Assembly (NCBI GenBank): GCA_029261155.1
Contig: JAJDBW010000011.1
Location: 1 to 58,950, forward strand
Direction: 5' to 3'
From: Nitrospirota bacterium
GTDB lineage: Bacteria > Nitrospirota > Nitrospiria > SBBL01 > JAADHI01
DNA length: 58,950 nucleotides
Shown: in pieces, positions 1 through 58,950 of the stretch
Position numbering within the stretch: position 1 is the first letter of the stretch
Layout of the letters: every line of letters starts with the position of its first letter
Position numbers and translations under genes: made by a program
Notes under the pieces: generated by a model
Told to the model about the DNA's origin: nothing
Databases searched by the model: none
Seen by the model: only the letters and a program-made list of their open reading frames with translations

Positions 1-422
1 ATTAAAGATCACATTGCCGGAGACATCGACACTGCCCTGAGGGTCGGTTGGATTTCTTTGGAAGACGTTCTCTTTTTTGATGTAGGCTTCGTTCAAGAAA
101 TTCGGATTCTCAATCTTCTGATACCAGAAGCGCCGGCCATCTGGAAGGGCAATGACTTCGGATAAAAAACCGTTGCCGGTGATGGCACCCGTGATAACCG
201 CGCCAGGTACCGTGGCGGGATTGGTTCCCCAAGGCGCAGGACCTTCAAAAGGTATGGGTGTGACTGTCGCCGGTGGGAGTGGTCCAGAACTGCTTCCCCC
301 CCTCCGCCGCTGTTATGGCTGGCTTCGGCCATGTTCGTGCTTAAGAGAAGGAGAAGAAAAGAAAAGATGAATAGTCCTCTTCTCAGTTTTAAGAAGTGCT
401 CCTCAATCTGTGCGCGTTTCAT
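1..422 (-). pseudogene. Exported protein of unknown function, frameshifted and cut by the left window edge
   Basis: The start codon is at 422, with a GGGAG ribosome site about nine bases upstream. The first ~34 residues form a Sec signal peptide: a basic stretch, then FIFSFLLLLL, then AEA. After SHNSGGGG the reading frame breaks. The annotated frame continues as low-complexity basic sequence and stops near 93. Adding one G to the G7 run (coding strand, 302-296) opens a frame that reads SSSGPLPPATVTP and stays open to base 1 with normal composition (for example DGRRFWYQKIENPNFL). So the real gene continues beyond the window and has lost one G, by mutation, phase variation or assembly error. 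I do not recognise the family. The Gly/Ser/Pro linker after the signal peptide resembles other exported proteins in this window. Confidence 0.6.
296..302 (-). repeat. G7 homopolymer at the frameshift point
   Basis: Seven C on the plus strand give seven G in the coding strand, directly after the codons GGC GGA. Eight G would restore the downstream open frame. Such tracts slip during replication and are also common sequencing-error sites. Confidence 0.7.
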
Positions 423-713
423 ATAAGTATCTCCCAGTTGATTCGCTCATACATTATTAAAATTTTAAGACCGATATGTTTTGCACTTGGTTCCTTACCC
501 TAAACTGAAAATATAATAGCTCTTTAGCATCGCGTTTTTAGCATAGAGAATAAAATAAGTCAAGATCTCTAATAAATTATAAAGCGCACTTTCTTCTGCG
601 GCTGTGTTTTAGTATATTTATTAATAAGTTGTGCTTGTCTCCTTTAATCGTTATTAAAGATGGGTCTGTCGTCAATTCGCGATAAATGGCGTGGTTGATC
701 GCCTTCCCGGTTT

Positions 714-2528
714 TCATTGCATCGCAGGGCCGAAGGCGAATTTTAAGGCTGAAGTCAGGTGATCTCGGCTGCTCAAATACACTGTATTGATTCCTCCAAG
801 GTTTCCGACCGAGATGTAATTGTCTTCACCAGCGTTGCGTTCAATAATGGTCGTCGACCAATTGCCCGCGTTGGTACAATCCAATTCTGCGCAAAAGGCA
901 TAGCGGAGGTGGTCATTGATAAAGTCGCCGTAAACCACATGTCTTCCGTTTTGTCCGTCGATTTTAAGTTGGGTGCTGATCCCGCTGCCTTCGAGAGGGT
1001 CGATGGTAATGGTTGTCCAATTACTCGATGCTAGGCAATGGTCGGCACTCAAAGCTGGATCGCAAAAGGCATACTTGAGCTGGGTGCCGTTGCCACTCCC
1101 CCGGTTGTCGCGATAGGTGATTTGAATGCCGCTGCCGTTTACAAAGATCGAACTATCCGCGCCGACGTCGCCTGTGGGTCCCGGATCGTCAACAAGGACC
1201 GTTATCCAGTTTCCGGGATATGCGGGATCTTGCTCGGTACAGCTGGCCGCGTCATTTTCATCGAAGATGCAACGGGCATATCTGAGGGTGAAATTGGCGT
1301 AATAGCTGATATGGAGGGTCTTGTCTTTGACAAATAAAAAGCTGGGTTGGGCGTAATTATTCTCTCCGACGGTCGAGCCGCCGTCGACATCCGTGACAAT
1401 CCAATCAGTCTCCGCCAGGCATTTGCCCGTTGCCGTTAAGGGGTTACAGGTGGCATACATGAGTGAACTTCTTCTTTGCAAGATGCTGTTTTCGAATCTT
1501 TGATTTTGCGCGTGAAAAATGATGTGAACGCGCCCAAAGCTATCCACTTTAATAAAGGTGTCGGTGATGCCATCGGTCGCGTCATAAATTTTTACGGCCG
1601 TCGACCAAGTGGTGCCATTCTTCTGGGCATATTTAATAATATTTAAATCGTCCATATGAAGCCCATCCACCTCCGATTGATTATGGGCCTCGAGGGCCAC
1701 TCCCGTTTCAAAGTCCCGGTAGCTGACATGGATGAGGCCCGGACCGCCACCGAGGCTTTCGATATCCATATTAATATCGCGTCCGAGTCTGTGACCCGTG
1801 CTTGGCGGGATGGCGGAGGTGTCGATCAGTTCCTTGGTCCAATTAGTTAACTGACCGCAGTCGTTCGGTTCTTTGCCTCCCGATGGCGAGTCTTTTAGTG
1901 TTGGACAGAAAGCATGTTTTGGGGAACGGTCGGACACGGACAAATAAGTGATATGAATTGTACGGTCGGGGTCTTCCTCGTCGATGGCAATGGTTGTGCA
2001 CTCGCCGGCATCGTTGATTGGAACGCCGCCATCCAGCATGCCGTTTCCATCAATCACGAGGCTGGTAAACGAGGAGGTGAAGCTTTCGATGGTAAAGGTC
2101 CAGACATGCTTGGCTTCCAAATGGTTTCCTTCTGCATCTTCGACACCGCCTTCGCCGGCCTTGAGGGTGAGGGTGTAGACGGCTTCGAAGTCGAGGGCTT
2201 TGACGAAGGTGATGATGATTTTTTTACAATCGAGGCTTTCGCATGCCGCCGATTTGATTAAGGCCGCGGGGGTCATTTGAAAACCGGTGACAAAGCTTTC
2301 GGGTTTCATGGCCTTATCGAAAAGGAGCGCGAGTTGCGTAAAGGCAGAAACGTCCGAGGCTTGATCCGCCGGATCGACGGCGCTGACCTTGGGGTGTGCT
2401 GTTCCGCCGTTTCCGTTACCCTCTGTACCGCTCGCGCCGCTGCTGCTGCAGGCCGAGAAGAGCGGGATCAAGGCCAAAAGGACAAGGGTGGCAATGCCGT
2501 ATTTATATTTTCGGATGGCTTGAATCAA
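714..2528 (-). CDS. Lipoprotein with SbsA-type Ig-like domain and Cys-paired beta repeats
   Basis: The start is a TTG at 2528 with an AAAGAGG ribosome site about seven bases upstream. A basic N-terminus and hydrophobic stretch lead to LFSAC, so Cys27 is the probable lipidated residue. After a Gly/Ser/Asn linker, residues ~45-150 look like a bacterial Ig-like domain of the SbsA type (VDPADQASDVS, then LLFDKAMKPESF, then WTFTIE). The remainder (about 155-604) is a series of 50-70 residue units. Several carry L-[KR]-Y-A-x-C, a second Cys 8-12 residues on, then NW-[TS], a D/G turn, and an H-[IV]-x-Y strand. This spacing suggests a beta-propeller with one disulphide in several blades. Function is unknown; it is probably anchored in the outer membrane or exposed at the surface. 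Confidence 0.75.
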   Translation of the reverse strand: MIQAIRKYKYGIATLVLLALIPLFSACSSSGASGTEGNGNGGTAHPKVSAVDPADQASDVSAFTQLALLFDKAMKPESFVTGFQMTPAALIKSAACESLDCKKIIITFVKALDFEAVYTLTLKAGEGGVEDAEGNHLEAKHVWTFTIESFTSSFTSLVIDGNGMLDGGVPINDAGECTTIAIDEEDPDRTIHITYLSVSDRSPKHAFCPTLKDSPSGGKEPNDCGQLTNWTKELIDTSAIPPSTGHRLGRDINMDIESLGGGPGLIHVSYRDFETGVALEAHNQSEVDGLHMDDLNIIKYAQKNGTTWSTAVKIYDATDGITDTFIKVDSFGRVHIIFHAQNQRFENSILQRRSSLMYATCNPLTATGKCLAETDWIVTDVDGGSTVGENNYAQPSFLFVKDKTLHISYYANFTLRYARCIFDENDAASCTEQDPAYPGNWITVLVDDPGPTGDVGADSSIFVNGSGIQITYRDNRGSGNGTQLKYAFCDPALSADHCLASSNWTTITIDPLEGSGISTQLKIDGQNGRHVVYGDFINDHLRYAFCAELDCTNAGNWSTTIIERNAGEDNYISVGNLGGINTVYLSSRDHLTSALKFAFGPAMQ

Positions 2529-2827
2529 GCCGTGTTCCTCTTTAAGAAAATAGATCGTGCACTCATCTTTGATCCCATTATGAATGAAACCAGCGTCATT
2601 TTAAAGCACCTTTTATTTAAAAGATTTTCCATGTTATTAAAAATATATCTATACGTCAAGCCGCTGGATCATTTTTAGGGGGAGTTATTTTTCTTCGACA
2701 TAAATATCGGAAGAAGCGCGTGAGGCTTGGCGAGAGCACTGAGGTAAAAGCGTTTTGAATCCACGCTCTGCTTAGGATTGAGTTTGGGCCTTTCTCGCTC
2801 CCTTTGTTCCAAGACGAGATGCTTTAT

Positions 2828-4018
2828 TTAGTTGTTCTTATTAATAATTTTTAGTACCTCTCCTTGATAATCAATCAGATAGAGTTCCTTATTCTCATCT
2901 TCCCCTAAGGCGCTGATTGCGCGTCCGGTTTTGAGGAGCAAGCGGGTATCGCTCACTTTTCGGTCGGCGTAACGTAATATCCAAAGGCGGCCATTGCCAT
3001 AATCGCCATACAAATAAGCGCCGTAGAGCGCGGGGATGGCTTTGCCCCGATAGACGTAGCCACCAATAACGACCGTCCCCTCCGATCGCGGGTAATCGAA
3101 AATAGGGTCCTCTAGGTGTCGTTTGTCGCAAATTGGATTGACTCTGGGCGTACAGATTTTCCCTTCCATGATATTCCAACCGTAGTTCCTACCCCTTTGA
3201 ATGATATTAATCTCCTCCCGACTGCTTTGCCCCACGTCGCCCGCATAGAGTTCGCCGCTTTCCGAATCGAAAGAAAAGCGCCAAGGATTCCGTAGACCAT
3301 AGGCCCAAATTTCCGAGGGAATGTCTTTTTGCATGCGATAGGGATTGTCTAAGGGAATGCCATAGGCTCGATTGTCCTCCTTTCGATCAACATCGATCCG
3401 CAACATCTTGCCAAGCAAAGTTTTCAGATTTTGGCCGTTGCCCTGAGGATCGTTTCCCGCGCCGCCGTCGCCCATGCCGATGTAGAGCATGCCGTCGGAG
3501 CCGAAGGCAATCTGCCCGCCGTTATGGTTGCCAAAGGGTTGCGGTATTTCCATCAAACGGCGTTCTGTCGCGGGATCGACTTTTTCGAGCTGAGGGTCTG
3601 CAGTATACTCGGCGATGACGGTCCGAAGGCCTTTCTCAGAGGCGGTGTAGTTCACAAAGAGCCGTCTATTTTTGGAAAAGTTAGGGTGAAAGGCCAGGCC
3701 GAGAAGCCCTTTTTCACCGCCTGAGGCCACACGTTTTCGAATGTCGAGAAAGGCCGCTTCCTTGAGGACGCCATTTTCTAAAACCCGAATCCGGCCAGGC
3801 TGCTCTATGACGAAGAGTCGACCGCTGCCGTCTCCGGCGTGTGTTAAGCCGACGGGATCCCTCAGTCCGCTGGCCATGCTTTTCAATGCGATGGCGATTT
3901 GTTTTGAAACGTCCGGGTCCGGGTTCGTAGGGCTAGCCGGAGGCGTAAAAAGGATCATGAGGATGAGGCCGGACGTGAGTAATAAAAAAAGTGTTAGGGG
4001 TTTTCGGATTTGAATCAT
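2828..4018 (-). CDS. PQQ-dependent sugar dehydrogenase (glucose/sorbosone dehydrogenase family)
   Basis: This is a secreted six-bladed propeller dehydrogenase that would oxidise a sugar or aldose in the periplasm using PQQ. Family marks are DPVGLTHAGDGSGRLFV near the mature N-terminus, FGNHNGGQIAFGSDGMLYI with the His corresponding to the catalytic base of soluble glucose dehydrogenase, YGLRNPWRFSFD, GDVGQSSREEINI and NYGWNIMEG. An ORF extends upstream to 4180, but those 54 residues are not protein-like and overlap the divergent gene at 4148. The Met at 4018 is followed by a clear signal peptide (KPLTLFLLLTSGLILMILF), so I chose it, although no strong ribosome site precedes it. No PQQ biosynthesis genes are in the window. 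The substrate cannot be predicted. Confidence 0.87.
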   Translation of the reverse strand: MIQIRKPLTLFLLLTSGLILMILFTPPASPTNPDPDVSKQIAIALKSMASGLRDPVGLTHAGDGSGRLFVIEQPGRIRVLENGVLKEAAFLDIRKRVASGGEKGLLGLAFHPNFSKNRRLFVNYTASEKGLRTVIAEYTADPQLEKVDPATERRLMEIPQPFGNHNGGQIAFGSDGMLYIGMGDGGAGNDPQGNGQNLKTLLGKMLRIDVDRKEDNRAYGIPLDNPYRMQKDIPSEIWAYGLRNPWRFSFDSESGELYAGDVGQSSREEINIIQRGRNYGWNIMEGKICTPRVNPICDKRHLEDPIFDYPRSEGTVVIGGYVYRGKAIPALYGAYLYGDYGNGRLWILRYADRKVSDTRLLLKTGRAISALGEDENKELYLIDYQGEVLKIINKNN

Positions 4019-4108
4019 GGTTTTTGATGAATCTGAAGTGGATGAATCCTCTCGTGAGCATATGAAATCGGAGAAGGCGGTGTCAATTGCCTCAGGCATC
4101 GCGTTATC

Positions 4109-4138
4109 TTGACACTGACGCGTTCCTTGCACTAGAGT
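4109..4138 (+). promoter_or_regulatory. Candidate sigma-70 promoter for the exonuclease-lgt pair
   Basis: TTGACA at 4109-4114 and TAGAGT at 4133-4138 are separated by 18 bases. The ATG of the next gene lies only nine bases after the -10 box, so the transcript would have almost no leader. Confidence 0.5.
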
Positions 4139-4147
4139 GGGGCCGGC

Positions 4148-4690
4148 ATGAATATCGTCTACTTCGATTTGGAGACGCAAAAGAGTGCGGATGAAGTTGG
4201 GGGCTGGTCAAATAAGCATCTGATGCGCGTCTCCTTTGGCGTAACCTATTCCACGCAAGACGACCAGTTTAAGGGCTATGAAGAGGGCGACATGCCCGCG
4301 TTGCTCGCGGAACTGTCCGCCGCCGATCTGGTGATAGGATACAATATCATCAGCTTCGATTATTCCGTTCTCTCGGCCTATTCCGACCAGGATTTTTCGA
4401 AGCTCCCCACGCTCGACCTTATGGCCGATCTCCGGTCGATCTTGGGTTTTCGCCTCAAACTCGATAATCTCACAACAACCACGTTAAAATCGGGAAAATC
4501 CGCGGAAGGCCTCATGGCGATCCAATGGTTTCATGAAGGCGAGTTCGCGAAGATCGCTCTTTATTGCAAGGAGGATGTTCGGATTACCCGCGATCTGCAC
4601 CGCTTCGGTTGCGAGCACAAGTTTGTTTACTATACCGATAAGCGCAATCGGGTGTGCAAGGCCCCGGTGAACTGGTCACTGGACCCGTAG
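4148..4690 (+). CDS. DEDDy-type 3'-5' exonuclease domain protein (RNase H-like)
   Basis: This is a 180-residue single-domain protein of the DnaQ/YprB ribonuclease H-like superfamily. Exo I is FDLET (Asp7, Glu9). Exo II is the N-x(4)-D pattern with Asn66 and Asp71. Exo III is Y-x3-D, Tyr139 to Asp143 in YCKEDV. These are the metal-binding residues of DEDDy exonucleases, so a single-strand DNA or RNA trimming role is likely. It has no helicase or polymerase domain. It ends two bases before lgt and is probably co-transcribed with it. The predicted -10 box lies nine bases upstream of the ATG and no Shine-Dalgarno is visible, which fits leaderless translation. Its biological partner is unknown. 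Confidence 0.8.
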   Translation: MNIVYFDLETQKSADEVGGWSNKHLMRVSFGVTYSTQDDQFKGYEEGDMPALLAELSAADLVIGYNIISFDYSVLSAYSDQDFSKLPTLDLMADLRSILGFRLKLDNLTTTTLKSGKSAEGLMAIQWFHEGEFAKIALYCKEDVRITRDLHRFGCEHKFVYYTDKRNRVCKAPVNWSLDP

Positions 4691-4692
4691 CG

Positions 4693-5478
4693 ATGATTCC
4701 GTTTCCTAAAATCGACCCCGTTTTTTTTCGCATTGGTCCGCTTGCCTTCCGTTGGTATGGGATGATGTATGCCCTCTCCTTTCTTTCGGCCATCTTCATC
4801 ATCCGCGCGCTTGCCTTAAAAAAGAAGCTTAAAATTACGCAAGATGAAATCTCCGACTTGATGCTCTACGCCGCCTTGGGCGTTATTTTAGGTGGGCGGC
4901 TTGGTTATGTCCTCCTCTACAATCCTGCCTATTATTTTGGCAATCCGGAAAAGGTGTTTGCGGTATGGGAGGGGGGCATGTCTTTCCATGGCGGCATGAT
5001 CGGCGCGATTTTTTGTGGGATTCTGTATTGTAAAAGGCGGGGTTTTGATGTCTACGCTGTGGCCGACGTCGCCATCGTTAGCGTGCCGGTGGGATTGGGC
5101 CTAGGCCGAATCGGAAACTTTATAAACGGCGAGCTCTATGGGCGGGCGACCGATTTGCCCTGGTGCATGATCTTTCCGCAGGGCGGCGAAGTTTGTCGGC
5201 ATCCCTCCCAGCTCTACCAAGCCGGGCTCGAGGGTGCGGCGCTTTTTGCGATACTCTGGTTACTTTCTAAAAAAGACCTTGCGGCGGGTGTCGTCTTTTG
5301 GTCTTTTATCTTGTTCTATGGGCTCTTTCGATTTTTGGTGGAATTTGCGCGCGAGCCTGACGCACATATCGGTCTCCTCCTCGGGTCATTTTCAATGGGA
5401 CAGCTCCTCAGCCTGCCCATGTTTGTCTTGGGCCTAGCCATGGCCTGGCGCTGCCGTCGCCGCGCCGCCGCTCCTTAA
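4693..5478 (+). CDS. lgt: Prolipoprotein diacylglyceryl transferase
   Basis: This inner-membrane enzyme moves a diacylglyceryl group from phosphatidylglycerol to the lipobox Cys of prolipoproteins, the first lipoprotein maturation step. The hallmark GRIGNFINGELYGR is at residues ~138-151, and the conserved SFHGG (His99) and the C-terminal FRFLVEFAREPD segment are present. About seven hydrophobic segments are visible, and the 261-residue length is normal. The ORF extends 13 codons upstream into the previous gene; I chose Met at 4693, two bases after that gene's stop, because MIPFPKIDPVFFRIGPL is the usual N-terminus. It would process the lipoproteins encoded at 714-2528 and 23156-24676. Confidence 0.95.
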   Translation: MIPFPKIDPVFFRIGPLAFRWYGMMYALSFLSAIFIIRALALKKKLKITQDEISDLMLYAALGVILGGRLGYVLLYNPAYYFGNPEKVFAVWEGGMSFHGGMIGAIFCGILYCKRRGFDVYAVADVAIVSVPVGLGLGRIGNFINGELYGRATDLPWCMIFPQGGEVCRHPSQLYQAGLEGAALFAILWLLSKKDLAAGVVFWSFILFYGLFRFLVEFAREPDAHIGLLLGSFSMGQLLSLPMFVLGLAMAWRCRRRAAAP

Positions 5479-5491
5479 GCGATCTTGCTGA

Positions 5492-6226
5492 TCAATAAAG
5501 CACCTTGAGTAGAAAGAGGCCTTGCGGTGGCGCAGTCGGTCCTGCCGCGCGCCGGTCTTCGGCGGCCAAAATTTCGGGGATCTCCTGGGCCGAGCGTTTC
5601 CCCTGCCCAACTTCAACCAGCACACCCACGATGTTTCTCACCATATGATGTAAAAATCGGCGGGCGATAAACGTGAGTACGATGTCTTCCCCCTCTTCTC
5701 GAATTTCAATTTCATTTAAATCGATACAATGATCCTGGGCATCCGATCCAGCGGCACAAAAAGACGTAAAACAGTGTTCGCCGCTTAAGGCCTTTGCTGC
5801 GATGGCCATGTGTTGAAGGTCGAGCGATTGCGGAAAATGCCAAGAATTTCGGTAACGGAAGGGCGATCGTAGTTGGTTTTTATGTATAAAGTAGCGGTAG
5901 TGTTTTTCTTTAGCGGAATGGCGTGCGTGGAAGTCGGCCGCTACGCCTTCGGCACAGGTGACCGCGATGTCCTTCGGCAGGAGGGCGTTGAGCCCCCGGA
6001 CCCAGTCTGCTGTCGGTGTCGGGCGATCCGATTCAAAATGTGCCACTTGCCCCAAGGCATGGACGCCGGCATCGGTTCGCCCTGCGCCGTGAACCCGAGT
6101 TGGCTGTTGGCAAAGGCGCGCGAGGGCCGCTTCGACATGCCCTTGGATGGAGGGCAGTTTTGTCTGACGCTGCCAGCCGTGGTAGGCGCTTCCATCATAG
6201 GCCAAGGTGAGTTTGATGCGGGACAT
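5492..6226 (-). CDS. truA: tRNA pseudouridine(38-40) synthase
   Basis: TruA isomerises uridines 38-40 in the tRNA anticodon arm. The catalytic motif GRTDAGVHALGQVAHF is at residues ~49-64 with Asp52 as the nucleophile. The N-terminal KLTLAYDGSAYHGWQRQ and the C-terminal ARRFLHHMVRNIVG complete the family signature. At 244 residues it is standard length. The gene converges on lgt with a 13-base gap and no obvious terminator in between. Confidence 0.96.
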   Translation of the reverse strand: MSRIKLTLAYDGSAYHGWQRQTKLPSIQGHVEAALARLCQQPTRVHGAGRTDAGVHALGQVAHFESDRPTPTADWVRGLNALLPKDIAVTCAEGVAADFHARHSAKEKHYRYFIHKNQLRSPFRYRNSWHFPQSLDLQHMAIAAKALSGEHCFTSFCAAGSDAQDHCIDLNEIEIREEGEDIVLTFIARRFLHHMVRNIVGVLVEVGQGKRSAQEIPEILAAEDRRAAGPTAPPQGLFLLKVLY

Positions 6227-6306
6227 CGTCGTTAACGCTTAAGGCGCAGGAGGTAATAAAAGACGAAATTTTTTTGATTCACGGCCTGCCGAGAAAAAAG
6301 CCAATA

Positions 6307-7476
6307 TCACGATCCCAATTTTAAGGAACCAATATAGGCCGCGATTCCTTTGTAAAGCGCTTCCGCCGCTTTTTGGCGGTAGCCCTTACTGCGAAGTCGT
6401 TTTTCTTCAATGCGATTGCTCAAAAAGGAGATCTCGGCGAGGATGGCCGGCATCTCGGTATGGGCCAGCACAAAGAAGGGGGCCTTCTTCACGCCCAAAG
6501 CCGAGGTTGGATATTTTGAGATTAGGTTTTTCACAAAGGACTCATTGGTGAAGTGCGCCAGCTCCAAAGAGGCATTTAAAGTAAATTCCCGTTCCAGGTC
6601 GTTTAAGATCATTTGTTGAAAATCAAAGCTCCCTTCGTCCGAGGCGGCGTTCTCACGGGCGGCGGTGGCTTGAGCGGCTTGGTCCGAGGCCCGACCCAGC
6701 AGGTAGACCTCGATGCCTTTGGTATTGCGAAGCGGACTCGAATTGACATGGACGGAGATAAACAGATCGGCTCGATTGTCGTTGGCGATTTTCGTCCTTT
6801 CCTTCAATGGAATAAAAACATCCCGGCTGCGCGTCATGATGACTTTTTTATGTAGGCGTTTTTCGATCAGTTTTTTCAGACGATGCGACACATCGAGGAC
6901 GACATCTTTTTCCTTTAGGCCGCTCTTGCTTGTTGCGCCGGGATCTTTCCCCCCATGCCCCGGATCGATGACAATGGTTCCAATGTCGATCAGCGCCGGC
7001 GATCCTGTCGGCGGATAAAGATCGACCACCAGGCGGTCTGGCTTATCCAGTAAGAGCAGTTTGTGTAATCCCAAGCGTCTATATTTTAAAGACACTTCAA
7101 CCGTATTCTTGCCATTTTCTTTGGCCTCGACAGTATCGACGAGGCTTCCATTGACAGATTGACGGTGTCCTTTTTTAAAGGTTTTCCCCAGTTGCGCCTG
7201 TGCTAATTCCACAACCACGGTTTTCGATTCGCTTTGCCTTGAAACCGTGTAGGTGACGGGGCGATTGAGGTCGATCACGACTCGGGTGCGTTCCGGGTTG
7301 TGCGAGTAGCGGATCTTTTTGACCACCGCCATTGTTGGTTTTTTGCTCTTCGTTTTATGGGCGAGAAGGATCGGCTCGGTTTCTTGCACTGGGCCGGTCA
7401 GCGCAAAAGAGCAAGCGGGGAGGCCAATTAGGAGGCAAAGTACAATAATTAAAGGAGGAAAATATCGACTCATCAT
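6307..7476 (-). CDS. N-acetylmuramoyl-L-alanine amidase with AMIN domain (AmiC-like)
   Basis: This zinc hydrolase cleaves the amide between MurNAc and the stem peptide during septum splitting. Numbered from an upstream GTG/TTG-type start at 7506, an AMIN domain spans ~60-165 and an Amidase_3 domain ~177-395. The latter carries the zinc ligands in IDPGHGGKDPGA (His184), LKEKDVVLDV (Glu199) and SVHVNSSP (His253), plus the catalytic Glu in AILAEISFLSN. I start it at the Met-Met pair (7476/7473), since RYFPPLIIVLCLLIGLPACSFA is the signal sequence. LPAC resembles a lipobox but has Pro at -2, so cleavage type is uncertain. A promoter overlaps the codons upstream of this start. Confidence 0.9.
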   Translation of the reverse strand: MMSRYFPPLIIVLCLLIGLPACSFALTGPVQETEPILLAHKTKSKKPTMAVVKKIRYSHNPERTRVVIDLNRPVTYTVSRQSESKTVVVELAQAQLGKTFKKGHRQSVNGSLVDTVEAKENGKNTVEVSLKYRRLGLHKLLLLDKPDRLVVDLYPPTGSPALIDIGTIVIDPGHGGKDPGATSKSGLKEKDVVLDVSHRLKKLIEKRLHKKVIMTRSRDVFIPLKERTKIANDNRADLFISVHVNSSPLRNTKGIEVYLLGRASDQAAQATAARENAASDEGSFDFQQMILNDLEREFTLNASLELAHFTNESFVKNLISKYPTSALGVKKAPFFVLAHTEMPAILAEISFLSNRIEEKRLRSKGYRQKAAEALYKGIAAYIGSLKLGS

Positions 7477-7487
7477 TCTATCCACAT

Positions 7488-7516
7488 AAAATAGCGATAA
7501 AACCAAAGCTTGTCAA
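7488..7516 (-). promoter_or_regulatory. Candidate sigma-70 promoter for the amidase gene
   Basis: On the minus strand TTGACA (7516-7511) and TATTTT (7493-7488) are spaced by 17 bases. The -10 box sits 11-14 bases before the Met-Met start, implying a very short leader. Confidence 0.45.
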
Positions 7517-7625
7517 TTTTACCAAAACCACGCTCCAGTTCTCAGTTTAGGCGCTTTGCGGCTTGAATTCCAGAGGCGTGATCAGGTATGGTCGAGGATG
7601 GCGGCTCATCACCTGGAGTTTTTTT

Positions 7626-8180
7626 ATGCACAGTAGGTCTCCTTCGCAATCGGATTCAAAAGAAGCCCAAAAAACATGTGCGATTGTTCTGGCCATGCAC
7701 GGCACACCGCCCAAGGATTTCCCAAAAAAGGAAATGGCGGAACTTTTTGAATTACGCGCCCGGCTTCGCCATCGCGAGCAAGTGGGCCCAGAGGCGGTTG
7801 CGCGACACGAGGCCTTGGATGCCCAGATGCGCCAATGGCCCCGGAGTGAAAAGAACGATCTTTTTTATATCGGCTCATCTAAGTTGGGTGCTGAACTTCA
7901 GGTTGCGACGGCTTTACCTGTTTTTGTCGGCTTTAACGAGTTTTGCGATCCGACAATCCAGATGGCCATCGATCAGGCCCTGGCCTTGAACGTCGCCAAG
8001 GTGGTTGTAACCACGCCTATGATGACCCGTGGGGGCGAACATTCCAAAACGGATATTCCGGCCGCCATCGAACGCAGCCAAGGTCGGCATCCCAAAGCGA
8101 ATATTGTTTATGCTTGGCCTTTTCCCATCCCCGATGTTGCAAACTTTCTTGCCGCCCAAATCGCCTCTTTTTTGCCTTAA
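7626..8180 (+). CDS. CbiX/SirB-type class II chelatase-like protein
   Basis: Members of this family insert cobalt, iron or nickel into sirohydrochlorin on the routes to B12, siroheme or F430. The N-terminal half has AIVLAMHGTPPKDFP with the metal-binding His25, and TTPMMTRGGEHSKTDIP carries the second His (His139). Between them lies an insert rich in charged residues (~30-80), which is longer than in minimal CbiX. I start at Met 7626, preceded by CTGGAG about eight bases upstream; the ORF extends 21 codons further but those residues are atypical. It stands alone, with no other cob/cbi gene nearby, so the metal cannot be assigned. Cobalt would fit the B12-dependent nrdJ and queG in the window. 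Confidence 0.78.
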   Translation: MHSRSPSQSDSKEAQKTCAIVLAMHGTPPKDFPKKEMAELFELRARLRHREQVGPEAVARHEALDAQMRQWPRSEKNDLFYIGSSKLGAELQVATALPVFVGFNEFCDPTIQMAIDQALALNVAKVVVTTPMMTRGGEHSKTDIPAAIERSQGRHPKANIVYAWPFPIPDVANFLAAQIASFLP

Positions 8181-8301
8181 TCGTGCCGAATGGCTTCGCT
8201 TGATCAAGGGGTGTCTCACAATCTATTCGATGAAGCGCGGTCCTGTCCTAAGATCATTTTTAGAAGTGAGGAGAAGGGGCTATTTTTATAGGAGGACGAT
8301 G

Positions 8302-8625
8302 ATGGACGATAAGGTTTCCATTTCGATTAACGGGCAAGAGATTGAAGTCGATCGTGGCAGATCGATTTTGGCGGCCTCCATGCAGGCCGGAGTGAAGCAC
8401 ATGCATCTCTGTGGCGGCCGCGGCCTTTGTAGCACTTGTCGGGTTCGCGTGATAGAGGGTGCGGAGCAATTAAGTGTGATGACTCGCTACGAAAAAATTT
8501 CGCTTCGAAGCCATCTGTCTTTTTCCGCAGAGATCCGCTTGGCCTGCCAGGCCAAGGTCATGGGTCCGGTAAAGGTCGAAACGGTTTTTCCGACCCTCGG
8601 CCGCTTGGATTATCAAGGCCCCTAA
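8302..8625 (+). CDS. 2Fe-2S ferredoxin (plant/adrenodoxin-like fold)
   Basis: This is a small 107-residue electron carrier. The cluster ligands are Cys37, Cys43, Cys46 and Cys82, spaced C-x5-C-x2-C and a distal LACQ, with the typical LCGGRGLCSTCRVRV context. A perfect AGGAGG (8290-8295) precedes two adjacent ATGs (8299 and 8302); spacing favours 8302. The frame is open far upstream (to 8029), but that stretch overlaps the chelatase gene and is not ferredoxin-like. The redox partner is unknown. The gene converges on the KamA gene with a 35-base gap. Confidence 0.9.
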   Translation: MDDKVSISINGQEIEVDRGRSILAASMQAGVKHMHLCGGRGLCSTCRVRVIEGAEQLSVMTRYEKISLRSHLSFSAEIRLACQAKVMGPVKVETVFPTLGRLDYQGP

Positions 8626-8660
8626 GGCGCCGATATTTTCAGGCTTAGGGGCGCTAGCGC

Positions 8661-9776
8661 TTAGTCGGAATCTTGGTGGGGTGCCATGTAGAGCGTCAGG
8701 GGTGATTCCTCGGCTTCCTTTTCCGTCGGTTTCGGTTGGGGGTATTTGAAGAGCTTCTCTTCGTAATTTTTGACGATGACTTCATCATCGTCAATATAGA
8801 GAAGGGTCTCTTGGGGCAGAATCGCGACCTTACCACCGCCTTGCGGCGCATCGATCACATAATGCGGGACGGCCATGCCTGAGATATGACCTCGCAAGGC
8901 GGAAATGATTTTCAAGCCTTTTTCCACCCGCGTTCTAAAATGGGCCGTGCCTTGAACGAGATCGGCTTGATAGATGTAGTAGGGTTTGACCCGAATCGCC
9001 AAGAGTTTCTTCATCAACGTTTTCATCGTTTCCGGGTCGTCGTTGATCCCTTCCATCAATACGGTTTGGCTACCCAAGGGAATGCCTGCATCGGCCAGCA
9101 TGCCGCAGGCCTTTGCCACTTCCGGCGTGATTTCACTGGGATGGTTGAAGTGCAGATTCATATAGAGGGGATGGTATTTCTTCAGCAGGGTGCAAAGCTC
9201 TTCGGTAATGCGCGAAGGCAAGGAGCCCGGCACGCGTGTTCCGATGCGTATGATTTCGAGGTGATCGATTTCTCGCAAGGCCTTGAGTACGCGTTCGAGC
9301 AAAAAGTCCACCACCATAAGCGGATCGCCGCCCGATAAGATGATGTCGCGAATTTCTTTGTGCTCCTGGATATAGTTCACGACCTGTTTGAGGTTTTCGG
9401 GCGTGAGCGTTCCCGGCGAGCCAACGAAGCGTTTTCGGGTGCAAAAGCGGCAATAGATGGGACATTGGTTGGTAACAAAGAGTAACACGCGATCGGGGTA
9501 ACGATGGACCAGGTTCGGCACGGGGCTGTCTTTTTCTTCGTGCAGCGGATCTTCCATTTCGCAGGCGGCATCGGAGGTCTCTTCTTCCGGCGAGGGAACA
9601 ACCTGTTTCCAAAGCGCATCCCCATTTTCTTTGATCTGCGCCAAGACATGCGGGGTGATCCGCATCGGGTATTTATCGACAATATCGCGGACGGAATCGG
9701 CCGGAACGCCAAGTTCTTTTTCTAGCGTTTCGACATCGTGGATGGACGCTTTTAAATCTTTTTGCCATTGTTCCAC
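8661..9776 (-). CDS. KamA-family radical SAM aminomutase (lysine 2,3-aminomutase-like)
   Basis: This is a radical S-adenosylmethionine, PLP-dependent aminomutase. The 4Fe-4S motif is CPIYCRFC (Cys105, Cys109, Cys112) followed by TRKR. The SAM-binding GGDPL is at ~149-153. The PLP lysine is probably Lys316 in DAPQGGGKVAI. Asp272 in YQADLVQG and Asp309 match the two acids that bind the lysine side chain in clostridial KamA, so an alpha-lysine to beta-lysine reaction is plausible. The protein has 371 residues and lacks the Cys-rich C-terminal zinc segment of long KamA, so it sits between KamA and EpmB types. Translation starts at a GTG with GAAGGAG upstream. No efp or epmA is in the window. It is the last gene of a three-gene cassette. 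Confidence 0.87.
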   Translation of the reverse strand: MEQWQKDLKASIHDVETLEKELGVPADSVRDIVDKYPMRITPHVLAQIKENGDALWKQVVPSPEEETSDAACEMEDPLHEEKDSPVPNLVHRYPDRVLLFVTNQCPIYCRFCTRKRFVGSPGTLTPENLKQVVNYIQEHKEIRDIILSGGDPLMVVDFLLERVLKALREIDHLEIIRIGTRVPGSLPSRITEELCTLLKKYHPLYMNLHFNHPSEITPEVAKACGMLADAGIPLGSQTVLMEGINDDPETMKTLMKKLLAIRVKPYYIYQADLVQGTAHFRTRVEKGLKIISALRGHISGMAVPHYVIDAPQGGGKVAILPQETLLYIDDDEVIVKNYEEKLFKYPQPKPTEKEAEESPLTLYMAPHQDSD

Positions 9777-9781
9777 AGCGG

Positions 9782-10042
9782 CTATTCTCCTTCGTTGTCG
9801 GTTGTTGTCGGTGGACGATAGTTTTCATTGAGATGCGCGATGATTTTGTCTTCATCATCAAAGACCGCCTCACCGTCAACAAGCACCGGAACGGTGTATT
9901 GTCCCGAGACTTCAAAGACTTCATGGCGTTCTCCTAACCACGGTGGTACATTAACCTTTTCGTAACGCAAGCCCAGGGCATCCAGACGGTTTCGGACCAT
10001 GACGCAGTAGGGGCAGGATTCGAGGTTGTAGAGTTTTAGCAT
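9782..10042 (-). CDS. Glutaredoxin-like protein
   Basis: This is an 86-residue thioredoxin-fold protein with the dithiol active site Cys10-Pro-Tyr-Cys13 (LESCPYC). The cis-proline region is YTVPVLVDGEAVFDD, as in glutaredoxins that reduce mixed disulphides or hand electrons to partner enzymes. The C-terminus is acidic. It overlaps the end of the upstream ATP-grasp-like gene by seven bases and stops five bases before the KamA start, so the three genes are almost certainly translated together. That arrangement suggests a shared function rather than general redox housekeeping. Confidence 0.88.
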   Translation of the reverse strand: MLKLYNLESCPYCVMVRNRLDALGLRYEKVNVPPWLGERHEVFEVSGQYTVPVLVDGEAVFDDEDKIIAHLNENYRPPTTTDNEGE

Positions 10043-11595
10043 AAGCCGGCCTCATTAATGGTACCCATTGTTTTCCCCGCTTCTTCCGAAAACGCGCAAG
10101 GTGCAATAACGGCGTCGACCATCCCATGAATTAACTTTTTTTCCAAAGAGCATACGGTGGCCAGCACGCCGCCGAGGCGGGCTTCATTCCCTTCGACAAA
10201 GTAATAGGGAGAAAGGCGGGCGCGCCCTTCCATCGTGACGGGGCGATCCGCATCAAAATCGTAATAGTCGATTGAAACCTTTTTCCCTTTATGGAAATTT
10301 TGCAGAATATAGGGCGTGCGCTCAAAAGAAGCGAGGGCTTGGTCGATGGCGATCCGCCAATCTGCCTCGGAAAGATCGTGGCCGACGGAAACCCCCCGGC
10401 TGCCCCAGGCCAATTCAGAAAAACCAGAAGCTTTGATCGCGAATTGCCGTTCCTTTTGTCCTGCGCTTCCAAGTGCCCGGAAGTCGCTCATCGGGGTGCC
10501 CTTGATCGTTAAGTTCGGAATGAGGGCATGGGGCGGAAGGGGCCTGGGATCGAGCATCCAGGTCAGTGGGAAGAGCCCATCAAGCAGGGCCTTTCTCTCT
10601 TCACCGAGTTGTGTTAGCCAATAGTCTCTTAAAACCGGATGATGAAAAAGGGCGAAGAGGCTTTTTTCTTCCAAGTGCGCTTTCGGTGGAGGGGTCAAGG
10701 CCACTTGTTTTTTCTTGGCTGCATAGAGCATGAGTTCGGATTTCGGGATGTTTTTAAGGTCGAAGAGTTCGAAGAAACGATAGAGAATGTCGATACGCCG
10801 TCGTTGTCCGCCGCTTTCGATTGTAAGGCCCTCTTCCGAAAAAAGGAGATCCTTCGGTTCGATAACCCAGGTTTCGAGGCCGCGGGCGAAGAGCCTTTTT
10901 GCCAGCCACTGCATTTCCGTTCGATAATCCTTCGATTCCTCGGAAACCACGATGGCCAATATCGGGGCCTTTTTATCTGATTTGGCACGGATCATCTTTT
11001 CGAACTGGACCACCATTGTATTTTCTTCGGTTGTATTTTTATTGGTCTCGACAGTCTTAAGCTGTCCGTTCCCATGGCTATTTCCCGGTTTGTCGGTTTC
11101 AGGTTTTACAGCATAGGCTTCATAAAGTGCAGCGGTTAAACCGATGCCGCCTGGAATGGAATCCAATTCCGAGGCGATGAAGCCCGAGGGCGTGGGAATC
11201 AGGTCGGGACGAATGATGCCGGGTAGCTCCTGTTTAAAACGGTTCATCCGGCCCATTTCGACAACGGCTTCCGGTTTACCCTGATCGAGGTAATCCGCAA
11301 CCCAGCGGGGTGCACGGCCTCGAACGCTGTCGAAGTAGAGTCGATTGGCGGCTTGATAAAAGGCGAGAAGGTTCCCTCCTAAAGCCCTGAGGAAGCCTTC
11401 CTCTTTTTTGGAGAGATAAAAGGGCCGGGTCGCAATCCGCCAAAGGTCGTTTCCGGTGGCAGGTTCTGAACCGGCTTCCTCTGGGCGCGTCGGCTGAAAA
11501 AGTCCTTTATCCACTAGGGCTGATCTTAGTGCACGGCCTTGAGCCATGGTTTTTAATATTTCGCAATCGACTGGCGCGGTTTTGGCTGGAGGCAC
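10036..11595 (-). CDS. Conserved protein resembling circularly permuted ATP-grasp enzymes
   Basis: This is a 519-residue cytoplasmic protein with no signal peptide, starting at a GTG. I cannot name it with certainty. FIASELDSIPGGIGLT (~140-160) and the later run IDILYRFFELFDL, then EEKSLFAL, then LAWGSRGVSVGHDLSEADW and PYILQNFHKGKKV have the order and spacing of circularly permuted ATP-grasp proteins. In that family the nucleotide-binding lysine and the SRGV loop lie near the C-terminus. A low-complexity hydrophilic stretch around residues 172-195 separates two halves. Such enzymes usually form amide bonds or activate carboxylates. Its position as first gene of a cassette with a glutaredoxin and a KamA-type enzyme hints at making or attaching an amino-acid derivative, perhaps beta-lysine. 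That last step is inference. Confidence 0.6.
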   Translation of the reverse strand: MPPAKTAPVDCEILKTMAQGRALRSALVDKGLFQPTRPEEAGSEPATGNDLWRIATRPFYLSKKEEGFLRALGGNLLAFYQAANRLYFDSVRGRAPRWVADYLDQGKPEAVVEMGRMNRFKQELPGIIRPDLIPTPSGFIASELDSIPGGIGLTAALYEAYAVKPETDKPGNSHGNGQLKTVETNKNTTEENTMVVQFEKMIRAKSDKKAPILAIVVSEESKDYRTEMQWLAKRLFARGLETWVIEPKDLLFSEEGLTIESGGQRRRIDILYRFFELFDLKNIPKSELMLYAAKKKQVALTPPPKAHLEEKSLFALFHHPVLRDYWLTQLGEERKALLDGLFPLTWMLDPRPLPPHALIPNLTIKGTPMSDFRALGSAGQKERQFAIKASGFSELAWGSRGVSVGHDLSEADWRIAIDQALASFERTPYILQNFHKGKKVSIDYYDFDADRPVTMEGRARLSPYYFVEGNEARLGGVLATVCSLEKKLIHGMVDAVIAPCAFSEEAGKTMGTINEAGLC

Positions 11596-11899
11596 CGTTT
11601 ATTTTCTCCAAGTGGGATAAAAAAGTGTGACTTTTTCAATATAACACTGGATTCCGTTCATCCGCAACCCTGATTTGGTGAGAGCAATTTGCCTGAAATA
11701 CTATAGCCTTGAGCGAAATTTCTTCTGCTTTCGCTGAGTCTCAGGTCTGAGGGCGCGCTTGTTCACTGGGTGTGATCTATTAAGATCATCCAGCTGTCCG
11801 AAAAATGAAAATAAAAAAACGGAGCCGATTAAAAAATCGGCTCCGTTTTAGAGATTGAAGCGGAGGTTCTAAGCCAAAGGCCCGTTCAGTTTAGTGGTT
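11596..11899. other. Intergenic region between the ATP-grasp-like gene and the porin gene
   Basis: This 304-base stretch holds the start region of the leftward ATP-grasp cassette. A weak TTGCGG-N17-TTATAT promoter-like pair lies near 11640-11670 on the minus strand. It also holds the porin terminator at its right end. No gene or RNA is seen. Confidence 0.5.
11811..11849 (-). terminator. Rho-independent terminator of the porin gene
   Basis: A perfect 11-base stem (11819-11829 with 11836-11846) with a six-base loop is followed on the minus strand by a run of seven T. It lies about 50 bases after the porin stop codon. Confidence 0.88.
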
Positions 11900-13000
11900 T
11901 TAGAACGAAACCTGATATTGGGACCGGACCATCCAATCGTCTCGGTTTCCGGCATCGAACGAAACAGCGGAAATATCGAACTGAAGCTTTCTCCGGTGTC
12001 CGGCAAAGAAAAAGTTCAGGCCGCCGGTGAGCTCGGTGATATCGTTGTTGTTTCCGTCGGGATTAAAGAGAGAGAAGCGACCTGCAATTTCGATCTTTTG
12101 GGGTTTCACGAAAAAGCCGGCTTGGAGATAACCCCCGCTTGCGTCGGCATTCCGGTCGTCGTCCCGGAAATAGGCTTCCCCCTGGATTGAAGCGCCGCGT
12201 TGTTTGAAGGCGAATTCCAAAGCCAGGGTTTGTGTCGTTTCCTGGGCGGCCACTGCATCGTTGTTTCCGGCATCGAAGGCCAGACCGGCACCTACAGACA
12301 AAAGTGGGTTTTCCGAATTCGCAAGGTCTGATTCTGAAATGGACATGGCTCCTAAAGGGTTAATGACCACGCGGAAAACGGTGAGGTATTTCGTGCTGTC
12401 GTTTTCGTTATTGAGCCCATTGCCGTTAAAGAGTCCGACAAAGTATTCGACGAGGTGGTCTGCATGGTCTCCGCTGAATTGAATGCCGATATCCCGCGCA
12501 TTCACCTGGTTGGCGTTGAACTGCTTGGAGGCATGGGCGGTATCCACGAATTGCAGGTCGCCGAAAAAGGCCAATTGCTGCCGATTAAAAGGGACTTTAA
12601 ATTGCCCCAAGCGGACGTTTGCGTGTTCATAATGTTTGATATCGATGAGAAAATCTCTTAGCGCAACCCTCTTTCCGGGACCCGGGCCATCGGCCACTTC
12701 AAGCTGAATGACATAGCCGATGTTGGGGTTGTAGACAAAACCGTTCCAGCGCAGCCGGCCTTTGGCAACCTTAAAGGTCGAGATGTCCGGGTTATTTTCC
12801 CGATCGGCATATAGATGTTGAAATTGTAAGAAGGCCTTAAAACGCATCGAGAAACGATCCTCGACATTGAGCACGAAACCGTCGTCGTATCCTACTTTGA
12901 TGTTGTCTAAGTTCGTGAGTTTCGCGGCGGCTTCCGCGCTTGGCTTATTCAAAAAAAACAAGGTCAAGAGCAATAATCCAAGTTGGGCGCTTTTCTTCAT
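11900..13000 (-). CDS. Phosphate-selective porin O/P family outer-membrane protein
   Basis: This is an outer-membrane beta-barrel porin of the OprO/OprP type, which passes phosphate, polyphosphate or other anions. Met at 13000 has AAGGAG just upstream and begins a classic signal peptide (KKSAQLGLLLLTLFFL, ending SAEA). The mature protein alternates short polar and aromatic strands, for example FSMRFKAFLQFQHLY and VRLGQFKVPFNRQQLAFFGDLQFVD, the latter typical of the family. It ends in SQYQVSF, the terminal-Phe signal for BAM assembly. The 39 extra codons upstream overlap the promoter and are not part of the protein. A link with the pst genes is possible, but no Pho box is visible here. Confidence 0.87.
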   Translation of the reverse strand: MKKSAQLGLLLLTLFFLNKPSAEAAAKLTNLDNIKVGYDDGFVLNVEDRFSMRFKAFLQFQHLYADRENNPDISTFKVAKGRLRWNGFVYNPNIGYVIQLEVADGPGPGKRVALRDFLIDIKHYEHANVRLGQFKVPFNRQQLAFFGDLQFVDTAHASKQFNANQVNARDIGIQFSGDHADHLVEYFVGLFNGNGLNNENDSTKYLTVFRVVINPLGAMSISESDLANSENPLLSVGAGLAFDAGNNDAVAAQETTQTLALEFAFKQRGASIQGEAYFRDDDRNADASGGYLQAGFFVKPQKIEIAGRFSLFNPDGNNNDITELTGGLNFFFAGHRRKLQFDISAVSFDAGNRDDWMVRSQYQVSF

Positions 13001-13096
13001 GATTCTCCTTAATAGAGATGGGGTCGATCTTGTCGGTTGTCTTGTTCGAGCAAAGGTCCTTGGCACGCTTTGAATAAGGTAGACCAAGGCGGCCTG

Positions 13097-13125
13097 AAAA
13101 TACTGAAGTCTTTCCAAAAAGTCAA
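13097..13125 (-). promoter_or_regulatory. Candidate sigma-70 promoter for the porin gene
   Basis: Minus-strand TTGACT (13125-13120) and TATTTT (13102-13097) have a 17-base spacer. They lie about 100 bases upstream of the chosen start. Confidence 0.5.
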
Positions 13126-13195
13126 CGGGGCGAGTTCCAATATAAAGGGACCTGATCGAAAATCCCGCTCCGCATCATTTTTAGAGGCTGTGAAT

Positions 13196-13224
13196 TTGAC
13201 TCCCCCCAATTGAGGTGCTAGAAT
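13196..13224 (+). promoter_or_regulatory. Candidate sigma-70 promoter for hemE
   Basis: TTGACT (13196-13201) and TAGAAT (13219-13224) are spaced by 17 bases. They sit about 40 bases upstream of the hemE ATG. Confidence 0.55.
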
Positions 13225-13264
13225 CCCCCGACTTTATGACTTTTTGAGGGATATTGGCGCGCAA

Positions 13265-14323
13265 ATGAATGATCGTTTTTTAAGGGCTTGCCGGCGGGAA
13301 CCGGTCGATTATACGCCGGTTTGGTTTATGCGCCAGGCCGGACGCTACATGAAGGTCTTCCGTGAAATACGGGCCAAACATAGCCTGCTCACGGTTTGTA
13401 AAACGCCTGACTTGGCCGCCGAAGTGACCTTGCAACCCATCAAGCGTTTCGATTTCGATGCCGCGATCATCTTCGCCGACATTCTCCTTCCACTCGAACC
13501 CATGGGGCTTCATCTTGAATTCGTAAAGGGTGAAGGTCCTGTCATCCACAACCCCATCCGTGAAGACAAAGACATCGAAGCGCTGCGTCCCGTTATCGCC
13601 GAGGAATCCTTGGGCTATGTCATGGAGGCGATACGGCACGCCCGATCGGCGCTACAGGTTCCTTTAATCGGCTTCGCCGGGGCGCCGTTTACCTTGGCCA
13701 GTTATATGATCGAAGGGGGCGCATCAAGAAACTACCTATATACTAAGAAAATGATGTATGGCGCACCGCTGCTCTGGGACCTTTTAATGACCAAATTATG
13801 CCGTGTCATCGCCGACTATCTCTTGGCGCAGGTCGCTGCGGGAGCGCAGGCCATTCAGATTTTCGATAGCTGGATCGGGGCCCTCTCGCCCGGAGATTAC
13901 CGGCGCTATGTTTTTCCGCACATGCGCCGACTATTATTAGAATTAAAGGGCTGCAATGTCCCCCTTATCCATTTTGGTACGGGCACGGCAACCTTACTCG
14001 AGATGCAAAAAGCGGCAGGGGGCGATGTCATCGGTCTCGATTGGCGGGTAGAGCTCGATGATGCTTGGGACCGCCTGGGTAAAGACGTCGCCGTGCAGGG
14101 TAATCTCGATCCCCTCACCCTCTTCGCCCCGATTCCGGAGATCGAAAAGCGCGTGGATGATATCCTCCGGCGAGCCGCTTGCCGGCCCGGACACATCTTT
14201 AATTTGGGGCACGGTATACTCCCGGGTACACCCTTAAGCAGCGTCGAAGCCGTAATCAAACGCGTACACGAGAAAAGTGCGGCCCTCCTTTCCAGTCATG
14301 AGAAAGATCGTCTAAACGATTAG
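13265..14323 (+). CDS. hemE: Uroporphyrinogen decarboxylase
   Basis: HemE removes four carboxyl groups from uroporphyrinogen III to give coproporphyrinogen III in haem synthesis. The N-terminal signature VWFMRQAGRYM carries the two substrate-binding arginines. GFAGAPFTLASYMIEGG and IQIFDSWIGALSP are further family blocks, and the C-terminal FNLGHGILPGTP is diagnostic. The ORF could begin at a TTG at 13244, but the ATG at 13265 matches the family N-terminus and has GAGGGA about 13 bases upstream. Length (352 residues) is normal. It is monocistronic here, between a divergent porin gene and the pgpA promoter. Confidence 0.96.
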   Translation: MNDRFLRACRREPVDYTPVWFMRQAGRYMKVFREIRAKHSLLTVCKTPDLAAEVTLQPIKRFDFDAAIIFADILLPLEPMGLHLEFVKGEGPVIHNPIREDKDIEALRPVIAEESLGYVMEAIRHARSALQVPLIGFAGAPFTLASYMIEGGASRNYLYTKKMMYGAPLLWDLLMTKLCRVIADYLLAQVAAGAQAIQIFDSWIGALSPGDYRRYVFPHMRRLLLELKGCNVPLIHFGTGTATLLEMQKAAGGDVIGLDWRVELDDAWDRLGKDVAVQGNLDPLTLFAPIPEIEKRVDDILRRAACRPGHIFNLGHGILPGTPLSSVEAVIKRVHEKSAALLSSHEKDRLND

Positions 14324-14468
14324 ACGCGACCAAACGCTGAGACAACAAGGTCAGGCTATGGCATCTCACGTTTGAGCCCCTTCGTATGGCCGGTTTTTTT
14401 ATTCTTATACGCCATTTTCAAGTGACGAAGGTGATTTTTTTTTCGCCCCATTGTCCCTAAGCGATTTC

Positions 14469-14497
14469 TTGACATCGATTGCAGGGCCCCGTAAAAT
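14469..14497 (+). promoter_or_regulatory. Strong candidate sigma-70 promoter for the pgpA-cinA-thpR run
   Basis: TTGACA (14469-14474) and TAAAAT (14492-14497) have an ideal 17-base spacer. The TTG at 14479, the longest possible pgpA start, lies inside this promoter and so is unlikely to be used. Confidence 0.6.
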
Positions 14498-14544
14498 CGG
14501 TCGCGCATGATGCGTTTAAAGGCGTGTTTGCAAAGGATATTTTT

Positions 14545-15012
14545 GTGAAATGGGCGACGTGGATTTCAACTGCCGGGGGCATCGGCTATTTTCCGGTTTT
14601 TCCCGGAACCGTCGGAAGCGGGCTCGGCCTCTTGATGTTCTTTGCGCTTCGGTCGATTTCCGCACCTGTTTATATCGCGTTTCTGTTGGTTTTATTTGGT
14701 GTCGGCGTTTACACATCTACCCTCTCTGAACAGGTTTTTCAAAAGAAAGATGCCGGCTCGATTATCATCGATGAAATCCATGCTATGCTCTTGGTGCCGT
14801 TCCTCCTCCCGCAGACCCCCTTTTGGTGGATCGCCGGTTTTATTGTCTTCCGATTTTTCGATATTAAAAAACCCCCGCCGATCCGACGTTTTGAAAAGAT
14901 GCCGAAGGGCTGGGGGGTGATGATGGACGACCTCATCGCAGCCCTTTATACCGTTTTGACGCTCCGACTATTAGAACAGTTCTTAGATTTTGGAGGCCTG
15001 TCTCTTGGATGA
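14545..15012 (+). CDS. pgpA: Phosphatidylglycerophosphatase A
   Basis: This membrane phosphatase converts phosphatidylglycerophosphate to phosphatidylglycerol, the lipid donor used by Lgt. Family marks are GGIGYFPVFPGTVGSG near the N-terminus, the acidic IIIDEIHAMLL motif, FRFFDIKKPPPIRRFEK and GWGVMMDDLIAALYT. Several hydrophobic helices are present. The ORF opens at a TTG (14479) lying within the promoter. Two GTG codons (14524 and 14545) are better starts, and the second has AAGGAT six to eight bases upstream and gives the usual short N-terminus. The 3' end overlaps the cinA-like gene by 23 bases. Confidence 0.92.
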   Translation: MKWATWISTAGGIGYFPVFPGTVGSGLGLLMFFALRSISAPVYIAFLLVLFGVGVYTSTLSEQVFQKKDAGSIIIDEIHAMLLVPFLLPQTPFWWIAGFIVFRFFDIKKPPPIRRFEKMPKGWGVMMDDLIAALYTVLTLRLLEQFLDFGGLSLG

Positions 15013-15736
15013 GCCCCTTTTTCGCCGTTCGATTCGTTTGCGGGGCGTTGCGCTTCAGGAACTTAAGCTTTGGCTGGGAGCCCGTTTGGCCAATGCCAGT
15101 CTTCATGTCGAGGTGGTTCAGGCCCCGAGCGATGTGGATGTCCTCTTAAGCAGTCCGGAAAAGGCCTTTATCGATGCCGCAGCCGCCGTGGTCGAAAAGG
15201 CCTGGGGGCGATTTATCGATCTGAAACCGCAAGACCGCGCGGAAGCCGTGGTCGGAAAATACCTTTTGTTGAGTCGACAATGGCTCGCTGTCGCCGAATC
15301 CTGCACCGGCGGACGAATTGCCAGCCGCCTGACCTCGGTGCCGGGAAGCTCGCGTTATTTTCATTCCGCCTGCGTTCCTTATAGCAATGCCGCGAAGATG
15401 CATTTTTTGTCGGTGCCCAGTCTCTTAATTGAGGAAAAAGGCGCGGTGAGCCGGGAAGTGGCCATTGCCATGGCGGAGAGCCTTCGTAAAAATACCGGTG
15501 TCGATATCGGCCTGGCGGTGACTGGCATCGCCGGTCCCGGTGGGGGGAGCGAGGAAAAACCGGTGGGCCTGGTTTACATTGCTTTATCCGATTCCCAGCA
15601 GACGCGCAGTTCTGAACACCGTTTGCGGGGAGAGCGCGAAGCCATCCAATCCGCCGCGGCCCAATGTGCCTTGGAACTCCTCCGGCATACGCTGGTGGAC
15701 AAAATTGAAGCCCTTAAAAAAAACAACGGAACGTGA
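14990..15736 (+). CDS. CinA-like nicotinamide-nucleotide amidase (PncC domain) lacking the N-terminal MoCF domain
   Basis: The C-terminal ~160 residues are the CinA/PncC deamidase domain, which converts NMN to nicotinate mononucleotide in pyridine-nucleotide recycling. AESCTGGRIASRLTSVPGSS carries the catalytic Ser (Ser104), and VTGIAGPGGGSEEKPVGLVYIAL is the second signature. Residues ~1-90 resemble the small middle domain of full-length CinA (EVVQAPSDVDVLLSS), but the ~170-residue MoCF-like N-terminal domain is absent. So this is intermediate between stand-alone PncC and full CinA. It starts at a TTG inside pgpA (14990, or the nearby TTG at 15005), implying translational coupling. thpR and recA follow, the usual cinA neighbours. 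Confidence 0.85.
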   Translation: MEACLLDEPLFRRSIRLRGVALQELKLWLGARLANASLHVEVVQAPSDVDVLLSSPEKAFIDAAAAVVEKAWGRFIDLKPQDRAEAVVGKYLLLSRQWLAVAESCTGGRIASRLTSVPGSSRYFHSACVPYSNAAKMHFLSVPSLLIEEKGAVSREVAIAMAESLRKNTGVDIGLAVTGIAGPGGGSEEKPVGLVYIALSDSQQTRSSEHRLRGEREAIQSAAAQCALELLRHTLVDKIEALKKNNGT

Positions 15737-15792
15737 TATAAAGAGGGGCCGCGAATAACCGGACTCCGGTCTTACAGGGATTTCGTTTCTCC

Positions 15793-16419
15793 ATGGACCT
15801 TCAACGCCTCTTTATCGCCTTTCCCTTTTCCGAAGCCATTCGGGAAAAATGTCTTGCGCTTCAGGGCCGGGGTAAAAAGCAGGGCTTAGCGCTGCGATGG
15901 TGCCAGCCCGAGCAGCTTCACCTTACGCTTGTCTTTTTAGGGAATATAAACGCGGAAGAAGGCCGAGAGGTCGAGGCGATCCTTCAAGCGGCGGCCGAGC
16001 GCTTTTCACCTTTTGAGCTTCGGATTTCGGGCCTGGGTGCTTTTCCGAATTATCGCAAGCCTCGCGTGCTTTGGCTTGGCCTGTCGGAAAATCCTTGCTT
16101 GATGGTCCTGCAACAAAATCTGTCTGAGGCCCTTGTTGAATTTGGCATTGCGCGCGAGGCGCGCCCCTTTCATCCTCACCTAAGCCTGGGACGATTTCGT
16201 CGCGGCCCGCGAGATGAAATGAAGGCGCAGGCGGCACTCGTAAAGCAATGGATAAAAACGGAAGCCGATCTCGACCTCGGGAACTGCGAGATGGCGACGA
16301 TCTTGTTAATGGAAAGCCGTTTGCGTCCGCAAGGTTCCGAATATTATGTGCGTTTGCGTGTGCCCTTGGCTATCGGCGATCCGATGAAAAACGAATACGG
16401 TATTTCTAGGGCGAGCTAA
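15793..16419 (+). CDS. thpR: RNA 2',3'-cyclic phosphodiesterase (2'-5' RNA ligase family)
   Basis: This is a 2H-superfamily phosphodiesterase that opens 2',3'-cyclic phosphates to 2'-phosphates. The two catalytic H-x-[TS]-x motifs are HLTL (His43, Thr45) and HLSL (His129, Ser131), each followed by the expected FLG or GRF. The N-terminal RLFIAFPFSEAIRE is typical. The C-terminus has about 20 extra residues (IGDPMKNEYGISRAS) beyond the family core. It sits between the cinA-like gene and recA, a common arrangement. The 56-base gap before it contains a perfect 6+1+6 palindrome (15758-15770) of unknown meaning. Confidence 0.93.
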   Translation: MDLQRLFIAFPFSEAIREKCLALQGRGKKQGLALRWCQPEQLHLTLVFLGNINAEEGREVEAILQAAAERFSPFELRISGLGAFPNYRKPRVLWLGLSENPCLMVLQQNLSEALVEFGIAREARPFHPHLSLGRFRRGPRDEMKAQAALVKQWIKTEADLDLGNCEMATILLMESRLRPQGSEYYVRLRVPLAIGDPMKNEYGISRAS

Positions 16420-16531
16420 GGTTTTATCGCCAGGTTTAATTGGCTTAAAATTTTTTTAAAACAAAAATACGATGCAGACAGGATAGAAACGAAATCGAAG
16501 GATCAATCTTTCAAAGATAAAGGGGAAAAAC

Positions 16532-17581
16532 ATGGGCGAGAAAGGAACGAAGGAAGACAATCAAAAGAAGGCGCTCGAATTGGCGATGTCGCAGATCGAA
16601 AGGCAATTCGGCAAAGGCGCGATCATGCGCTTGGGCGACGGCGGTGCGCCGCCCGATGTGCCGGTGATTCCAACGGGATCTTTGGGATTGGATATTGCCT
16701 TGGGTGTCGGTGGCTTCCCGCGTGGCCGGGTCATCGAGATTTTCGGGCCGGAATCCTCCGGAAAAACCACCTTAACGCTGCATGCCATCGCCGAGGCTCA
16801 AAAAATGGGGGGCTCCGCCGCCTTCATCGATGCGGAACATGCGCTCGATATCCACTATGCCGCCCGCTTGGGGGTCAATACAGACGATCTCTTGATCTCC
16901 CAGCCTGATACCGGCGAACAGGCCCTCGAAATTACGGAGACCCTCGTCCGCAGCGGCGCCCTCGACGTGGTCGTCATCGATTCGGTTGCGGCGCTCGTGC
17001 CGCGGGCTGAAATCGAAGGTGAAATGGGCGATTCCCACATGGGCCTCCAGGCCCGGCTCATGTCTCAGGCCTTGCGGAAACTCACCTCGGCCATTTCGCG
17101 ATCGCGGACCAGCGTCATCTTTATCAATCAAATCCGGATGAAGATCGGCGTGATGTTCGGTAATCCGGAAACCACCACGGGTGGAAATGCGCTCAAGTTT
17201 TACTCCTCCGTCCGCCTCGATATCCGTCGGATCGAGATGATTAAAGACGGACAAGCGGCCATCGGAAACCGCGTGCGCGTCAAAGTCGTTAAAAACAAGG
17301 TGTCTCCGCCCTTCCGGCAAGCCGAGTTTGATGTCATGTTTAATGTCGGCATTTACAAATATGGCGAACTTCTAGACTTGGCCGTCGAAAAACACATTGC
17401 TGAACGGAGTGGGGCCTGGTATTCCTACAAAGGCCAGCGCTTAGGCCAAGGCCGGGACAATGCCTCAAAAACCCTGCAAGAGAGCCCAGAAATGGCGGAA
17501 GCCATCGAAAAAGCCATTCGAGAAGATGCGGGCATGCCTGCCCTCCCGCCGGCAAAACCGGTAGAAAAAGCCGCATCTTAG
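16532..17581 (+). CDS. recA: Recombinase RecA
   Basis: RecA forms the ATP-dependent filament for homologous recombination and triggers LexA cleavage. The Walker A motif GPESSGKTT is at ~72-80, Walker B is in [19 protein letters not shown], and loops L1/L2 are represented by [16 protein letters not shown] and [27 protein letters not shown]. The start at 16532 has AAAGGGG upstream. Length is 349 residues and no intein is present. The C-terminus is shorter and less acidic than in Enterobacteria. I looked for a LexA operator in the 112 bases upstream and saw none that I would defend. Confidence 0.98.
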
Positions 17582-17770
17582 CGTTAAAGGGCCTCGCCTG
17601 CGGGGCGCTTGCATGATTTTGAAAATGAGGTAAGCTTTTCATAATCCCTTGCGGAAGGAAGACCTTCTTGCTGAGCGCAATATGCAGCCTGGAGCGTGCT
17701 TCTCTTTCTGGCCCGCTTCTGATTGCGGCGCCTTCGATTCTTCACGCCAAGGGAGGCATGAGGAGTGGAT

Positions 17771-18937
17771 ATGAATATAGATACTTTTTTAAAGATGGCG
17801 ATCGAACTGGGCGCTTCCGATCTACATTTAAAGGTGGGTGCGCCTCCGATGGTCCGTGTCAACGGACTGCTTCGCACCTTGGAACGGGCGCAAAAACTCA
17901 ATCAAGAAGCGGTTGTTCAATTGGCGTCTTCCGTCATGAATCCCGCCAAAAAAGCGGAGTTTAAAGAACGCCGGGAGGTCGATTTGGCCTACAGCGCCGC
18001 CGGTCTGGGGCGTTTCCGGGTGAATGTCTTTATGCAGCGCGGGACCGTCGGCGCCGTTTTTCGTGTTATTCCCGTAAAAATCTTAACCATACAAGACCTG
18101 CTGCTTCCAAAGGTCTTGGAAAAGCTTGCGCTTGAACACCGCGGTCTTATTCTTGTGACCGGAACCACCGGTAGCGGAAAATCGACGACTTTGGCGGCCA
18201 TGATCGACGTGATCAACTCGAACCGGGCAGCCAATGTTATTACGATTGAAGATCCCATCGAATTTCTTCATCGCGATAAAAAAGGCATTGTCAGCCAACG
18301 GGAAATCGGAAACGACACCGATTCTTTCGACCGTGCGCTGCGTTCCTCGCTCCGGCAGGATCCGGATGTCATCTTGGTCGGTGAGATGCGCGATTTTGAG
18401 ACCATCAGCACCGCCATCACCGCCGCCGAAACGGGCCATCTTGTTTTAAGCACCCTGCACACCCTGGATGCCACCGAAACCATCAACCGTATTGTCTCCG
18501 TCTTTCCGCCTTATCATCACGACCAGATTCGCATTCAATTGGCTTCCGTTATTCAGGGTGTGGTTTCGCAGCGTCTCATCCCTCGGACCGATCAAGAGGG
18601 GCGGGCCGCGGCCGTCGAGATTATGCTTGCGACCGATACCATTCGCGAAGCCATCATGAACGCTCAGAAGACGCGCAATATCGAAAGCATCATCGCGGCA
18701 GGAAAAAGCCAGTACGAAATGCAAAGCTTCGATCAATCGATCTACGACCACTATAGCGCCGGGCGGGTTTCTTACGACGAGGCCCTCAAATGGACCAGTA
18801 ATCCCGCCGACTTCGCCCTCAAGGTGCAAGGGGTGCAATCCACCGGCGATAGCTGGGACGCGTCGCAAAAGGGCGAGGGTCAAGACGCCATGGATGGGCA
18901 AGACGGTGAAGAGGCCTTTGAAATCGACCGTTTCTGA
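17771..18937 (+). CDS. pilT: Type IV pilus twitching-motility ATPase (PilT/PilU family)
   Basis: This hexameric ATPase depolymerises type IV pili and powers retraction. The N-terminal MNIDTFLKMAIELGASDLHLKVGAPPMVRVNG is the PilT PAS-like domain. Walker A is GTTGSGKST, the Asp box and Walker B lie in QDPDVILVGEMRDFETIS, and the His box is LSTLHT. The canonical AIRNLIRE motif is replaced by TIREAIMNAQKTRNIESI, so PilT versus PilU cannot be settled by eye. ATG 17771 has AGGAG five bases upstream; a GTG six bases earlier is also possible. The gene lies between recA and recX, as in many delta-proteobacteria, and overlaps recX by 44 bases. No other pil gene is in the window. Confidence 0.9.
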   Translation: MNIDTFLKMAIELGASDLHLKVGAPPMVRVNGLLRTLERAQKLNQEAVVQLASSVMNPAKKAEFKERREVDLAYSAAGLGRFRVNVFMQRGTVGAVFRVIPVKILTIQDLLLPKVLEKLALEHRGLILVTGTTGSGKSTTLAAMIDVINSNRAANVITIEDPIEFLHRDKKGIVSQREIGNDTDSFDRALRSSLRQDPDVILVGEMRDFETISTAITAAETGHLVLSTLHTLDATETINRIVSVFPPYHHDQIRIQLASVIQGVVSQRLIPRTDQEGRAAAVEIMLATDTIREAIMNAQKTRNIESIIAAGKSQYEMQSFDQSIYDHYSAGRVSYDEALKWTSNPADFALKVQGVQSTGDSWDASQKGEGQDAMDGQDGEEAFEIDRF

Positions 18938-19400
18938 GAGTGCCTTTCAAAAGGCAAAGCAGCAGGCCATTAAACTGCTCTCCCGCCGTGACCGCACGGC
19001 CTTCGAAATAGCTCAAAAACTCAAAGAAAAAGAATTCCCCGAGGCCATCGTTGCCGAGGTCTTAACCTATCTCAAGGAAATAGACCTACTCAACGAAAGC
19101 CGGTTTATCCGAAATTGGTCGCGCTTTCGCGTGGAGCAGCATCACTTCGGCCCCATCCGTTTGCGAAAAGAACTCTTGAGCAAAGGGCTCCCGCCGGAAG
19201 AGGTCGATCGCTTTATCGACGTCCTTTCGGAAGAATGGGACCCCGCCCGCGTCGCCGAGTTGGCCTTACTGCGGCGCTATAAAGATCTCAGCCGACTTCA
19301 AACCCCCATCGATCAACGCAAGGCCTTCGACTTCCTCCAGCGCAAAGGCCACAGCACGGATGCCATTTTAAAGGCCTTCCGGAAAAATGGCCTGCGCTGA
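18894..19400 (+). CDS. recX: Regulatory protein RecX
   Basis: RecX caps RecA filaments and damps recombinase activity. The protein is 168 residues, basic and helical, with three tandem three-helix repeats. LLSRRDRTAFEIAQKLKEKEFPEAIVAEVLTYLKE and the F-GP-x-R-L-R-KEL segment (HHFGPIRLRKELLSKGLPPEEV) are the usual conserved blocks. The start lies 44 bases inside the pilT-like gene, so its first ~15 codons are shared in another frame; a later start is possible. In related genomes alaS often follows; here alaS is 25 kb further on. Confidence 0.9.
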   Translation: MGKTVKRPLKSTVSESAFQKAKQQAIKLLSRRDRTAFEIAQKLKEKEFPEAIVAEVLTYLKEIDLLNESRFIRNWSRFRVEQHHFGPIRLRKELLSKGLPPEEVDRFIDVLSEEWDPARVAELALLRRYKDLSRLQTPIDQRKAFDFLQRKGHSTDAILKAFRKNGLR

Positions 19401-19543
19401 GCGAGGCCTTTCCTCCGAGTACGCTTTCCAATAAAAATATCTAGGTTAAAGGGTTGCTTTCCGAAGGACCAGTCTCATTAATAGGACGATGTAAAACCAA
19501 ACGCTGACTCTGTTATTCGTTCGTCCTTCTTTTTATCTTGCGA

Positions 19544-20185
19544 TTAGTTCGCACCTACGATGACCTCAATCTTTAAACTTAAACGCCCATTTTTTACAGT
19601 AATGACTGCCTCACCGGGGGCAACGGAAGTTATAAGGCCCTCAGCGTCGACCGTAACGATCTCGGGATCGGACGTTTCGTAAGTTGTACCGCTTCCTGCC
19701 CCTTCAAGGCTCCGCTCGATCCCATCGGAATACAGACCCTCAACATTGTCTACAAAGGAAAAAATTGTTGGCTGATCATCATTTACCCGCAAACCTGTCA
19801 AGGTTGCCGTTATGTTAATAAAAATGGTTATTTCCTCAGCCACAATGACTTTTCCAGATAAAGGCTTACCGCCAGCGCCTATGTTTACCTTTCTGAGGCT
19901 GCCATGTTCTAATGTCACTTGACACTCATAGGGTGGTCTTATCAAGTCTAGGCACGCATCAATAGTCTGGGGGTCGGCATTTGGTGGTGCAAAGATTATT
20001 ACAGATGTTAAATGCGGATCGTCAGGGGAAGGCTCCACCTTGATGGTAACGGTATCGCCTTCATAGAAGGTGGCCTCATTTGGTGGACTCGTAATGACAA
20101 GGGCCGATGCATCCGTGAACCAAGGCAAACTCGCGATAAGCGGTACTAGAGTGATTTGCAAGAAAAAGATCTTTGTTCTCTTCAT
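19544..20185 (-). CDS. Exported protein with C-terminal Big2-like (Ig-like) domain
   Basis: This is a 213-residue secreted protein. Met at 20185 starts a signal peptide (KRTKIFFLQITLVPLIASL, cleavage near DASA). Residues ~20-80 resemble an Ig-like strand set (ITSPPNEATFYEGDTVTIKVEPSPDD). The last ~70 residues (YETSDPEIVTVDAEGLITSVAPGEAVITVKNG) are a clear bacterial Ig-like group 2 motif, often found in surface or adhesion proteins. Two Cys flank a short loop around CLDLIRPPYEC. The function is unknown; a cell-surface or periplasmic role is likely. It is followed on its 3' side by recX, convergent, with a 143-base gap lacking an obvious terminator. Confidence 0.72.
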   Translation of the reverse strand: MKRTKIFFLQITLVPLIASLPWFTDASALVITSPPNEATFYEGDTVTIKVEPSPDDPHLTSVIIFAPPNADPQTIDACLDLIRPPYECQVTLEHGSLRKVNIGAGGKPLSGKVIVAEEITIFINITATLTGLRVNDDQPTIFSFVDNVEGLYSDGIERSLEGAGSGTTYETSDPEIVTVDAEGLITSVAPGEAVITVKNGRLSLKIEVIVGAN

Positions 20186-20322
20186 ATTAAAATCCCTCAT
20201 GGTGAAACATTAAGTCTAAAGAGGTCGCTTGATGGGGGTACCTCAAGGACAATTTTCACACGACTAATTGGATCTGATTCATCTGTTACAGTAAAATGAT
20301 CGAGCCCTCCGATTTCCCTCCT

Positions 20323-22878
20323 TTAATCTTGTTTCCCTTTCGATAAAGAAAAAATACAAGGCAGCAAATGGAGCGAGGCGATTAGGCAGATGCCGATGCC
20401 GAGGGCGGCGACGAGGCCGTATTCGCGGACGACTTCGTTTTCGGCGATGCAAAAGCTTAAAAAGGCGAAAGCGGTGGTGAGGCTGGTGGCCGTGAGGCCC
20501 GAGCCGGTTTCTTTGAGCAGCGTGCCGAGGGAATCGCCCCGGCGGAAGCGTTCCATGATATGCAGGCCGTCGTCGATGCCAATGCCCAATAAAATGGGTG
20601 TGAGCGAGAGGGTTAAAAAATTCATTTCAATCCCCAAAAATCCAACCAGGCCCAGGGTGATCCATACCGAGGCCAGTAGCGGAAGCAGCGTAATCACAAG
20701 CGATGACGCTTTCCGCAGCGAGAAGGCAAGTACGAAAATAACCCAAGCCAAGGCAATCAACCCAACTTGGATCACCTCCCGTTTGAGCAGGTGGGTGTGA
20801 CTTACCGATTGCATGCCTTCGCCCGCGAGGTATACGCCATCCAGCGCCCGCCCACCCGCCGCTTCGAAGGCCTCGGTAAATTGTTGAACCACGCCTTTCA
20901 CCCAGGGAAATTGTTTGAGATAAACATAGCTGACCGCAAGATGGGTGTCGCCGATGCTTCCCACAAAACGCCCGATCTCCGGACCGAGCCCCGCGCGTTT
21001 TAAATCGTCCAAGTGAATCATTTCCAAATTTTGCGGATCGAGGACTGCGGCAATGCGCTCCGTATAGGCGCCGCTTAAGTAAGACGATTTGAGTTGGCCT
21101 CTTTCCAATATGTTATGAAAGTCGCGCCGGAAACGCGCGCCGGAAAAAATCTCTGGGTGGTCGCGAATGGTGGCGATGTTTTTCTCCTGCTGGGCGGCCT
21201 CCGGAAGCAGACTTGAAATAGAATGAAAAAAGGCCATGCCCGCCGGTCTTCGAATGTCTCTGAGTATGGCCGCGACCTGCCGGTCTTTTTCAATCGCCTC
21301 CGCCTCGCTTTTCCCTTGGCTAATTACCAAGAGGGGTGTGAAACTCATTCCAATTTTTTCGTTTAGTGCGAGCAAGGCCTCGGCACCCTTATTGCCCCGA
21401 ACGGCCACACTCCAAGGATGGCTTTCATAGCGCACGCGCATCACGCCGAGGGTCGCGAGGATGACGAGCAAGATCCAAAAAATCAGGCCCGTTTTGGGAT
21501 AGCCTTCGCTGAGCCTTACGAAAAAACTCGTCCAGCGGCGCATTTTTTTTTGTGCTGCTGGCGGTGTTTTGCTGCGCGAGAGAAAAAAAGGAAAGAGGGT
21601 AATTGAAACGAGAAGCATTGTGACGATGCCGATAGCCGTAAGAATGCCGGTTTGGGCGATGCCGCGATATTGGCTGAAGGCCAGGGCCGAAAAAGCGGCG
21701 GCCGTGGTCAGCGCCCCGAAGAGGATTCCCCGGCCAGGCCGCACGAGGGCTTGAATGAGCGCGGCTTCGCGATGTGTTTTTCCTTCCGGTATTGTGCCGG
21801 AATGAAACCAATAGTGGGTGCCGATGTGGATGGCGAAATCGACACCCAGCCCTGCGAGCACGGCGGCGAAGAGCAGAGAAAAAAGATTGACCTCCGGATA
21901 GAGCGCCGCGCTCAGGCCTGCCGTGAGCACCAAGCCCATCAACACAGTCAACACGATGCAGAGGGCTGCGATAGGGCGCCGATAGAGGAGCATCAGCAGA
22001 ATAAAGATGGAAAGGCCTGAATATAAAACAGCCTGCCGGGCATCGCGCAGGGTGGTGTTAAAGGTCGAGGCGTAGATGTAGGGCCGGCCAATGGGGGCGA
22101 TGGTGATTTCTTCCATAAGCGATGCAAACTGCGTGTCGTTTTGGATTTCGGCGATGGCCTTGTTGATACCGCCCGTGAGGGCCCTCGCGTCTTGGACATT
22201 TTTGATGATGGCCTTCGGCTCCACCAGAATAAAAAAGCGCTGCTGGTCACGCGAGGCGAAATAGCGTTCGACAAAGGCGATCCGGTAGCCGGTCAACAAG
22301 TCGAAAAAATAGGGCTGAGCGATGGGGCGCATTTTCAATGGATCGCGATTAAAAATACGCAAGGGCCGAAGCCCTCCCTTTTCGACTTCCGGAATCATCG
22401 ATTCCATGCCCGCGCGGCCGATGCGCTCCGAAAAAAGCGTCAAGTCCTCGGGTCTAAGATAAAGGAGAAAGCGTTTTCGAAGATCTGAATCGATATAGTC
22501 GTCGAGCTGCGATTCCAGGCGATGCCGAACACGGAGCACCGCATCGATTTTACTCAAACGCTCGGCGAGCGCGTCGATAAGCGGGGAAATCCGATCAACG
22601 GGCATGCGTTCTTGGGCACTCAGTACAATGACCGTCGGGGCTTTTCCGCCGAAGTGCGCCGTTGCGGCCTGGTGCAGGTTTTCCAAGGCCAAGGCCTCTT
22701 CCGACAAAGGGCGATGAGGGAGAAAATCTTTGGCATCCAAACTCAGTTGAATGCGCGAGAGGGAAAGCAGCGCCAAGACAAGCAGCGCAATAAAAGCAAA
22801 GATCCACTGAAGGGAATGCCGAAACAAGGAGCGCACAATTCGGCGGAGAAGGGTTTCGATTAAACCTGGGTTTGGCAT
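20323..22878 (-). CDS. MMPL/RND-superfamily membrane transporter (HpnN-like)
   Basis: This 851-residue inner-membrane protein has the duplicated RND layout. There is one N-terminal helix (WIFAFIALLVLALLSLSRI), a large periplasmic loop, five helices around residues 270-420, a second lone helix near 450, a second periplasmic loop, and five helices near 690-845. GLGVDFAIHIGTHY and GIGIDDGLHIMERF are the paired helix-4 motifs with the proton-relay Asp residues. Such proteins export lipids or hydrophobic molecules; HpnN homologues move hopanoids and MmpL proteins move lipids. No hopanoid or partner periplasmic gene is adjacent, so the cargo is unknown. Confidence 0.88.
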   Translation of the reverse strand: MPNPGLIETLLRRIVRSLFRHSLQWIFAFIALLVLALLSLSRIQLSLDAKDFLPHRPLSEEALALENLHQAATAHFGGKAPTVIVLSAQERMPVDRISPLIDALAERLSKIDAVLRVRHRLESQLDDYIDSDLRKRFLLYLRPEDLTLFSERIGRAGMESMIPEVEKGGLRPLRIFNRDPLKMRPIAQPYFFDLLTGYRIAFVERYFASRDQQRFFILVEPKAIIKNVQDARALTGGINKAIAEIQNDTQFASLMEEITIAPIGRPYIYASTFNTTLRDARQAVLYSGLSIFILLMLLYRRPIAALCIVLTVLMGLVLTAGLSAALYPEVNLFSLLFAAVLAGLGVDFAIHIGTHYWFHSGTIPEGKTHREAALIQALVRPGRGILFGALTTAAAFSALAFSQYRGIAQTGILTAIGIVTMLLVSITLFPFFLSRSKTPPAAQKKMRRWTSFFVRLSEGYPKTGLIFWILLVILATLGVMRVRYESHPWSVAVRGNKGAEALLALNEKIGMSFTPLLVISQGKSEAEAIEKDRQVAAILRDIRRPAGMAFFHSISSLLPEAAQQEKNIATIRDHPEIFSGARFRRDFHNILERGQLKSSYLSGAYTERIAAVLDPQNLEMIHLDDLKRAGLGPEIGRFVGSIGDTHLAVSYVYLKQFPWVKGVVQQFTEAFEAAGGRALDGVYLAGEGMQSVSHTHLLKREVIQVGLIALAWVIFVLAFSLRKASSLVITLLPLLASVWITLGLVGFLGIEMNFLTLSLTPILLGIGIDDGLHIMERFRRGDSLGTLLKETGSGLTATSLTTAFAFLSFCIAENEVVREYGLVAALGIGICLIASLHLLPCIFSLSKGKQD

Positions 22879-22972
22879 CGGCTTAGTCGCCGGAAAACCG
22901 AAACGCGGTCCGGAATTTTCGTTTTATTCGAGGCAATTTGGGCTCCAAAATCGGATTCGTTCTCGAACTCTT

Positions 22973-23000
22973 ATTATAGGAAAACGCGGGAAACAAGCAA
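22973..23000 (-). promoter_or_regulatory. Candidate promoter for the MMPL gene
   Basis: A perfect TATAAT (22978-22973, minus strand) is preceded after 16 bases by TTGCTT (23000-22995). The -35 box is weak. Confidence 0.4.
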
Positions 23001-23052
23001 GGACCGCACTCCATCGACTAAAATGACGACCTTAGCCACTAGATGTTGGGTC

Positions 23053-23081
23053 TTGACAAGTTGTGGATAACTCGGTTAAAA
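23053..23081 (+). promoter_or_regulatory. Candidate promoter containing a DnaA-box-like 9-mer
   Basis: TTGACA (23053-23058) is followed after 17 bases by a weak TTAAAA (23076-23081). TGTGGATAA, the complement of the consensus DnaA box, occupies 23062-23070 inside the spacer. The lipoprotein start is ~75 bases downstream. Confidence 0.35.
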
Positions 23082-23155
23082 ATAGGGTCACTTTGCCCTA
23101 TATATTAAGAACTATTGTAAGTATTCTATTAGCCCTGTCGAGAAAGGACCACAAG

Positions 23156-24676
23156 ATGAATCGATTCACTCCAAAAATAAACCCAAGGAAAGGTGTTTTT
23201 TCCTCCCATGCAATTCGGTTTTTATTTGTTTTTAGTCTTGCAATGGTAAGCGGCTGCACCAGCACCGACGACGTGGTCAATAGCGTCGGTGGTGCTGGAC
23301 TTCCCACGCCGCAAGAGGCCTCGGGGGCGGCGACCAGCAATGTCACCGGCAAGGCCACCAACGCCATCGGCGCAGTAGGTAAATCGGGCGCAAGTACGGC
23401 GGTCACCAATTCCGTGCTTCGGATGCTCGGTGGAACGCCCGTAAGCGGCGACGATCCCACGGGGCCGGTCGAGGCGCAAATTAATAATTCCTTCGGCCTG
23501 CTTTTTAGCGGCGATCCCGTGGTCGATGGAAGCAAGATCACCTTTAATCCGGACGAAAATCTATTGTGCGCCGATTCTTTGTTTTTGACCTTGTTTGACG
23601 ATGCAAAAGTGAGTCACGATTTTACGACCTCGGTCACTTGTCCTCTCTTCTACAGTCATTTGACCCTCGATTTGGGCGTGAGCAGCTTGACCGAAGGCAC
23701 GATCGATTTTAAATACGGGAGCGACATCTTTACCAGCATCAGCTACGACGACGATCCGAACGATAAATTCCTCATTAACCGGATCAATCTGGCCAATTAT
23801 AAATCGATCTTCACCTTTATGAACGCCCAAGGTTTCTTCGCCGTCGATCCTCAATTTCCGGATACCTTCGATGGCGTTGTCGGCGTCGAGGTCAAGGACT
23901 TAGGCGGCGGCGACCATGCGCAGGTCCGGTTTTTTATCGAGCAAGACCTCAATATCTTCGATGCGGCCCTTGGCGAGGAGTTGTTTATCGGCGCTTCCCC
24001 GAACCTGCTCGACATTACGGCCAATGCCAACACCGGCGATTTTGCCTTCGGGACGGACTTGGCGGCGGGCAATCTCGGTTACAATGAGGAAGATACAGGC
24101 AACAACTATCCGGTCAAAGTCGATTGGGATACTTGGTCCGGGAACTATCAATTGGATGCATCCGACAAAAACATCATCAACGGATTTACCACACCCATTA
24201 ACATCAGGCAGAACATTGAGGATAGCCTCAGTCCGAATCTGGATTGGGAGCTGAAGCTCGGACAATACGATTGGAAATTAAATGGATCGTTGAATACGAT
24301 CACTTTTAACCAGCCATATGACACAACTTTCAAGAGTAATGATGTTTTGAATGTATTTAATAATGGGGAAGTTGGCGATCTTGCTGTGAGTAAGATTCAG
24401 GGGACGGAGTTGCAGTATGTAACGGAAGATCTGTCTGGCAATCCGTCACTTACGAATGACTTTGGCCAAACCCGATGGCGGGTGAAGGCGGGCTCTGTTG
24501 GACTCTCTGGCAGCGGTGCCTATGCTGATCTCAACGACGAGTTCTGGGGCGGAACGATCTCGCCGGGTGACACCGACGGATCCCTGGGTCCTCTTAGGGA
24601 TTCCTTTACTTTCGATCAAGATAACCCGAATAGCAATAGTTTCTCGATTCCCATTCAGAGAACCTATACCTTTTAA
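23156..24676 (+). CDS. Large lipoprotein of unknown function
   Basis: Met at 23156 has AAAGGA upstream and starts a lipoprotein signal: basic N-terminus, FLFVFSLAM, then VSGC with Cys34 as the lipidation site. The ORF extends 31 codons further upstream, but those codons overlap the promoter. Residues ~35-110 are a Gly/Ala/Ser/Thr-rich linker. The rest (~110-506) is rich in Asp, Asn, Phe and aromatic beta-strand patterns with several D-x-D-x-N/D turns. Two Cys (LLCADSLF and SVTCPLFY) could pair. I recognise no family. It has its own terminator, so is probably a single-gene unit. Confidence 0.75.
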   Translation: MNRFTPKINPRKGVFSSHAIRFLFVFSLAMVSGCTSTDDVVNSVGGAGLPTPQEASGAATSNVTGKATNAIGAVGKSGASTAVTNSVLRMLGGTPVSGDDPTGPVEAQINNSFGLLFSGDPVVDGSKITFNPDENLLCADSLFLTLFDDAKVSHDFTTSVTCPLFYSHLTLDLGVSSLTEGTIDFKYGSDIFTSISYDDDPNDKFLINRINLANYKSIFTFMNAQGFFAVDPQFPDTFDGVVGVEVKDLGGGDHAQVRFFIEQDLNIFDAALGEELFIGASPNLLDITANANTGDFAFGTDLAAGNLGYNEEDTGNNYPVKVDWDTWSGNYQLDASDKNIINGFTTPINIRQNIEDSLSPNLDWELKLGQYDWKLNGSLNTITFNQPYDTTFKSNDVLNVFNNGEVGDLAVSKIQGTELQYVTEDLSGNPSLTNDFGQTRWRVKAGSVGLSGSGAYADLNDEFWGGTISPGDTDGSLGPLRDSFTFDQDNPNSNSFSIPIQRTYTF

Positions 24677-24692
24677 TCGTGTTCGTTGCCTT

Positions 24693-24725
24693 AAAAAGGG
24701 CGGCCATACGGCCGCCCTTTTTTTT
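24693..24725 (+). terminator. Rho-independent terminator of the lipoprotein gene
   Basis: GGGCGGCC (24698-24705) pairs with GGCCGCCC (24710-24717) around a four-base loop, extended by A5/T5, and is followed by T8. The stop codon is about 20 bases upstream. Confidence 0.93.
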
Positions 24726-24726
24726 G

Positions 24727-24815
24727 TCCCCCTTTAACAAAGGGGGATCGAGGGGGATTTATCTCGGAGGGCGTGCAAAGGCAAATCCCCCTAGCCCCCT
24801 TTGCTAAAGAGGGGA
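24727..24815. repeat. Palindromic intergenic repeat (MITE/REP-like)
   Basis: The left arm (24727-24760) and right arm (24783-24815) are imperfect inverted repeats of ~33 bases. They have the pattern C5-TTTA-[AG]-CAAA-G5, a short spacer, then AGGGGGATTT, around a 22-base centre. Each arm also contains its own small hairpin (CCCCC...GGGGG). It fills the gap between the convergent lipoprotein and phoU genes and could also terminate phoU transcripts. No coding sequence is seen. Similar C-run/G-run palindromes recur in many environmental bacterial genomes, so other copies are expected elsewhere in this genome. Confidence 0.75.
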
Positions 24816-24857
24816 TAAACCCAAGCAAGTTACATGGCCTTGTGAAAGAAAAAAGTC

Positions 24858-25523
24858 TTAAGGTTTTTTGACTTTGGTGTGGCGGATGATTTTACCTTCG
24901 ACGAGGTAGACGACCATTTCGGCGATGTTGGTGGCGTGGTCGCCGATGCGCTCGATGTATTTTGAAATAAAGCTAATGCGGATGGCCCGCGTGATGGTGC
25001 TGCTGTCTTCCACCATGTAGGAGACGAGTTCCCGAAAAATCTGTTCCGTGAGTTTGTCGATGAAGACATCGTCGGCGCAAACCTTGCGGGCCAACACGGC
25101 ATCTTGGTTCACAAAGGCGTCGAGGGTTTCGCGCACCATTTTTTGCGCCGCCTCTGCCATGCGGGGGATGTCGATATAGGGCTTTAACAAGGGTTCTTGC
25201 GAGAGTTCAATGGAGCGCTCACAGATGTCTTCCGACAAATCACTCATGCGCTCGAGGTCGGTCGTAATCTTCATCGCCGTGGTGATAAAGCGTAGGTCCT
25301 TGGCCGCCGGTTGAAACAAGGCGAGCAGACGAATACACTCCTCGTCAATCGCCACGTCCATGGCGTTGACCAAGTGATCGTTCTGGATCGTTTGTTCGGC
25401 CAGGGTGAGGTCGGTCTCCACCAGGCACTTGATCGAATTCGAAATTTGGGTTTCAACCAAGGCACCCATCTTCAGTATTTTTTCCTTGAGGGCGATCAGT
25501 TCTTCTTGTAAATGTACGGCCAT
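24858..25523 (-). CDS. phoU: Phosphate-signalling protein PhoU
   Basis: PhoU links the Pst transporter to the PhoR kinase and represses the Pho regulon when phosphate is sufficient. The protein is 221 residues, all-helical, with two PhoU repeats. Each repeat carries an acidic metal-binding pattern: DLERMSDLSEDICERSIEL in the first and KYIERIGDHATNIAEMVVYL in the second. It is the last gene of the pst operon, 94 bases after pstB. No phoB or phoR is in the window. Confidence 0.95.
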   Translation of the reverse strand: MAVHLQEELIALKEKILKMGALVETQISNSIKCLVETDLTLAEQTIQNDHLVNAMDVAIDEECIRLLALFQPAAKDLRFITTAMKITTDLERMSDLSEDICERSIELSQEPLLKPYIDIPRMAEAAQKMVRETLDAFVNQDAVLARKVCADDVFIDKLTEQIFRELVSYMVEDSSTITRAIRISFISKYIERIGDHATNIAEMVVYLVEGKIIRHTKVKKP

Positions 25524-25617
25524 TCCTTCTCCATTCTACTAAGATTTATTTCTTATCGATCCCGCGCCCTGATTTGGATCGGCTCAACACGGTCAAAGCC
25601 ACTTGTCTTGCGCGGGT

Positions 25618-26427
25618 CTATCCAAAACGGCCCGTAATGTAGTCTTCCGTCCGCCGGTCGCCGGGGTTGGTGAAAATTTTAGAGGTCTCGTCGAATTCGA
25701 TGAGTTCGCCCAAGAGGAAGTAGGCCGTCGAGCCCGAAACCCGCGCGGCCTGCTGCATGTTGTGCGTGACCATGACGATGGTATAACTTTTCACCAGTTC
25801 CCGCAAGAGTTCCTCAATGCGTCCGGTGGCGATAGGGTCGATGGCCGAAGTCGGCTCGTCCAGCAGCAAGACTTCCGGTTCGACGGCCAGCGCCCGCGCG
25901 ATGCACAGGCGTTGTTGCTGCCCGCCCGAGAGGGCCAGGGCCGGGTGGGCAAGGCGGTCTTTCACTTCGTCCCAAATCGCGGCTTTTTTCAAACTCATTT
26001 CGACAATGTTATCGAGGAGGTCTCTCTTTTTAATGCCCTGAATCCGGAGCCCGTAGGCGACGTTTTCATAGATGCTCTTGGGAAAGGGGTTGGGCTTTTG
26101 GAAGACCATGCCGATGCGTTGGCGCACATCGATGACATCGACATTTTTATCGTAGATGTTTTGTCCATCGAAAATAATTTCACCTTCGATCCGAAAATTG
26201 GGCAAGAGTTCATTCATTCGGTTTAGGCAGCGAAGGAAGGTGCTTTTCCCACAACCCGAGGGCCCGATAATTGCTGTGACCGAGTGCGTTGGAATGTCGA
26301 CCTTGATTTTTTTGAGCGCCTGCTTCTCGCCGTAGTAGACGTTGAGATCTTCCACCTTGAAGGCAATGTCCTTCTCCATCGCATGGGTCGGATCGGCGCT
26401 TAGGGCTTTCGTTTTATCCGGAGTCAT
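25618..26427 (-). CDS. pstB: Phosphate ABC transporter ATP-binding protein
   Basis: This is the cytoplasmic ATPase of the high-affinity phosphate importer. Walker A is GPSGCGKST, the Q-loop lies in [21 protein letters not shown], the ABC signature is LSGGQQQRL, Walker B is [13 protein letters not shown], and the switch His is in [10 protein letters not shown]. The ORF starts at a GTG (26454), but Met at 26427 has GCGAGGAT at correct spacing and is a better start. It follows pstA and precedes phoU. Confidence 0.96.
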
Positions 26428-26475
26428 TTCATCCTCGCCTGTAAAACGGAACACTATAAAGGGTTCGATGCGTTT

Positions 26476-27390
26476 TTACCAGCGCACTTTTTTTTGCGAG
26501 CGATGCCGCAGGTACACCGCGATACCGTTCATCACAAAGGTAATGAAGAGCAAGACAATAATCGCCGCCGCCGCGTTGATGGCGAATCCCTTTTGCGGAC
26601 GGGAGACCCAATTGAAGATCTGGATGGGCAAGACGGAAAAGGGATCCATTAAACCGTCTAAGTTGAAAAAAGGAAATTCGGAGCCGATGGGATTTTTTGG
26701 TAAAAAGGCAACATAGGTTAATGCGCCGATCGTTATGAGCGGGGCGGTTTCACCGAGGGCGCGGGAGATTGCGAGGATCGCGCCGGTTAAAATGCCCGGC
26801 ATCGCGGCGGGGAGCACCTGATTGCGTATCGTCTGCCACTTGCTTGCGCCCAGGGCATAGGAGGCCTCGCGGATGGAGGAGGGCACGGTGCGGAGTGATT
26901 CGCGCGAGGAGAGGATGACAATCGGGAGCACCAGCAAGGCCAGGGTCATCCCGCCGGCCAAGATGCTTCGTTCCAAATCCATCCAGCGGACGAAAATGCC
27001 GAGTCCCAACAATCCATAAATAATCGAGGGTACGCCGGCGAGGTTGGCGATGTTAATCTCGATCAAATCGGTGAGCCAGTTTTTTCGGGCATATTCTTCA
27101 AGATAGGTCGCCGCCGCGACGCCAATGGGAAAGGCCATGGCCGCGGTGAGGACAGCGATCCAAAGCGTGCCGACCCAGGCGGCATAGATGCCAGCGCGTT
27201 CCGGTCGTCGCGAAGGGAAGTGGGTGAGAAAATCAAAGTCGAGTCGGGCAAAGCCGTCCATAAAGACATCGACGAGCAAAGCCAAAAGCACCACCACGCC
27301 AAGCGTGGTTACGCTCAATCCCAGCAGGCTGAAAAGGCGGTCACGCCATTGATTCCATTTCCGTGTTCTCATTGCTTGCCGATTTTGCAT
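26476..27390 (-). CDS. pstA: Phosphate ABC transporter permease PstA
   Basis: One of the two membrane subunits of the phosphate importer. It has about six hydrophobic helices. The cytoplasmic EAA-type loop is in [41 protein letters not shown], which contacts Pst[17 protein letters not shown] near the first third and the C-terminal [12 protein letters not shown] are typical of PstA. It starts two bases after the pstC stop and precedes pstB, consistent with one transcript. Confidence 0.95.
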
Positions 27391-27392
27391 GC

Positions 27393-28280
27393 CTAATCGT
27401 AGACCTCTCTGAAGCGCTTCCTGAGCAGATAACTTACAATGTTCAAAACGAAGGTTAAGAGAAAGAGGCTCATGCCTGCCGCGAAAATGGTTTGGTATTC
27501 GATGGTGCCCGTGGGCGTATCGCCCATACTGACCTGGACGATGTAAGCCGTAACCGTTTCAATTGGGACCAAGGGATTGAGGGTCAGGCGCGGTTGAAGT
27601 CCTGCGGCGATGGCGACAATCATGGTTTCGCCGACGGCCCGGGAGATGCCCAGAATAAAGGAGGAGACCACGCCCGAGAAGGCGGCGGGCAGCACCACTT
27701 GCGTGGCGACTTGAAGCCGAGTGGACCCGAGGGCGTAGCCGCCTTCTTTTAATCCGGCAGGCACGGCATGCATGGCATCTTCACTTAAAGAAGACACGAT
27801 GGGTACGATCATAATGCCCATGACAATGCCGGGGCTCAAGGCATTAAATCCGGAGAGGCCGGGAATCACTTTTTGGAGCAGGGGCGTCACAAAGATGAGT
27901 GCAAAATAACCGTAAACGACGGTGGGAATGGCCGCGAGGATTTCGAGAATGGGTTTAAGGATTGTGCGAACGCGGCGCGAGGCATATTCGCTGAGATAAA
28001 TCGCGCTGATCAGTCCGACTGGGAGCGCGACCGCCATGGCGATACTTGTGGTGAGAAAGGTGCCTGAAAAGAGGGGAAGGATGCCATAGTGTTTTTCGGA
28101 AAAAAGAGGCGTCCATTCAGTGTCGGTTAGAAAATCGAGGAGGGGAACGGTCTTAAAAAAGCCGACAGTTTCGAACAGCAAGACGCCGACGATACCCAGC
28201 GTCACCAAGACAGAAAGAAGGGCCGACAAAAAAAGGCCGACTTCAATTGTTCGCTCTATCCATTGCCGTGGTTTGGTCAT
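27393..28280 (-). CDS. pstC: Phosphate ABC transporter permease PstC
   Basis: The second membrane subunit of the phosphate importer, 295 residues with about six helices. [40 protein letters not shown] is the conserved PstC block, and [39 protein letters not shown] is the EAA loop. It begins 67 bases downstream of pstS; that gap contains a hairpin, and pstA follows directly. Confidence 0.95.
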
Positions 28281-28295
28281 GACATCGTTCGAAAA

Positions 28296-28326
28296 TCCCC
28301 ATGATCCGCAGTTACAGCGGAGGGGG
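28296..28326 (-). promoter_or_regulatory. Hairpin between pstS and pstC
   Basis: CCGC (28306-28309) pairs with GCGG (28317-28320), and an outer CCCC (28297-28300) pairs with GGGG (28322-28326). There is no T-run, so it is more likely an mRNA processing or attenuation stem that favours pstS than a full terminator. Confidence 0.4.
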
Positions 28327-28347
28327 TAGTGCCCTTCTGCACAGGCT

Positions 28348-29343
28348 TCAGCGCCCTTCTTTTTTTAAGAGCGCTTCCACATTAACCCCGATTTGCGCCC
28401 CTTCTCCCCCAAAGATCGAACCGGTTTTTTGTTTTTCGAAACGCGTCCAGGCCAAGCGGTAGGCGGCTTCGGGCAGGGCAATGTAGCCTACGTCTTTAGA
28501 TAGGAAACCGCCGTTTTCCATATAAAATCGAATAAACTGTTTGACCACGGGTCGCGCGGCGGATTCTTTTCGGATGTAGATAAAGATGGGGCGAGAGAGA
28601 GGTTGATAGTCGCCCTTTAGTACCTTGTCGTATTCCGGGGCGATGGGGCCTTTGCCGTTGGCGTCATTTTCGTCATCAATGGGCACCAGCTTGAGCCGGT
28701 CTTTATTAAATTCGTAATAGGCGACGCCGAAAAAACCGAGGGCGTTGAGGTCGGTAGAAATGCCCTGCACGAGAACGTTGTCGTTTTCACTGGCCGTAAA
28801 ATCGCCTCGGCTGGCAGCGCTTTTTCCGACAATCGCTTCGGTAAAATAATCGAAGGTGCCGGAGTCGACGCCGGGTCCGAAGAGGTGAATTTCACGGTCG
28901 GGAAAACCGGGGCGGATTTGGCTCCATCGCATGACCTGGCCTTGAGCCTCGGGTTCCCATATTTTTTTCAGTTCTTGCACCGTTAGCGCATTAACCCAAT
29001 CGTTCTTGGGATGAACCACGACGGCGATGCCGTCGTAAGCGACGGGTAGTTCGATATAGTGCACGCCCTTGGCGACGCATTGCTTCACTTCGGAGGCCTT
29101 AATGGGGCGGGAGGCGTTTGCAATGTCGATTTCTCCGGCGCAGAATTTCTTAAAGCCTCCACCCGTGCCGGAAACCCCAATGGTAATTCGTGCTTCTCGA
29201 TTTACGCTCCGGAATTCCTCGGCCACGGCTTCTGTAATGGGAAAGACTGTGCTCGAACCATCGATTTTAATCTGAGAGACTTCGGCAAGGCCGGGGGTCG
29301 CGAGGACAGCGACCAAGCTAATCGAACAAAGAAGGTGTTTCAT
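28348..29343 (-). CDS. pstS: Phosphate-binding periplasmic protein PstS
   Basis: This captures phosphate for PstCAB. A signal peptide ([20 protein letters not shown]) is followed by the family N-terminus [21 protein letters not shown]. Phosphate-binding blocks include [25 protein letters not shown] and [19 protein letters not shown]. The 331-residue length is normal. The ATG has AAGGAG about nine bases upstream. A direct-repeat Pho-box-like site lies ~90 bases upstream. First gene of pstSCAB-phoU. Confidence 0.95.
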
Positions 29344-29433
29344 ATGGACGCACTCCTTGTTTGCGTGGTGCGGCAGGATGCCTTATTAAAAATAAAATTG
29401 TATTCGGCTGGGATTACGGCTTGATTTCAAAGA

Positions 29434-29451
29434 TGTTAAATGAATGTTAAC
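29434..29451 (-). promoter_or_regulatory. Candidate Pho box upstream of pstS
   Basis: Two exact TTAACA half-sites on the minus strand (29450-29445 and 29439-29434) are spaced by 11 bases, the helical-phase tandem arrangement of PhoB/PhoP operators. The site is ~90 bases upstream of pstS. Confidence 0.55.
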
Positions 29452-29467
29452 TTTTTAATCGGGGGAC

Positions 29468-29503
29468 AAAAAAAGGGGTCGATATGTATCGACCCCTTTT
29501 TTT
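29468..29503 (-). terminator. Rho-independent terminator after nrdJ
   Basis: GGGGTCGATA (29475-29484) pairs with TATCGACCCC (29487-29496), flanked by A7 and T7. The element is symmetrical and could act on either strand. It separates nrdJ from the pstS promoter region. Confidence 0.9.
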
Positions 29504-29527
29504 AAAGTGTGTCTGCTTGTTACGAGA

Positions 29528-31966
29528 TCAATAGCAGCGTGAATAGTTGCACTGATAACATTTCTCGCAGCCTTCAGCGAAGATCAGTTCGCATCCGCAG
29601 TCCGGACAAGGAAAGGCCATTTTTTGGTTTTCGGTGATTTCTTCCATAACCGCCGTTGCGGTTTCCATCTCGTTCTCCGCTTCGCCGTCCGTTCCGTTAT
29701 TTGGGGGATAGCGCTCCTCGGTGACCTTGATTTCGAGGCTTTGATTGAAGATCTTCGCGATGGCGTCTGAACAAGAGAGCACCTTATCGGGGCCGATGCC
29801 GAAGGGTTTGTTACAGCGGATGCCGATGAGTTGCTTCACAATGTCGCGCGGGGCGACGCCGGCGCGCATGCAGAGCGAAATGAGACGGCCGATGGCCTCG
29901 TTGAAGGAGCCTTCGCATCCGCCGGCTTTCCCCATGGTGGCAAAGGCCTCGAAAGGCATGCCATCTTCATCCCGATTGACTGTCAAGTAAAGATCGCCGC
30001 AGGACGTTCGGCGGCGGGTGGTCGTACCCATCATGAGATCCGGACGCGGTCGGGGGGCGATGGTATGGAGGGCTTCTTCCCCTTTTTCTTTTTTGATAAC
30101 CGGAGCTTCCGCTTTGACCACGGGCGCCGCTTTCTTGCCTTTGTCCGATTTTCCGACATTCATGACCTGGTTGGGTCGGCAGCCATCGCGATACACGGTG
30201 ATGCCCTTGCAGCCAAGACGAAAGGCCAAGAGATAGGCCTCTTTGATGGATTCCGAGGTCGCTTCCGGCGGCAGGTTGATGGTTTTGCTGACCGCAGAGT
30301 CGGAGAATTCCTGAAAAGCGGCCTGCATGCGGACATGCGATTCCGCTGAAATCCCGTGCGAAGTGACAAAGACATCCTGCCAATACTGAGGCACTTGGTC
30401 GATGCCTTGCACCGAACCCTTGTTGTTTTGAATTTTTTCGAGCAAGTCCTCGCTATAAAAACCTTCGCGTTTGGCCACTTCGATAAAATAGCTGAGAACA
30501 TAGGGCAGATGTTCGCCGTCCATGACGTTTTTGTACCAGATGAGGGAAAACTCCGGTTCGCAACCGCCGGAGGTATCGGCGATCATCGAAATGGTGCCCG
30601 TCGGTGCAATGGTGGTGAGATAGGAATTGCGAAGACGCAGGCCTTGCGCTTCGTGCCGCGAACCCTTCCAATAGGGATAGGTGCCGCGCTTTTCCGCAAA
30701 GCGCGTCGATTCGTCACGGGCGATGTCGTGGATAAAGCCCATAACGGTTCGGGCCATGTCGATGCCTTTTTCCGAGTTATAAGGAATCTCGAGTTTAAAG
30801 AGCATGCGTGCAAAACCCATTAAGCCCAGGCCGATCTTCCGGTTGCCTTTGGTGATTTTTTCGATCTGCGGGATGGGATAATTGTTCATGTCGATAATGT
30901 TATCGAGAAAATGCACCGAGGTGCGGACGGTTTTTTCGAGTGCCGCCCAATCGACGCGAACGAAGCCATCCACTTCGACGAGGTGGGCCTCGAGATTGAT
31001 GCTGCCGAGGTTGCAACTCTCGTGGGGCAAGAGCGGTTGTTCGCCGCAGGGGTTTGTGGCTTCCATATCGCCGATCTGAGGCGTGGGATTGGCGCGGTTC
31101 GTGGGATCGATAAAAAACAGTCCCGGTTCGCCGGTTTGCCAGGCCTGCTGGGCGATCTTGTCCATCACGACCTTGGCCGAGAGTTTTCGAACGGGCTCTC
31201 CAGATCGGGGCGAAATCAAGTCATAGTCTTCGCCCTTTTTATAGGCTTCCATGAACTTGTCGGTGATGGCGACGGAGATATTAAAATTGGTGACTTCCGA
31301 AGTATCGGCCTTGCACGAAATAAAATCGAGGATGTCGGGATGATCGACACGGAGGATGCCCATGTTGGCTCCGCGTCGGGTGCCGCCTTGCTTGACGGCT
31401 TCCGTGGCATGGTTGAAGACCTTCATAAAGGAGATGGGCCCCGAGGCCACGCCGCCGGTGGTACGCACGACATCGTCTTTCGGGCGGAGCCGGGAGAAGG
31501 AAAAACCGGTGCCGCCGCCCGATTTGTGGATAATCGCGGCTTGCTTGACGGTTTCGAAAATCGACTCCATTGAATCTTCGACGGGAAGTACGAAGCAGGC
31601 CGAAAGTTGCTGGAGGTCTCGACCGGCATTCATCAGGGTTGGAGAGTTCGGGAGAAAACGTAAATCGGCCATAAGCCGGTAGAAAGACTCTTCCGTTTTT
31701 GTCAGATCGGCTTGGGGCTCGTAAGCCAGGTCGCCTTGGGCAATATTTTTCGCAACACGGCGAAAAAGATCGGAGGGTTTTTCAATGGCACGGCCGTCGG
31801 GCCCTTTGACCAGGTAGCGCTTTTCTAAGACCCGGAGCGCATTCTGGGAGATTGCAGGTTCGTGTGTCTTGGGGTTTTTTGCGCCATTAAAGGACTTTTC
31901 CGGCGTTTGGACCGTCTTAATCTGCTCTTGCGATTTTGCCGTTCCGTTCTGCTTTGTCGTCTCCAT
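29528..31966 (-). CDS. nrdJ: Adenosylcobalamin-dependent (class II) ribonucleotide reductase
   Basis: NrdJ reduces ribonucleotides to deoxyribonucleotides using B12 and needs no oxygen-dependent small subunit. The N-terminal ~50 residues are polar. The barrel domain contains FLPNSPTLMNAGRDLQQLSACF with the first active-site Cys, SGGGTGFSFSRLRP, NPCGEQPLLPHESCNLGSINL with the radical Cys and Glu, and APTGTISMIADTSGGCEPEF. After residue ~650 comes a TSCPD-type domain (RRTSCGDLYLTVN), and the C-terminus has a Cys pattern (CPDCGCELIFAEGCEKCYQC) that probably shuttles electrons or binds zinc. The start is ATG 31966 with AGGAGG just upstream. Promoter and NrdR-like boxes lie upstream. No nrdAB or nrdDG is in the window. 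Confidence 0.96.
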   Translation of the reverse strand: METTKQNGTAKSQEQIKTVQTPEKSFNGAKNPKTHEPAISQNALRVLEKRYLVKGPDGRAIEKPSDLFRRVAKNIAQGDLAYEPQADLTKTEESFYRLMADLRFLPNSPTLMNAGRDLQQLSACFVLPVEDSMESIFETVKQAAIIHKSGGGTGFSFSRLRPKDDVVRTTGGVASGPISFMKVFNHATEAVKQGGTRRGANMGILRVDHPDILDFISCKADTSEVTNFNISVAITDKFMEAYKKGEDYDLISPRSGEPVRKLSAKVVMDKIAQQAWQTGEPGLFFIDPTNRANPTPQIGDMEATNPCGEQPLLPHESCNLGSINLEAHLVEVDGFVRVDWAALEKTVRTSVHFLDNIIDMNNYPIPQIEKITKGNRKIGLGLMGFARMLFKLEIPYNSEKGIDMARTVMGFIHDIARDESTRFAEKRGTYPYWKGSRHEAQGLRLRNSYLTTIAPTGTISMIADTSGGCEPEFSLIWYKNVMDGEHLPYVLSYFIEVAKREGFYSEDLLEKIQNNKGSVQGIDQVPQYWQDVFVTSHGISAESHVRMQAAFQEFSDSAVSKTINLPPEATSESIKEAYLLAFRLGCKGITVYRDGCRPNQVMNVGKSDKGKKAAPVVKAEAPVIKKEKGEEALHTIAPRPRPDLMMGTTTRRRTSCGDLYLTVNRDEDGMPFEAFATMGKAGGCEGSFNEAIGRLISLCMRAGVAPRDIVKQLIGIRCNKPFGIGPDKVLSCSDAIAKIFNQSLEIKVTEERYPPNNGTDGEAENEMETATAVMEEITENQKMAFPCPDCGCELIFAEGCEKCYQCNYSRCY

Positions 31967-32013
31967 CACCCCTCCTGTTGATGTCCATTAACCCAATTTA
32001 ATTGTAGCGTAGG

Positions 32014-32042
32014 GTAATAGCGGAATCAATGATTTTTGTCAA
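32014..32042 (-). promoter_or_regulatory. Candidate sigma-70 promoter for nrdJ
   Basis: Minus-strand TTGACA (32042-32037) and TATTAC (32019-32014) have a 17-base spacer. They are ~45 bases upstream of the nrdJ start. Confidence 0.5.
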
Positions 32043-32049
32043 GGGGAAA

Positions 32050-32065
32050 ATACAATATATTGCGG
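32050..32065 (-). promoter_or_regulatory. Candidate NrdR box (proximal)
   Basis: The plus-strand 16-mer ATACAATATATTGCGG matches the palindromic NrdR consensus (ACACAATATATTGTGT-like) at about 13 of 16 positions. It lies just upstream of the nrdJ -35 box. Confidence 0.5.
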
Positions 32066-32080
32066 AATTTATTTTTAGAC

Positions 32081-32096
32081 TAACAGGATGTTGTGG
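32081..32096 (-). promoter_or_regulatory. Candidate NrdR box (distal)
   Basis: A weaker match, about 11 of 16, whose start is 31 bases from the proximal box. Paired NrdR boxes are usually spaced by about three helical turns. Confidence 0.4.
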
Positions 32097-32150
32097 AATG
32101 TCTGGAGATATCTTGTGGAAAAGGTGTGGACGAAGAGGCTTGAAAAGCGC

Positions 32151-33143
32151 TTATTCGATGCGAAAATAAAGCGACCTTCCGCTTCGGTCTACCACAGCGT
32201 AGGCGGTTTTTTGCGTATTGTTCACCTGTCCTTCCGCCTTTAAAAGGAAGTGGTCGCTTCGGGTTGTCAGCCAATTGAGGCTGCCCGCATCGAGCATCTC
32301 TTGCCAGACCGCCGCAAGTTCCTTCTGAAGATGATTTGTAAAGGCCGGCACACTCTCAAAGGGACGTTTTTCCATAATCCGGCGGGCCTCCGTCTCATCG
32401 ATCGCCTCGCTGAAGCTTTGCAGTACCAACGGGTCGGCGGTGTTGACATTGATTTTCCCCATTTCTTTTCCTGCGCCGTAGATGGTGAGGTAGGGTGAGA
32501 TTTTCCGGTAGATCTCGTCGCTGATGCCCTGGACCATTTGGAGTTCTTTTAAGGTTTCGAGGGGGCCATTTTTGGGGCAATATGCCGGATCGCAATCCCG
32601 GTAGTCGCCGGACTCCGCGCCGAAGGGCTGAGGCTCGCCATCAATGTCGATCCAATCAATAATCGGATCGACCAGGTTTGGTTCGACCTCAAGCAATTCG
32701 AAAAGCCGTTTGAGTTGATCCACCCGCCCAGGAACGACAGACTCGGCACCGGTGGCCCGGGAGGTTTCGAGGAGCATGTTGAGATTGATTTTGCGTTCCT
32801 CGTCGACGATGAGTCCGCTGAGGATACCGTCGCCCAAAGGATAATCGGGAATGGGCGTCGCCCAGAGTTCATCCAAGCCGTCATAGATATTGCTGCTGCG
32901 CGTGTCTTCCTTAATTAAGCCCTTTCCCGCCGTGACGGCGGAGCGGGCGAGGTAGAAGGCCTTTAGATCATCTCGAAAATTTCCGGCGGCGCGCAAGTCG
33001 GCGCGGGCTTGAAAATCGCCCTCCAGGATGATGACCACGAGGAGGAAAATAATCACCAAGCTCAGCAGCAGGGCAAAGCCGCCTTGGTTTTTCATCACCG
33101 CAGCGTGCAGGGCGAGGGGTCCTTTATGAGGCTGTTTTTTCAT
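32151..33143 (-). CDS. gspK: Type II secretion minor pseudopilin GspK
   Basis: GspK is the large tip pseudopilin of the type II secretion system. After a basic leader comes GFALLLSLVIIFLLVVIILEG, the prepilin-like helix without Glu5, as expected for GspK. The globular part has the long alpha-domain (ARSAVTAGKGLIKE, then INLNMLL, then DWIDIDGEPQPFGAE) and a C-terminal KINVNTADPLVLQSFS, a typical GspK helix-hairpin segment. Start codons at 33143 and 33095 are both possible; neither has a strong ribosome site. It is the last gene of the operon, whereas gspK usually follows gspJ. Confidence 0.9.
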   Translation of the reverse strand: MKKQPHKGPLALHAAVMKNQGGFALLLSLVIIFLLVVIILEGDFQARADLRAAGNFRDDLKAFYLARSAVTAGKGLIKEDTRSSNIYDGLDELWATPIPDYPLGDGILSGLIVDEERKINLNMLLETSRATGAESVVPGRVDQLKRLFELLEVEPNLVDPIIDWIDIDGEPQPFGAESGDYRDCDPAYCPKNGPLETLKELQMVQGISDEIYRKISPYLTIYGAGKEMGKINVNTADPLVLQSFSEAIDETEARRIMEKRPFESVPAFTNHLQKELAAVWQEMLDAGSLNWLTTRSDHFLLKAEGQVNNTQKTAYAVVDRSGRSLYFRIE

Positions 33144-33690
33144 AAGAGAGGACCAAGAAGGTCACGTCCATTTTATCGGGATCGGAAAAACGGGTTTTCA
33201 TTGCGAGGCGCTTGATGCGCAGGCGCTGGGGTGCGTTTTCGACGGCCGTCAGAAAGGGGATAATCTGGGCAAGGCTGACATTTTCGAGTTTCACCTCCAC
33301 CGGAATCTCTCGATAGGGTTTTTGAACCTGGGGCGTAAGCGGACGGATAAAAGCGATGTTGCCGCGCACGCCATTCTTGGCGGCATTTTCTTCAAGAAAA
33401 GAAAGGGGCGAAAAGGTGGTCTCTGCAGGGAGCCGCAACTCAAGGGCCTGAATCTTTTTTGAGAGACTGAGGTACTCCCCTCGTAAGCTCTGCATCTCCT
33501 GCAGGGCGGCCTCCTTCCTGGAGATGAGGCTTTCCAACTGCGCCATACGTGCCAGGGTGGGATCGATCTGCGTGAAATAGAGGATCAACACGAGGGCGAC
33601 TAGGCCGCCGCCGCCCAACATCCATTTTTCACGGAGGGAGAGCCGCAATAAAAATTGGTCGATCCCTTTAAGAAGGCCGGTTTTTTCCAT
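33124..33690 (-). CDS. gspM: Type II secretion inner-membrane platform protein GspM
   Basis: This is a bitopic inner-membrane protein that pairs with GspL. The N-terminal cytoplasmic LLRLSLREKWMLGGGGLVALVLILYF gives one membrane helix. It is followed by a coiled-coil-prone periplasmic segment (RMAQLESLISRKEAALQEMQSLRGEYLSLSKKIQALE) and a ferredoxin-like domain. Length is 188 residues. It overlaps the end of gspL by 23 bases and gspK by 20 bases. Confidence 0.85.
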   Translation of the reverse strand: MEKTGLLKGIDQFLLRLSLREKWMLGGGGLVALVLILYFTQIDPTLARMAQLESLISRKEAALQEMQSLRGEYLSLSKKIQALELRLPAETTFSPLSFLEENAAKNGVRGNIAFIRPLTPQVQKPYREIPVEVKLENVSLAQIIPFLTAVENAPQRLRIKRLAMKTRFSDPDKMDVTFLVLSYEKTAS

Positions 33691-35389
33691 GCCTGCCTCC
33701 TTCGCTTACGTCCATTTTAATTCGAAAGCGCACCTGTTTTTGGTCGGCCATCACCTTTGCATCGCTGACCTCGACGCCTTGAAAATGGGGGGCGCTGAGC
33801 AGTCCGCCCCGGATGCGGTCGACCGATTCAAAGGAATCGGTCTGGGCCTGAATTCGAATTTTTCCGCTGTCAATGACAATATCGAAGACGTCGATCTTCA
33901 CGCCTTCCGGAATCGCATCGGAAATTTCCTTTAAGGCTGCGAGCGGACTCATCTCGTCCACCCCTAAAAAGGCGCCGGTGCGATGGAGTGTGCTGATCGC
34001 GCTTCGGGTTTGGTCGACCTCGCTGACCACGTTTTTTACCTCTGGGAAGGCTTCGGTAAAACGGGCGCGCAGGTCCTGCTTTAAGCGCTGATAGCGATTT
34101 TCTTTTAGGTTAAAACGAAGCGAGAGATTGCCTGCCATCAGGGCGAGTAAGACCAGGCCGATGAGGCCAATCGTGACAAAATGGCGTCGCTTTTCCCGAC
34201 TTTCTTTCCCGAAGACAAAGGGGCCTTTCCGAAAGTTGATCGGCGGCCCATCGCTTTCTTGAAAGGCCACGCCGAAGGCTTGGGCGTAGACGGAAGAGGC
34301 CAGGTCTGCATTCACGGAATCGAGGCCGATGACGGTACCGGCCCGGCTCTTGGGGCCGCGGTTGAGGGGTACCGCCTCCATTTCGAGGGTCTCGGCCAGA
34401 TGGGTGCGAAGTCCGCTGAGGGTTCCGCCGCCGCCGCAAAGATGGAAAGCACCCAGCGTCTCGCCCTCGCTCGATGCCTTGTATCGCGAGGGTGAAAAGG
34501 CCCGAAGTGTCTTTTCAATTTCAGATTGCAGGAGGGCAACCCCTTTTTGAATGACTGCAGCGGCTTTGGCGTCTTCGGGTGCTTCGGCCCCTTGTTCCTC
34601 TGAGGCCTGATCGAATTGAAGCCCGATTGTTTCCTTTTTTTCTTCCGCATCGTCCCAGGAGAGTCCCAGGTCTTTTTGCAGCAAAGCCGTGATCAGGTCG
34701 CTTCCCATGGGTAGAGTACGCACCCAATCGAGCGTTCCGTTCGAGAGAGAACAAAGCACTGTTCTTGCCGCGCCCAGGTCGATGACGAGGATGTTGCTCG
34801 GAATGTCGGCATTTTCTTCCACCGGTGTTTCGAGAAAATACTGCGCGAAGGCATAAAGGCCCAGCGGATTGGGGCCGATCCAAGCGGGATCGATACCGAT
34901 GGGTTGAAGGGCGGTCAAATAGGCCCGGAGGGTGTCGTTACGAATTGCAGAGACCAAGAGCCGACTTTGATGTTGGCCGACAGCGATCTCAGCTTCTTCA
35001 AGTTCAGACTGTGGGCGATCGGCCAGTGTCATGTAGTCGAGGGTGACGGCGTCTAGATCGAAAGGGAGTTGCGCTTCGGCTTCGAAGGGGACAATCTGCT
35101 GAAGCTTTTTGGGATCGGAAAAAGGAAGGCGCATTTCGTGCGTCGAAACGACGTCTCCGGGGATGGAAAGCGCGATCAGATCGCCTGGCAAAATTTTAGC
35201 TTCCAAGAGGAGTGTTTTGAGCACTTCAATCTGGGCGTCTTTTAATGGTCCGGATTCCGTCGGTCCTTCCGTGCGCGGAACAACCCGGACGAAGGAGTCG
35301 ATCAGGCGGGTACCGCGAAGCCCTTTGGCCAGGCGCACCCCTTTAATCGTCGCTTTTCCAATATCCAAACCGAGGATGTTTTGTCCCAT
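33668..35389 (-). CDS. gspL: Type II secretion protein GspL (PilM-like cytoplasmic domain)
   Basis: GspL recruits the GspE ATPase to the membrane. The first ~390 residues form an actin-like domain close to PilM (NILGLDIGKATIKGVRLAKG, then ILVIDLGAARTVLCSLSNG, then FHLCGGGGTLSGLRTHLAE). One membrane helix (FVTIGLIGLVLLALMAGNLSLRF) and a periplasmic ferredoxin-like domain follow. At 573 residues it is longer than the enterobacterial ~400-residue GspL, because the complete actin-like fold with its phosphate-binding loops is kept. AAGGAAG precedes the ATG. It is cotranscribed between gspN and gspM. Confidence 0.88.
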   Translation of the reverse strand: MGQNILGLDIGKATIKGVRLAKGLRGTRLIDSFVRVVPRTEGPTESGPLKDAQIEVLKTLLLEAKILPGDLIALSIPGDVVSTHEMRLPFSDPKKLQQIVPFEAEAQLPFDLDAVTLDYMTLADRPQSELEEAEIAVGQHQSRLLVSAIRNDTLRAYLTALQPIGIDPAWIGPNPLGLYAFAQYFLETPVEENADIPSNILVIDLGAARTVLCSLSNGTLDWVRTLPMGSDLITALLQKDLGLSWDDAEEKKETIGLQFDQASEEQGAEAPEDAKAAAVIQKGVALLQSEIEKTLRAFSPSRYKASSEGETLGAFHLCGGGGTLSGLRTHLAETLEMEAVPLNRGPKSRAGTVIGLDSVNADLASSVYAQAFGVAFQESDGPPINFRKGPFVFGKESREKRRHFVTIGLIGLVLLALMAGNLSLRFNLKENRYQRLKQDLRARFTEAFPEVKNVVSEVDQTRSAISTLHRTGAFLGVDEMSPLAALKEISDAIPEGVKIDVFDIVIDSGKIRIQAQTDSFESVDRIRGGLLSAPHFQGVEVSDAKVMADQKQVRFRIKMDVSEGGRHGKNRPS

Positions 35390-35404
35390 GATCTTCCTTA
35401 AATA

Positions 35405-36316
35405 TTAGGTGCCCAGGGGCACCTGCCGTCCGTTGACGGAGAGCTGAGGGCGGCGAAGCGCACCGTTGACCCGTATCTTCAGCGGATCGCGGCCGTTGTA
35501 GCCTTGAACGAAGAGCATCGCCATTTCTTTAATGTTGCCTTTGGGCGTGGCCCGCATGACCAAGTTGAGGAGGCTGGCATCGATCGGGTTTCGGAGCTGG
35601 AGGTTCGCGCGTTCCCCTTGAATGTCGGCCATCTCTCCTTGTGCCGAAAATTGATTGAAGTCAATGCGGCCTTCCTTCCACGAAAGCTGGGCCGCTAACT
35701 TTGAAAACGCGAGCTCCCCGATGGGGATAGACCACCCACCGATTTCGGAGAATCGTCCGTTCTCAAGGGTAAAACGCATTTGGCCTGTTCCTTTTAAGGG
35801 GTCTTTTTCGAGCCAAGCGCCTTCCCCTTGTAAGGAAGAGAGCAGACCGAAATTTCCCAATCCTGCCTCGCTTAAATTCACTTGATTGCCCTCAATCGAC
35901 AGGAGATCGAAGGCCAGTCCGCTCTCCTCTTGCTCGATGGAAAGATTTCCGCTGAGTTTGCCGCCGCCCAATTCACTTTGAAAGGCGATCTTGGCGTGTT
36001 GTTTAAACAAGAGGGAAAAGGGAGCGAGGCGCATGTCGAGGGTTGTCATCTTGAGATCAATTCGCTCTGTCCCCTTTCCGCCGAACACTTGGCTTGGACA
36101 GGAGGCGACAATGCCTTCCCCTGAGAGATGAAGCGGCAGCGCCAATCGGCGCGCTGCGATTTTTACGCGGCAACCACTCTCGGCTTCGACCCACGCGAGG
36201 GCCTGTCTTTCCAGGGTTTCTAAGGGAAAGGTTCGATAGAAAAAAAAGATGAAGGCCGCCAAGGCGAAGAGGGTATAGCCAAGGACGAGCGCGAGTTTTT
36301 CCTTTTGTATTTTCAT
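35405..36316 (-). CDS. gspN: Type II secretion protein GspN
   Basis: GspN is an optional inner-membrane-anchored periplasmic component. There is one N-terminal helix (LALVLGYTLFALAAFIFFFYRTFP), then a beta-rich AsmA-like domain of ~270 residues: FEVEAESGCRVKIA-type opening, LDMRLAPFSLLFKQHAKIAFQSELGGGKLSGNL, and the closing DPLKIRVNGALRRPQLSVNGRQV. This pattern matches the long GspN type found in delta-proteobacteria. It sits between gspJ and gspL rather than at the end of the operon, so its stoichiometry may follow that of the platform genes. Confidence 0.82.
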   Translation of the reverse strand: MKIQKEKLALVLGYTLFALAAFIFFFYRTFPLETLERQALAWVEAESGCRVKIAARRLALPLHLSGEGIVASCPSQVFGGKGTERIDLKMTTLDMRLAPFSLLFKQHAKIAFQSELGGGKLSGNLSIEQEESGLAFDLLSIEGNQVNLSEAGLGNFGLLSSLQGEGAWLEKDPLKGTGQMRFTLENGRFSEIGGWSIPIGELAFSKLAAQLSWKEGRIDFNQFSAQGEMADIQGERANLQLRNPIDASLLNLVMRATPKGNIKEMAMLFVQGYNGRDPLKIRVNGALRRPQLSVNGRQVPLGT

Positions 36317-36371
36317 TGAGTCTGTCGCTTTCCTCGTACAGTACCCTTATTCATCGGGCTCCGTCTCGTTT

Positions 36372-37028
36372 TCATGAACTGCCCAATGGAATATCGACCC
36401 AGGTTTTCAATCGCCGGGCCTTTTGTCCTGTTGCCTTGAGGATCATTTCGATTTCAACGGCGGAAGGCGGCTTCCCTGTTGTGCTGGTGTCCCAGCTGTC
36501 CAGCCATTCTTGTTTCGTCGGGTCATAGTAGCGAAAGTTAAGTCCTTGGACGGGCCCTCCAATTTCATAGCTGAGGGTCTTTCCGTTCGACAATAGCATT
36601 TCTTGAACGAGCATTTCGTCCACCAGGGCATAGCGGAGGGTGGCCCGGTCGGACTCCGGGGCCTCCGGTGAGGTCCTGCCGTGGGAGACGGTGTTGAATT
36701 GAAGCGTGTCCTGGGGCGCATTGCCTTCATCCCCTTGCCCTTCGCTGTCTTCCCCCAGAAAAGCGGCGGAGGTCAAGCCTTCGCCCGCAGTCGCGGCCGG
36801 TGAGGGGGCTTGCAGGTGTAGCATGCTGAGGTTGTTTGCCATGTGATAAAGACTAAAGCGGGCCAAACGATAGACTTCCGATTCTTCTTCCATCTGTTCC
36901 GCGCCTTGATGCACGGCGTTGAAGGTGCCGTAAATGAGCGTAAAAATCACGCCCATGATGCCCAGGGCAATCATAACCTCTAAGAGGGTAAATCCATCTT
37001 GCGATGGTTTTTTTAAGGTCCGCGTCAT
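36372..37028 (-). CDS. gspJ: Type II secretion minor pseudopilin GspJ
   Basis: This is a minor pseudopilin of the tip complex. The prepilin-peptidase site is QDG|FTLLEVMIALGIMG with Glu at mature position 5. The longer ORF starts at 37094, but Met at 37028 forms an ATGA overlap with the gspI stop and gives the usual 12-residue leader. The globular part contains LARFSLYHMANNLSML and an acidic loop (EDSEGQGDEGN), with TLRYALVDEMLVQEML and LNFRYYDPTKQEW as typical GspJ strands. Confidence 0.9.
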   Translation of the reverse strand: MTRTLKKPSQDGFTLLEVMIALGIMGVIFTLIYGTFNAVHQGAEQMEEESEVYRLARFSLYHMANNLSMLHLQAPSPAATAGEGLTSAAFLGEDSEGQGDEGNAPQDTLQFNTVSHGRTSPEAPESDRATLRYALVDEMLVQEMLLSNGKTLSYEIGGPVQGLNFRYYDPTKQEWLDSWDTSTTGKPPSAVEIEMILKATGQKARRLKTWVDIPLGSS

Positions 37029-37477
37029 TTGAGGCTCGAATCGAAAAGATAGGTTGTAAAATGAACGGTCCGTTCTTCTCTGTTGTTCCCCCAACTCACC
37101 TGGACGGCCAATTCACGGATGGCTTCGAAAGGCGTGAGCTTCACCTCTTGCCGCCAACGGTATTTCGGCGCCTCTTCTCCAAAATCGCCCGCTTCTTCTC
37201 CCAGTTCCGGAAAGCCCCTAAGGGTGATGTCCGTAATTTTTTGGCGCGCGAGCAGGGTGGCCTCGGTGAGTTCCCGCGCATGGGCGGAAAGGGCGATGTC
37301 TCTATTCCGTAGACCCAATAGCACAACAAGGGAGATCGAAAGAATCGTTAAGGCGACCATGATTTCGAGCAGCGTAAAGCCCTGCGGCTTCGCCTGCTTT
37401 CGCGCCGGCTTGGTCGCCCGCGTAATATGGGCCATGCGATAAGGATAAAAATTGCGCATTCGTTTTTTATTCGACAT
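37025..37477 (-). CDS. gspI: Type II secretion minor pseudopilin GspI
   Basis: A small tip pseudopilin of 150 residues. The processing site is PQG|FTLLEIMVALTILSISLVVLL, preceded by a long basic leader; starts at Met1, Met7 or Met15 are all possible. The mature globular domain is short, with ELTEATLLARQKITDITLRG typical of GspI. It overlaps gspJ by four bases (ATGA) and the end of gspH by 11 bases. Confidence 0.9.
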   Translation of the reverse strand: MSNKKRMRNFYPYRMAHITRATKPARKQAKPQGFTLLEIMVALTILSISLVVLLGLRNRDIALSAHARELTEATLLARQKITDITLRGFPELGEEAGDFGEEAPKYRWRQEVKLTPFEAIRELAVQVSWGNNREERTVHFTTYLFDSSLK

Positions 37478-38033
37478 AGCGGTCGTAGACTTTGACGCGT
37501 CCGGTGAAGGGATTCACGGCCAGGGTCCAAATCCGTTCGTCCTCCTGTAGATGGATGGCTGTCTTTTCTACACCCAAGTGAAAAATTTCGGTATAGACTT
37601 CACCTTCATTCACTTTTCCGTGCCGCGCCGTAATCACATCTTCAAAACGGATGCCCGAGGGCAGTTTCCTGCGGCCGAGCAAGGGATCATTTGCGGCGGC
37701 GAACTCACGGTTGTCTTGCAGGGTATCGACCCAATAGCTCGCTTGTTCCAGATCGTAATGAAGCCGATACACTTGTTTGGTGGCCGCCGATTCCTGTGCC
37801 AGGTATTGGATCAAACCGGAGAGGTGGCGGGCCGTTCGTTTTAAGTTTCCGGCCCCGAAGGAAGACAATTTCGGAAAAATCATCGCCGCGCTGATGCTTA
37901 AGATGACGAGCACCAAGATCAACTCCAGCAGGGTGAAGCCCTTATTTCCAATCGCCCGCGATGCCTTCTTGCGAAACACCGACAAGCCATCCTGCCGAGT
38001 GATCTTAGAGATTCCAGCTTTCAATATCCGCAT
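37467..38033 (-). CDS. gspH: Type II secretion minor pseudopilin GspH
   Basis: A minor pseudopilin of 188 residues. The ORF extends to 38312, but the first 93 codons lie antiparallel-like inside gspG in another frame and are not protein-like. Met at 38033 gives a normal leader ending NKG|FTLLELILVLVILSISAAM, with Glu5 present. The C-terminal half (LKRTARHLSGLIQYLAQESAATKQVYRLHYDLEQASYW) fits the GspH/FimT domain. It overlaps gspG by 29 bases. Confidence 0.88.
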   Translation of the reverse strand: MRILKAGISKITRQDGLSVFRKKASRAIGNKGFTLLELILVLVILSISAAMIFPKLSSFGAGNLKRTARHLSGLIQYLAQESAATKQVYRLHYDLEQASYWVDTLQDNREFAAANDPLLGRRKLPSGIRFEDVITARHGKVNEGEVYTEIFHLGVEKTAIHLQEDERIWTLAVNPFTGRVKVYDRYVE

Positions 38034-38508
38034 CGTCGTCGCTTCCGCCGGCCTCTTTATCGGCACCGTAAGAGGCAAGATCGTAGTCGCTTTGTGTTCC
38101 AGGGCTGACATACACAAAAGGGTTACCCCAGGCGTCGTTCGGGATTTTTTGCAGGTAGCCCCCTTTGCGCCAGTTATTTGGAATCTCGCCGATACTGGGT
38201 TCCTCGGCCAGGGCCTCGAGTCCTTGTTCGGTTGAGGGATAGGTGCCGTTATCGAGTTTATAGAGTTGCAAGGCGCCCTCAATATTTTTAATCTGCGCCG
38301 TGGTTGCGACACGACGGGCTTGGTCTGAGCGGCCCACCATTTTGGGGGCGACCAGGGCGATTAAAATGGCGAGGATGGTCACCACCACCATGATTTCGAT
38401 CAAGGTAAAACCGCGTTGAATACGGTAACCTGTCTTACCCTTTTTGAAAAAGTTTTGAAGGCGATTGAGGCCCTCGGTCTCTCTGAATGTGCTTGCGTCT
38501 TTTTTCAT
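38005..38508 (-). CDS. gspG: Type II secretion major pseudopilin GspG
   Basis: GspG is the main subunit of the pseudopilus. A long 33-residue leader ends in QRG|FTLIEIMVVVTILAILIALVAPKMVGR with Glu5. The signature ARRVATTAQIKNIEGALQLYKLDNGTYPSTEQGLEAL and the C-terminal calcium-binding type region (NDAWGNPFVYVSPG, then DYDLASYGADKEAGG) are canonical. The leader is longer than the usual six to ten residues, so a later start cannot be excluded. Confidence 0.95.
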   Translation of the reverse strand: MKKDASTFRETEGLNRLQNFFKKGKTGYRIQRGFTLIEIMVVVTILAILIALVAPKMVGRSDQARRVATTAQIKNIEGALQLYKLDNGTYPSTEQGLEALAEEPSIGEIPNNWRKGGYLQKIPNDAWGNPFVYVSPGTQSDYDLASYGADKEAGGSDDDADIESWNL

Positions 38509-38516
38509 TAGTTTCC

Positions 38517-39734
38517 TTATCCTACAATTTGGCTCACTTCAAAAATAGGGAGCAGTATGGCCAGAACAATACACAGTATAACAAAGCCCATGCCCAAGAT
38601 CATGATGGGCCCCAAGAGCGAGGTGATGCCGGTCACCACGGTTTCGACTTCATTATCGTAGGCCTCCGACACTTTTTGCAGCATGCGCTCGAGTTCGCCG
38701 CTCTTTTCGCCGATGGCGATCATGTGTGTGACCAGGGGCGGAAAGAGGCCGCTGCGCTTTAGGGGGTCGGCAATGCTGTCGCCTTCCCTGATATTTCCGC
38801 GAGCTTCTTGGATGGTTTTTTCCAATACGGTATTGCCTACGACTTTCTGGACGATTTCTAGGGCGCTGAGCAACTGGACCCCGCTGCTCAGTAGGGTGGC
38901 CAGGGTGTTGGTGAATCGCGAGATCGCCACCATCTTCGCCACGCGGCCCAGAAGCGGGACCTGTAAGGCGAAGCGGTCGAATTGTTCTCGTCCGTGGGGC
39001 TTGGCGATGTGACGGCGGAACAAGAGCAAGGCAAGGGCGATGCCGACGAGCATCAGCCAGCCGTAATTCTGAATAAAGCCGCTGATGTTTAAGAGGATGA
39101 TCGTCGGTAGCGGCAGCGCATGATTTAAGTCTTCAAAAATGGCCGTGACCTTGGGCACCACATAGGAAATTAAAAACAGCAGAATCAAGAGGCTGACGGT
39201 CATCATTAAAATGGGATAGGTCATCATCGAAAAAACCTTATTGCGTAGGCGAATTTGTTTTTCGAGATAATCCGCCAAGCGGTCGAGTATGGCATCGAGT
39301 GTGCCGCTGGCCTCACCGGCGCGCACCATTTGGCTGTAGAGGATGGGAAAAATCTTGGGGTGGCGGCTCAGGGCTTCGGCGAAGGCCCCGCCTTCTTTAA
39401 CATTTTCGCGGATGTCGGTCCAAACCGTTTTGGCGGCGGCGTTTTCACATTGTTCGATGAGCGCCGCGAGGGCCTCCATTAATGAAAGTCCTGCCCCCAG
39501 TAGGGTCGATAGCTGCCGGGTCATGATGGCAACTTCGGCGGGGCTGATCCTTTGGGAAAAGGAAAAAGCTGGACGGGACAAGCCGCTGGCCCTTTCTTTT
39601 TCCGAGGCCAGATCGGTGGGAAAGATACCGGTCTGGCGCAGCTTGGCCCGAGCTTGGCGCGGATTGTCTGCGTCGATCACGCCGGAGGTGTTTTTCCCGC
39701 GACCGTCAAGCCCCTTGTATGCAAAGACTGCCAT
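38517..39734 (-). CDS. gspF: Type II secretion inner-membrane platform protein GspF
   Basis: GspF is the polytopic platform protein that transmits ATPase rotation to the pseudopilus. It has two T2SSF domains (~70-195 and ~275-395), each followed by membrane helices: YPILMMTVSLLILLFLISYVVPKV and LGPIMILGMGFVILCIVLAILLPIF. MAVFAYKGLDGRGKNTSGVIDADNPRQARAKLR is the typical N-terminus. It begins three bases after gspE stops, and gspG follows after eight bases. Confidence 0.95.
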   Translation of the reverse strand: MAVFAYKGLDGRGKNTSGVIDADNPRQARAKLRQTGIFPTDLASEKERASGLSRPAFSFSQRISPAEVAIMTRQLSTLLGAGLSLMEALAALIEQCENAAAKTVWTDIRENVKEGGAFAEALSRHPKIFPILYSQMVRAGEASGTLDAILDRLADYLEKQIRLRNKVFSMMTYPILMMTVSLLILLFLISYVVPKVTAIFEDLNHALPLPTIILLNISGFIQNYGWLMLVGIALALLLFRRHIAKPHGREQFDRFALQVPLLGRVAKMVAISRFTNTLATLLSSGVQLLSALEIVQKVVGNTVLEKTIQEARGNIREGDSIADPLKRSGLFPPLVTHMIAIGEKSGELERMLQKVSEAYDNEVETVVTGITSLLGPIMILGMGFVILCIVLAILLPIFEVSQIVG

Positions 39735-39737
39735 GGC

Positions 39738-41462
39738 TTAACCCGTTTCCTCTTGGGTCACTCGGAGCACTTCTTCTGTGGTCGTCAGTCCATTGGCGAC
39801 GCGCATGGCCCCGTCTTGCCGAAGGGTCAGCATGCCGTTTAAGATCGCCTTGGCTTTGATCTGGCTCGAATCGACTTTCGCAAGCACCATTTGCCGCAAG
39901 TTGTCGTTCATCAGGAGGACTTCGTAGATACCCGATCGCCCTTTAAAGCCGGTATTCAAGCAGTTGGCGCATCCCTTGCCTTTATAAAATTGATGGTTCG
40001 GATCGTGTTTCAGGCCGAGCTTTAAGCATTCCTCCGGCGTGGGTCGATACGGCGTTCGGCATTTCGGACAGATCTTTCGCACCAGGCGTTGGGCGACAAT
40101 CGCCACGACCGAGGATGAGACGAGAAAAGGCTCAATACCCATGTCGAGCAGGCGCGTCACGGCACCGGCGGCATCGTTGGTATGAAGGGTCGAGAAGACC
40201 AAATGTCCGGTGAGCGAGGCATGGATGGCAATACCAGCAGTTTCCACATCGCGGATTTCTCCGACCATGATGACGTCGGGATCTTGGCGTAAAATGGATC
40301 TTAGGCCTTTTGCAAAAGTGAGGTCGATCTTGGTGTTCACTTGAATTTGTCCAATTCCGTTGAGCTGATATTCAATGGGGTCTTCGATCGTAATGATGTT
40401 TTTGTCGGGGGAATTGATTTTATTCAGCGCGGAATAGAGCGTGGTGGTCTTGCCGCTTCCAGTGGGACCCGTGACGAGAATAATCCCATGCGCCAAGCGG
40501 ATGAGGCGTTCGATCGCGCTCAAATCGCGGGGCGAAAGGCCGATGTCGCTGAGATTGAGCGATTCGTTCGTTTTTTCTAAAAAACGCAAGACCAAGCGCT
40601 CGCCGTGGGCCGTGGGAATGTCCGAGACGCGGATGTCGATCTCTCGCCCGCCGATTCGCAGGCTGATTCGTCCATCTTGAGGTAGCCGTTTTTCTGCGAT
40701 GTTCATCCCGGCCATGATCTTGACCCGCGAGATTAACGCCGACTGAAGGCGTTTGGGCGGCGAAAGAATATTGTAGAGCACGCCGTCGACCCGAAAGCGC
40801 ACCTTGATTTCCCGCTCGAAGGGTTCGAAATGGATGTCGGAGGCCTTCTGTTGCGCCGCCTGAAAAAAGATGGAATTGACGAGTTGGATCATGGGGGCTT
40901 CGTCATCCGTGTCGAGAATATCTTCAGGCTCCGCTAGCTCTTCCGCCAACTCACTCAAGCTGGTTCCCGAAAAATCGGAGATGGCTTCTTCGGGACTCTC
41001 CGTCGCCAATTCGTAGACTTGGTTGATACATCGCAGCATCTCGCCGGGCGGGACAACGGCCAGTTCCATCGGTGCGCCGAGTAAGAGACGAAAATCGTCC
41101 AGCGCGGTGAGATTCATGGGTTTTGATGTGGCGCAGCGGATCAGGTCTCCCGCGCGCTTGATGGGAAGAAAGAGGTGCCGCTTGGCGAGCGAAAGGGGAA
41201 TGTCTAAGGTCAGCGAAGGATCGATTGAATTGAGATTGAGCGTTGGCACGTAGGGCAGCTGCCATTGGACGCACAACCCCTTCAGGAGCGTTTCTTCTTT
41301 CAGAAACTTTAATCGAATGAGGACTTCGCCGATGCGTCCACCTTCTTCTTGCTGGCGTTTCAGGGCCTCTTCGAGCTGTTCCGGGCTTAAAACCTTTTTG
41401 TCGATGAGAATTTGGCCGAGGCGCGGCCGCTTGGACACTTTTTTATGCGTTGCGTTTTGCAT
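39738..41462 (-). CDS. gspE: Type II secretion ATPase GspE
   Basis: GspE is the cytoplasmic motor. An N-terminal MshEN-like domain (LGQILIDKKVLSPEQLEEALKRQ, residues ~15-75) precedes the N2 and ATPase domains. Walker A is GPTGSGKTTT, the Asp box is TIEDPIEYQ, Walker B lies in RQDPDVIMVGEIRD, and the His box is LVFSTLHTND. A four-Cys zinc loop is complete (CPKC and CANC, ~35 residues apart), the mark of GspE rather than PilB variants lacking it. It is located between gspD and gspF. Confidence 0.96.
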   Translation of the reverse strand: MQNATHKKVSKRPRLGQILIDKKVLSPEQLEEALKRQQEEGGRIGEVLIRLKFLKEETLLKGLCVQWQLPYVPTLNLNSIDPSLTLDIPLSLAKRHLFLPIKRAGDLIRCATSKPMNLTALDDFRLLLGAPMELAVVPPGEMLRCINQVYELATESPEEAISDFSGTSLSELAEELAEPEDILDTDDEAPMIQLVNSIFFQAAQQKASDIHFEPFEREIKVRFRVDGVLYNILSPPKRLQSALISRVKIMAGMNIAEKRLPQDGRISLRIGGREIDIRVSDIPTAHGERLVLRFLEKTNESLNLSDIGLSPRDLSAIERLIRLAHGIILVTGPTGSGKTTTLYSALNKINSPDKNIITIEDPIEYQLNGIGQIQVNTKIDLTFAKGLRSILRQDPDVIMVGEIRDVETAGIAIHASLTGHLVFSTLHTNDAAGAVTRLLDMGIEPFLVSSSVVAIVAQRLVRKICPKCRTPYRPTPEECLKLGLKHDPNHQFYKGKGCANCLNTGFKGRSGIYEVLLMNDNLRQMVLAKVDSSQIKAKAILNGMLTLRQDGAMRVANGLTTTEEVLRVTQEETG

Positions 41463-41477
41463 TGGCGGTCACGGGCT

Positions 41478-42941
41478 TTAGCGCGGCGGGTTGACGACTT
41501 CTTCGAACGAGGTCGCCCATCCATTGCGATGCTGTATGTTCTCGTCAATAAAACGGTTGCTGTCTTCCGTTTTTTTTATGCGAATTTCCTCAAGTTTTTT
41601 TTCATCGAGGACAATGTGGGGTGTGAGGAAGATCATCAAGTTTGTTTTTTCGACGCGCTTGGAACTGAAGCGAAAGAGCCATCCCAAAAGGGGGATGTCC
41701 CCGAGAAAGGGGACCTTTCGGTCGACGGTAATGAGGTTGTCGCGAATGAGGCCGCCGATGACGACGGTGCGGCCATCTTGAACAATCACGGTGGTGCTGG
41801 CGGAGCGTTTATTTGTCGTGGGACCAAGAGTTTGCCCGCCTGCACTTTGGGCGGTTTCGATCACCGAGGAGATCTCCTGATACACATCGAGCTGCACTCT
41901 GTCGTCTTCCTGAATGTCGGGGGTCAGCCTGAGGATAATACCGACGTCTTTGCGTTCGATCGTCGTTTGCACGTTGCCTCCCACGGTCTGGCTCTGCGCG
42001 CCCGGAAAGGGGACGTTTTGGGCGACGACGATCTCGGCCTTCTGTTTATCGCTGGTGAGGATCTGCGGCGTCGAGAGAATGTTGACATCGGAGGACGATT
42101 TTAAGGCGCGAATCACAGCCGAAATGTTGACGGGAGAAATACCGAGGCCCTGCGTATTGGCAATTTGGCCCAAGCCCGTGAGGTCGAGCGTGTTGTTAAA
42201 GCCACCGAGTACCGTGACATCCTCACCGACATATCCGAAAGCCGCACCCAATTCCGTACCGAACTCGTTGAATTTATCTGCAGAGACTTCGAGGACCACG
42301 GCCTCGACATAGACCTGACGCCGTTTAATATCGAGTTTTTCGATGACGCCTAAGAGGATTTCGAAGTCCGTATCCGTGGCTGTGATGATTAAACTGTTGG
42401 TTTCACTATCCGACAGAATTTGCACTTCGGCGGATAGTTCGGCTGTGGGCCGAACGACGCGGCGGTTACGCGCGGAGGGCTTGGCGACTAAGCCGCGGAT
42501 AACTTTTGCGATTTCTTCCGCCTTCATGTTTTTGAGCCTTACGACATGAACGGTCCGTTCCTCCGGGACTTCCGCGAAGGGGCGAATTTGGTAGATATCG
42601 CCACGCTCGACAACGGTGAGGCCTTTTAATTCCAAAACCGAAAGAAAGACATCGAAGACGCGCTCTATGGGGATTTTCCCCGGCGAGACAAGCGAGACCT
42701 TTCCCCGCACTTTTTCATCGATGACAAAATTCTTGCCCGTCAGTTCACTGACCAGCTTGACCAGGACCGGCAGATCCACATCGTTGAAGTCAAGCGTGAC
42801 CTCTTTTCCTTGTGGGTCCGTTTTCGTGGCCGCGGCCGTTTCCTTCGCCTGCGCGAGATCTGCAGAGGGTGTGCCGAAGGTAAAAAGGCTCATAAAAAAA
42901 ATGGCCCAAGTTGCGACCCAGGCCGGAGGAATACGTCTCAT
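41478..42941 (-). CDS. gspD: Short type II secretion secretin GspD with only two N-domains
   Basis: GspD forms the outer-membrane channel. After a signal peptide, residues ~47-121 form N0 (VTLDFNDVDLPVLVKLV). Residues ~128-205 form a single N1-like ring domain (VHVVRLKNMKAEEIAKVIRGL, ending LLGVIEKLDI). The secretin domain starts at once with VYVEAVVLEVS and runs to ~470, including VPFLGDIPLLGWLF and LMIFLTPHIV. The N2 and N3 domains of the usual ~650-residue GspD are missing, and so is a long C-terminal pilotin-binding S-domain. The gene lies between gspC and gspE, so it belongs to this T2SS, not to a pilus. Confidence 0.92.
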   Translation of the reverse strand: MRRIPPAWVATWAIFFMSLFTFGTPSADLAQAKETAAATKTDPQGKEVTLDFNDVDLPVLVKLVSELTGKNFVIDEKVRGKVSLVSPGKIPIERVFDVFLSVLELKGLTVVERGDIYQIRPFAEVPEERTVHVVRLKNMKAEEIAKVIRGLVAKPSARNRRVVRPTAELSAEVQILSDSETNSLIITATDTDFEILLGVIEKLDIKRRQVYVEAVVLEVSADKFNEFGTELGAAFGYVGEDVTVLGGFNNTLDLTGLGQIANTQGLGISPVNISAVIRALKSSSDVNILSTPQILTSDKQKAEIVVAQNVPFPGAQSQTVGGNVQTTIERKDVGIILRLTPDIQEDDRVQLDVYQEISSVIETAQSAGGQTLGPTTNKRSASTTVIVQDGRTVVIGGLIRDNLITVDRKVPFLGDIPLLGWLFRFSSKRVEKTNLMIFLTPHIVLDEKKLEEIRIKKTEDSNRFIDENIQHRNGWATSFEEVVNPPR

Positions 42942-42950
42942 GGCAACTCG

Positions 42951-43868
42951 CTACCGAATTTCGTAATCGAAGGTCTGTTTTTGATTGTTGCGGACCAGAT
43001 CGATATGGATGCTGTTTTCGTCCTTGAGTTGTTCGAGGACCTTCATAAAATTTTGAGGATCTTTGACGTCAATCCCGTTGATGCGGTTGAGGATATCGCC
43101 ATTATTCAGGCCGATCTTCGAATAGAGGCTGTCTTTGGCAATGGCGAAAATCCGAAACCCATCGGGTTTGCCGTCCTTAAAGTTCGGGATAATTCTGGCC
43201 TTGGTCAAGAGCTGTGGGAGGTTGGTCATCGCGCTGTCGATTTCACGCCGGTCGAGCAGCCACTGATTTTCCGACACTTGCCGAATGGTGTCTCCAACGG
43301 AGGGTTGCGGTGCTGCCGGTTCCACGCGGCGGGCCACGGGTTTCACCCTGCCTTGGCTTGTCTGTGGTTTGACGGCCAATTCAATGACTTCTCTTTGCGC
43401 TCCGCGCTGAATGACCGCTTGATGCCGTTCGATCTCAACAAGTTTTGCATTCTCGGTCACAAGGTCACCTTGTCGATAAATGGTTTGCTCTTGTTGATTC
43501 ATGGCACTGAACACGGCGTAGGGCACACCGTGTTTTGGAATAACGGTGCCGACCAAGGTCAGGTTCAGCGGGCTTAAAGCCACGGGCACGGGGGCTGTGG
43601 TTTGGGAATTGGAAAGGCCAGGGGAACTGAGGGACTGTGGCTTTGGATTCGAGTTAAAAATATTTCTCTTCAAAATATTCTGGTAGTCCGGGGGACGCAC
43701 TGCTCCGCTCTGCGTGCTGCGATTGCTCGGAGGCGGGGCGGGCTGTGTGGGCTTGTCGAAGGACTGCGCCAAATAAGAACCGAGGGCCAAGTTTGCCATG
43801 TCTGCCGTAAAATAGGCCCCGGCGCCAATCATGAGAAGATGAAGTAACCAATAATACGTTCTAAACAT
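42951..43868 (-). CDS. gspC: Type II secretion protein GspC with PDZ domain
   Basis: GspC joins the inner-membrane platform to the secretin and helps choose substrates. Met at 43868 begins a short cytoplasmic tail and one helix (WLLHLLMIGAGAYFTADM). A Pro-rich linker leads to the HR domain (residues ~85-165: NLTLVGTVIPKHGVPYAVFSA, then IYRQGDLVTENAKLVEI). The C-terminal ~85 residues form a PDZ domain (GFRIFAIAKDSLYSKIGLNNGDILNRINGIDVKDPQNFMKVLEQL). First gene of the operon; the promoter is ~150 bases upstream. Confidence 0.92.
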   Translation of the reverse strand: MFRTYYWLLHLLMIGAGAYFTADMANLALGSYLAQSFDKPTQPAPPPSNRSTQSGAVRPPDYQNILKRNIFNSNPKPQSLSSPGLSNSQTTAPVPVALSPLNLTLVGTVIPKHGVPYAVFSAMNQQEQTIYRQGDLVTENAKLVEIERHQAVIQRGAQREVIELAVKPQTSQGRVKPVARRVEPAAPQPSVGDTIRQVSENQWLLDRREIDSAMTNLPQLLTKARIIPNFKDGKPDGFRIFAIAKDSLYSKIGLNNGDILNRINGIDVKDPQNFMKVLEQLKDENSIHIDLVRNNQKQTFDYEIR

Positions 43869-44262
43869 ATTCTTTAGTGTACAACAAAGTGGCGCGCTTG
43901 GCACAACTTTTCGGCAGTCTTCCTAAAAAAATCAACATAATTAGAGTCTTCTCTTGTGTTCATTTTTTTTCTTAGGGCATGGATCTATGAAAAAATCCTG
44001 GTAGCACGAACAGATTATAGTCAGTTTGTGGATAAAGTCAACTGAACGCCGTCCTCGTTAACTTGCTGAAGAACATCGCGCATTTAGGAGGAGAATCGTT
44101 TCATGTATCTGCGGGTAAAAGTCATAAAAATCAGGGAGGCTTCATTTCGGGTTTCTTGATAATGACGCAAAGAATATGATACAAGCTTTTCGGCTTGGGT
44201 CCCCCTTATTGTGGTCAGGGTTTGGAGCCATGGCATGCCATCATTATTTTCAACATACCTAA
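43869..44262. other. Intergenic region between gspC and tRNA-Leu
   Basis: This 394-base stretch contains the leftward gsp promoter (44014-44041), a long leader for gspC, and a TATGAT box (44175-44180) that may serve the tRNA. It also holds an 18-codon ORF at 44103-44159 preceded by AGGAGG. No established gene is seen. Confidence 0.5.
44014..44041 (-). promoter_or_regulatory. Strong candidate promoter of the gsp operon with embedded DnaA-box 9-mer
   Basis: Minus-strand TTGACT (44041-44036) and a perfect TATAAT (44019-44014) have a 16-base spacer. The spacer contains TTATCCACA (44035-44027), the consensus DnaA box. The leader to gspC is ~140 bases. Confidence 0.6.
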
Positions 44263-44349
44263 GGGCGCGTGGCGGAATTGGTAGACGCAGCAGTCTCAAA
44301 AACTGCCGGGGGTAACCTCATGCCGGTTCGATTCCGGCCGCGCCCACCA
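44263..44349 (+). tRNA. tRNA-Leu (anticodon CAA)
   Basis: An 87-base class II tRNA. The acceptor stem GGGCGCG (44263-44269) pairs with CGCGCCC (44339-44345), followed by A and an encoded CCA. The D-arm contains GGTAGACGC. The anticodon stem GCAGT/ACTGC holds the loop CTCAAAA, giving CAA. A long variable arm lies before the T-arm (CCGG-TTCGATT-CCGG). It would read UUG leucine codons. Confidence 0.95.
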
Positions 44350-44650
44350 TGTAAACAAAAAATTTTATTTCCTGGTTGTTCGCCCTTATTCCGAATCAAA
44401 GACCGTCCAAGTTATTTTTTGGATCCTCATTAAATGGCGCAGGAGAGGATTCGTCTTTCTCTCTAAACTTCTGTGAAAATGGAGACCTTGATTTCGGCCC
44501 GAAAGTGCACGATGGTTCAGGAGGTGACTAAACTGCGTCTCTTGCAAAATAGGCGATGAAATGAATATGATACAGGTCGTTCTTCCGCATGATTTAGGCC
44601 TGAGACGCTAGATCTCTGTCCAAGATGAAATTGCAAAAAATGGAATTAAT
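44350..44650 (+). other. Intergenic region between tRNA-Leu and alaS
   Basis: About 300 bases without a recognisable gene. A candidate alaS promoter lies at 44542-44571. I see no convincing T-box or terminator for the tRNA. Confidence 0.45.
44542..44571 (+). promoter_or_regulatory. Candidate promoter for alaS
   Basis: TTGCAA (44542-44547) and TATGAT (44566-44571) are separated by 18 bases. The same -10 context, GAATATGATACA, occurs upstream of the tRNA at 44173-44184. Confidence 0.42.
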
Positions 44651-47290
44651 ATGACCGCTTCAGAAATCCGCTCCCTCTTCCTTCAATTTTTTTCCCAACG
44701 CGGTCATACCGTGGTGCCGAGCGCGTCTCTCGTTCCGGAACGCGATCCCAGTCTCCTCTTTACCAACGCGGGCATGGTCCAATTTAAATCTGTTTTTTTG
44801 GGCGAGACCCCAAGCGCCTATCCCCGAGCGGCTTCTTCTCAAAAGTGTATTCGCGCCGGGGGAAAGCACAACGACCTCGAAAATGTGGGACAGACCGCCC
44901 GGCATCACACTTTTTTCGAGATGCTGGGCAATTTTTCCTTCGGCGATTATTTTAAGGAAGACGCCATTGCCTACGCTTGGGAACTGCTCACCCAGCACTA
45001 TCGCCTTCCCGCCGAAAAACTGTGGATAACGGTTTATCGAGACGACGACGAAGCGGCGGACCTGTGGAAAAAAATCGTTCCCGCCGATCGCGTGATCCGC
45101 TTGGGCGAAAAAGACAACTTTTGGCAAATGGGCGATGTGGGGCCTTGCGGGCCTTGTTCTGAAATTTTGTTCGATCAAGGCGAGGCCGTGCATGCCGATT
45201 GCCCCGGTATCGGACACTGTGAGTGCGACCGCTACTTGGAGATCTGGAATCTCGTCTTCATGCAGTATAGCCGCGATGCCTCCGGCACACTGACGCCGCT
45301 TCCAAAACCGAGCATCGACACGGGCATGGGGCTCGAACGCATTACAGCGATCTGCCAAGGCGTCTTCAGTAACTACGAAACGGATCTTTTTCAGCCCCTT
45401 TTTCGCGCCATTGCCGAACTGACCGAGCGCACCGAAGAAGCGGTGCGGCAATCCTTCCCCGGTCGGGTGATCGCCGATCATATCCGCGCCATGACCTTTC
45501 TCGCCGCTGACGGGGTGGTCCCCTCGAATGAAGGCCGGGGTTATCTCTTTCGCCGAATTCTTCGTCGCGCGGCCCGCTTTGGGCGGCAGTTTGGATTAAA
45601 GACCCCCTTTCTCCATCGTCTCACCGGTGCCGTGATCGACACAATGTCGGCACCATACCCCGAACTTCAAGGGCATCGTCAGGCCATCAATGACTTAGTC
45701 CTCGGCGAGGAAGAACGCTTTATCCACACCCTCAATCAAGGGGTGCAATTACTGGATGACGTGATCGACGGTTTGAAGAAAAAAGGAGAGTCGATCATTC
45801 CAGGTGAGTCCCTTTTCACGCTTTATGACACCTATGGCTTTCCGATCGATCTGACGGAAGAGATTGCGCTTGAGTCAGGCATGACCCTCGACATGGCTGG
45901 CTTCGATCAGGCCATGTCGGTTCAAAAAGAACGGGCCCGGCGGTCTTGGGCAGGCGCTGATTCGTCAGCGCAGGTTGCCAAAAGCGACCCGATCTACAAG
46001 GAATTGTTGGAACGCCATGGCCCGACCGACTTTGTCGGCTATGATCGCTTAGCCCAAGAAAGTCCTTTATTGGCCATTGTTAAAGACGGGGCCCTGGTCT
46101 CCCAGGCCGAGGAAGGTGAATCGGTGGCCTTGCTCTTGGCCTCGACGCCTTATTATGCGGAATCGGGTGGACAAGTGGGCGACCAGGGAACGATCTCTTG
46201 TCCCAAGGGCCGGTTCGTGGTTGATGGGACCGAGGCGGTACTTCCCGGACTCTTTGTTCACCGGGGCCGTGTGGCTCAAGGGATGATCGCGGTCGAGCAA
46301 TCTTGCCGCGCTGAAGTGGACGCGGCCTTGCGGCAAGATACCGCGCGCAACCACACCGGGACCCACCTGCTCCACGCCGCGCTCAGAAAGGTGCTGGGCG
46401 ATCATGTGAAACAGGCGGGTTCCTTGGTTACGCCCGATCGGCTCCGCTTCGATTTCCAACACTTCGCTCCGCTCAGCGCCAGGGAGATCGACCGGATCGA
46501 AACCGAAGTCAACGCACAGATCTTTGAAGGCTCTGCCGTAGAAACCGAAGTCCTGCCGATGCAGGAGGCGGTGAATTCGGGCGCAATGGCGCTCTTCGGG
46601 GAAAAATATGGCGATGCGGTTCGCGTGGTTTCGGTGGGCGATTTCAGCCGCGAGTTGTGTGGCGGTACCCACTGCCGGGCCGCGGGGGAGATTGGCTTTT
46701 TAAAAATTATTAAGGAAGGCAGTGTGGCTGCGGGCGTCCGCCGCATCGAAGCCCTAACCGGGCCCGCCGCCTATCGCTGGGTGAAGGCCCAGGAGACGGT
46801 TCTGCGTGAGGTCTCGGGCTTGTTTGGGGTCCGGCCGGAAGACGTGCCGGAACGCGCCGAGCGGGTCTTGGCGCAGTTGAAAGAAAAAGACCGTGAGCTG
46901 GCGCAACTTCAGTCGGGACAAGGCGCATCGGGCGCAAAGTCCTTGGCGGAGGTGCGTCAGGTCGGTCCCGTTTCTTTTGTTTCAGAAAAGATAGCGCCGA
47001 CGGAAATTAAAGGTGTTCGGGCGCATGCCGACCGCTTGCGCGATCGGATCCAATCTGGGATTATTATTGTGGGTGCGGCGTCTCCCGGTGGAGAAAAAGT
47101 GTCCATCGTCGTGATGGTCACGCCGGAATGGACGGCGCGTTATCCCGCAGTGAAAATTGTGCAGGCGCTCTCGCCTTTTATCGAAGGGAGCGGTGGCGGT
47201 AAGGCGGCTTTGGCCCAGGCAGGTGGCAAACGGGCAGATAAACTCAATTTTGCGCTTGAGCAGGCCATCGATATTATTGAAAAGATGTGA
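44651..47290 (+). CDS. alaS: Alanine-tRNA ligase
   Basis: AlaRS charges tRNA-Ala and edits mischarged Ser or Gly. Domains in order are: the class II catalytic core (residues 1-240, EIRSLFLQFFSQRGHTVVPSASLVPERDPSLLFTNAGM, then DTGMGLERITAI); the tRNA-recognition helices; the editing domain with the zinc ligands HTGTH (near 565) and CGGTHC (near 670); and the C-terminal DHHA1 domain with SGGGKAALAQAGGKRADKL. The length of 879 residues is standard. It is isolated from recX, its common neighbour, and followed by mltG. Confidence 0.97.
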   Translation: MTASEIRSLFLQFFSQRGHTVVPSASLVPERDPSLLFTNAGMVQFKSVFLGETPSAYPRAASSQKCIRAGGKHNDLENVGQTARHHTFFEMLGNFSFGDYFKEDAIAYAWELLTQHYRLPAEKLWITVYRDDDEAADLWKKIVPADRVIRLGEKDNFWQMGDVGPCGPCSEILFDQGEAVHADCPGIGHCECDRYLEIWNLVFMQYSRDASGTLTPLPKPSIDTGMGLERITAICQGVFSNYETDLFQPLFRAIAELTERTEEAVRQSFPGRVIADHIRAMTFLAADGVVPSNEGRGYLFRRILRRAARFGRQFGLKTPFLHRLTGAVIDTMSAPYPELQGHRQAINDLVLGEEERFIHTLNQGVQLLDDVIDGLKKKGESIIPGESLFTLYDTYGFPIDLTEEIALESGMTLDMAGFDQAMSVQKERARRSWAGADSSAQVAKSDPIYKELLERHGPTDFVGYDRLAQESPLLAIVKDGALVSQAEEGESVALLLASTPYYAESGGQVGDQGTISCPKGRFVVDGTEAVLPGLFVHRGRVAQGMIAVEQSCRAEVDAALRQDTARNHTGTHLLHAALRKVLGDHVKQAGSLVTPDRLRFDFQHFAPLSAREIDRIETEVNAQIFEGSAVETEVLPMQEAVNSGAMALFGEKYGDAVRVVSVGDFSRELCGGTHCRAAGEIGFLKIIKEGSVAAGVRRIEALTGPAAYRWVKAQETVLREVSGLFGVRPEDVPERAERVLAQLKEKDRELAQLQSGQGASGAKSLAEVRQVGPVSFVSEKIAPTEIKGVRAHADRLRDRIQSGIIIVGAASPGGEKVSIVVMVTPEWTARYPAVKIVQALSPFIEGSGGGKAALAQAGGKRADKLNFALEQAIDIIEKM

Positions 47291-47416
47291 GGATGAAACC
47301 CCAGGCCCGTACCTGAGCTACCTGGGATTAAAGGATGATCTTGAAATTGCCGGGAAGCTTGTCCCCATTGCCACAGGCCGAGCGCGACGCAAGTGTCCCC
47401 AATTCGAGTCGGAACC

Positions 47417-48427
47417 ATGACAAAGCCAGCCATTATATTACTCTGCCTTTTCGGTATTGTGGCGTACCAAGGCTACCGCTTTTTAGAACGGACCCCCTCT
47501 TCGGATAAAAGTGATACAAGGATCGACATCCCGCAAGGCGCGAGCTTTGGTGAGGTGACGGAGCGTCTTGGCGAGGAGGGGCTGATTACCAGCCAGTTTT
47601 CTTTTCGCCTTTTAGGAAAATTAACAAAGCGAGAAACCCGAATTAAACCAGGGGAATACCGCCTGAACCGAGCGATGCGTCCGATGGACCTACTCGATAC
47701 CCTGGTTCGCGGAGACATCGTCCAATACCCGATTGTGATTCCGGAAGGCCTCTCGTCTCGTCAGATCGCTGAGGTTTTTCAGACCGCCGGCTTGGTCGAA
47801 GCCGAAACCTTCATGCAGTGGGTTCGCGATGAACCTTTTATTCGGGCATTGGGTTTTGAGGGAGACAGCTTGGAAGGCTATCTTTTTCCGGAGACCTATC
47901 ACTTCAGCAAACAAGCTTCACCGAAACAGATTCTGACTCGAATCGTTAACCAATTTAAAACCATTTACGAGGCAAGCTTTCATCAGCGGGCAGACGAACT
48001 GGGGATGACGCAAAAGGAGGTGGTCACCCTCGCGTCGATTATCGAAAAAGAGACGGCCGTTCCGGTGGAACGGACCACCGTTTCCGCGGTTTTTCATAAT
48101 CGATTAAAAAAAAAGATGCGGCTTCAAAGCGATCCCACCGTGATTTTTTCCCTGGCCGATTTCGACGGCAATCTCACGCGCGCCCATTTGAAGAACAACT
48201 CGCCCTACAATACCTATCGGTTTAGCGGCCTGCCACCGGGCCCCATCGCCAATCCGGGGCGTGAAGCGATTTATGCCGCCCTGCATCCCGAAGCGGTCGA
48301 TTATCTTTATTTCGTTTCCAAGAACAACGGGACGCATTTTTTTTCCCGGACTTTGGAAGAACACAATGCGGCAGTGCGTAAATTCCAGATTGAAAGGCAT
48401 CAAGAGGCTGCCTGCCCCGGCTGTTAG
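47417..48427 (+). CDS. mltG: Endolytic transglycosylase MltG (YceG-like)
   Basis: MltG cuts nascent glycan strands in the inner membrane and so sets their length. There is one N-terminal helix (PAIILLCLFGIVAYQGYRFL), a LysM-like subdomain (IDIPQGASFGEVTERLGEEGLI), and the catalytic YceG domain. The last has VTLASIIEKETAVPVERTTVSAVFHNRL with the catalytic Glu, QSDPTVIF, and the closing NTYRFSGLPPGPIANPGREAIYAALHP. ATG at 47417 follows GGAACC; a GTG at 47393 is an alternative. It normally follows alaS and ruvX in related genomes; ruvX is absent here. Confidence 0.95.
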   Translation: MTKPAIILLCLFGIVAYQGYRFLERTPSSDKSDTRIDIPQGASFGEVTERLGEEGLITSQFSFRLLGKLTKRETRIKPGEYRLNRAMRPMDLLDTLVRGDIVQYPIVIPEGLSSRQIAEVFQTAGLVEAETFMQWVRDEPFIRALGFEGDSLEGYLFPETYHFSKQASPKQILTRIVNQFKTIYEASFHQRADELGMTQKEVVTLASIIEKETAVPVERTTVSAVFHNRLKKKMRLQSDPTVIFSLADFDGNLTRAHLKNNSPYNTYRFSGLPPGPIANPGREAIYAALHPEAVDYLYFVSKNNGTHFFSRTLEEHNAAVRKFQIERHQEAACPGC

Positions 48428-48448
48428 GCTATGATTTGGGGTTATAAG

Positions 48449-48949
48449 ATGAACATCGAAAATAAAATTCAATCTTTGGGTTTACGCTTGCCCCTTCCAC
48501 CAAAGCCCCTGGCCTCCTACGTGCCGATCATGCGCAGCGGCCCGCTCCTTTTTCTTTCGGGGATGTTGCCCATGGTCGAGGGCAAGCTTTTCGCGAAGGG
48601 TAAGTTGGGCGTGGCTCTGAGTGTCGATCAAGGAAAGGCGTGCGCACGCATGGCCCTTCTCAATGCGCTTGCCGTGATTCAGGCCGAAACCGCCTCGCTC
48701 GATGCGATCGAAAAGATCGTCCGCATCGCCGTGCATGTCGCCTCGACACCAGATTTTACCGAACAGGCGGCCGTGGCCAATGGGGCCTCCGATCTGCTGG
48801 TCGAAATCTTTGGCGCGGCAGGACGCCATGCACGTCTGGCCTTGGGCGCTGTTTCTTTGCCTTTGGATGCACCGGTGGAATTGGAAATGATTGTTCAAGT
48901 GGCGGGCATGGCACCGCAGCAAAAGCAAGCCGGACCCGACCAGGTTTGA
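48449..48949 (+). CDS. RidA (YjgF/YER057c/UK114) family protein
   Basis: RidA-family proteins hydrolyse reactive enamine/imine intermediates or act as trimeric binding proteins. The block LLFLSGMLPMVEGKLFAKGKLG, the helix ACARMALLNALAVIQAE, and the strand RHARLALGAVSLPLDAPVELEMIVQV are characteristic; the Arg of RHAR sits at the position of the conserved substrate-binding Arg. It is about 165 residues, longer than the canonical ~128, so it belongs to a divergent subfamily rather than archetypal RidA. An upstream start at 48431 is possible. It follows mltG closely. Confidence 0.85.
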   Translation: MNIENKIQSLGLRLPLPPKPLASYVPIMRSGPLLFLSGMLPMVEGKLFAKGKLGVALSVDQGKACARMALLNALAVIQAETASLDAIEKIVRIAVHVASTPDFTEQAAVANGASDLLVEIFGAAGRHARLALGAVSLPLDAPVELEMIVQVAGMAPQQKQAGPDQV

Positions 48950-49008
48950 TTTTTTGTTATGGAAGAATAGCATTTTACTGCAGCAAAAAAGAAATGACCC
49001 AGCGGCGT

Positions 49009-49761
49009 TTATTTTTTAAGGAAGTTGTCTAGGTCTTTAAGGTCGGCGAGTTGGTAATCTGCTTGCCGGTCCGGATCGGCTTGCTGATTTCCTACGGGAT
49101 TGATCCAGGCGGTATCCATGCCCACCGCTTTGGCGCCAAGCACGTCGCTCTCCCAGCTATCGCCCACAAAGAGGGTTTCGGCAGGCGCTGTGCCCAGTTG
49201 TTCGCAGGCCGCTAAAAAGATTTCCTTCCGCGGTTTGCGCAAGCCAAATTCTGCAGAGATCAGGGTGGCTTCGAAGAGCGAGGTTAGTTCGTCTCTTGCG
49301 AGCACCCGCCGGACGGTTTGGGTGTCGTCAAAGTTTGTGACGAGGCCAATCTTGTGCGTCGCTTTCCAGCGGACGAGTCCTTCTCGATGTTCTGCCTCCA
49401 AAACAAGACATTGGGCCACGCGGTCCAAGTGAATTTCTTTTAAGAGGCGTTGGATCTCGCTTCGCCGCTTTCCCAGATCGGCATTCAAACGATTTAAAAA
49501 GATCTCGAATCGTGTCTCGGATAAAATCTCCTCGCCGCTTTCCTCGCGTTTGCGTGCGAGGGTTTCCGTTGTTTCGATGAAGGTGGAATGGAAGGCCTCA
49601 AAAGAAACCGCGCCGCGGTCAAATTCTAAAAAACAGGCATAGAGCAGTGGGGTGGTTGTGAGGATTTTTTTGCCGGCAAATTCAATCTCCGGCATTCGAT
49701 CCGTGCGATATTGTAAAACGGTTCCGCAAAGGTCGAAGAGAATGGATTTGTAGGTCTTCAT
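49009..49761 (-). CDS. HAD-family hydrolase with altered motif I (DLCGT)
   Basis: A 250-residue haloacid-dehalogenase fold with a helical cap. Motif I reads FDLCGTVL, where phosphatases have D-x-D-G-T; the second Asp, the general acid/base, is a Cys. Motif II Thr is in IGLVTNFDDTQ, motif III Lys in GLRKPRKEIF, and motif IV in FVGDSWESDVLGAKAVGM. All other catalytic positions are kept. The overall pattern resembles YjjG-like nucleotidases. Its end overlaps queG by four bases (it starts at ATGA), so the pair is cotranscribed. The substrate is unknown; the Cys substitution makes ordinary phosphatase activity doubtful. Confidence 0.83.
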   Translation of the reverse strand: MKTYKSILFDLCGTVLQYRTDRMPEIEFAGKKILTTTPLLYACFLEFDRGAVSFEAFHSTFIETTETLARKREESGEEILSETRFEIFLNRLNADLGKRRSEIQRLLKEIHLDRVAQCLVLEAEHREGLVRWKATHKIGLVTNFDDTQTVRRVLARDELTSLFEATLISAEFGLRKPRKEIFLAACEQLGTAPAETLFVGDSWESDVLGAKAVGMDTAWINPVGNQQADPDRQADYQLADLKDLDNFLKK

Positions 49762-50741
49762 GATTTCATCTCCTGCGTGGGCTGCAGGGCAGCCGCATTC
49801 CGGGCGAGTCCGGTGCGTTTGGCGCGAAGCAGGGGGCTGCGTTTGAAACGCGCTTTAAAGGTGGCATTGTCCGGGATGGCCTCGATTTCATCTATGGAAA
49901 GCCTCGCTCCCGCGCCCTTTCGATAAGAAAGCCCCGGTACATCCGTTGGGATTGCTTGATTGTTGAAGGGGCAAACCGTTTGGCAGATGTCGCAGCCAAA
50001 GATCCATTCCTCTAAATTTGGGACGAGGTCTTCGGGGATAGGACCTTTGTTTTCAATGGTGAGATAAGAGATGCATTTCCGGGCATCCAAACGGTAGGCC
50101 TCTGGAAGGGCCCCGGTTGGACAGGCATCAAGACAACGGCGGCAAGTGCCGCATTGTCCGGTGGCGGGCAAATCGGCGATGAGCTTTAAGTCTGTCACCA
50201 CTTCGGCGAGGAAGACCCAGGAGCCGTAATCGTCTGTGATGAGGTTGGTGTTTTTTCCGACAAAGCCGAGCCCGGCCCGCTGCGCAAAGGCGCGCTCCAA
50301 GAGTGGGCCGTGATCGACGTAGCCTTTCCAGCATTTTCCACCCCGCGCTGTTATTTCTTGAATCAAAGCGCATAATTTTTCTTCGATAATGTGGTGATAA
50401 TCTTCGCCCCAGGCGTAGCGCGCGACCTTTCCCTTTCGCGCCCCGGTCTGATGAGTTTGGGGGGGATCCGGTTCCGGTTGATGGTAGTTGAGGGCGAGGC
50501 AAATCACCGATTTGGCTTCAGGAAAGCGCCGTTTGGGATCGGAGCGGAATTCGGGAGACTTATGAAGGTAGGCCATGTCGGCAGCATGACCTTCGGAGAG
50601 CCAGCGTTTCAAATGTTCTCCATCGTCTAAAAGCGGATCGGTCGAGGTGATGCCGACTTGATGAAATCCAAGCGATAAGGCGAGGGATTTGATTTCTTGG
50701 CTTAGGGCTTCGAGCCCGGATGGGTCGTGCAGGGGATGCAT
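49758..50741 (-). CDS. queG: Epoxyqueuosine reductase QueG
   Basis: QueG performs the last step of queuosine synthesis in tRNA using cobalamin and two 4Fe-4S clusters. The N-terminal half binds B12 (GFHQVGITSTDPLLD, then YGSWVFLAEVVTDL). The cluster motifs are CGTCRRCLDACPTGAL and CDICQTVCPFN, and Asp/Arg in RYAWGEDYH are conserved. The 327-residue form lacks the C-terminal HEAT extension found in some homologues. Upstream gene of a two-gene unit with the HAD protein. It adds to the B12 requirement of this genome. Confidence 0.95.
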   Translation of the reverse strand: MHPLHDPSGLEALSQEIKSLALSLGFHQVGITSTDPLLDDGEHLKRWLSEGHAADMAYLHKSPEFRSDPKRRFPEAKSVICLALNYHQPEPDPPQTHQTGARKGKVARYAWGEDYHHIIEEKLCALIQEITARGGKCWKGYVDHGPLLERAFAQRAGLGFVGKNTNLITDDYGSWVFLAEVVTDLKLIADLPATGQCGTCRRCLDACPTGALPEAYRLDARKCISYLTIENKGPIPEDLVPNLEEWIFGCDICQTVCPFNNQAIPTDVPGLSYRKGAGARLSIDEIEAIPDNATFKARFKRSPLLRAKRTGLARNAAALQPTQEMKS

Positions 50742-50801
50742 TTCAAAGGGCGTTCGGTAATTTCAATCGAGCGTTGTCAGGTATCCGGGGGGTTGTGCGC
50801 A

Positions 50802-51236
50802 TCAGCGTTCCGTACGACGTTTTGAAGAAAGGATGCCCTTGCAGCGCCAGCCACTGCCTTTGAGGCCATTTACGATCGTGGCCATTTCGTCTGGCTTAGC
50901 CTTATCGCCATTGTAATGAACGAGGATATAACGTCTTCCGCTGAAGGCCTCGACATGGACCACACCGGCAAGCTGCATGAGGCCCTCAGTAATTTCTTCT
51001 GGATGCTTGTGGCAAAAGGGGCCGGAGAGATTGATCTTGACCTCTTTGGTCCCCGGTGGGAGCGTGAATTCTTCTTTAGAAGACGAGTGATGGTGCTGCA
51101 TCTCCTGCATCTCCTTCTTTTCCTCTTTGTGGCCACCTTTGTGATCGCCCGATGCAAATGCGGAAAAGAAGGGAAAGACGAGCCCGATGAAGAGGACGAC
51201 GAGTTTCAGTGCAATCTGTCTAAATGTATTTTGCAA
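50802..51236 (-). CDS. Exported small protein with HMA-like fold and His-rich linker
   Basis: A 144-residue secreted protein. A signal peptide (ALKLVVLFIGLVFPFFSAFAS) is followed by a His/Lys/Glu/Met-rich stretch (HKGGHKEEKKEMQEMQHHHSS), which is likely to bind metal. The remaining ~75 residues have the beta-alpha-beta-beta-alpha-beta order of heavy-metal-associated domains (EVKINLSGPFCHKHPEEITEGLMQLAGVVHVEAFSGRRYILVHYN). The usual CxxC is replaced by a C-H-K-H motif. A copper or other metal-chaperone role in the periplasm is plausible but unproven. Confidence 0.7.
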   Translation of the reverse strand: MQNTFRQIALKLVVLFIGLVFPFFSAFASGDHKGGHKEEKKEMQEMQHHHSSSKEEFTLPPGTKEVKINLSGPFCHKHPEEITEGLMQLAGVVHVEAFSGRRYILVHYNGDKAKPDEMATIVNGLKGSGWRCKGILSSKRRTER

Positions 51237-51351
51237 GGTATAAGATATCCAAAGGCAACACTGTCTCCATTATCCCCAAGCGGACGCGAGATATCAAGGC
51301 TTTATTCTCAATATAGGAATCAAAAGCGCTCAGGGCGGGCTCAAGCAGGTT

Positions 51352-52269
51352 TTATTTTTTGGAACTTGGGTGCGTGTAGACTTGGGTTTGAGGGTGAAAG
51401 GCGGCCCAGGCGAACCAATAGGCCACGACGGAGGGTAGGTCCTCGCCTTGGGGATTTTGAACGCGCACGGTCCGCGTATCAGGGTCGTAGGTGATATGAA
51501 GCGTGTCCGGCCCGAGGGTGTGACGAAAAAATCGCGGCCCTCGTTCAAGCTCGGAAAAGGGATAGGCCATCGTTTCTCCCTCATGTTGGATGCCCAAGAC
51601 CCAGGATTTTGGGGGATAGCGGCGATCGCGCTTATTGACGGAGAACATCAGCCGGTCGGTCTGGGCGTATTCGGCATAGGGGTCGCGCGAATAGTTTCTT
51701 GAATAACCCGTCTCCGTCGATAAGACTTGGCTCTTGGGATACTCTCTTTTCCAGGCACCCCAGGTCGTGTGAATGAGGGGCAGTAAGCTAAGTCGAGTTC
51801 CAGTTAGCGCGCCCGTAACGGCTTCTTGCTTAATCTGTGACCAAAGGCTTTCGCTCTGATGGTCGTACATCAAGACATCGCTCTGGTACAACAGGCCGGA
51901 AACCCCGAAGGTATAGCGCTTCTTCCGGATGCGTGCATCGAAGGCCATGCCGGTGCCGCAGAGCGGGCAATAACTGACGAAAACGGGTTTTCCACCGATA
52001 TCGTCATTCACGACTTCGTGCCAATTGAGAATTTTTATCGGATACGCTTTTGCCTCGCCATTGTAAACGAGGGCGAGTACCCGGTCATCCGCTTGAAGAA
52101 AGCCAGCGCGATCGGCTGAGACAAATTTTGGATGAAGCAGGGCGGGGATGCCGTCTTTGGGCGGCCCGCCCGATTTGATTTCGGCAATGGGAATGTTGTG
52201 TTGGCTAAAATCGAAAGCGCTTAAGAAGGGTGTCGTCACCAAAAGTAGTAAACCGAATATCACCTTCAT
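51352..52269 (-). CDS. Exported DUF3179 protein
   Basis: A 305-residue secreted protein with signal peptide (KVIFGLLLLVTTPFLSAF) and the DUF3179 domain. Its hallmarks are ILNWHEVVNDDIGGKPVFVSYCPLCGTGMAFDARI, carrying a CPLC pair, then VSGLLYQSDVLMYDHQSESLWSQI. The family often appears in membrane or periplasmic proteins of unknown function, sometimes near metal handling genes. The Cys pair could bind a metal or haem, or form a disulphide. It shares strand and proximity with the HMA-like protein (115-base gap). Confidence 0.9.
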   Translation of the reverse strand: MKVIFGLLLLVTTPFLSAFDFSQHNIPIAEIKSGGPPKDGIPALLHPKFVSADRAGFLQADDRVLALVYNGEAKAYPIKILNWHEVVNDDIGGKPVFVSYCPLCGTGMAFDARIRKKRYTFGVSGLLYQSDVLMYDHQSESLWSQIKQEAVTGALTGTRLSLLPLIHTTWGAWKREYPKSQVLSTETGYSRNYSRDPYAEYAQTDRLMFSVNKRDRRYPPKSWVLGIQHEGETMAYPFSELERGPRFFRHTLGPDTLHITYDPDTRTVRVQNPQGEDLPSVVAYWFAWAAFHPQTQVYTHPSSKK

Positions 52270-52398
52270 GGCCGCCTCCTTATATTCATGGCAAGCTTGT
52301 GGTTAGGGTTTCAGCGCAATATGCGCTTCTCGCTAAGATACATTTTTTAGGGCGTTTAAAAATGTGGGCCGGAATACAGCTCGAATTGAGGGCTGAAG

Positions 52399-53337
52399 CT
52401 ATCCAGAGGCGATGTCTTCGAAATCGGGTATCTCTTTTTGCATGAATTTTTTTAATTTTTTGAGGAGATTTGCTTCCACTTGGCGGACACGTTCTTTCGA
52501 GATTTTATACTTGAGTGCAAGCTCCTCCAAGGTTGCGGGTTTTTCCGATAAAATCCGTCGATGGAGAATCTCGCTTTCCCGCGCGTTGATTTCTTTTGAA
52601 AAGGCTTTGAGCTTGGCCTCGAATAAGGTCTGGAGCTGTTCTTTTTCCAAGCTTTCGTCGGCGCCTTCGTTTTCGGATGGCAGTAGGCTGCCCACCGAGG
52701 TGTCCGAGTCCGGGCCAACCGGCTCGTCGAAAGAGACTTCGCGATCAGAGAGGCGCTGCGTCATCTCAATGACCTCGGTTTCCTTTACATTTAATTGATC
52801 GGCCAGGAGCTTGGGAGAAGCGACAATCCCTTGTTTTTCAAGCGCCTCGCGTTCCTTCGAGAGACGGAAAAAAAGCTTACGTTGGTTTTCCGTTGTGCCA
52901 ATACGCACCAAGCGCCAGTTTTGCAGGATGTACTTTAAGATATAGGCGCGTATCCACCATGTGGCATAAGTGGCCACGCGCGCGCCTTTGTCGGGATCGA
53001 ATTTCTTGACGGCATGCATGAGGCCGACGTTGCCCTCTTGAATTAAATCCATCACGTTGAAGGGCAGACGCTTGTATTCCATGGCAATGGAGGCGGCCAG
53101 TCGCAGATGAGAGAGGATGAGCTTCGTGACAGCATCTAGATCGCCCGCTTCCTTAAACTGCTTTGTCAGGCGGAGCTCTTCCTCCTTGGTGAGGAAGGGG
53201 TAACGGCGAATTTCGGTCAAGTAACCGTGAAGCGGATCGTAAACCGATACGGCCTGGGTCTCTATTTCCGGTGTATTGTCCGAATCGGCTGCGCGATCTT
53301 CCGGATAGAATTGGGGTTCGACTGTGTCTTCTTCCAT
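52399..53337 (-). CDS. rpoH: RNA polymerase sigma factor of the RpoH (sigma-32) type
   Basis: This heat-shock type sigma factor directs RNA polymerase to stress promoters. Region 2 contains LILSHLRLAASIAMEYKRLPFNVMDLIQEGNVGLMHAVKKFDPDKGARVATYATWWIRAYI. The RpoH-specific box NQRKLFFRLS is in the region 2.4-3 junction. Region 4 carries the helix-turn-helix TLEELALKYKISKERVRQVEANLLKKLK. An N-terminal extension of ~35 acidic residues is unusual. The start codon has no visible Shine-Dalgarno, and a TATAAT lies eight bases upstream, so translation may be leaderless. Confidence 0.9.
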   Translation of the reverse strand: MEEDTVEPQFYPEDRAADSDNTPEIETQAVSVYDPLHGYLTEIRRYPFLTKEEELRLTKQFKEAGDLDAVTKLILSHLRLAASIAMEYKRLPFNVMDLIQEGNVGLMHAVKKFDPDKGARVATYATWWIRAYILKYILQNWRLVRIGTTENQRKLFFRLSKEREALEKQGIVASPKLLADQLNVKETEVIEMTQRLSDREVSFDEPVGPDSDTSVGSLLPSENEGADESLEKEQLQTLFEAKLKAFSKEINARESEILHRRILSEKPATLEELALKYKISKERVRQVEANLLKKLKKFMQKEIPDFEDIASG

Positions 53338-53345
53338 GAAGAAAA

Positions 53346-53351
53346 ATTATA
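53346..53351 (-). promoter_or_regulatory. TATAAT box immediately upstream of rpoH
   Basis: A perfect minus-strand -10 hexamer lies eight bases before the ATG. The best -35 position is T-rich and weak. Confidence 0.35.
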
Positions 53352-53576
53352 ACAGAAACGATTTTCGTAAAAAAGGCGGGTGTGTGATGAGGACTAGAGT
53401 CCAAAATAGGAGGAAAAGGCGGATCGATTGTGACTATTTTTTAGTAAAGCCCTTGAGCCTCGTGCCCTTAGAAAGAGAGTAATGCTGTTTTAGAAAAAGG
53501 ACTCAGGCCACTCATTTCCAATAAGGGAATCGTTTTTAGAACTTTGAAAAAGAGGCAGGGTTGGTCAGATTGGTGT

Positions 53577-54560
53577 TTATCGACAGGTAACCCCGTTTTG
53601 ATGGAAAGGATCGACGCTTCCGGTTCCACCTCCGCCAAAGCCGCCGCCACCGCCGCAACCGAAGAGGCCGGAGGTGACCATGTCGGCAAAACCGACGGCA
53701 GTTGGGCCCGGAAACCCAGGCGTGGTTGTGTCGATGGTCCAGGTGCCGCTTCCGTTGCTGTCGTCACTTGTTTGAGTAAAGCTTCCACCGGCAGTGATGA
53801 TGTCGCCGTTTACGTCGGTCGTCGAATCGATTATATAGGTGTTGACGAACGGATCGTCGCCGCCGAAACCGCCGCTGTCGGTCATTTCGTGCCTGACCGA
53901 AAACTCGATATGTGTGCAACGTACAGCCGGGGCGGTGCAAAGCACGGCGGGGAAGTTTGGGTCGATGACTTGGCCGACGGGAACGGATCGAAAACTTTGG
54001 AAATGGCGGAAGAGTGCTTGATTGACATTCGATCCACAAGTGGCCTCGGTGGTGCAACTCATGGTGGTTTCGCCCGGAGAGGGGCCATGAACCAAGAGGC
54101 CCGGAAAGATAATGTTGCTGGAACCAGAAGGGACGGGGTCGTTTGTGATGCCTCCAAAAGGGACGTTGCTAAAGCCATCGTCATTGACGACGATGGGATT
54201 GAGGCCGGTTCCGATTTGGGTATCTGCCCCCGGTGGAATGGCTGGCGGCGCCACACGGCAGGGGCGGTCTTCGTTGCCGTTGATACTAAATCCGGCAATA
54301 CCTGCTTCACAAAGGTTAAAGTTAAATGACCCCCCGTTGATCTGAACGGTAATGCCGCCGTCGGAGATGGTTCCGCAAGGCCCCCCCCCGCCGCCGAATC
54401 CCCCGCCGCAGCCGTCGTCATTGTCCGTAAGAATCGTTTGGGTCTGAAGGGTGGTCGTGCGAGTGAGGGAGTCGGTGCCTTCCGCAACATTGGAGATGCT
54501 CCAGAATAAGGTGATCGCCAACAACAGGGTCCATCTCGTTTTTCTTTGTATCATTTTCAA
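53577..54560 (-). CDS. Exported glycine-rich protein of unknown function (with G9 tract)
   Basis: A 327-residue exported protein. Translation starts at a TTG with AAAGGAG six bases upstream, and the signal peptide is RWTLLLAITLFWSISNVAEG. It is rich in Gly, Asp, Asn, Thr and Pro. Gly/Phe runs (CGGGFGGGGGPCG near residue 55 and CGGGGGFGGGG near 300) bracket a beta-rich core with eight or more Cys, including TMSCTTEATCG and VLCTAPAVRCTH. A run of nine G in the coding strand (54389-54381) encodes part of the first Gly run and would shift the frame if it slipped. I recognise no family. It precedes the next exported protein by 10 bases and shares its general style, so the two are probably one operon. 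Confidence 0.72.
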   Translation of the reverse strand: MKMIQRKTRWTLLLAITLFWSISNVAEGTDSLTRTTTLQTQTILTDNDDGCGGGFGGGGGPCGTISDGGITVQINGGSFNFNLCEAGIAGFSINGNEDRPCRVAPPAIPPGADTQIGTGLNPIVVNDDGFSNVPFGGITNDPVPSGSSNIIFPGLLVHGPSPGETTMSCTTEATCGSNVNQALFRHFQSFRSVPVGQVIDPNFPAVLCTAPAVRCTHIEFSVRHEMTDSGGFGGDDPFVNTYIIDSTTDVNGDIITAGGSFTQTSDDSNGSGTWTIDTTTPGFPGPTAVGFADMVTSGLFGCGGGGGFGGGGTGSVDPFHQNGVTCR

Positions 54561-54570
54561 GGTGACTCCT

Positions 54571-55545
54571 TTAGGGTACGCTCACGCAGTTTCCTGCCGT
54601 TCCTGCAACACCTCTACAAAGGTTGGTGGAGTTCCGGAAGAGCGAAATGGTCACAGATGGAAAGGTGCCTACCGTATCATATAAGAAACTGCCGCTGGTT
54701 GCCCCATATTGAAAGCGGGCATTGCCCGCTGCATCCTGTATGGGGTCGTTAAATTGGAGGGTCCAAGTAATAGTGGGTGAGGTAAAGGTGTTTCCCGATG
54801 AATTGGTCAAGGTCCAATCAGTTGTTAAATCAAAATCCTGCTCTCCCGTGCCCGGCGCTGCGAAAGTTCCTGCGGCCCCCGCGACCAAGGGGGTAACTTG
54901 GTGCTGGCGTTGTTTGCTGCCGACGCAGGTAAAGGTGCCGACCGTACAGGTGACGGACAGATCGTTGTCGGTTAAGGCCGTTGTTGTCCGGCTCCAGATA
55001 AAGCGGTTTTTAATCTCAAATCCCGTGTGATCGTCGGTCGAAGGCGCAAAATCGGCGCTGAACATATTCGGTCCGGAAATATGTGAAGCCAGGACATCTC
55101 CCGCCGGATCCGATGGAATGCTCATGCCTTGGCTTGTGGGGTCGAAGCGGAGGTCGCCGCAGTTAAGACCCGTGAGTCCTGCGGTTGTGCCGCAGGCGGC
55201 GGGATCGCTGCCGGGGTCGGAGATCGCTCCAAACATATTGTCGGTGATCGCGCCCGGTCCCAACTGATTAAAAAAGATGGTGGGTGTCCCGCCTAAGGAA
55301 GGCGCGGTGGTGGTGATCGAAAGCGAAAACGTAATGGGTCCAGCCCCATCGGGATCGCTTCCCGAATGCCGTATGAGGAGGTCTGGGTTAAATCCAGGGC
55401 AGGTGGGGCATGCGCCGCCGCTACCCGTTGAAAGCTGGTCCACGCCTTGGGTATTGGTAAAAAAATCGTCGGCCTGTGCCCCGGCTTGCGCCGGGTAAAT
55501 TATGAACAAAAACAGTGCGAAATGGAGATATCGATACATCATCAT
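54571..55545 (-). CDS. Exported protein of unknown function, partner of the preceding gene
   Basis: A 324-residue secreted protein. The signal peptide is YRYLHFALFLFIIYPAQAGAQA. The mature part is beta-rich with repeated Thr/Ser/Gly/Asp turns, and Cys pairs: CPTCPG near the N-terminus, CGTTAGLTGLNCG, LSVTCTVGTFTCVG, and LCRGVAGTAGNCV at the end. These pairs suggest several local disulphides. No catalytic motif is visible. It is upstream of the Gly-rich protein in the same transcript direction with a 25-base offset. The C-terminus has no anchor, so both may be released or surface-associated proteins; use of the T2SS is a guess. Confidence 0.7.
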   Translation of the reverse strand: MMMYRYLHFALFLFIIYPAQAGAQADDFFTNTQGVDQLSTGSGGACPTCPGFNPDLLIRHSGSDPDGAGPITFSLSITTTAPSLGGTPTIFFNQLGPGAITDNMFGAISDPGSDPAACGTTAGLTGLNCGDLRFDPTSQGMSIPSDPAGDVLASHISGPNMFSADFAPSTDDHTGFEIKNRFIWSRTTTALTDNDLSVTCTVGTFTCVGSKQRQHQVTPLVAGAAGTFAAPGTGEQDFDLTTDWTLTNSSGNTFTSPTITWTLQFNDPIQDAAGNARFQYGATSGSFLYDTVGTFPSVTISLFRNSTNLCRGVAGTAGNCVSVP

Positions 55546-55791
55546 TACCTAGGATAACGTCGTTGTTAGGAAATTTTACCAGAGGATATGGAATTGGTCA
55601 AGAAAATGGGGGTCCATGATATGGATGTGGAAGCTTAAATATATATAGAAAAAACAGCTTGTTATGCATTTTGTGTCCTAAAAAATGAAAGCACATAGGC
55701 CAATAGGAAGCCCTCATCCGAAAAAGCGGACTGCAAAGACCTATTGCCGCATTGATTTTATTAAAAGTGGAAAGGGCTGGAGGATCTAGGC

Positions 55792-56916
55792 TTACTGTAT
55801 GGTGAGGTTTTGATCGCGGGTGGGGGCGCCAGCGGCATCCCAAAGGCCGTCATTAAAGGCATAGCGGTAGTTGATGATGCCGTCGCCTGCCTTTTCCAGA
55901 ACGACCGTGGCGAAGTAGGCTTTTCCATCTGTATAATCCAAGTCGGCCGCATCGACGGCCTTCATTGCAAAACGCTCGCTTGTGGTGGGATTGGGTGCAG
56001 TGGGAGAGGGCAAAGCGCCACCGCTTCCGCTACTGCAGCCCTTGATGAAAGCGAGGAGAAACAAAATTCCAAAGAAGAGGCCGATGCCGCGCCGCGTCCA
56101 TCCTTGTGATGCTTGGGTTTTTAAGAAGAAGGCCAGCCCCAATAACAAAGTGGCGCTCATCGCCAAAAGGACATTCCCTGATGTCGGGGGAAGCGCGGAA
56201 GCGGGGCTTATGGTTTTAGCGGCCAAGACGCCTTCCGCGAATGCGCCATCGTCGTTTCGGTCGATCCAGAGCTCGGCGGTGCTGGGGGGATCGTTGTCAA
56301 AATCGGTGTAGGTGACTTTGAAAGTGAATGGGTCCCCGCCTTGGCCGATCTCAGGATCGACGCCCGTGTTGGCACCGGCGCTCCAGGTCAGGGCCGGGGC
56401 GGGATTGTGCAAGGAGACCGTTTGATCGGCGGCGATATTTTCGGAGATCACCGCCGATCCGTCTGGCCAAACCACACGTAGGGTATCGACGGTGAGGGCG
56501 GCCCCGAGGCCAAAATGGGGCTCTACCGGATCTTGTGAAACATAGTTGCTCCCTGCCCGTAATTCCTGCATTTGCGTTGTCGTTCCAGTGGTCACATAGA
56601 CCCGCGCGCCGATGGCTTCTGTGTTTGGCGCGTGGCCTTTAATTTTGAGCTTGAGATAGTGAAGGCCGTTGTTGATCTCATTCTGATAGAGACGAGGCAG
56701 TTGTTGGTTATTGGCGATAAAAAGGTCGAGGTCGCCGTCCCGATCGTAATCGAAGCAGACCAGGCCTCGGCCTTGACCGGTGTCGTCCACCCCGAGCGGG
56801 TTGGCCTGTTCGCTAAAGGTCCCATCTTGATTGGAGACAAAGAAGCGGGCCGGATCGTCGTGAAAATCGATGAGATGGTCTCCTCCCACTTCCATAACGG
56901 CGTCACAATGCGCCAT
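55792..56916 (-). pseudogene. 3' part of an ASPIC/UnbV FG-GAP protein, truncated by an IS element
   Basis: The sequence begins inside an FG-GAP/VCBS-type repeat: LIDFHDDPARFFVSNQDGTF, then GLVCFDYDRDGDLDLFIANNQQLPRLYQN with a calcium-loop D-x-D-x-D. The ASPIC/UnbV domain follows (~90-172: LKLKIKGHAPNTEAIGARVYVTT, HFGLGAALTVDTLRVVWPDGS). Residues ~195-374 hold an Ig-like domain split by a ~90-residue insert with two membrane segments (see findings). The usual N-terminal half of several hundred residues is absent: the reading frame runs upstream into the IS110-family element, and nothing similar appears on its far side. The fragment is probably non-functional. Confidence 0.78.
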
Positions 56917-56959
56917 GATGGGAGTGAATATTCCATCAAACAGAAGCGGGAGGAGAGAG

Positions 56960-57994
56960 ATGAAGATTACAACGATTGGACTGGACTTGGCAAAGAACGT
57001 TTTTCATGTGGTTTGTTGTAACGAGCGCGGCAAGCAAGTGAAGAGAAAAAAATTACGTCGCTTTCAGATGTTAACGTATTTTTCGAATTTTCCGACTTGC
57101 CTCGTGGGAATGGAAGCTTGCGCCGGCGCACATTACTGGGGCCGAGAACTTCGAAAGCTGGGGCATGAGGTCCGATTGATTCCAGCACAGCATGTAAAAC
57201 CTTATGTCAGAGGGCAAAAGAACGATTACAACGATGCTGCTGCTATAGCTGAAGCCGTGACACGACCAGCGATGCACTTTGTTCCGATGAAGACGGTGGC
57301 GCAGCAAGATATTCAGGCACTCCATCGAATACGAATGGGCCGGATCAAAGAACGGACGGCGCTATGTAATCAATTACGGGGTTTATTGAGTGAATACGGG
57401 TTGGTTCTCCCTAAAGGTGTCAACGTGCTACGCAGTCGGTTGCCGGACTTATTAGAAGACGCGGAAAATGGTTTGAGCGATCTGTTCCGCCCATGGTTGG
57501 CCGAAGCCTACCGGCAATTGCAGGAATTGGATGAGCGTATCGACTATTACAGCCAAGCCGTTAAGCTGCATAGCAGTCGAGACGAGGCCTGCCAGCGTCT
57601 GCAAAAAGTTCCGGGATATGGCCCCATCGTAGCGAGTGTCTTTGTGAGTCAGGTCGGAAGTGGGGAAGGCTATCGTCGCGGCCGGGATGTTTCTGCCTCT
57701 CTTGGCTTGGTTCCGCGACAACACAGCAGTGGCGGTAAAAATGTATTATTGGGAATCAGCAAACGAGGTGATTGCTACCTCCGTAGCTTATTGATTCATG
57801 GTGCCAGATCTGTTGTTTCACATGCCGAGAAAAAAAAGGACCGGTTGAGCCTATGGATTAACCGGGTTCGGGAAACGCGAGGTTTTAATAAAGCGTCAGT
57901 CGCCCTGGCCAATAAGCTTGCACGCATCGGCTGGGCGGTCCTGGCACATAAGACAAGCTACCAGCTCTTCCGAACCCAGATCAAAGAAGGGTAA
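56960..57994 (+). CDS. IS110-family transposase (DEDD)
   Basis: IS110-family enzymes are RuvC-like DEDD recombinases guided by a bridge or seek RNA. The N-terminal domain has TIGLDLAKNVFHVVC (Asp9), CLVGMEACAGAHYWGREL (Glu), and KNDYNDAAAIAEAVTRP (Asp pair). The C-terminal Transposase_20 domain has LQKVPGYGPIVASVFVSQVGSGEGYRRGRDVSASLGLVPRQHSSGGKNVLLGISKRGDCYLRSLLIHGARS, including the catalytic Ser region. The true start is ATG 56960 with AGGAG upstream; the ORF extends 30 codons further without coding character. Length is 344 residues. The gene appears intact. Confidence 0.93.
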   Translation: MKITTIGLDLAKNVFHVVCCNERGKQVKRKKLRRFQMLTYFSNFPTCLVGMEACAGAHYWGRELRKLGHEVRLIPAQHVKPYVRGQKNDYNDAAAIAEAVTRPAMHFVPMKTVAQQDIQALHRIRMGRIKERTALCNQLRGLLSEYGLVLPKGVNVLRSRLPDLLEDAENGLSDLFRPWLAEAYRQLQELDERIDYYSQAVKLHSSRDEACQRLQKVPGYGPIVASVFVSQVGSGEGYRRGRDVSASLGLVPRQHSSGGKNVLLGISKRGDCYLRSLLIHGARSVVSHAEKKKDRLSLWINRVRETRGFNKASVALANKLARIGWAVLAHKTSYQLFRTQIKEG

Positions 57995-58140
57995 GAGTCA
58001 GTCTGAAAGGGAAGAAGGGACCTACCCAAGATTGCGAAGGCTATAACGAGCGATGACAAAACAGGTTAGACCGGCGTATCTAAAACCTGACGCATTCGAA
58101 GGTCACAAAGACCGCATTATCGATTAAGGAAGATACGCGC
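57995..58140 (+). ncRNA. Candidate IS-encoded guide (seek/bridge) RNA region
   Basis: The 3' noncoding end of the element folds into several local stems. CAGGTTAGA (from 58062) pairs with TCTAAAACCTG (to 58089) with a small bulge. GGTC (58101-58104) pairs with GACC (58110-58113). GCGTATCT (58074-58081) can pair over a longer range with AGATACGC (58131-58138). IS1111-group elements carry their guide RNA downstream of the transposase. I infer this from position and structure only. Confidence 0.4.
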
Positions 58141-58443
58141 TGATTTCATCGAGGCCAGAGGCACTAACTATCCTCAGACATTTTAGGCCGGATATACGAC
58201 TGCAACCCTGTCCCTGTTATCGCCAAAAAAAGCCTTGCAATACGGGAGGAGACCATATACGAGTGCGGTCTTCCAGCGCAAAGGGAAGCCTGAAATATCG
58301 GATGCGGCTTTTGTTGGCGGGATACTGGAAGACTTTGCGATCGAAAGCACTCGGGTAGCATTGTCGCAGCACAAGACCTTCTCGGGAGTTGTTCGGGTCT
58401 TGGGTGAATAGACAATGAAGGCCTCAGGGTCAAGAGAGTTTCT

Positions 58444-58950
58444 GTGATTAAGAAGCCCCGCGATCGGGCCCTCATCCTTATACTTTTGAGGACAGGGATG
58501 AGGATCGGTGAGCTTTTGAATACGCGGGTCGTGGATCTGGATCTTCGGGACAAAAAGATCCTCGTTTATGAAGGAGAGAAGACCAGTCTTGGTCGTGTGG
58601 TCTATCTGAGCGATGATGCCCTATTTGCAATCAGACTCTGGCTCTCTAAAAGAGATCGGGAAAAGACCTTTCTCTTTTATGGCTGGGGAGACAAACTCGG
58701 GTATAGCGCCGCCCGCTTAATCTTCGTTAAATACCTCAGGAAAGCAGGGCTTGAGAACAAAGGATATACGGTACACTGCCTTCGGCACACCTTCGCGACC
58801 GAATTACTCAATGCCGGCATGCGACTGGAGTGCCTGCAGCAGCTTCTCGGTCACTACCACATCGAGATGACCCGCCGCTATGCCCGCTTAACGGACAAGA
58901 CCCGTGAAGAAGAGTACTTCCGGGCCATGGCGCGCATTGAGCAAGGAGGG
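58444..58950 (+). pseudogene. Tyrosine recombinase (phage-integrase family) catalytic domain, partial
   Basis: The frame is open from 58408 to the right edge. It contains the family catalytic residues: Arg in RTGMRIGELL, His-x-x-Arg in HCLRHTFATELL, His in LLGHYH, and Tyr in TRRYARL. It therefore encodes the catalytic half of a XerC/D-like or integron-like recombinase. The N-terminal core-binding domain is not in this frame: a TGA at 58405 lies just upstream, and the preceding ~400 bases show only possible remnants. So the copy is either truncated or frameshifted, unless its N-terminus was lost by the IS insertion. It continues beyond the window. Confidence 0.72.

Follow-up and report, generated by a model that had tools for sequence, protein, structure and literature searches.

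The element at the right-hand end of the DNA studied here is a complete IS1111-type jumping gene, apparently with its own guide RNA, and is very probably an autonomous insertion sequence (IS) whose targets are chosen under the guidance of that RNA. The DNA, a window of 58,950 nucleotides from a Nitrospirota bacterium (GCA_029261155.1, contig JAJDBW010000011.1), is the entire contig C3 of a genome of 3.56 Mb in 90 contigs. By sequence comparison, we have assigned the ends of the element, its intact open reading frame, an RNA structure based on covariation, and matches of the guides both to insertion flanks and to the element's own ends; from these we infer transcription, RNA-protein binding, circle formation, and strand exchange. 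The element is a new example within the RNA-guided IS1111 type that has already been described. Its features are listed in Table 1.

Table 1. Features of the IS1111-type element and its flanks in window coordinates; guide assignments and promoter are predictions.
Feature	Positions	Strand	Basis
Left flank: 3' part of UnbV/FG-GAP gene, 5' part on contig C2	55792-56867	-	ORFs, Pfam, frame joining
IS1111-type insertion sequence, 1,392 bp	56868-58259	+	contig-end copies in same genome; subterminal inverted repeats (sTIR) and 7/3-bp extensions
Left 7-bp extension CGATGAG; bases 1-3, CGA, putative recombination core	56868-56874	+	common to left ends of C3, C13, C79
Left subterminal inverted repeat ATGGTCTCCTCCC	56875-56887	+	repeat comparison
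DEDD transposase (putative RNA-guided recombinase), 344 aa	56960-57994	+	ORF list, Pfam, 12-protein alignment
Guide (bridge/seek) RNA, predicted, minimal span	58031-58241	+	between closing-helix arms 58031-58042 / 58231-58241; covariation
Segment X (CGATGACA), left-end-like; can pair with right donor guide or 58215-58222	58051-58058	+	
Target-loop stem, 5' arm	58074-58081	+	covariation
Right target guide (RTG) GACGCATTCG, complementary to CGAATGCGTC	58089-58098	+	guide-flank matching
Hairpin between target guides, GGTC/GACC	58101-58113	+	4 of 4 pairs changed on both sides, 14 sequences
Left target guide (LTG) GCATTATCGA	58114-58123	+	guide-flank matching
Target-loop stem, 3' arm	58131-58138	+	covariation
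Right donor guide (RDG) TTCATCG, predicted to pair with left end CGATGAG, one G-U	58145-58151	+	
Donor-loop stem GGCC/GGCC (58153-58156 / 58186-58189), inner GAGG/CCTC hairpin	58153-58189	+	covariation
Left donor guide (LDG) ATATACGA, identical to right end plus core	58192-58199	+	
-35-like TTGCAA, 17 bp from junction hexamer TACGAT formed on end joining (predicted)	58235-58240	+	
Right subterminal inverted repeat GGGAGGAGACCAT	58244-58256	+	repeat comparison
Right 3-bp extension ATA	58257-58259	+	
Target copy of core, CGA	58260-58262	+	common to four right flanks
Right flank, most likely of another insertion site; tyrosine recombinase ORF cut by contig end	58263-58950	.	ORFs, Pfam, frame joining

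Ends and coding capacity of the element

The original prediction placed an intact IS110-family element at 56900-58165. The element is real, but this interval starts 32 bp too far in on the left and stops 94 bp short on the right, so that the donor guide at 58192-58199 and the right inverted repeat fall outside it. The ends are fixed by other copies in the same genome, together with the inverted repeats and the published rule that extensions of 7 bp on the left and 3 bp on the right, outside the sTIR, define IS1111 ends (PMC11187229; this source and PMC11208160 are cited throughout for the parts consulted). These other copies are contig ends (left ends on C13 and C79, right ends on C5, C72, and C2) with about 140 bases in common with the IS, and the common sequence starts with ATCGATGAG on the left and stops with ATACGA on the right. 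Other copies do not end before the 3' region.

The arrangement between and around these ends is that of the IS1111 group. The sTIR pair is 13 bp long with zero mismatches, where 11-13 bp is expected, and is followed outward by extensions of the expected 7 bp (CGATGAG) and 3 bp (ATA). The long non-coding region downstream of the gene spans 57995-58259 (265 nt), and within it the complement of the target top strand (RTG, from 58089) precedes the match to the bottom strand (LTG, from 58114), which is the IS1111 order. There is no target duplication: the left flank on C3 and the right flank on C2 form an unbroken frame of 746 codons with zero extra bases.

The transposase is intact, as predicted, with an ATG start codon at 56960 and both of the Pfam domains found in IS110/IS1111 transposases (DEDD_Tnp_IS110, E 1.3e-18; Transposase_20, E 5.5e-20); it thus combines the RuvC-like N-terminal domain and the PF02371 C-terminal domain of this family. 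Five residues, D9, E52, D89, D92, and G258, are invariant in the alignment of 12 proteins, and we take the first four to be the DEDD residues of the enzyme. The sequence GLVPRQHSSG in the C-terminal domain fits GL-P----S(t)G, the motif of the IS1111 C-terminal domain (PMC11187229). The nearest proteins (L018-L022) show 64-72% identity among the matches listed, from which records of the own genome were perhaps excluded; four of these five records carry gammaproteobacterial names, and the remaining one is labelled simply as a tubeworm endosymbiont. No close copy was found in the seven other genomes of the genus or family that were searched (best match E 1.7e-7), which fits a recent acquisition of the IS. 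In a sequence search for solved relatives, the sole one of this kind was the transposase of ISCro4 (PDB 9t56), presumably an IS110-group bridge recombinase; the relationship is distant (E 2.1e-4), with only the C-terminal part, residues 212-329, aligned.

RNA structure and proposed pairing with the element's own ends

Relatives of the element provide the comparative evidence for the RNA. Of 309 found, 80 were taken, which with 8 from viral contigs and the element of the window made 89; of these, 5 were dropped for having no inverted repeat, 3 for lacking a flank at a contig end, and 19 for failing the repeat filter. The remaining 62 were reduced by similarity to 49 representatives, the window included. 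RNA covariation was scored on an alignment of 14 of these 49 elements (A1); a wider alignment, A2, contains 26.

An 8-base pairing of 58074-58081 with 58131-58138 had been predicted in the 3' region; it is letter-perfect, and closes the predicted target loop. We rejected the stem alone as evidence, as 23% of 500 mononucleotide shuffles of 57995-58262 contain a perfect 8-bp stem. Folding energy was rejected in the same way, being near the shuffle level both for 57995-58262 (z -2.1, with 9 of 200 shuffles equally good) and for 58060-58230 (z 0.1). The evidence for the pairing is its covariation in relatives, where seven of its eight pairs are changed on both sides. Across the 3' regions of 14 related elements, including that of the window, 21 of 44 predicted pairs have compensatory changes. 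A hand-drawn structure of 47 pairs is paired in 92.5% of cells in the same number of sequences, and 23 of its pairs are changed on both sides. In 500 shuffles such pairs numbered 12.7 on average and never reached 23, and they numbered between 7 and 18 when the structure was slid along the alignment. Rfam searches of the whole window at gathering thresholds returned a tRNA at 44263-44346 only and no family at the guide RNA, and a short motif that was sought in the window gave no match. This covariation, together with the guide matches to flanks and donor junction described below, bears out the proposal of a structured guide RNA in the 3' region.

We consider it probable that the RNA reads the element's own ends. 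The donor loop is complementary to the junction of right and left ends at eight of eight positions on the left and six of seven on the right, the seventh being a G-U pair; the full complement of the left end would be CTCATCG. The anticipated match between guide loops and donor junction is thus present, and the complementarity of a donor loop to the element's own ends that is expected of a bridge RNA is found here as a predicted pairing. A less probable reading, although one to be taken seriously, is that the RNA picks the target only, while the protein recognizes the ends through their inverted repeats and the donor-loop matches are structural or inherited. In favor of this reading, the inverted repeats are long and common to the relatives, and an ISEc11 mini-IS was moved with an 82-nt seekRNA in which target matches were sufficient, according to the part of PMC11187229 drawn on here.

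The two donor guides bear on this choice to different extents. For the LDG, 47 of 49 elements show identity between the triplet that follows a conserved CCGRAT-like anchor and the right-end triplet, itself external to the inverted repeat; the agreeing triplets are ATA, AGA, GTA, ACA, and AGG, the exceptions are L076 and L103, and in rows with several anchors the triplet-agreeing, homologously placed one was used. The right-end triplet occurs in seven types and needs six changes on the transposase tree, in which L098 was translated across a frameshift, making its place artefactual. By our reading of the tree, four of these six changes were followed by the RNA and two (L076 and L103) were not. 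Such agreement outside the repeat argues against an RNA that reads the target only.

The evidence on the RDG is divided, as this guide also forms one arm of a helix inside the RNA, with segment X as the other arm, a point in favor of a structural origin for its matches. The RDG letters were counted in 47 of the 49 elements (L071 and L103, to which no motif was assigned, were excluded) and those of X in 44 of these; X was picked by hand among candidates by its place in the alignment, and that of L037 was taken from A1. With G-U pairs included, the RDG is paired to position 7 of the left end in 42 of 47 elements and to position 6 in 44; Watson-Crick pairs alone number 33 and 42, where shuffles give means of 24.5 and 23.4. 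Segment X repeats the first six left-end bases (CGATGA), and most of the 44 elements retain its pairing with the RDG. For letter 1 of the RDG, a pair with position 7 of the left end is present in 42 of 47 elements and a pair with X in only 2 of 44, which again speaks against the target-only reading. For letter 6 the pairing counts are 38 of 47 (left end) and 42 of 44 (X), and for letter 7 they are 18 of 47 (left end), which is the shuffle level, and 34 of 44 (X). The X-RDG pairing is present in 100% of cells with one of five pairs changed on both sides, and competes with a helix of 58051-58058 with 58215-58222, which is paired in 80.9% of cells with two of eight pairs changed on both sides. 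The RDG therefore seems to serve both the internal helix and the donor. Covariation is clear for the LDG, and supports the RDG as well, with its signal shared with the internal helix.

A joint permutation test of both donor guides was significant, with an observed score of 596 compared to a permuted mean of 534 (sd 6.8, maximum 560, 10,000 permutations). Only 7 of 49 elements beat every different donor, as related elements have donors in common, and the covariation of the donor guides is partly shared ancestry. A wobble-tolerant version of the score (669 vs 638.8, sd 4.7, maximum 655, strictly best in 3 of 49) was weaker than the exact version and was set aside. With these points weighed, reading of the ends by the RNA is still the account that we favor.

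Insertion flanks and target guides

An UnbV gene had been proposed as the flank of the IS, and this is true of the left side alone. Joined at CGA to C2, the UnbV frame gains 388 codons upstream (746 in total), of which the C2 portion reads as FG-GAP-like repeats; joined to the right flank in the window it gains 120 codons, to C5 21, and to C72 6. A genome of the same family (G004) aligns across the UnbV/C2 junction without a gap (115 of 175 identical). In another genome, G002, the UnbV match is split in two, and that genome has some 70 additional bases near the junction (query residues 33-35), so that this genome does not fix the length of UnbV at that point. By frame joining, the right flank in the window (58260-58950) is evidently not the partner of the UnbV left flank, and among the ends on C13, C79, C5, C72, C2, and C3 only the left and right partners of UnbV could be paired up.

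The uninterrupted frame of UnbV and C2 means either that contig C3 is chimeric at the IS or that IS copies have recombined. The second of these, in which the joint of flank, IS, and flank on C3 is genuine and UnbV was split by recombination between two copies, we think unlikely. As the genome contains further ends of the IS (three or more on the right, two or more on the left), recombination between copies would be possible, and a mixed population could contain both arrangements; against this, contig C2, from the same bin, begins with the other half of UnbV, and it stops about 140 bases inside the common stretch, like the other four broken ends, as is expected from short-read assembly. The genuine-joint reading concerns the flanks alone, and is compatible with an RNA-guided IS. 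More generally, flanks of repeated elements in assemblies can be mispaired, which spoils tests of guides against flanks.

Other features of the flanks were noted in passing. The tyrosine recombinase ORF at 58444-58950 has similar stretches on C4 (96% identity) and C67 (82%), which suggest a repeated integrase in this genome. By eye, the IS copy on C13 adjoins a frame resembling a LuxR-type regulator.

The target guides, which begin 25 nt apart, were compared with the flanks of all the copies. The window's own two contig flanks match the guides at 13 of 20 letters, a score equalled by 14 of 48 foreign flank pairs; as the right flank is not the true partner this pair is a poor test, and we rejected it. 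A 9-letter match between the reverse-complemented right flank of the window and 58108-58116 is out of register with the guides and was taken as chance. On the left, the guide matches C79 at 9 of 10 letters, C13 at 7, and UnbV at 6; on the right, C72 at 9, C2 (UnbV) at 8, C5 at 7, and the window's right flank at 7 plus 2 wobbles. Taken together, these three left and four right flanks of the own genome match at 32 of 49 non-core letters, whereas 2,000 random sets averaged 22.0 and reached 30 at most. Seven non-core letters were scored per flank, all positions of the region were searched, and the null consisted of random CGA sites from the window. The best score is at exactly the RTG and LTG positions, and with the window's right flank left out it is 28, against a random maximum of 26. 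The loops thus show the complementarity to flanks that had been proposed, and for the seven flanks together they do so better than for any of the random sets, although the UnbV left flank itself is a weak match. Eight intact sites WWATCGARTGCG are left in the genome, and one with the pattern reversed.

The 49 representatives give the same result. The cognate flanks sum to 709, compared to a permuted mean of 601 (sd 6.9, maximum 628, 10,000 permutations), and to 498 against 450 (sd 5.4, maximum 469) when only non-core letters are counted; in 40 of the 49 the guides score best at a spacing of 24-27 nt. In only 20 of the 49 elements does the cognate flank outscore every other flank. When it is compared to the flank belonging to the element whose RNA is most similar, it scores higher in 28, the same in 11, and lower in 10 (Wilcoxon p 4e-4). 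By these flank tests the target loop is complementary to both strands of the target, as is expected of a bridge RNA. That the 3' structure is simply the untranslated region or terminator of the mRNA, with guide matches due to chance, is highly improbable given the helix covariation, the guide-flank permutation tests, and the own-genome flank test, even though the folding energy is near that of shuffles and 8-bp stems are common by chance.

A subgroup of the relatives carries the triplet AGA (AGT in L076) and, by eye, sits in similar flanks across many different bacteria, as if it targeted one conserved gene. Its members are L050, L054, L055, L057, L058, L061, L063-L067, L069, L072, L075-L078, L085, L086, L088, L091, L092, and L099-L101.

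Proposed mechanism and relation to known systems

We propose that the DEDD recombinase would act with an RNA encoded in the 3' non-coding region of the element, and that one loop of this RNA would pair with both strands of the target ATTATCGA|ATGCG, the predicted target site for insertion being ATTATCGAATGCG. The second loop would pair with the joined ends of the excised circle, the LDG with the right end and the RDG with the left end. Recombination would take place inside the CGA core that is common to donor and target, with no duplication beyond this core. Joining of the ends would create the promoter TTGCAA-17-TACGAT, from which recombinase and RNA could be transcribed. The chemistry of recombination and the processing of the RNA are taken from published work (PMC11187229; PMC11208160, 2024).

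The putative promoter fits the published junction promoter (PMC11187229). At fixed spacing, 4 or more of 6 positions agree with TATAAT in the junction hexamer of 47 of 49 elements and with TTGACA in the upstream hexamer of 38 of 49, and the core is YRA in 47 of 49, all three counts being without a shuffled control. The core occupies positions 3-5 of the junction -10 box. Two further proposals are doubtful when taken jointly: that the promoter would restrict targets to YRA cores, and that segment X may be the RNA's own decoy of the left end, pairing with the RDG. As a decoy, X would keep the donor loop shut until displaced by the real end or by the helix of 58051-58058 with 58215-58222. If true, this would give the RNA a switch of its own between searching for targets and joining the donor.

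On sequence evidence this is a well-resolved IS1111 system, with exact ends, both target guides, both candidate donor guides, and three left and four right insertion flanks. Its relatives provide a covariation test, within the IS1111 group, of guide against flank and of guide against own ends, and the latter is relevant to the question of what reads the ends in this group: RNA, protein, or both. A search of titles and the starts of abstracts, with bioRxiv and most subscription journals outside its scope, found no later experimental work on IS1111 RNA.

The closest described systems are the ISEc11/seekRNA elements of the IS1111 group (PMC11187229), which likewise have a DEDD transposase of 330-350 aa, sTIRs, 7/3-bp extensions, a 3' non-coding region, an RTG before the LTG, no duplication, and a joined-end promoter. 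The target and guide letters differ here, and the donor loop indicated by covariation in our alignments does not feature in the consulted part of that work. The bridge RNA of IS621, from the IS110 group, is similar in its two loops, its LTG/RTG and LDG/RDG pairs, and the presence of the core in all four pairings (PMC11208160); in that group the RNA lies in the left end and the end repeats are of 2-3 bp, whereas here the RNA is downstream of the gene, the repeats are of 13 bp, and an internal pairing competes for the RDG. The same bridge-RNA work predicted donor pairing for the IS1111 group (PMC11208160). Its predicted RNAs for six IS1111-group elements, ISPa11 among them, resemble the one described here in their position in the right end and in their predicted binding of both target and donor, with the donor nucleotides in a multi-loop in many of them.
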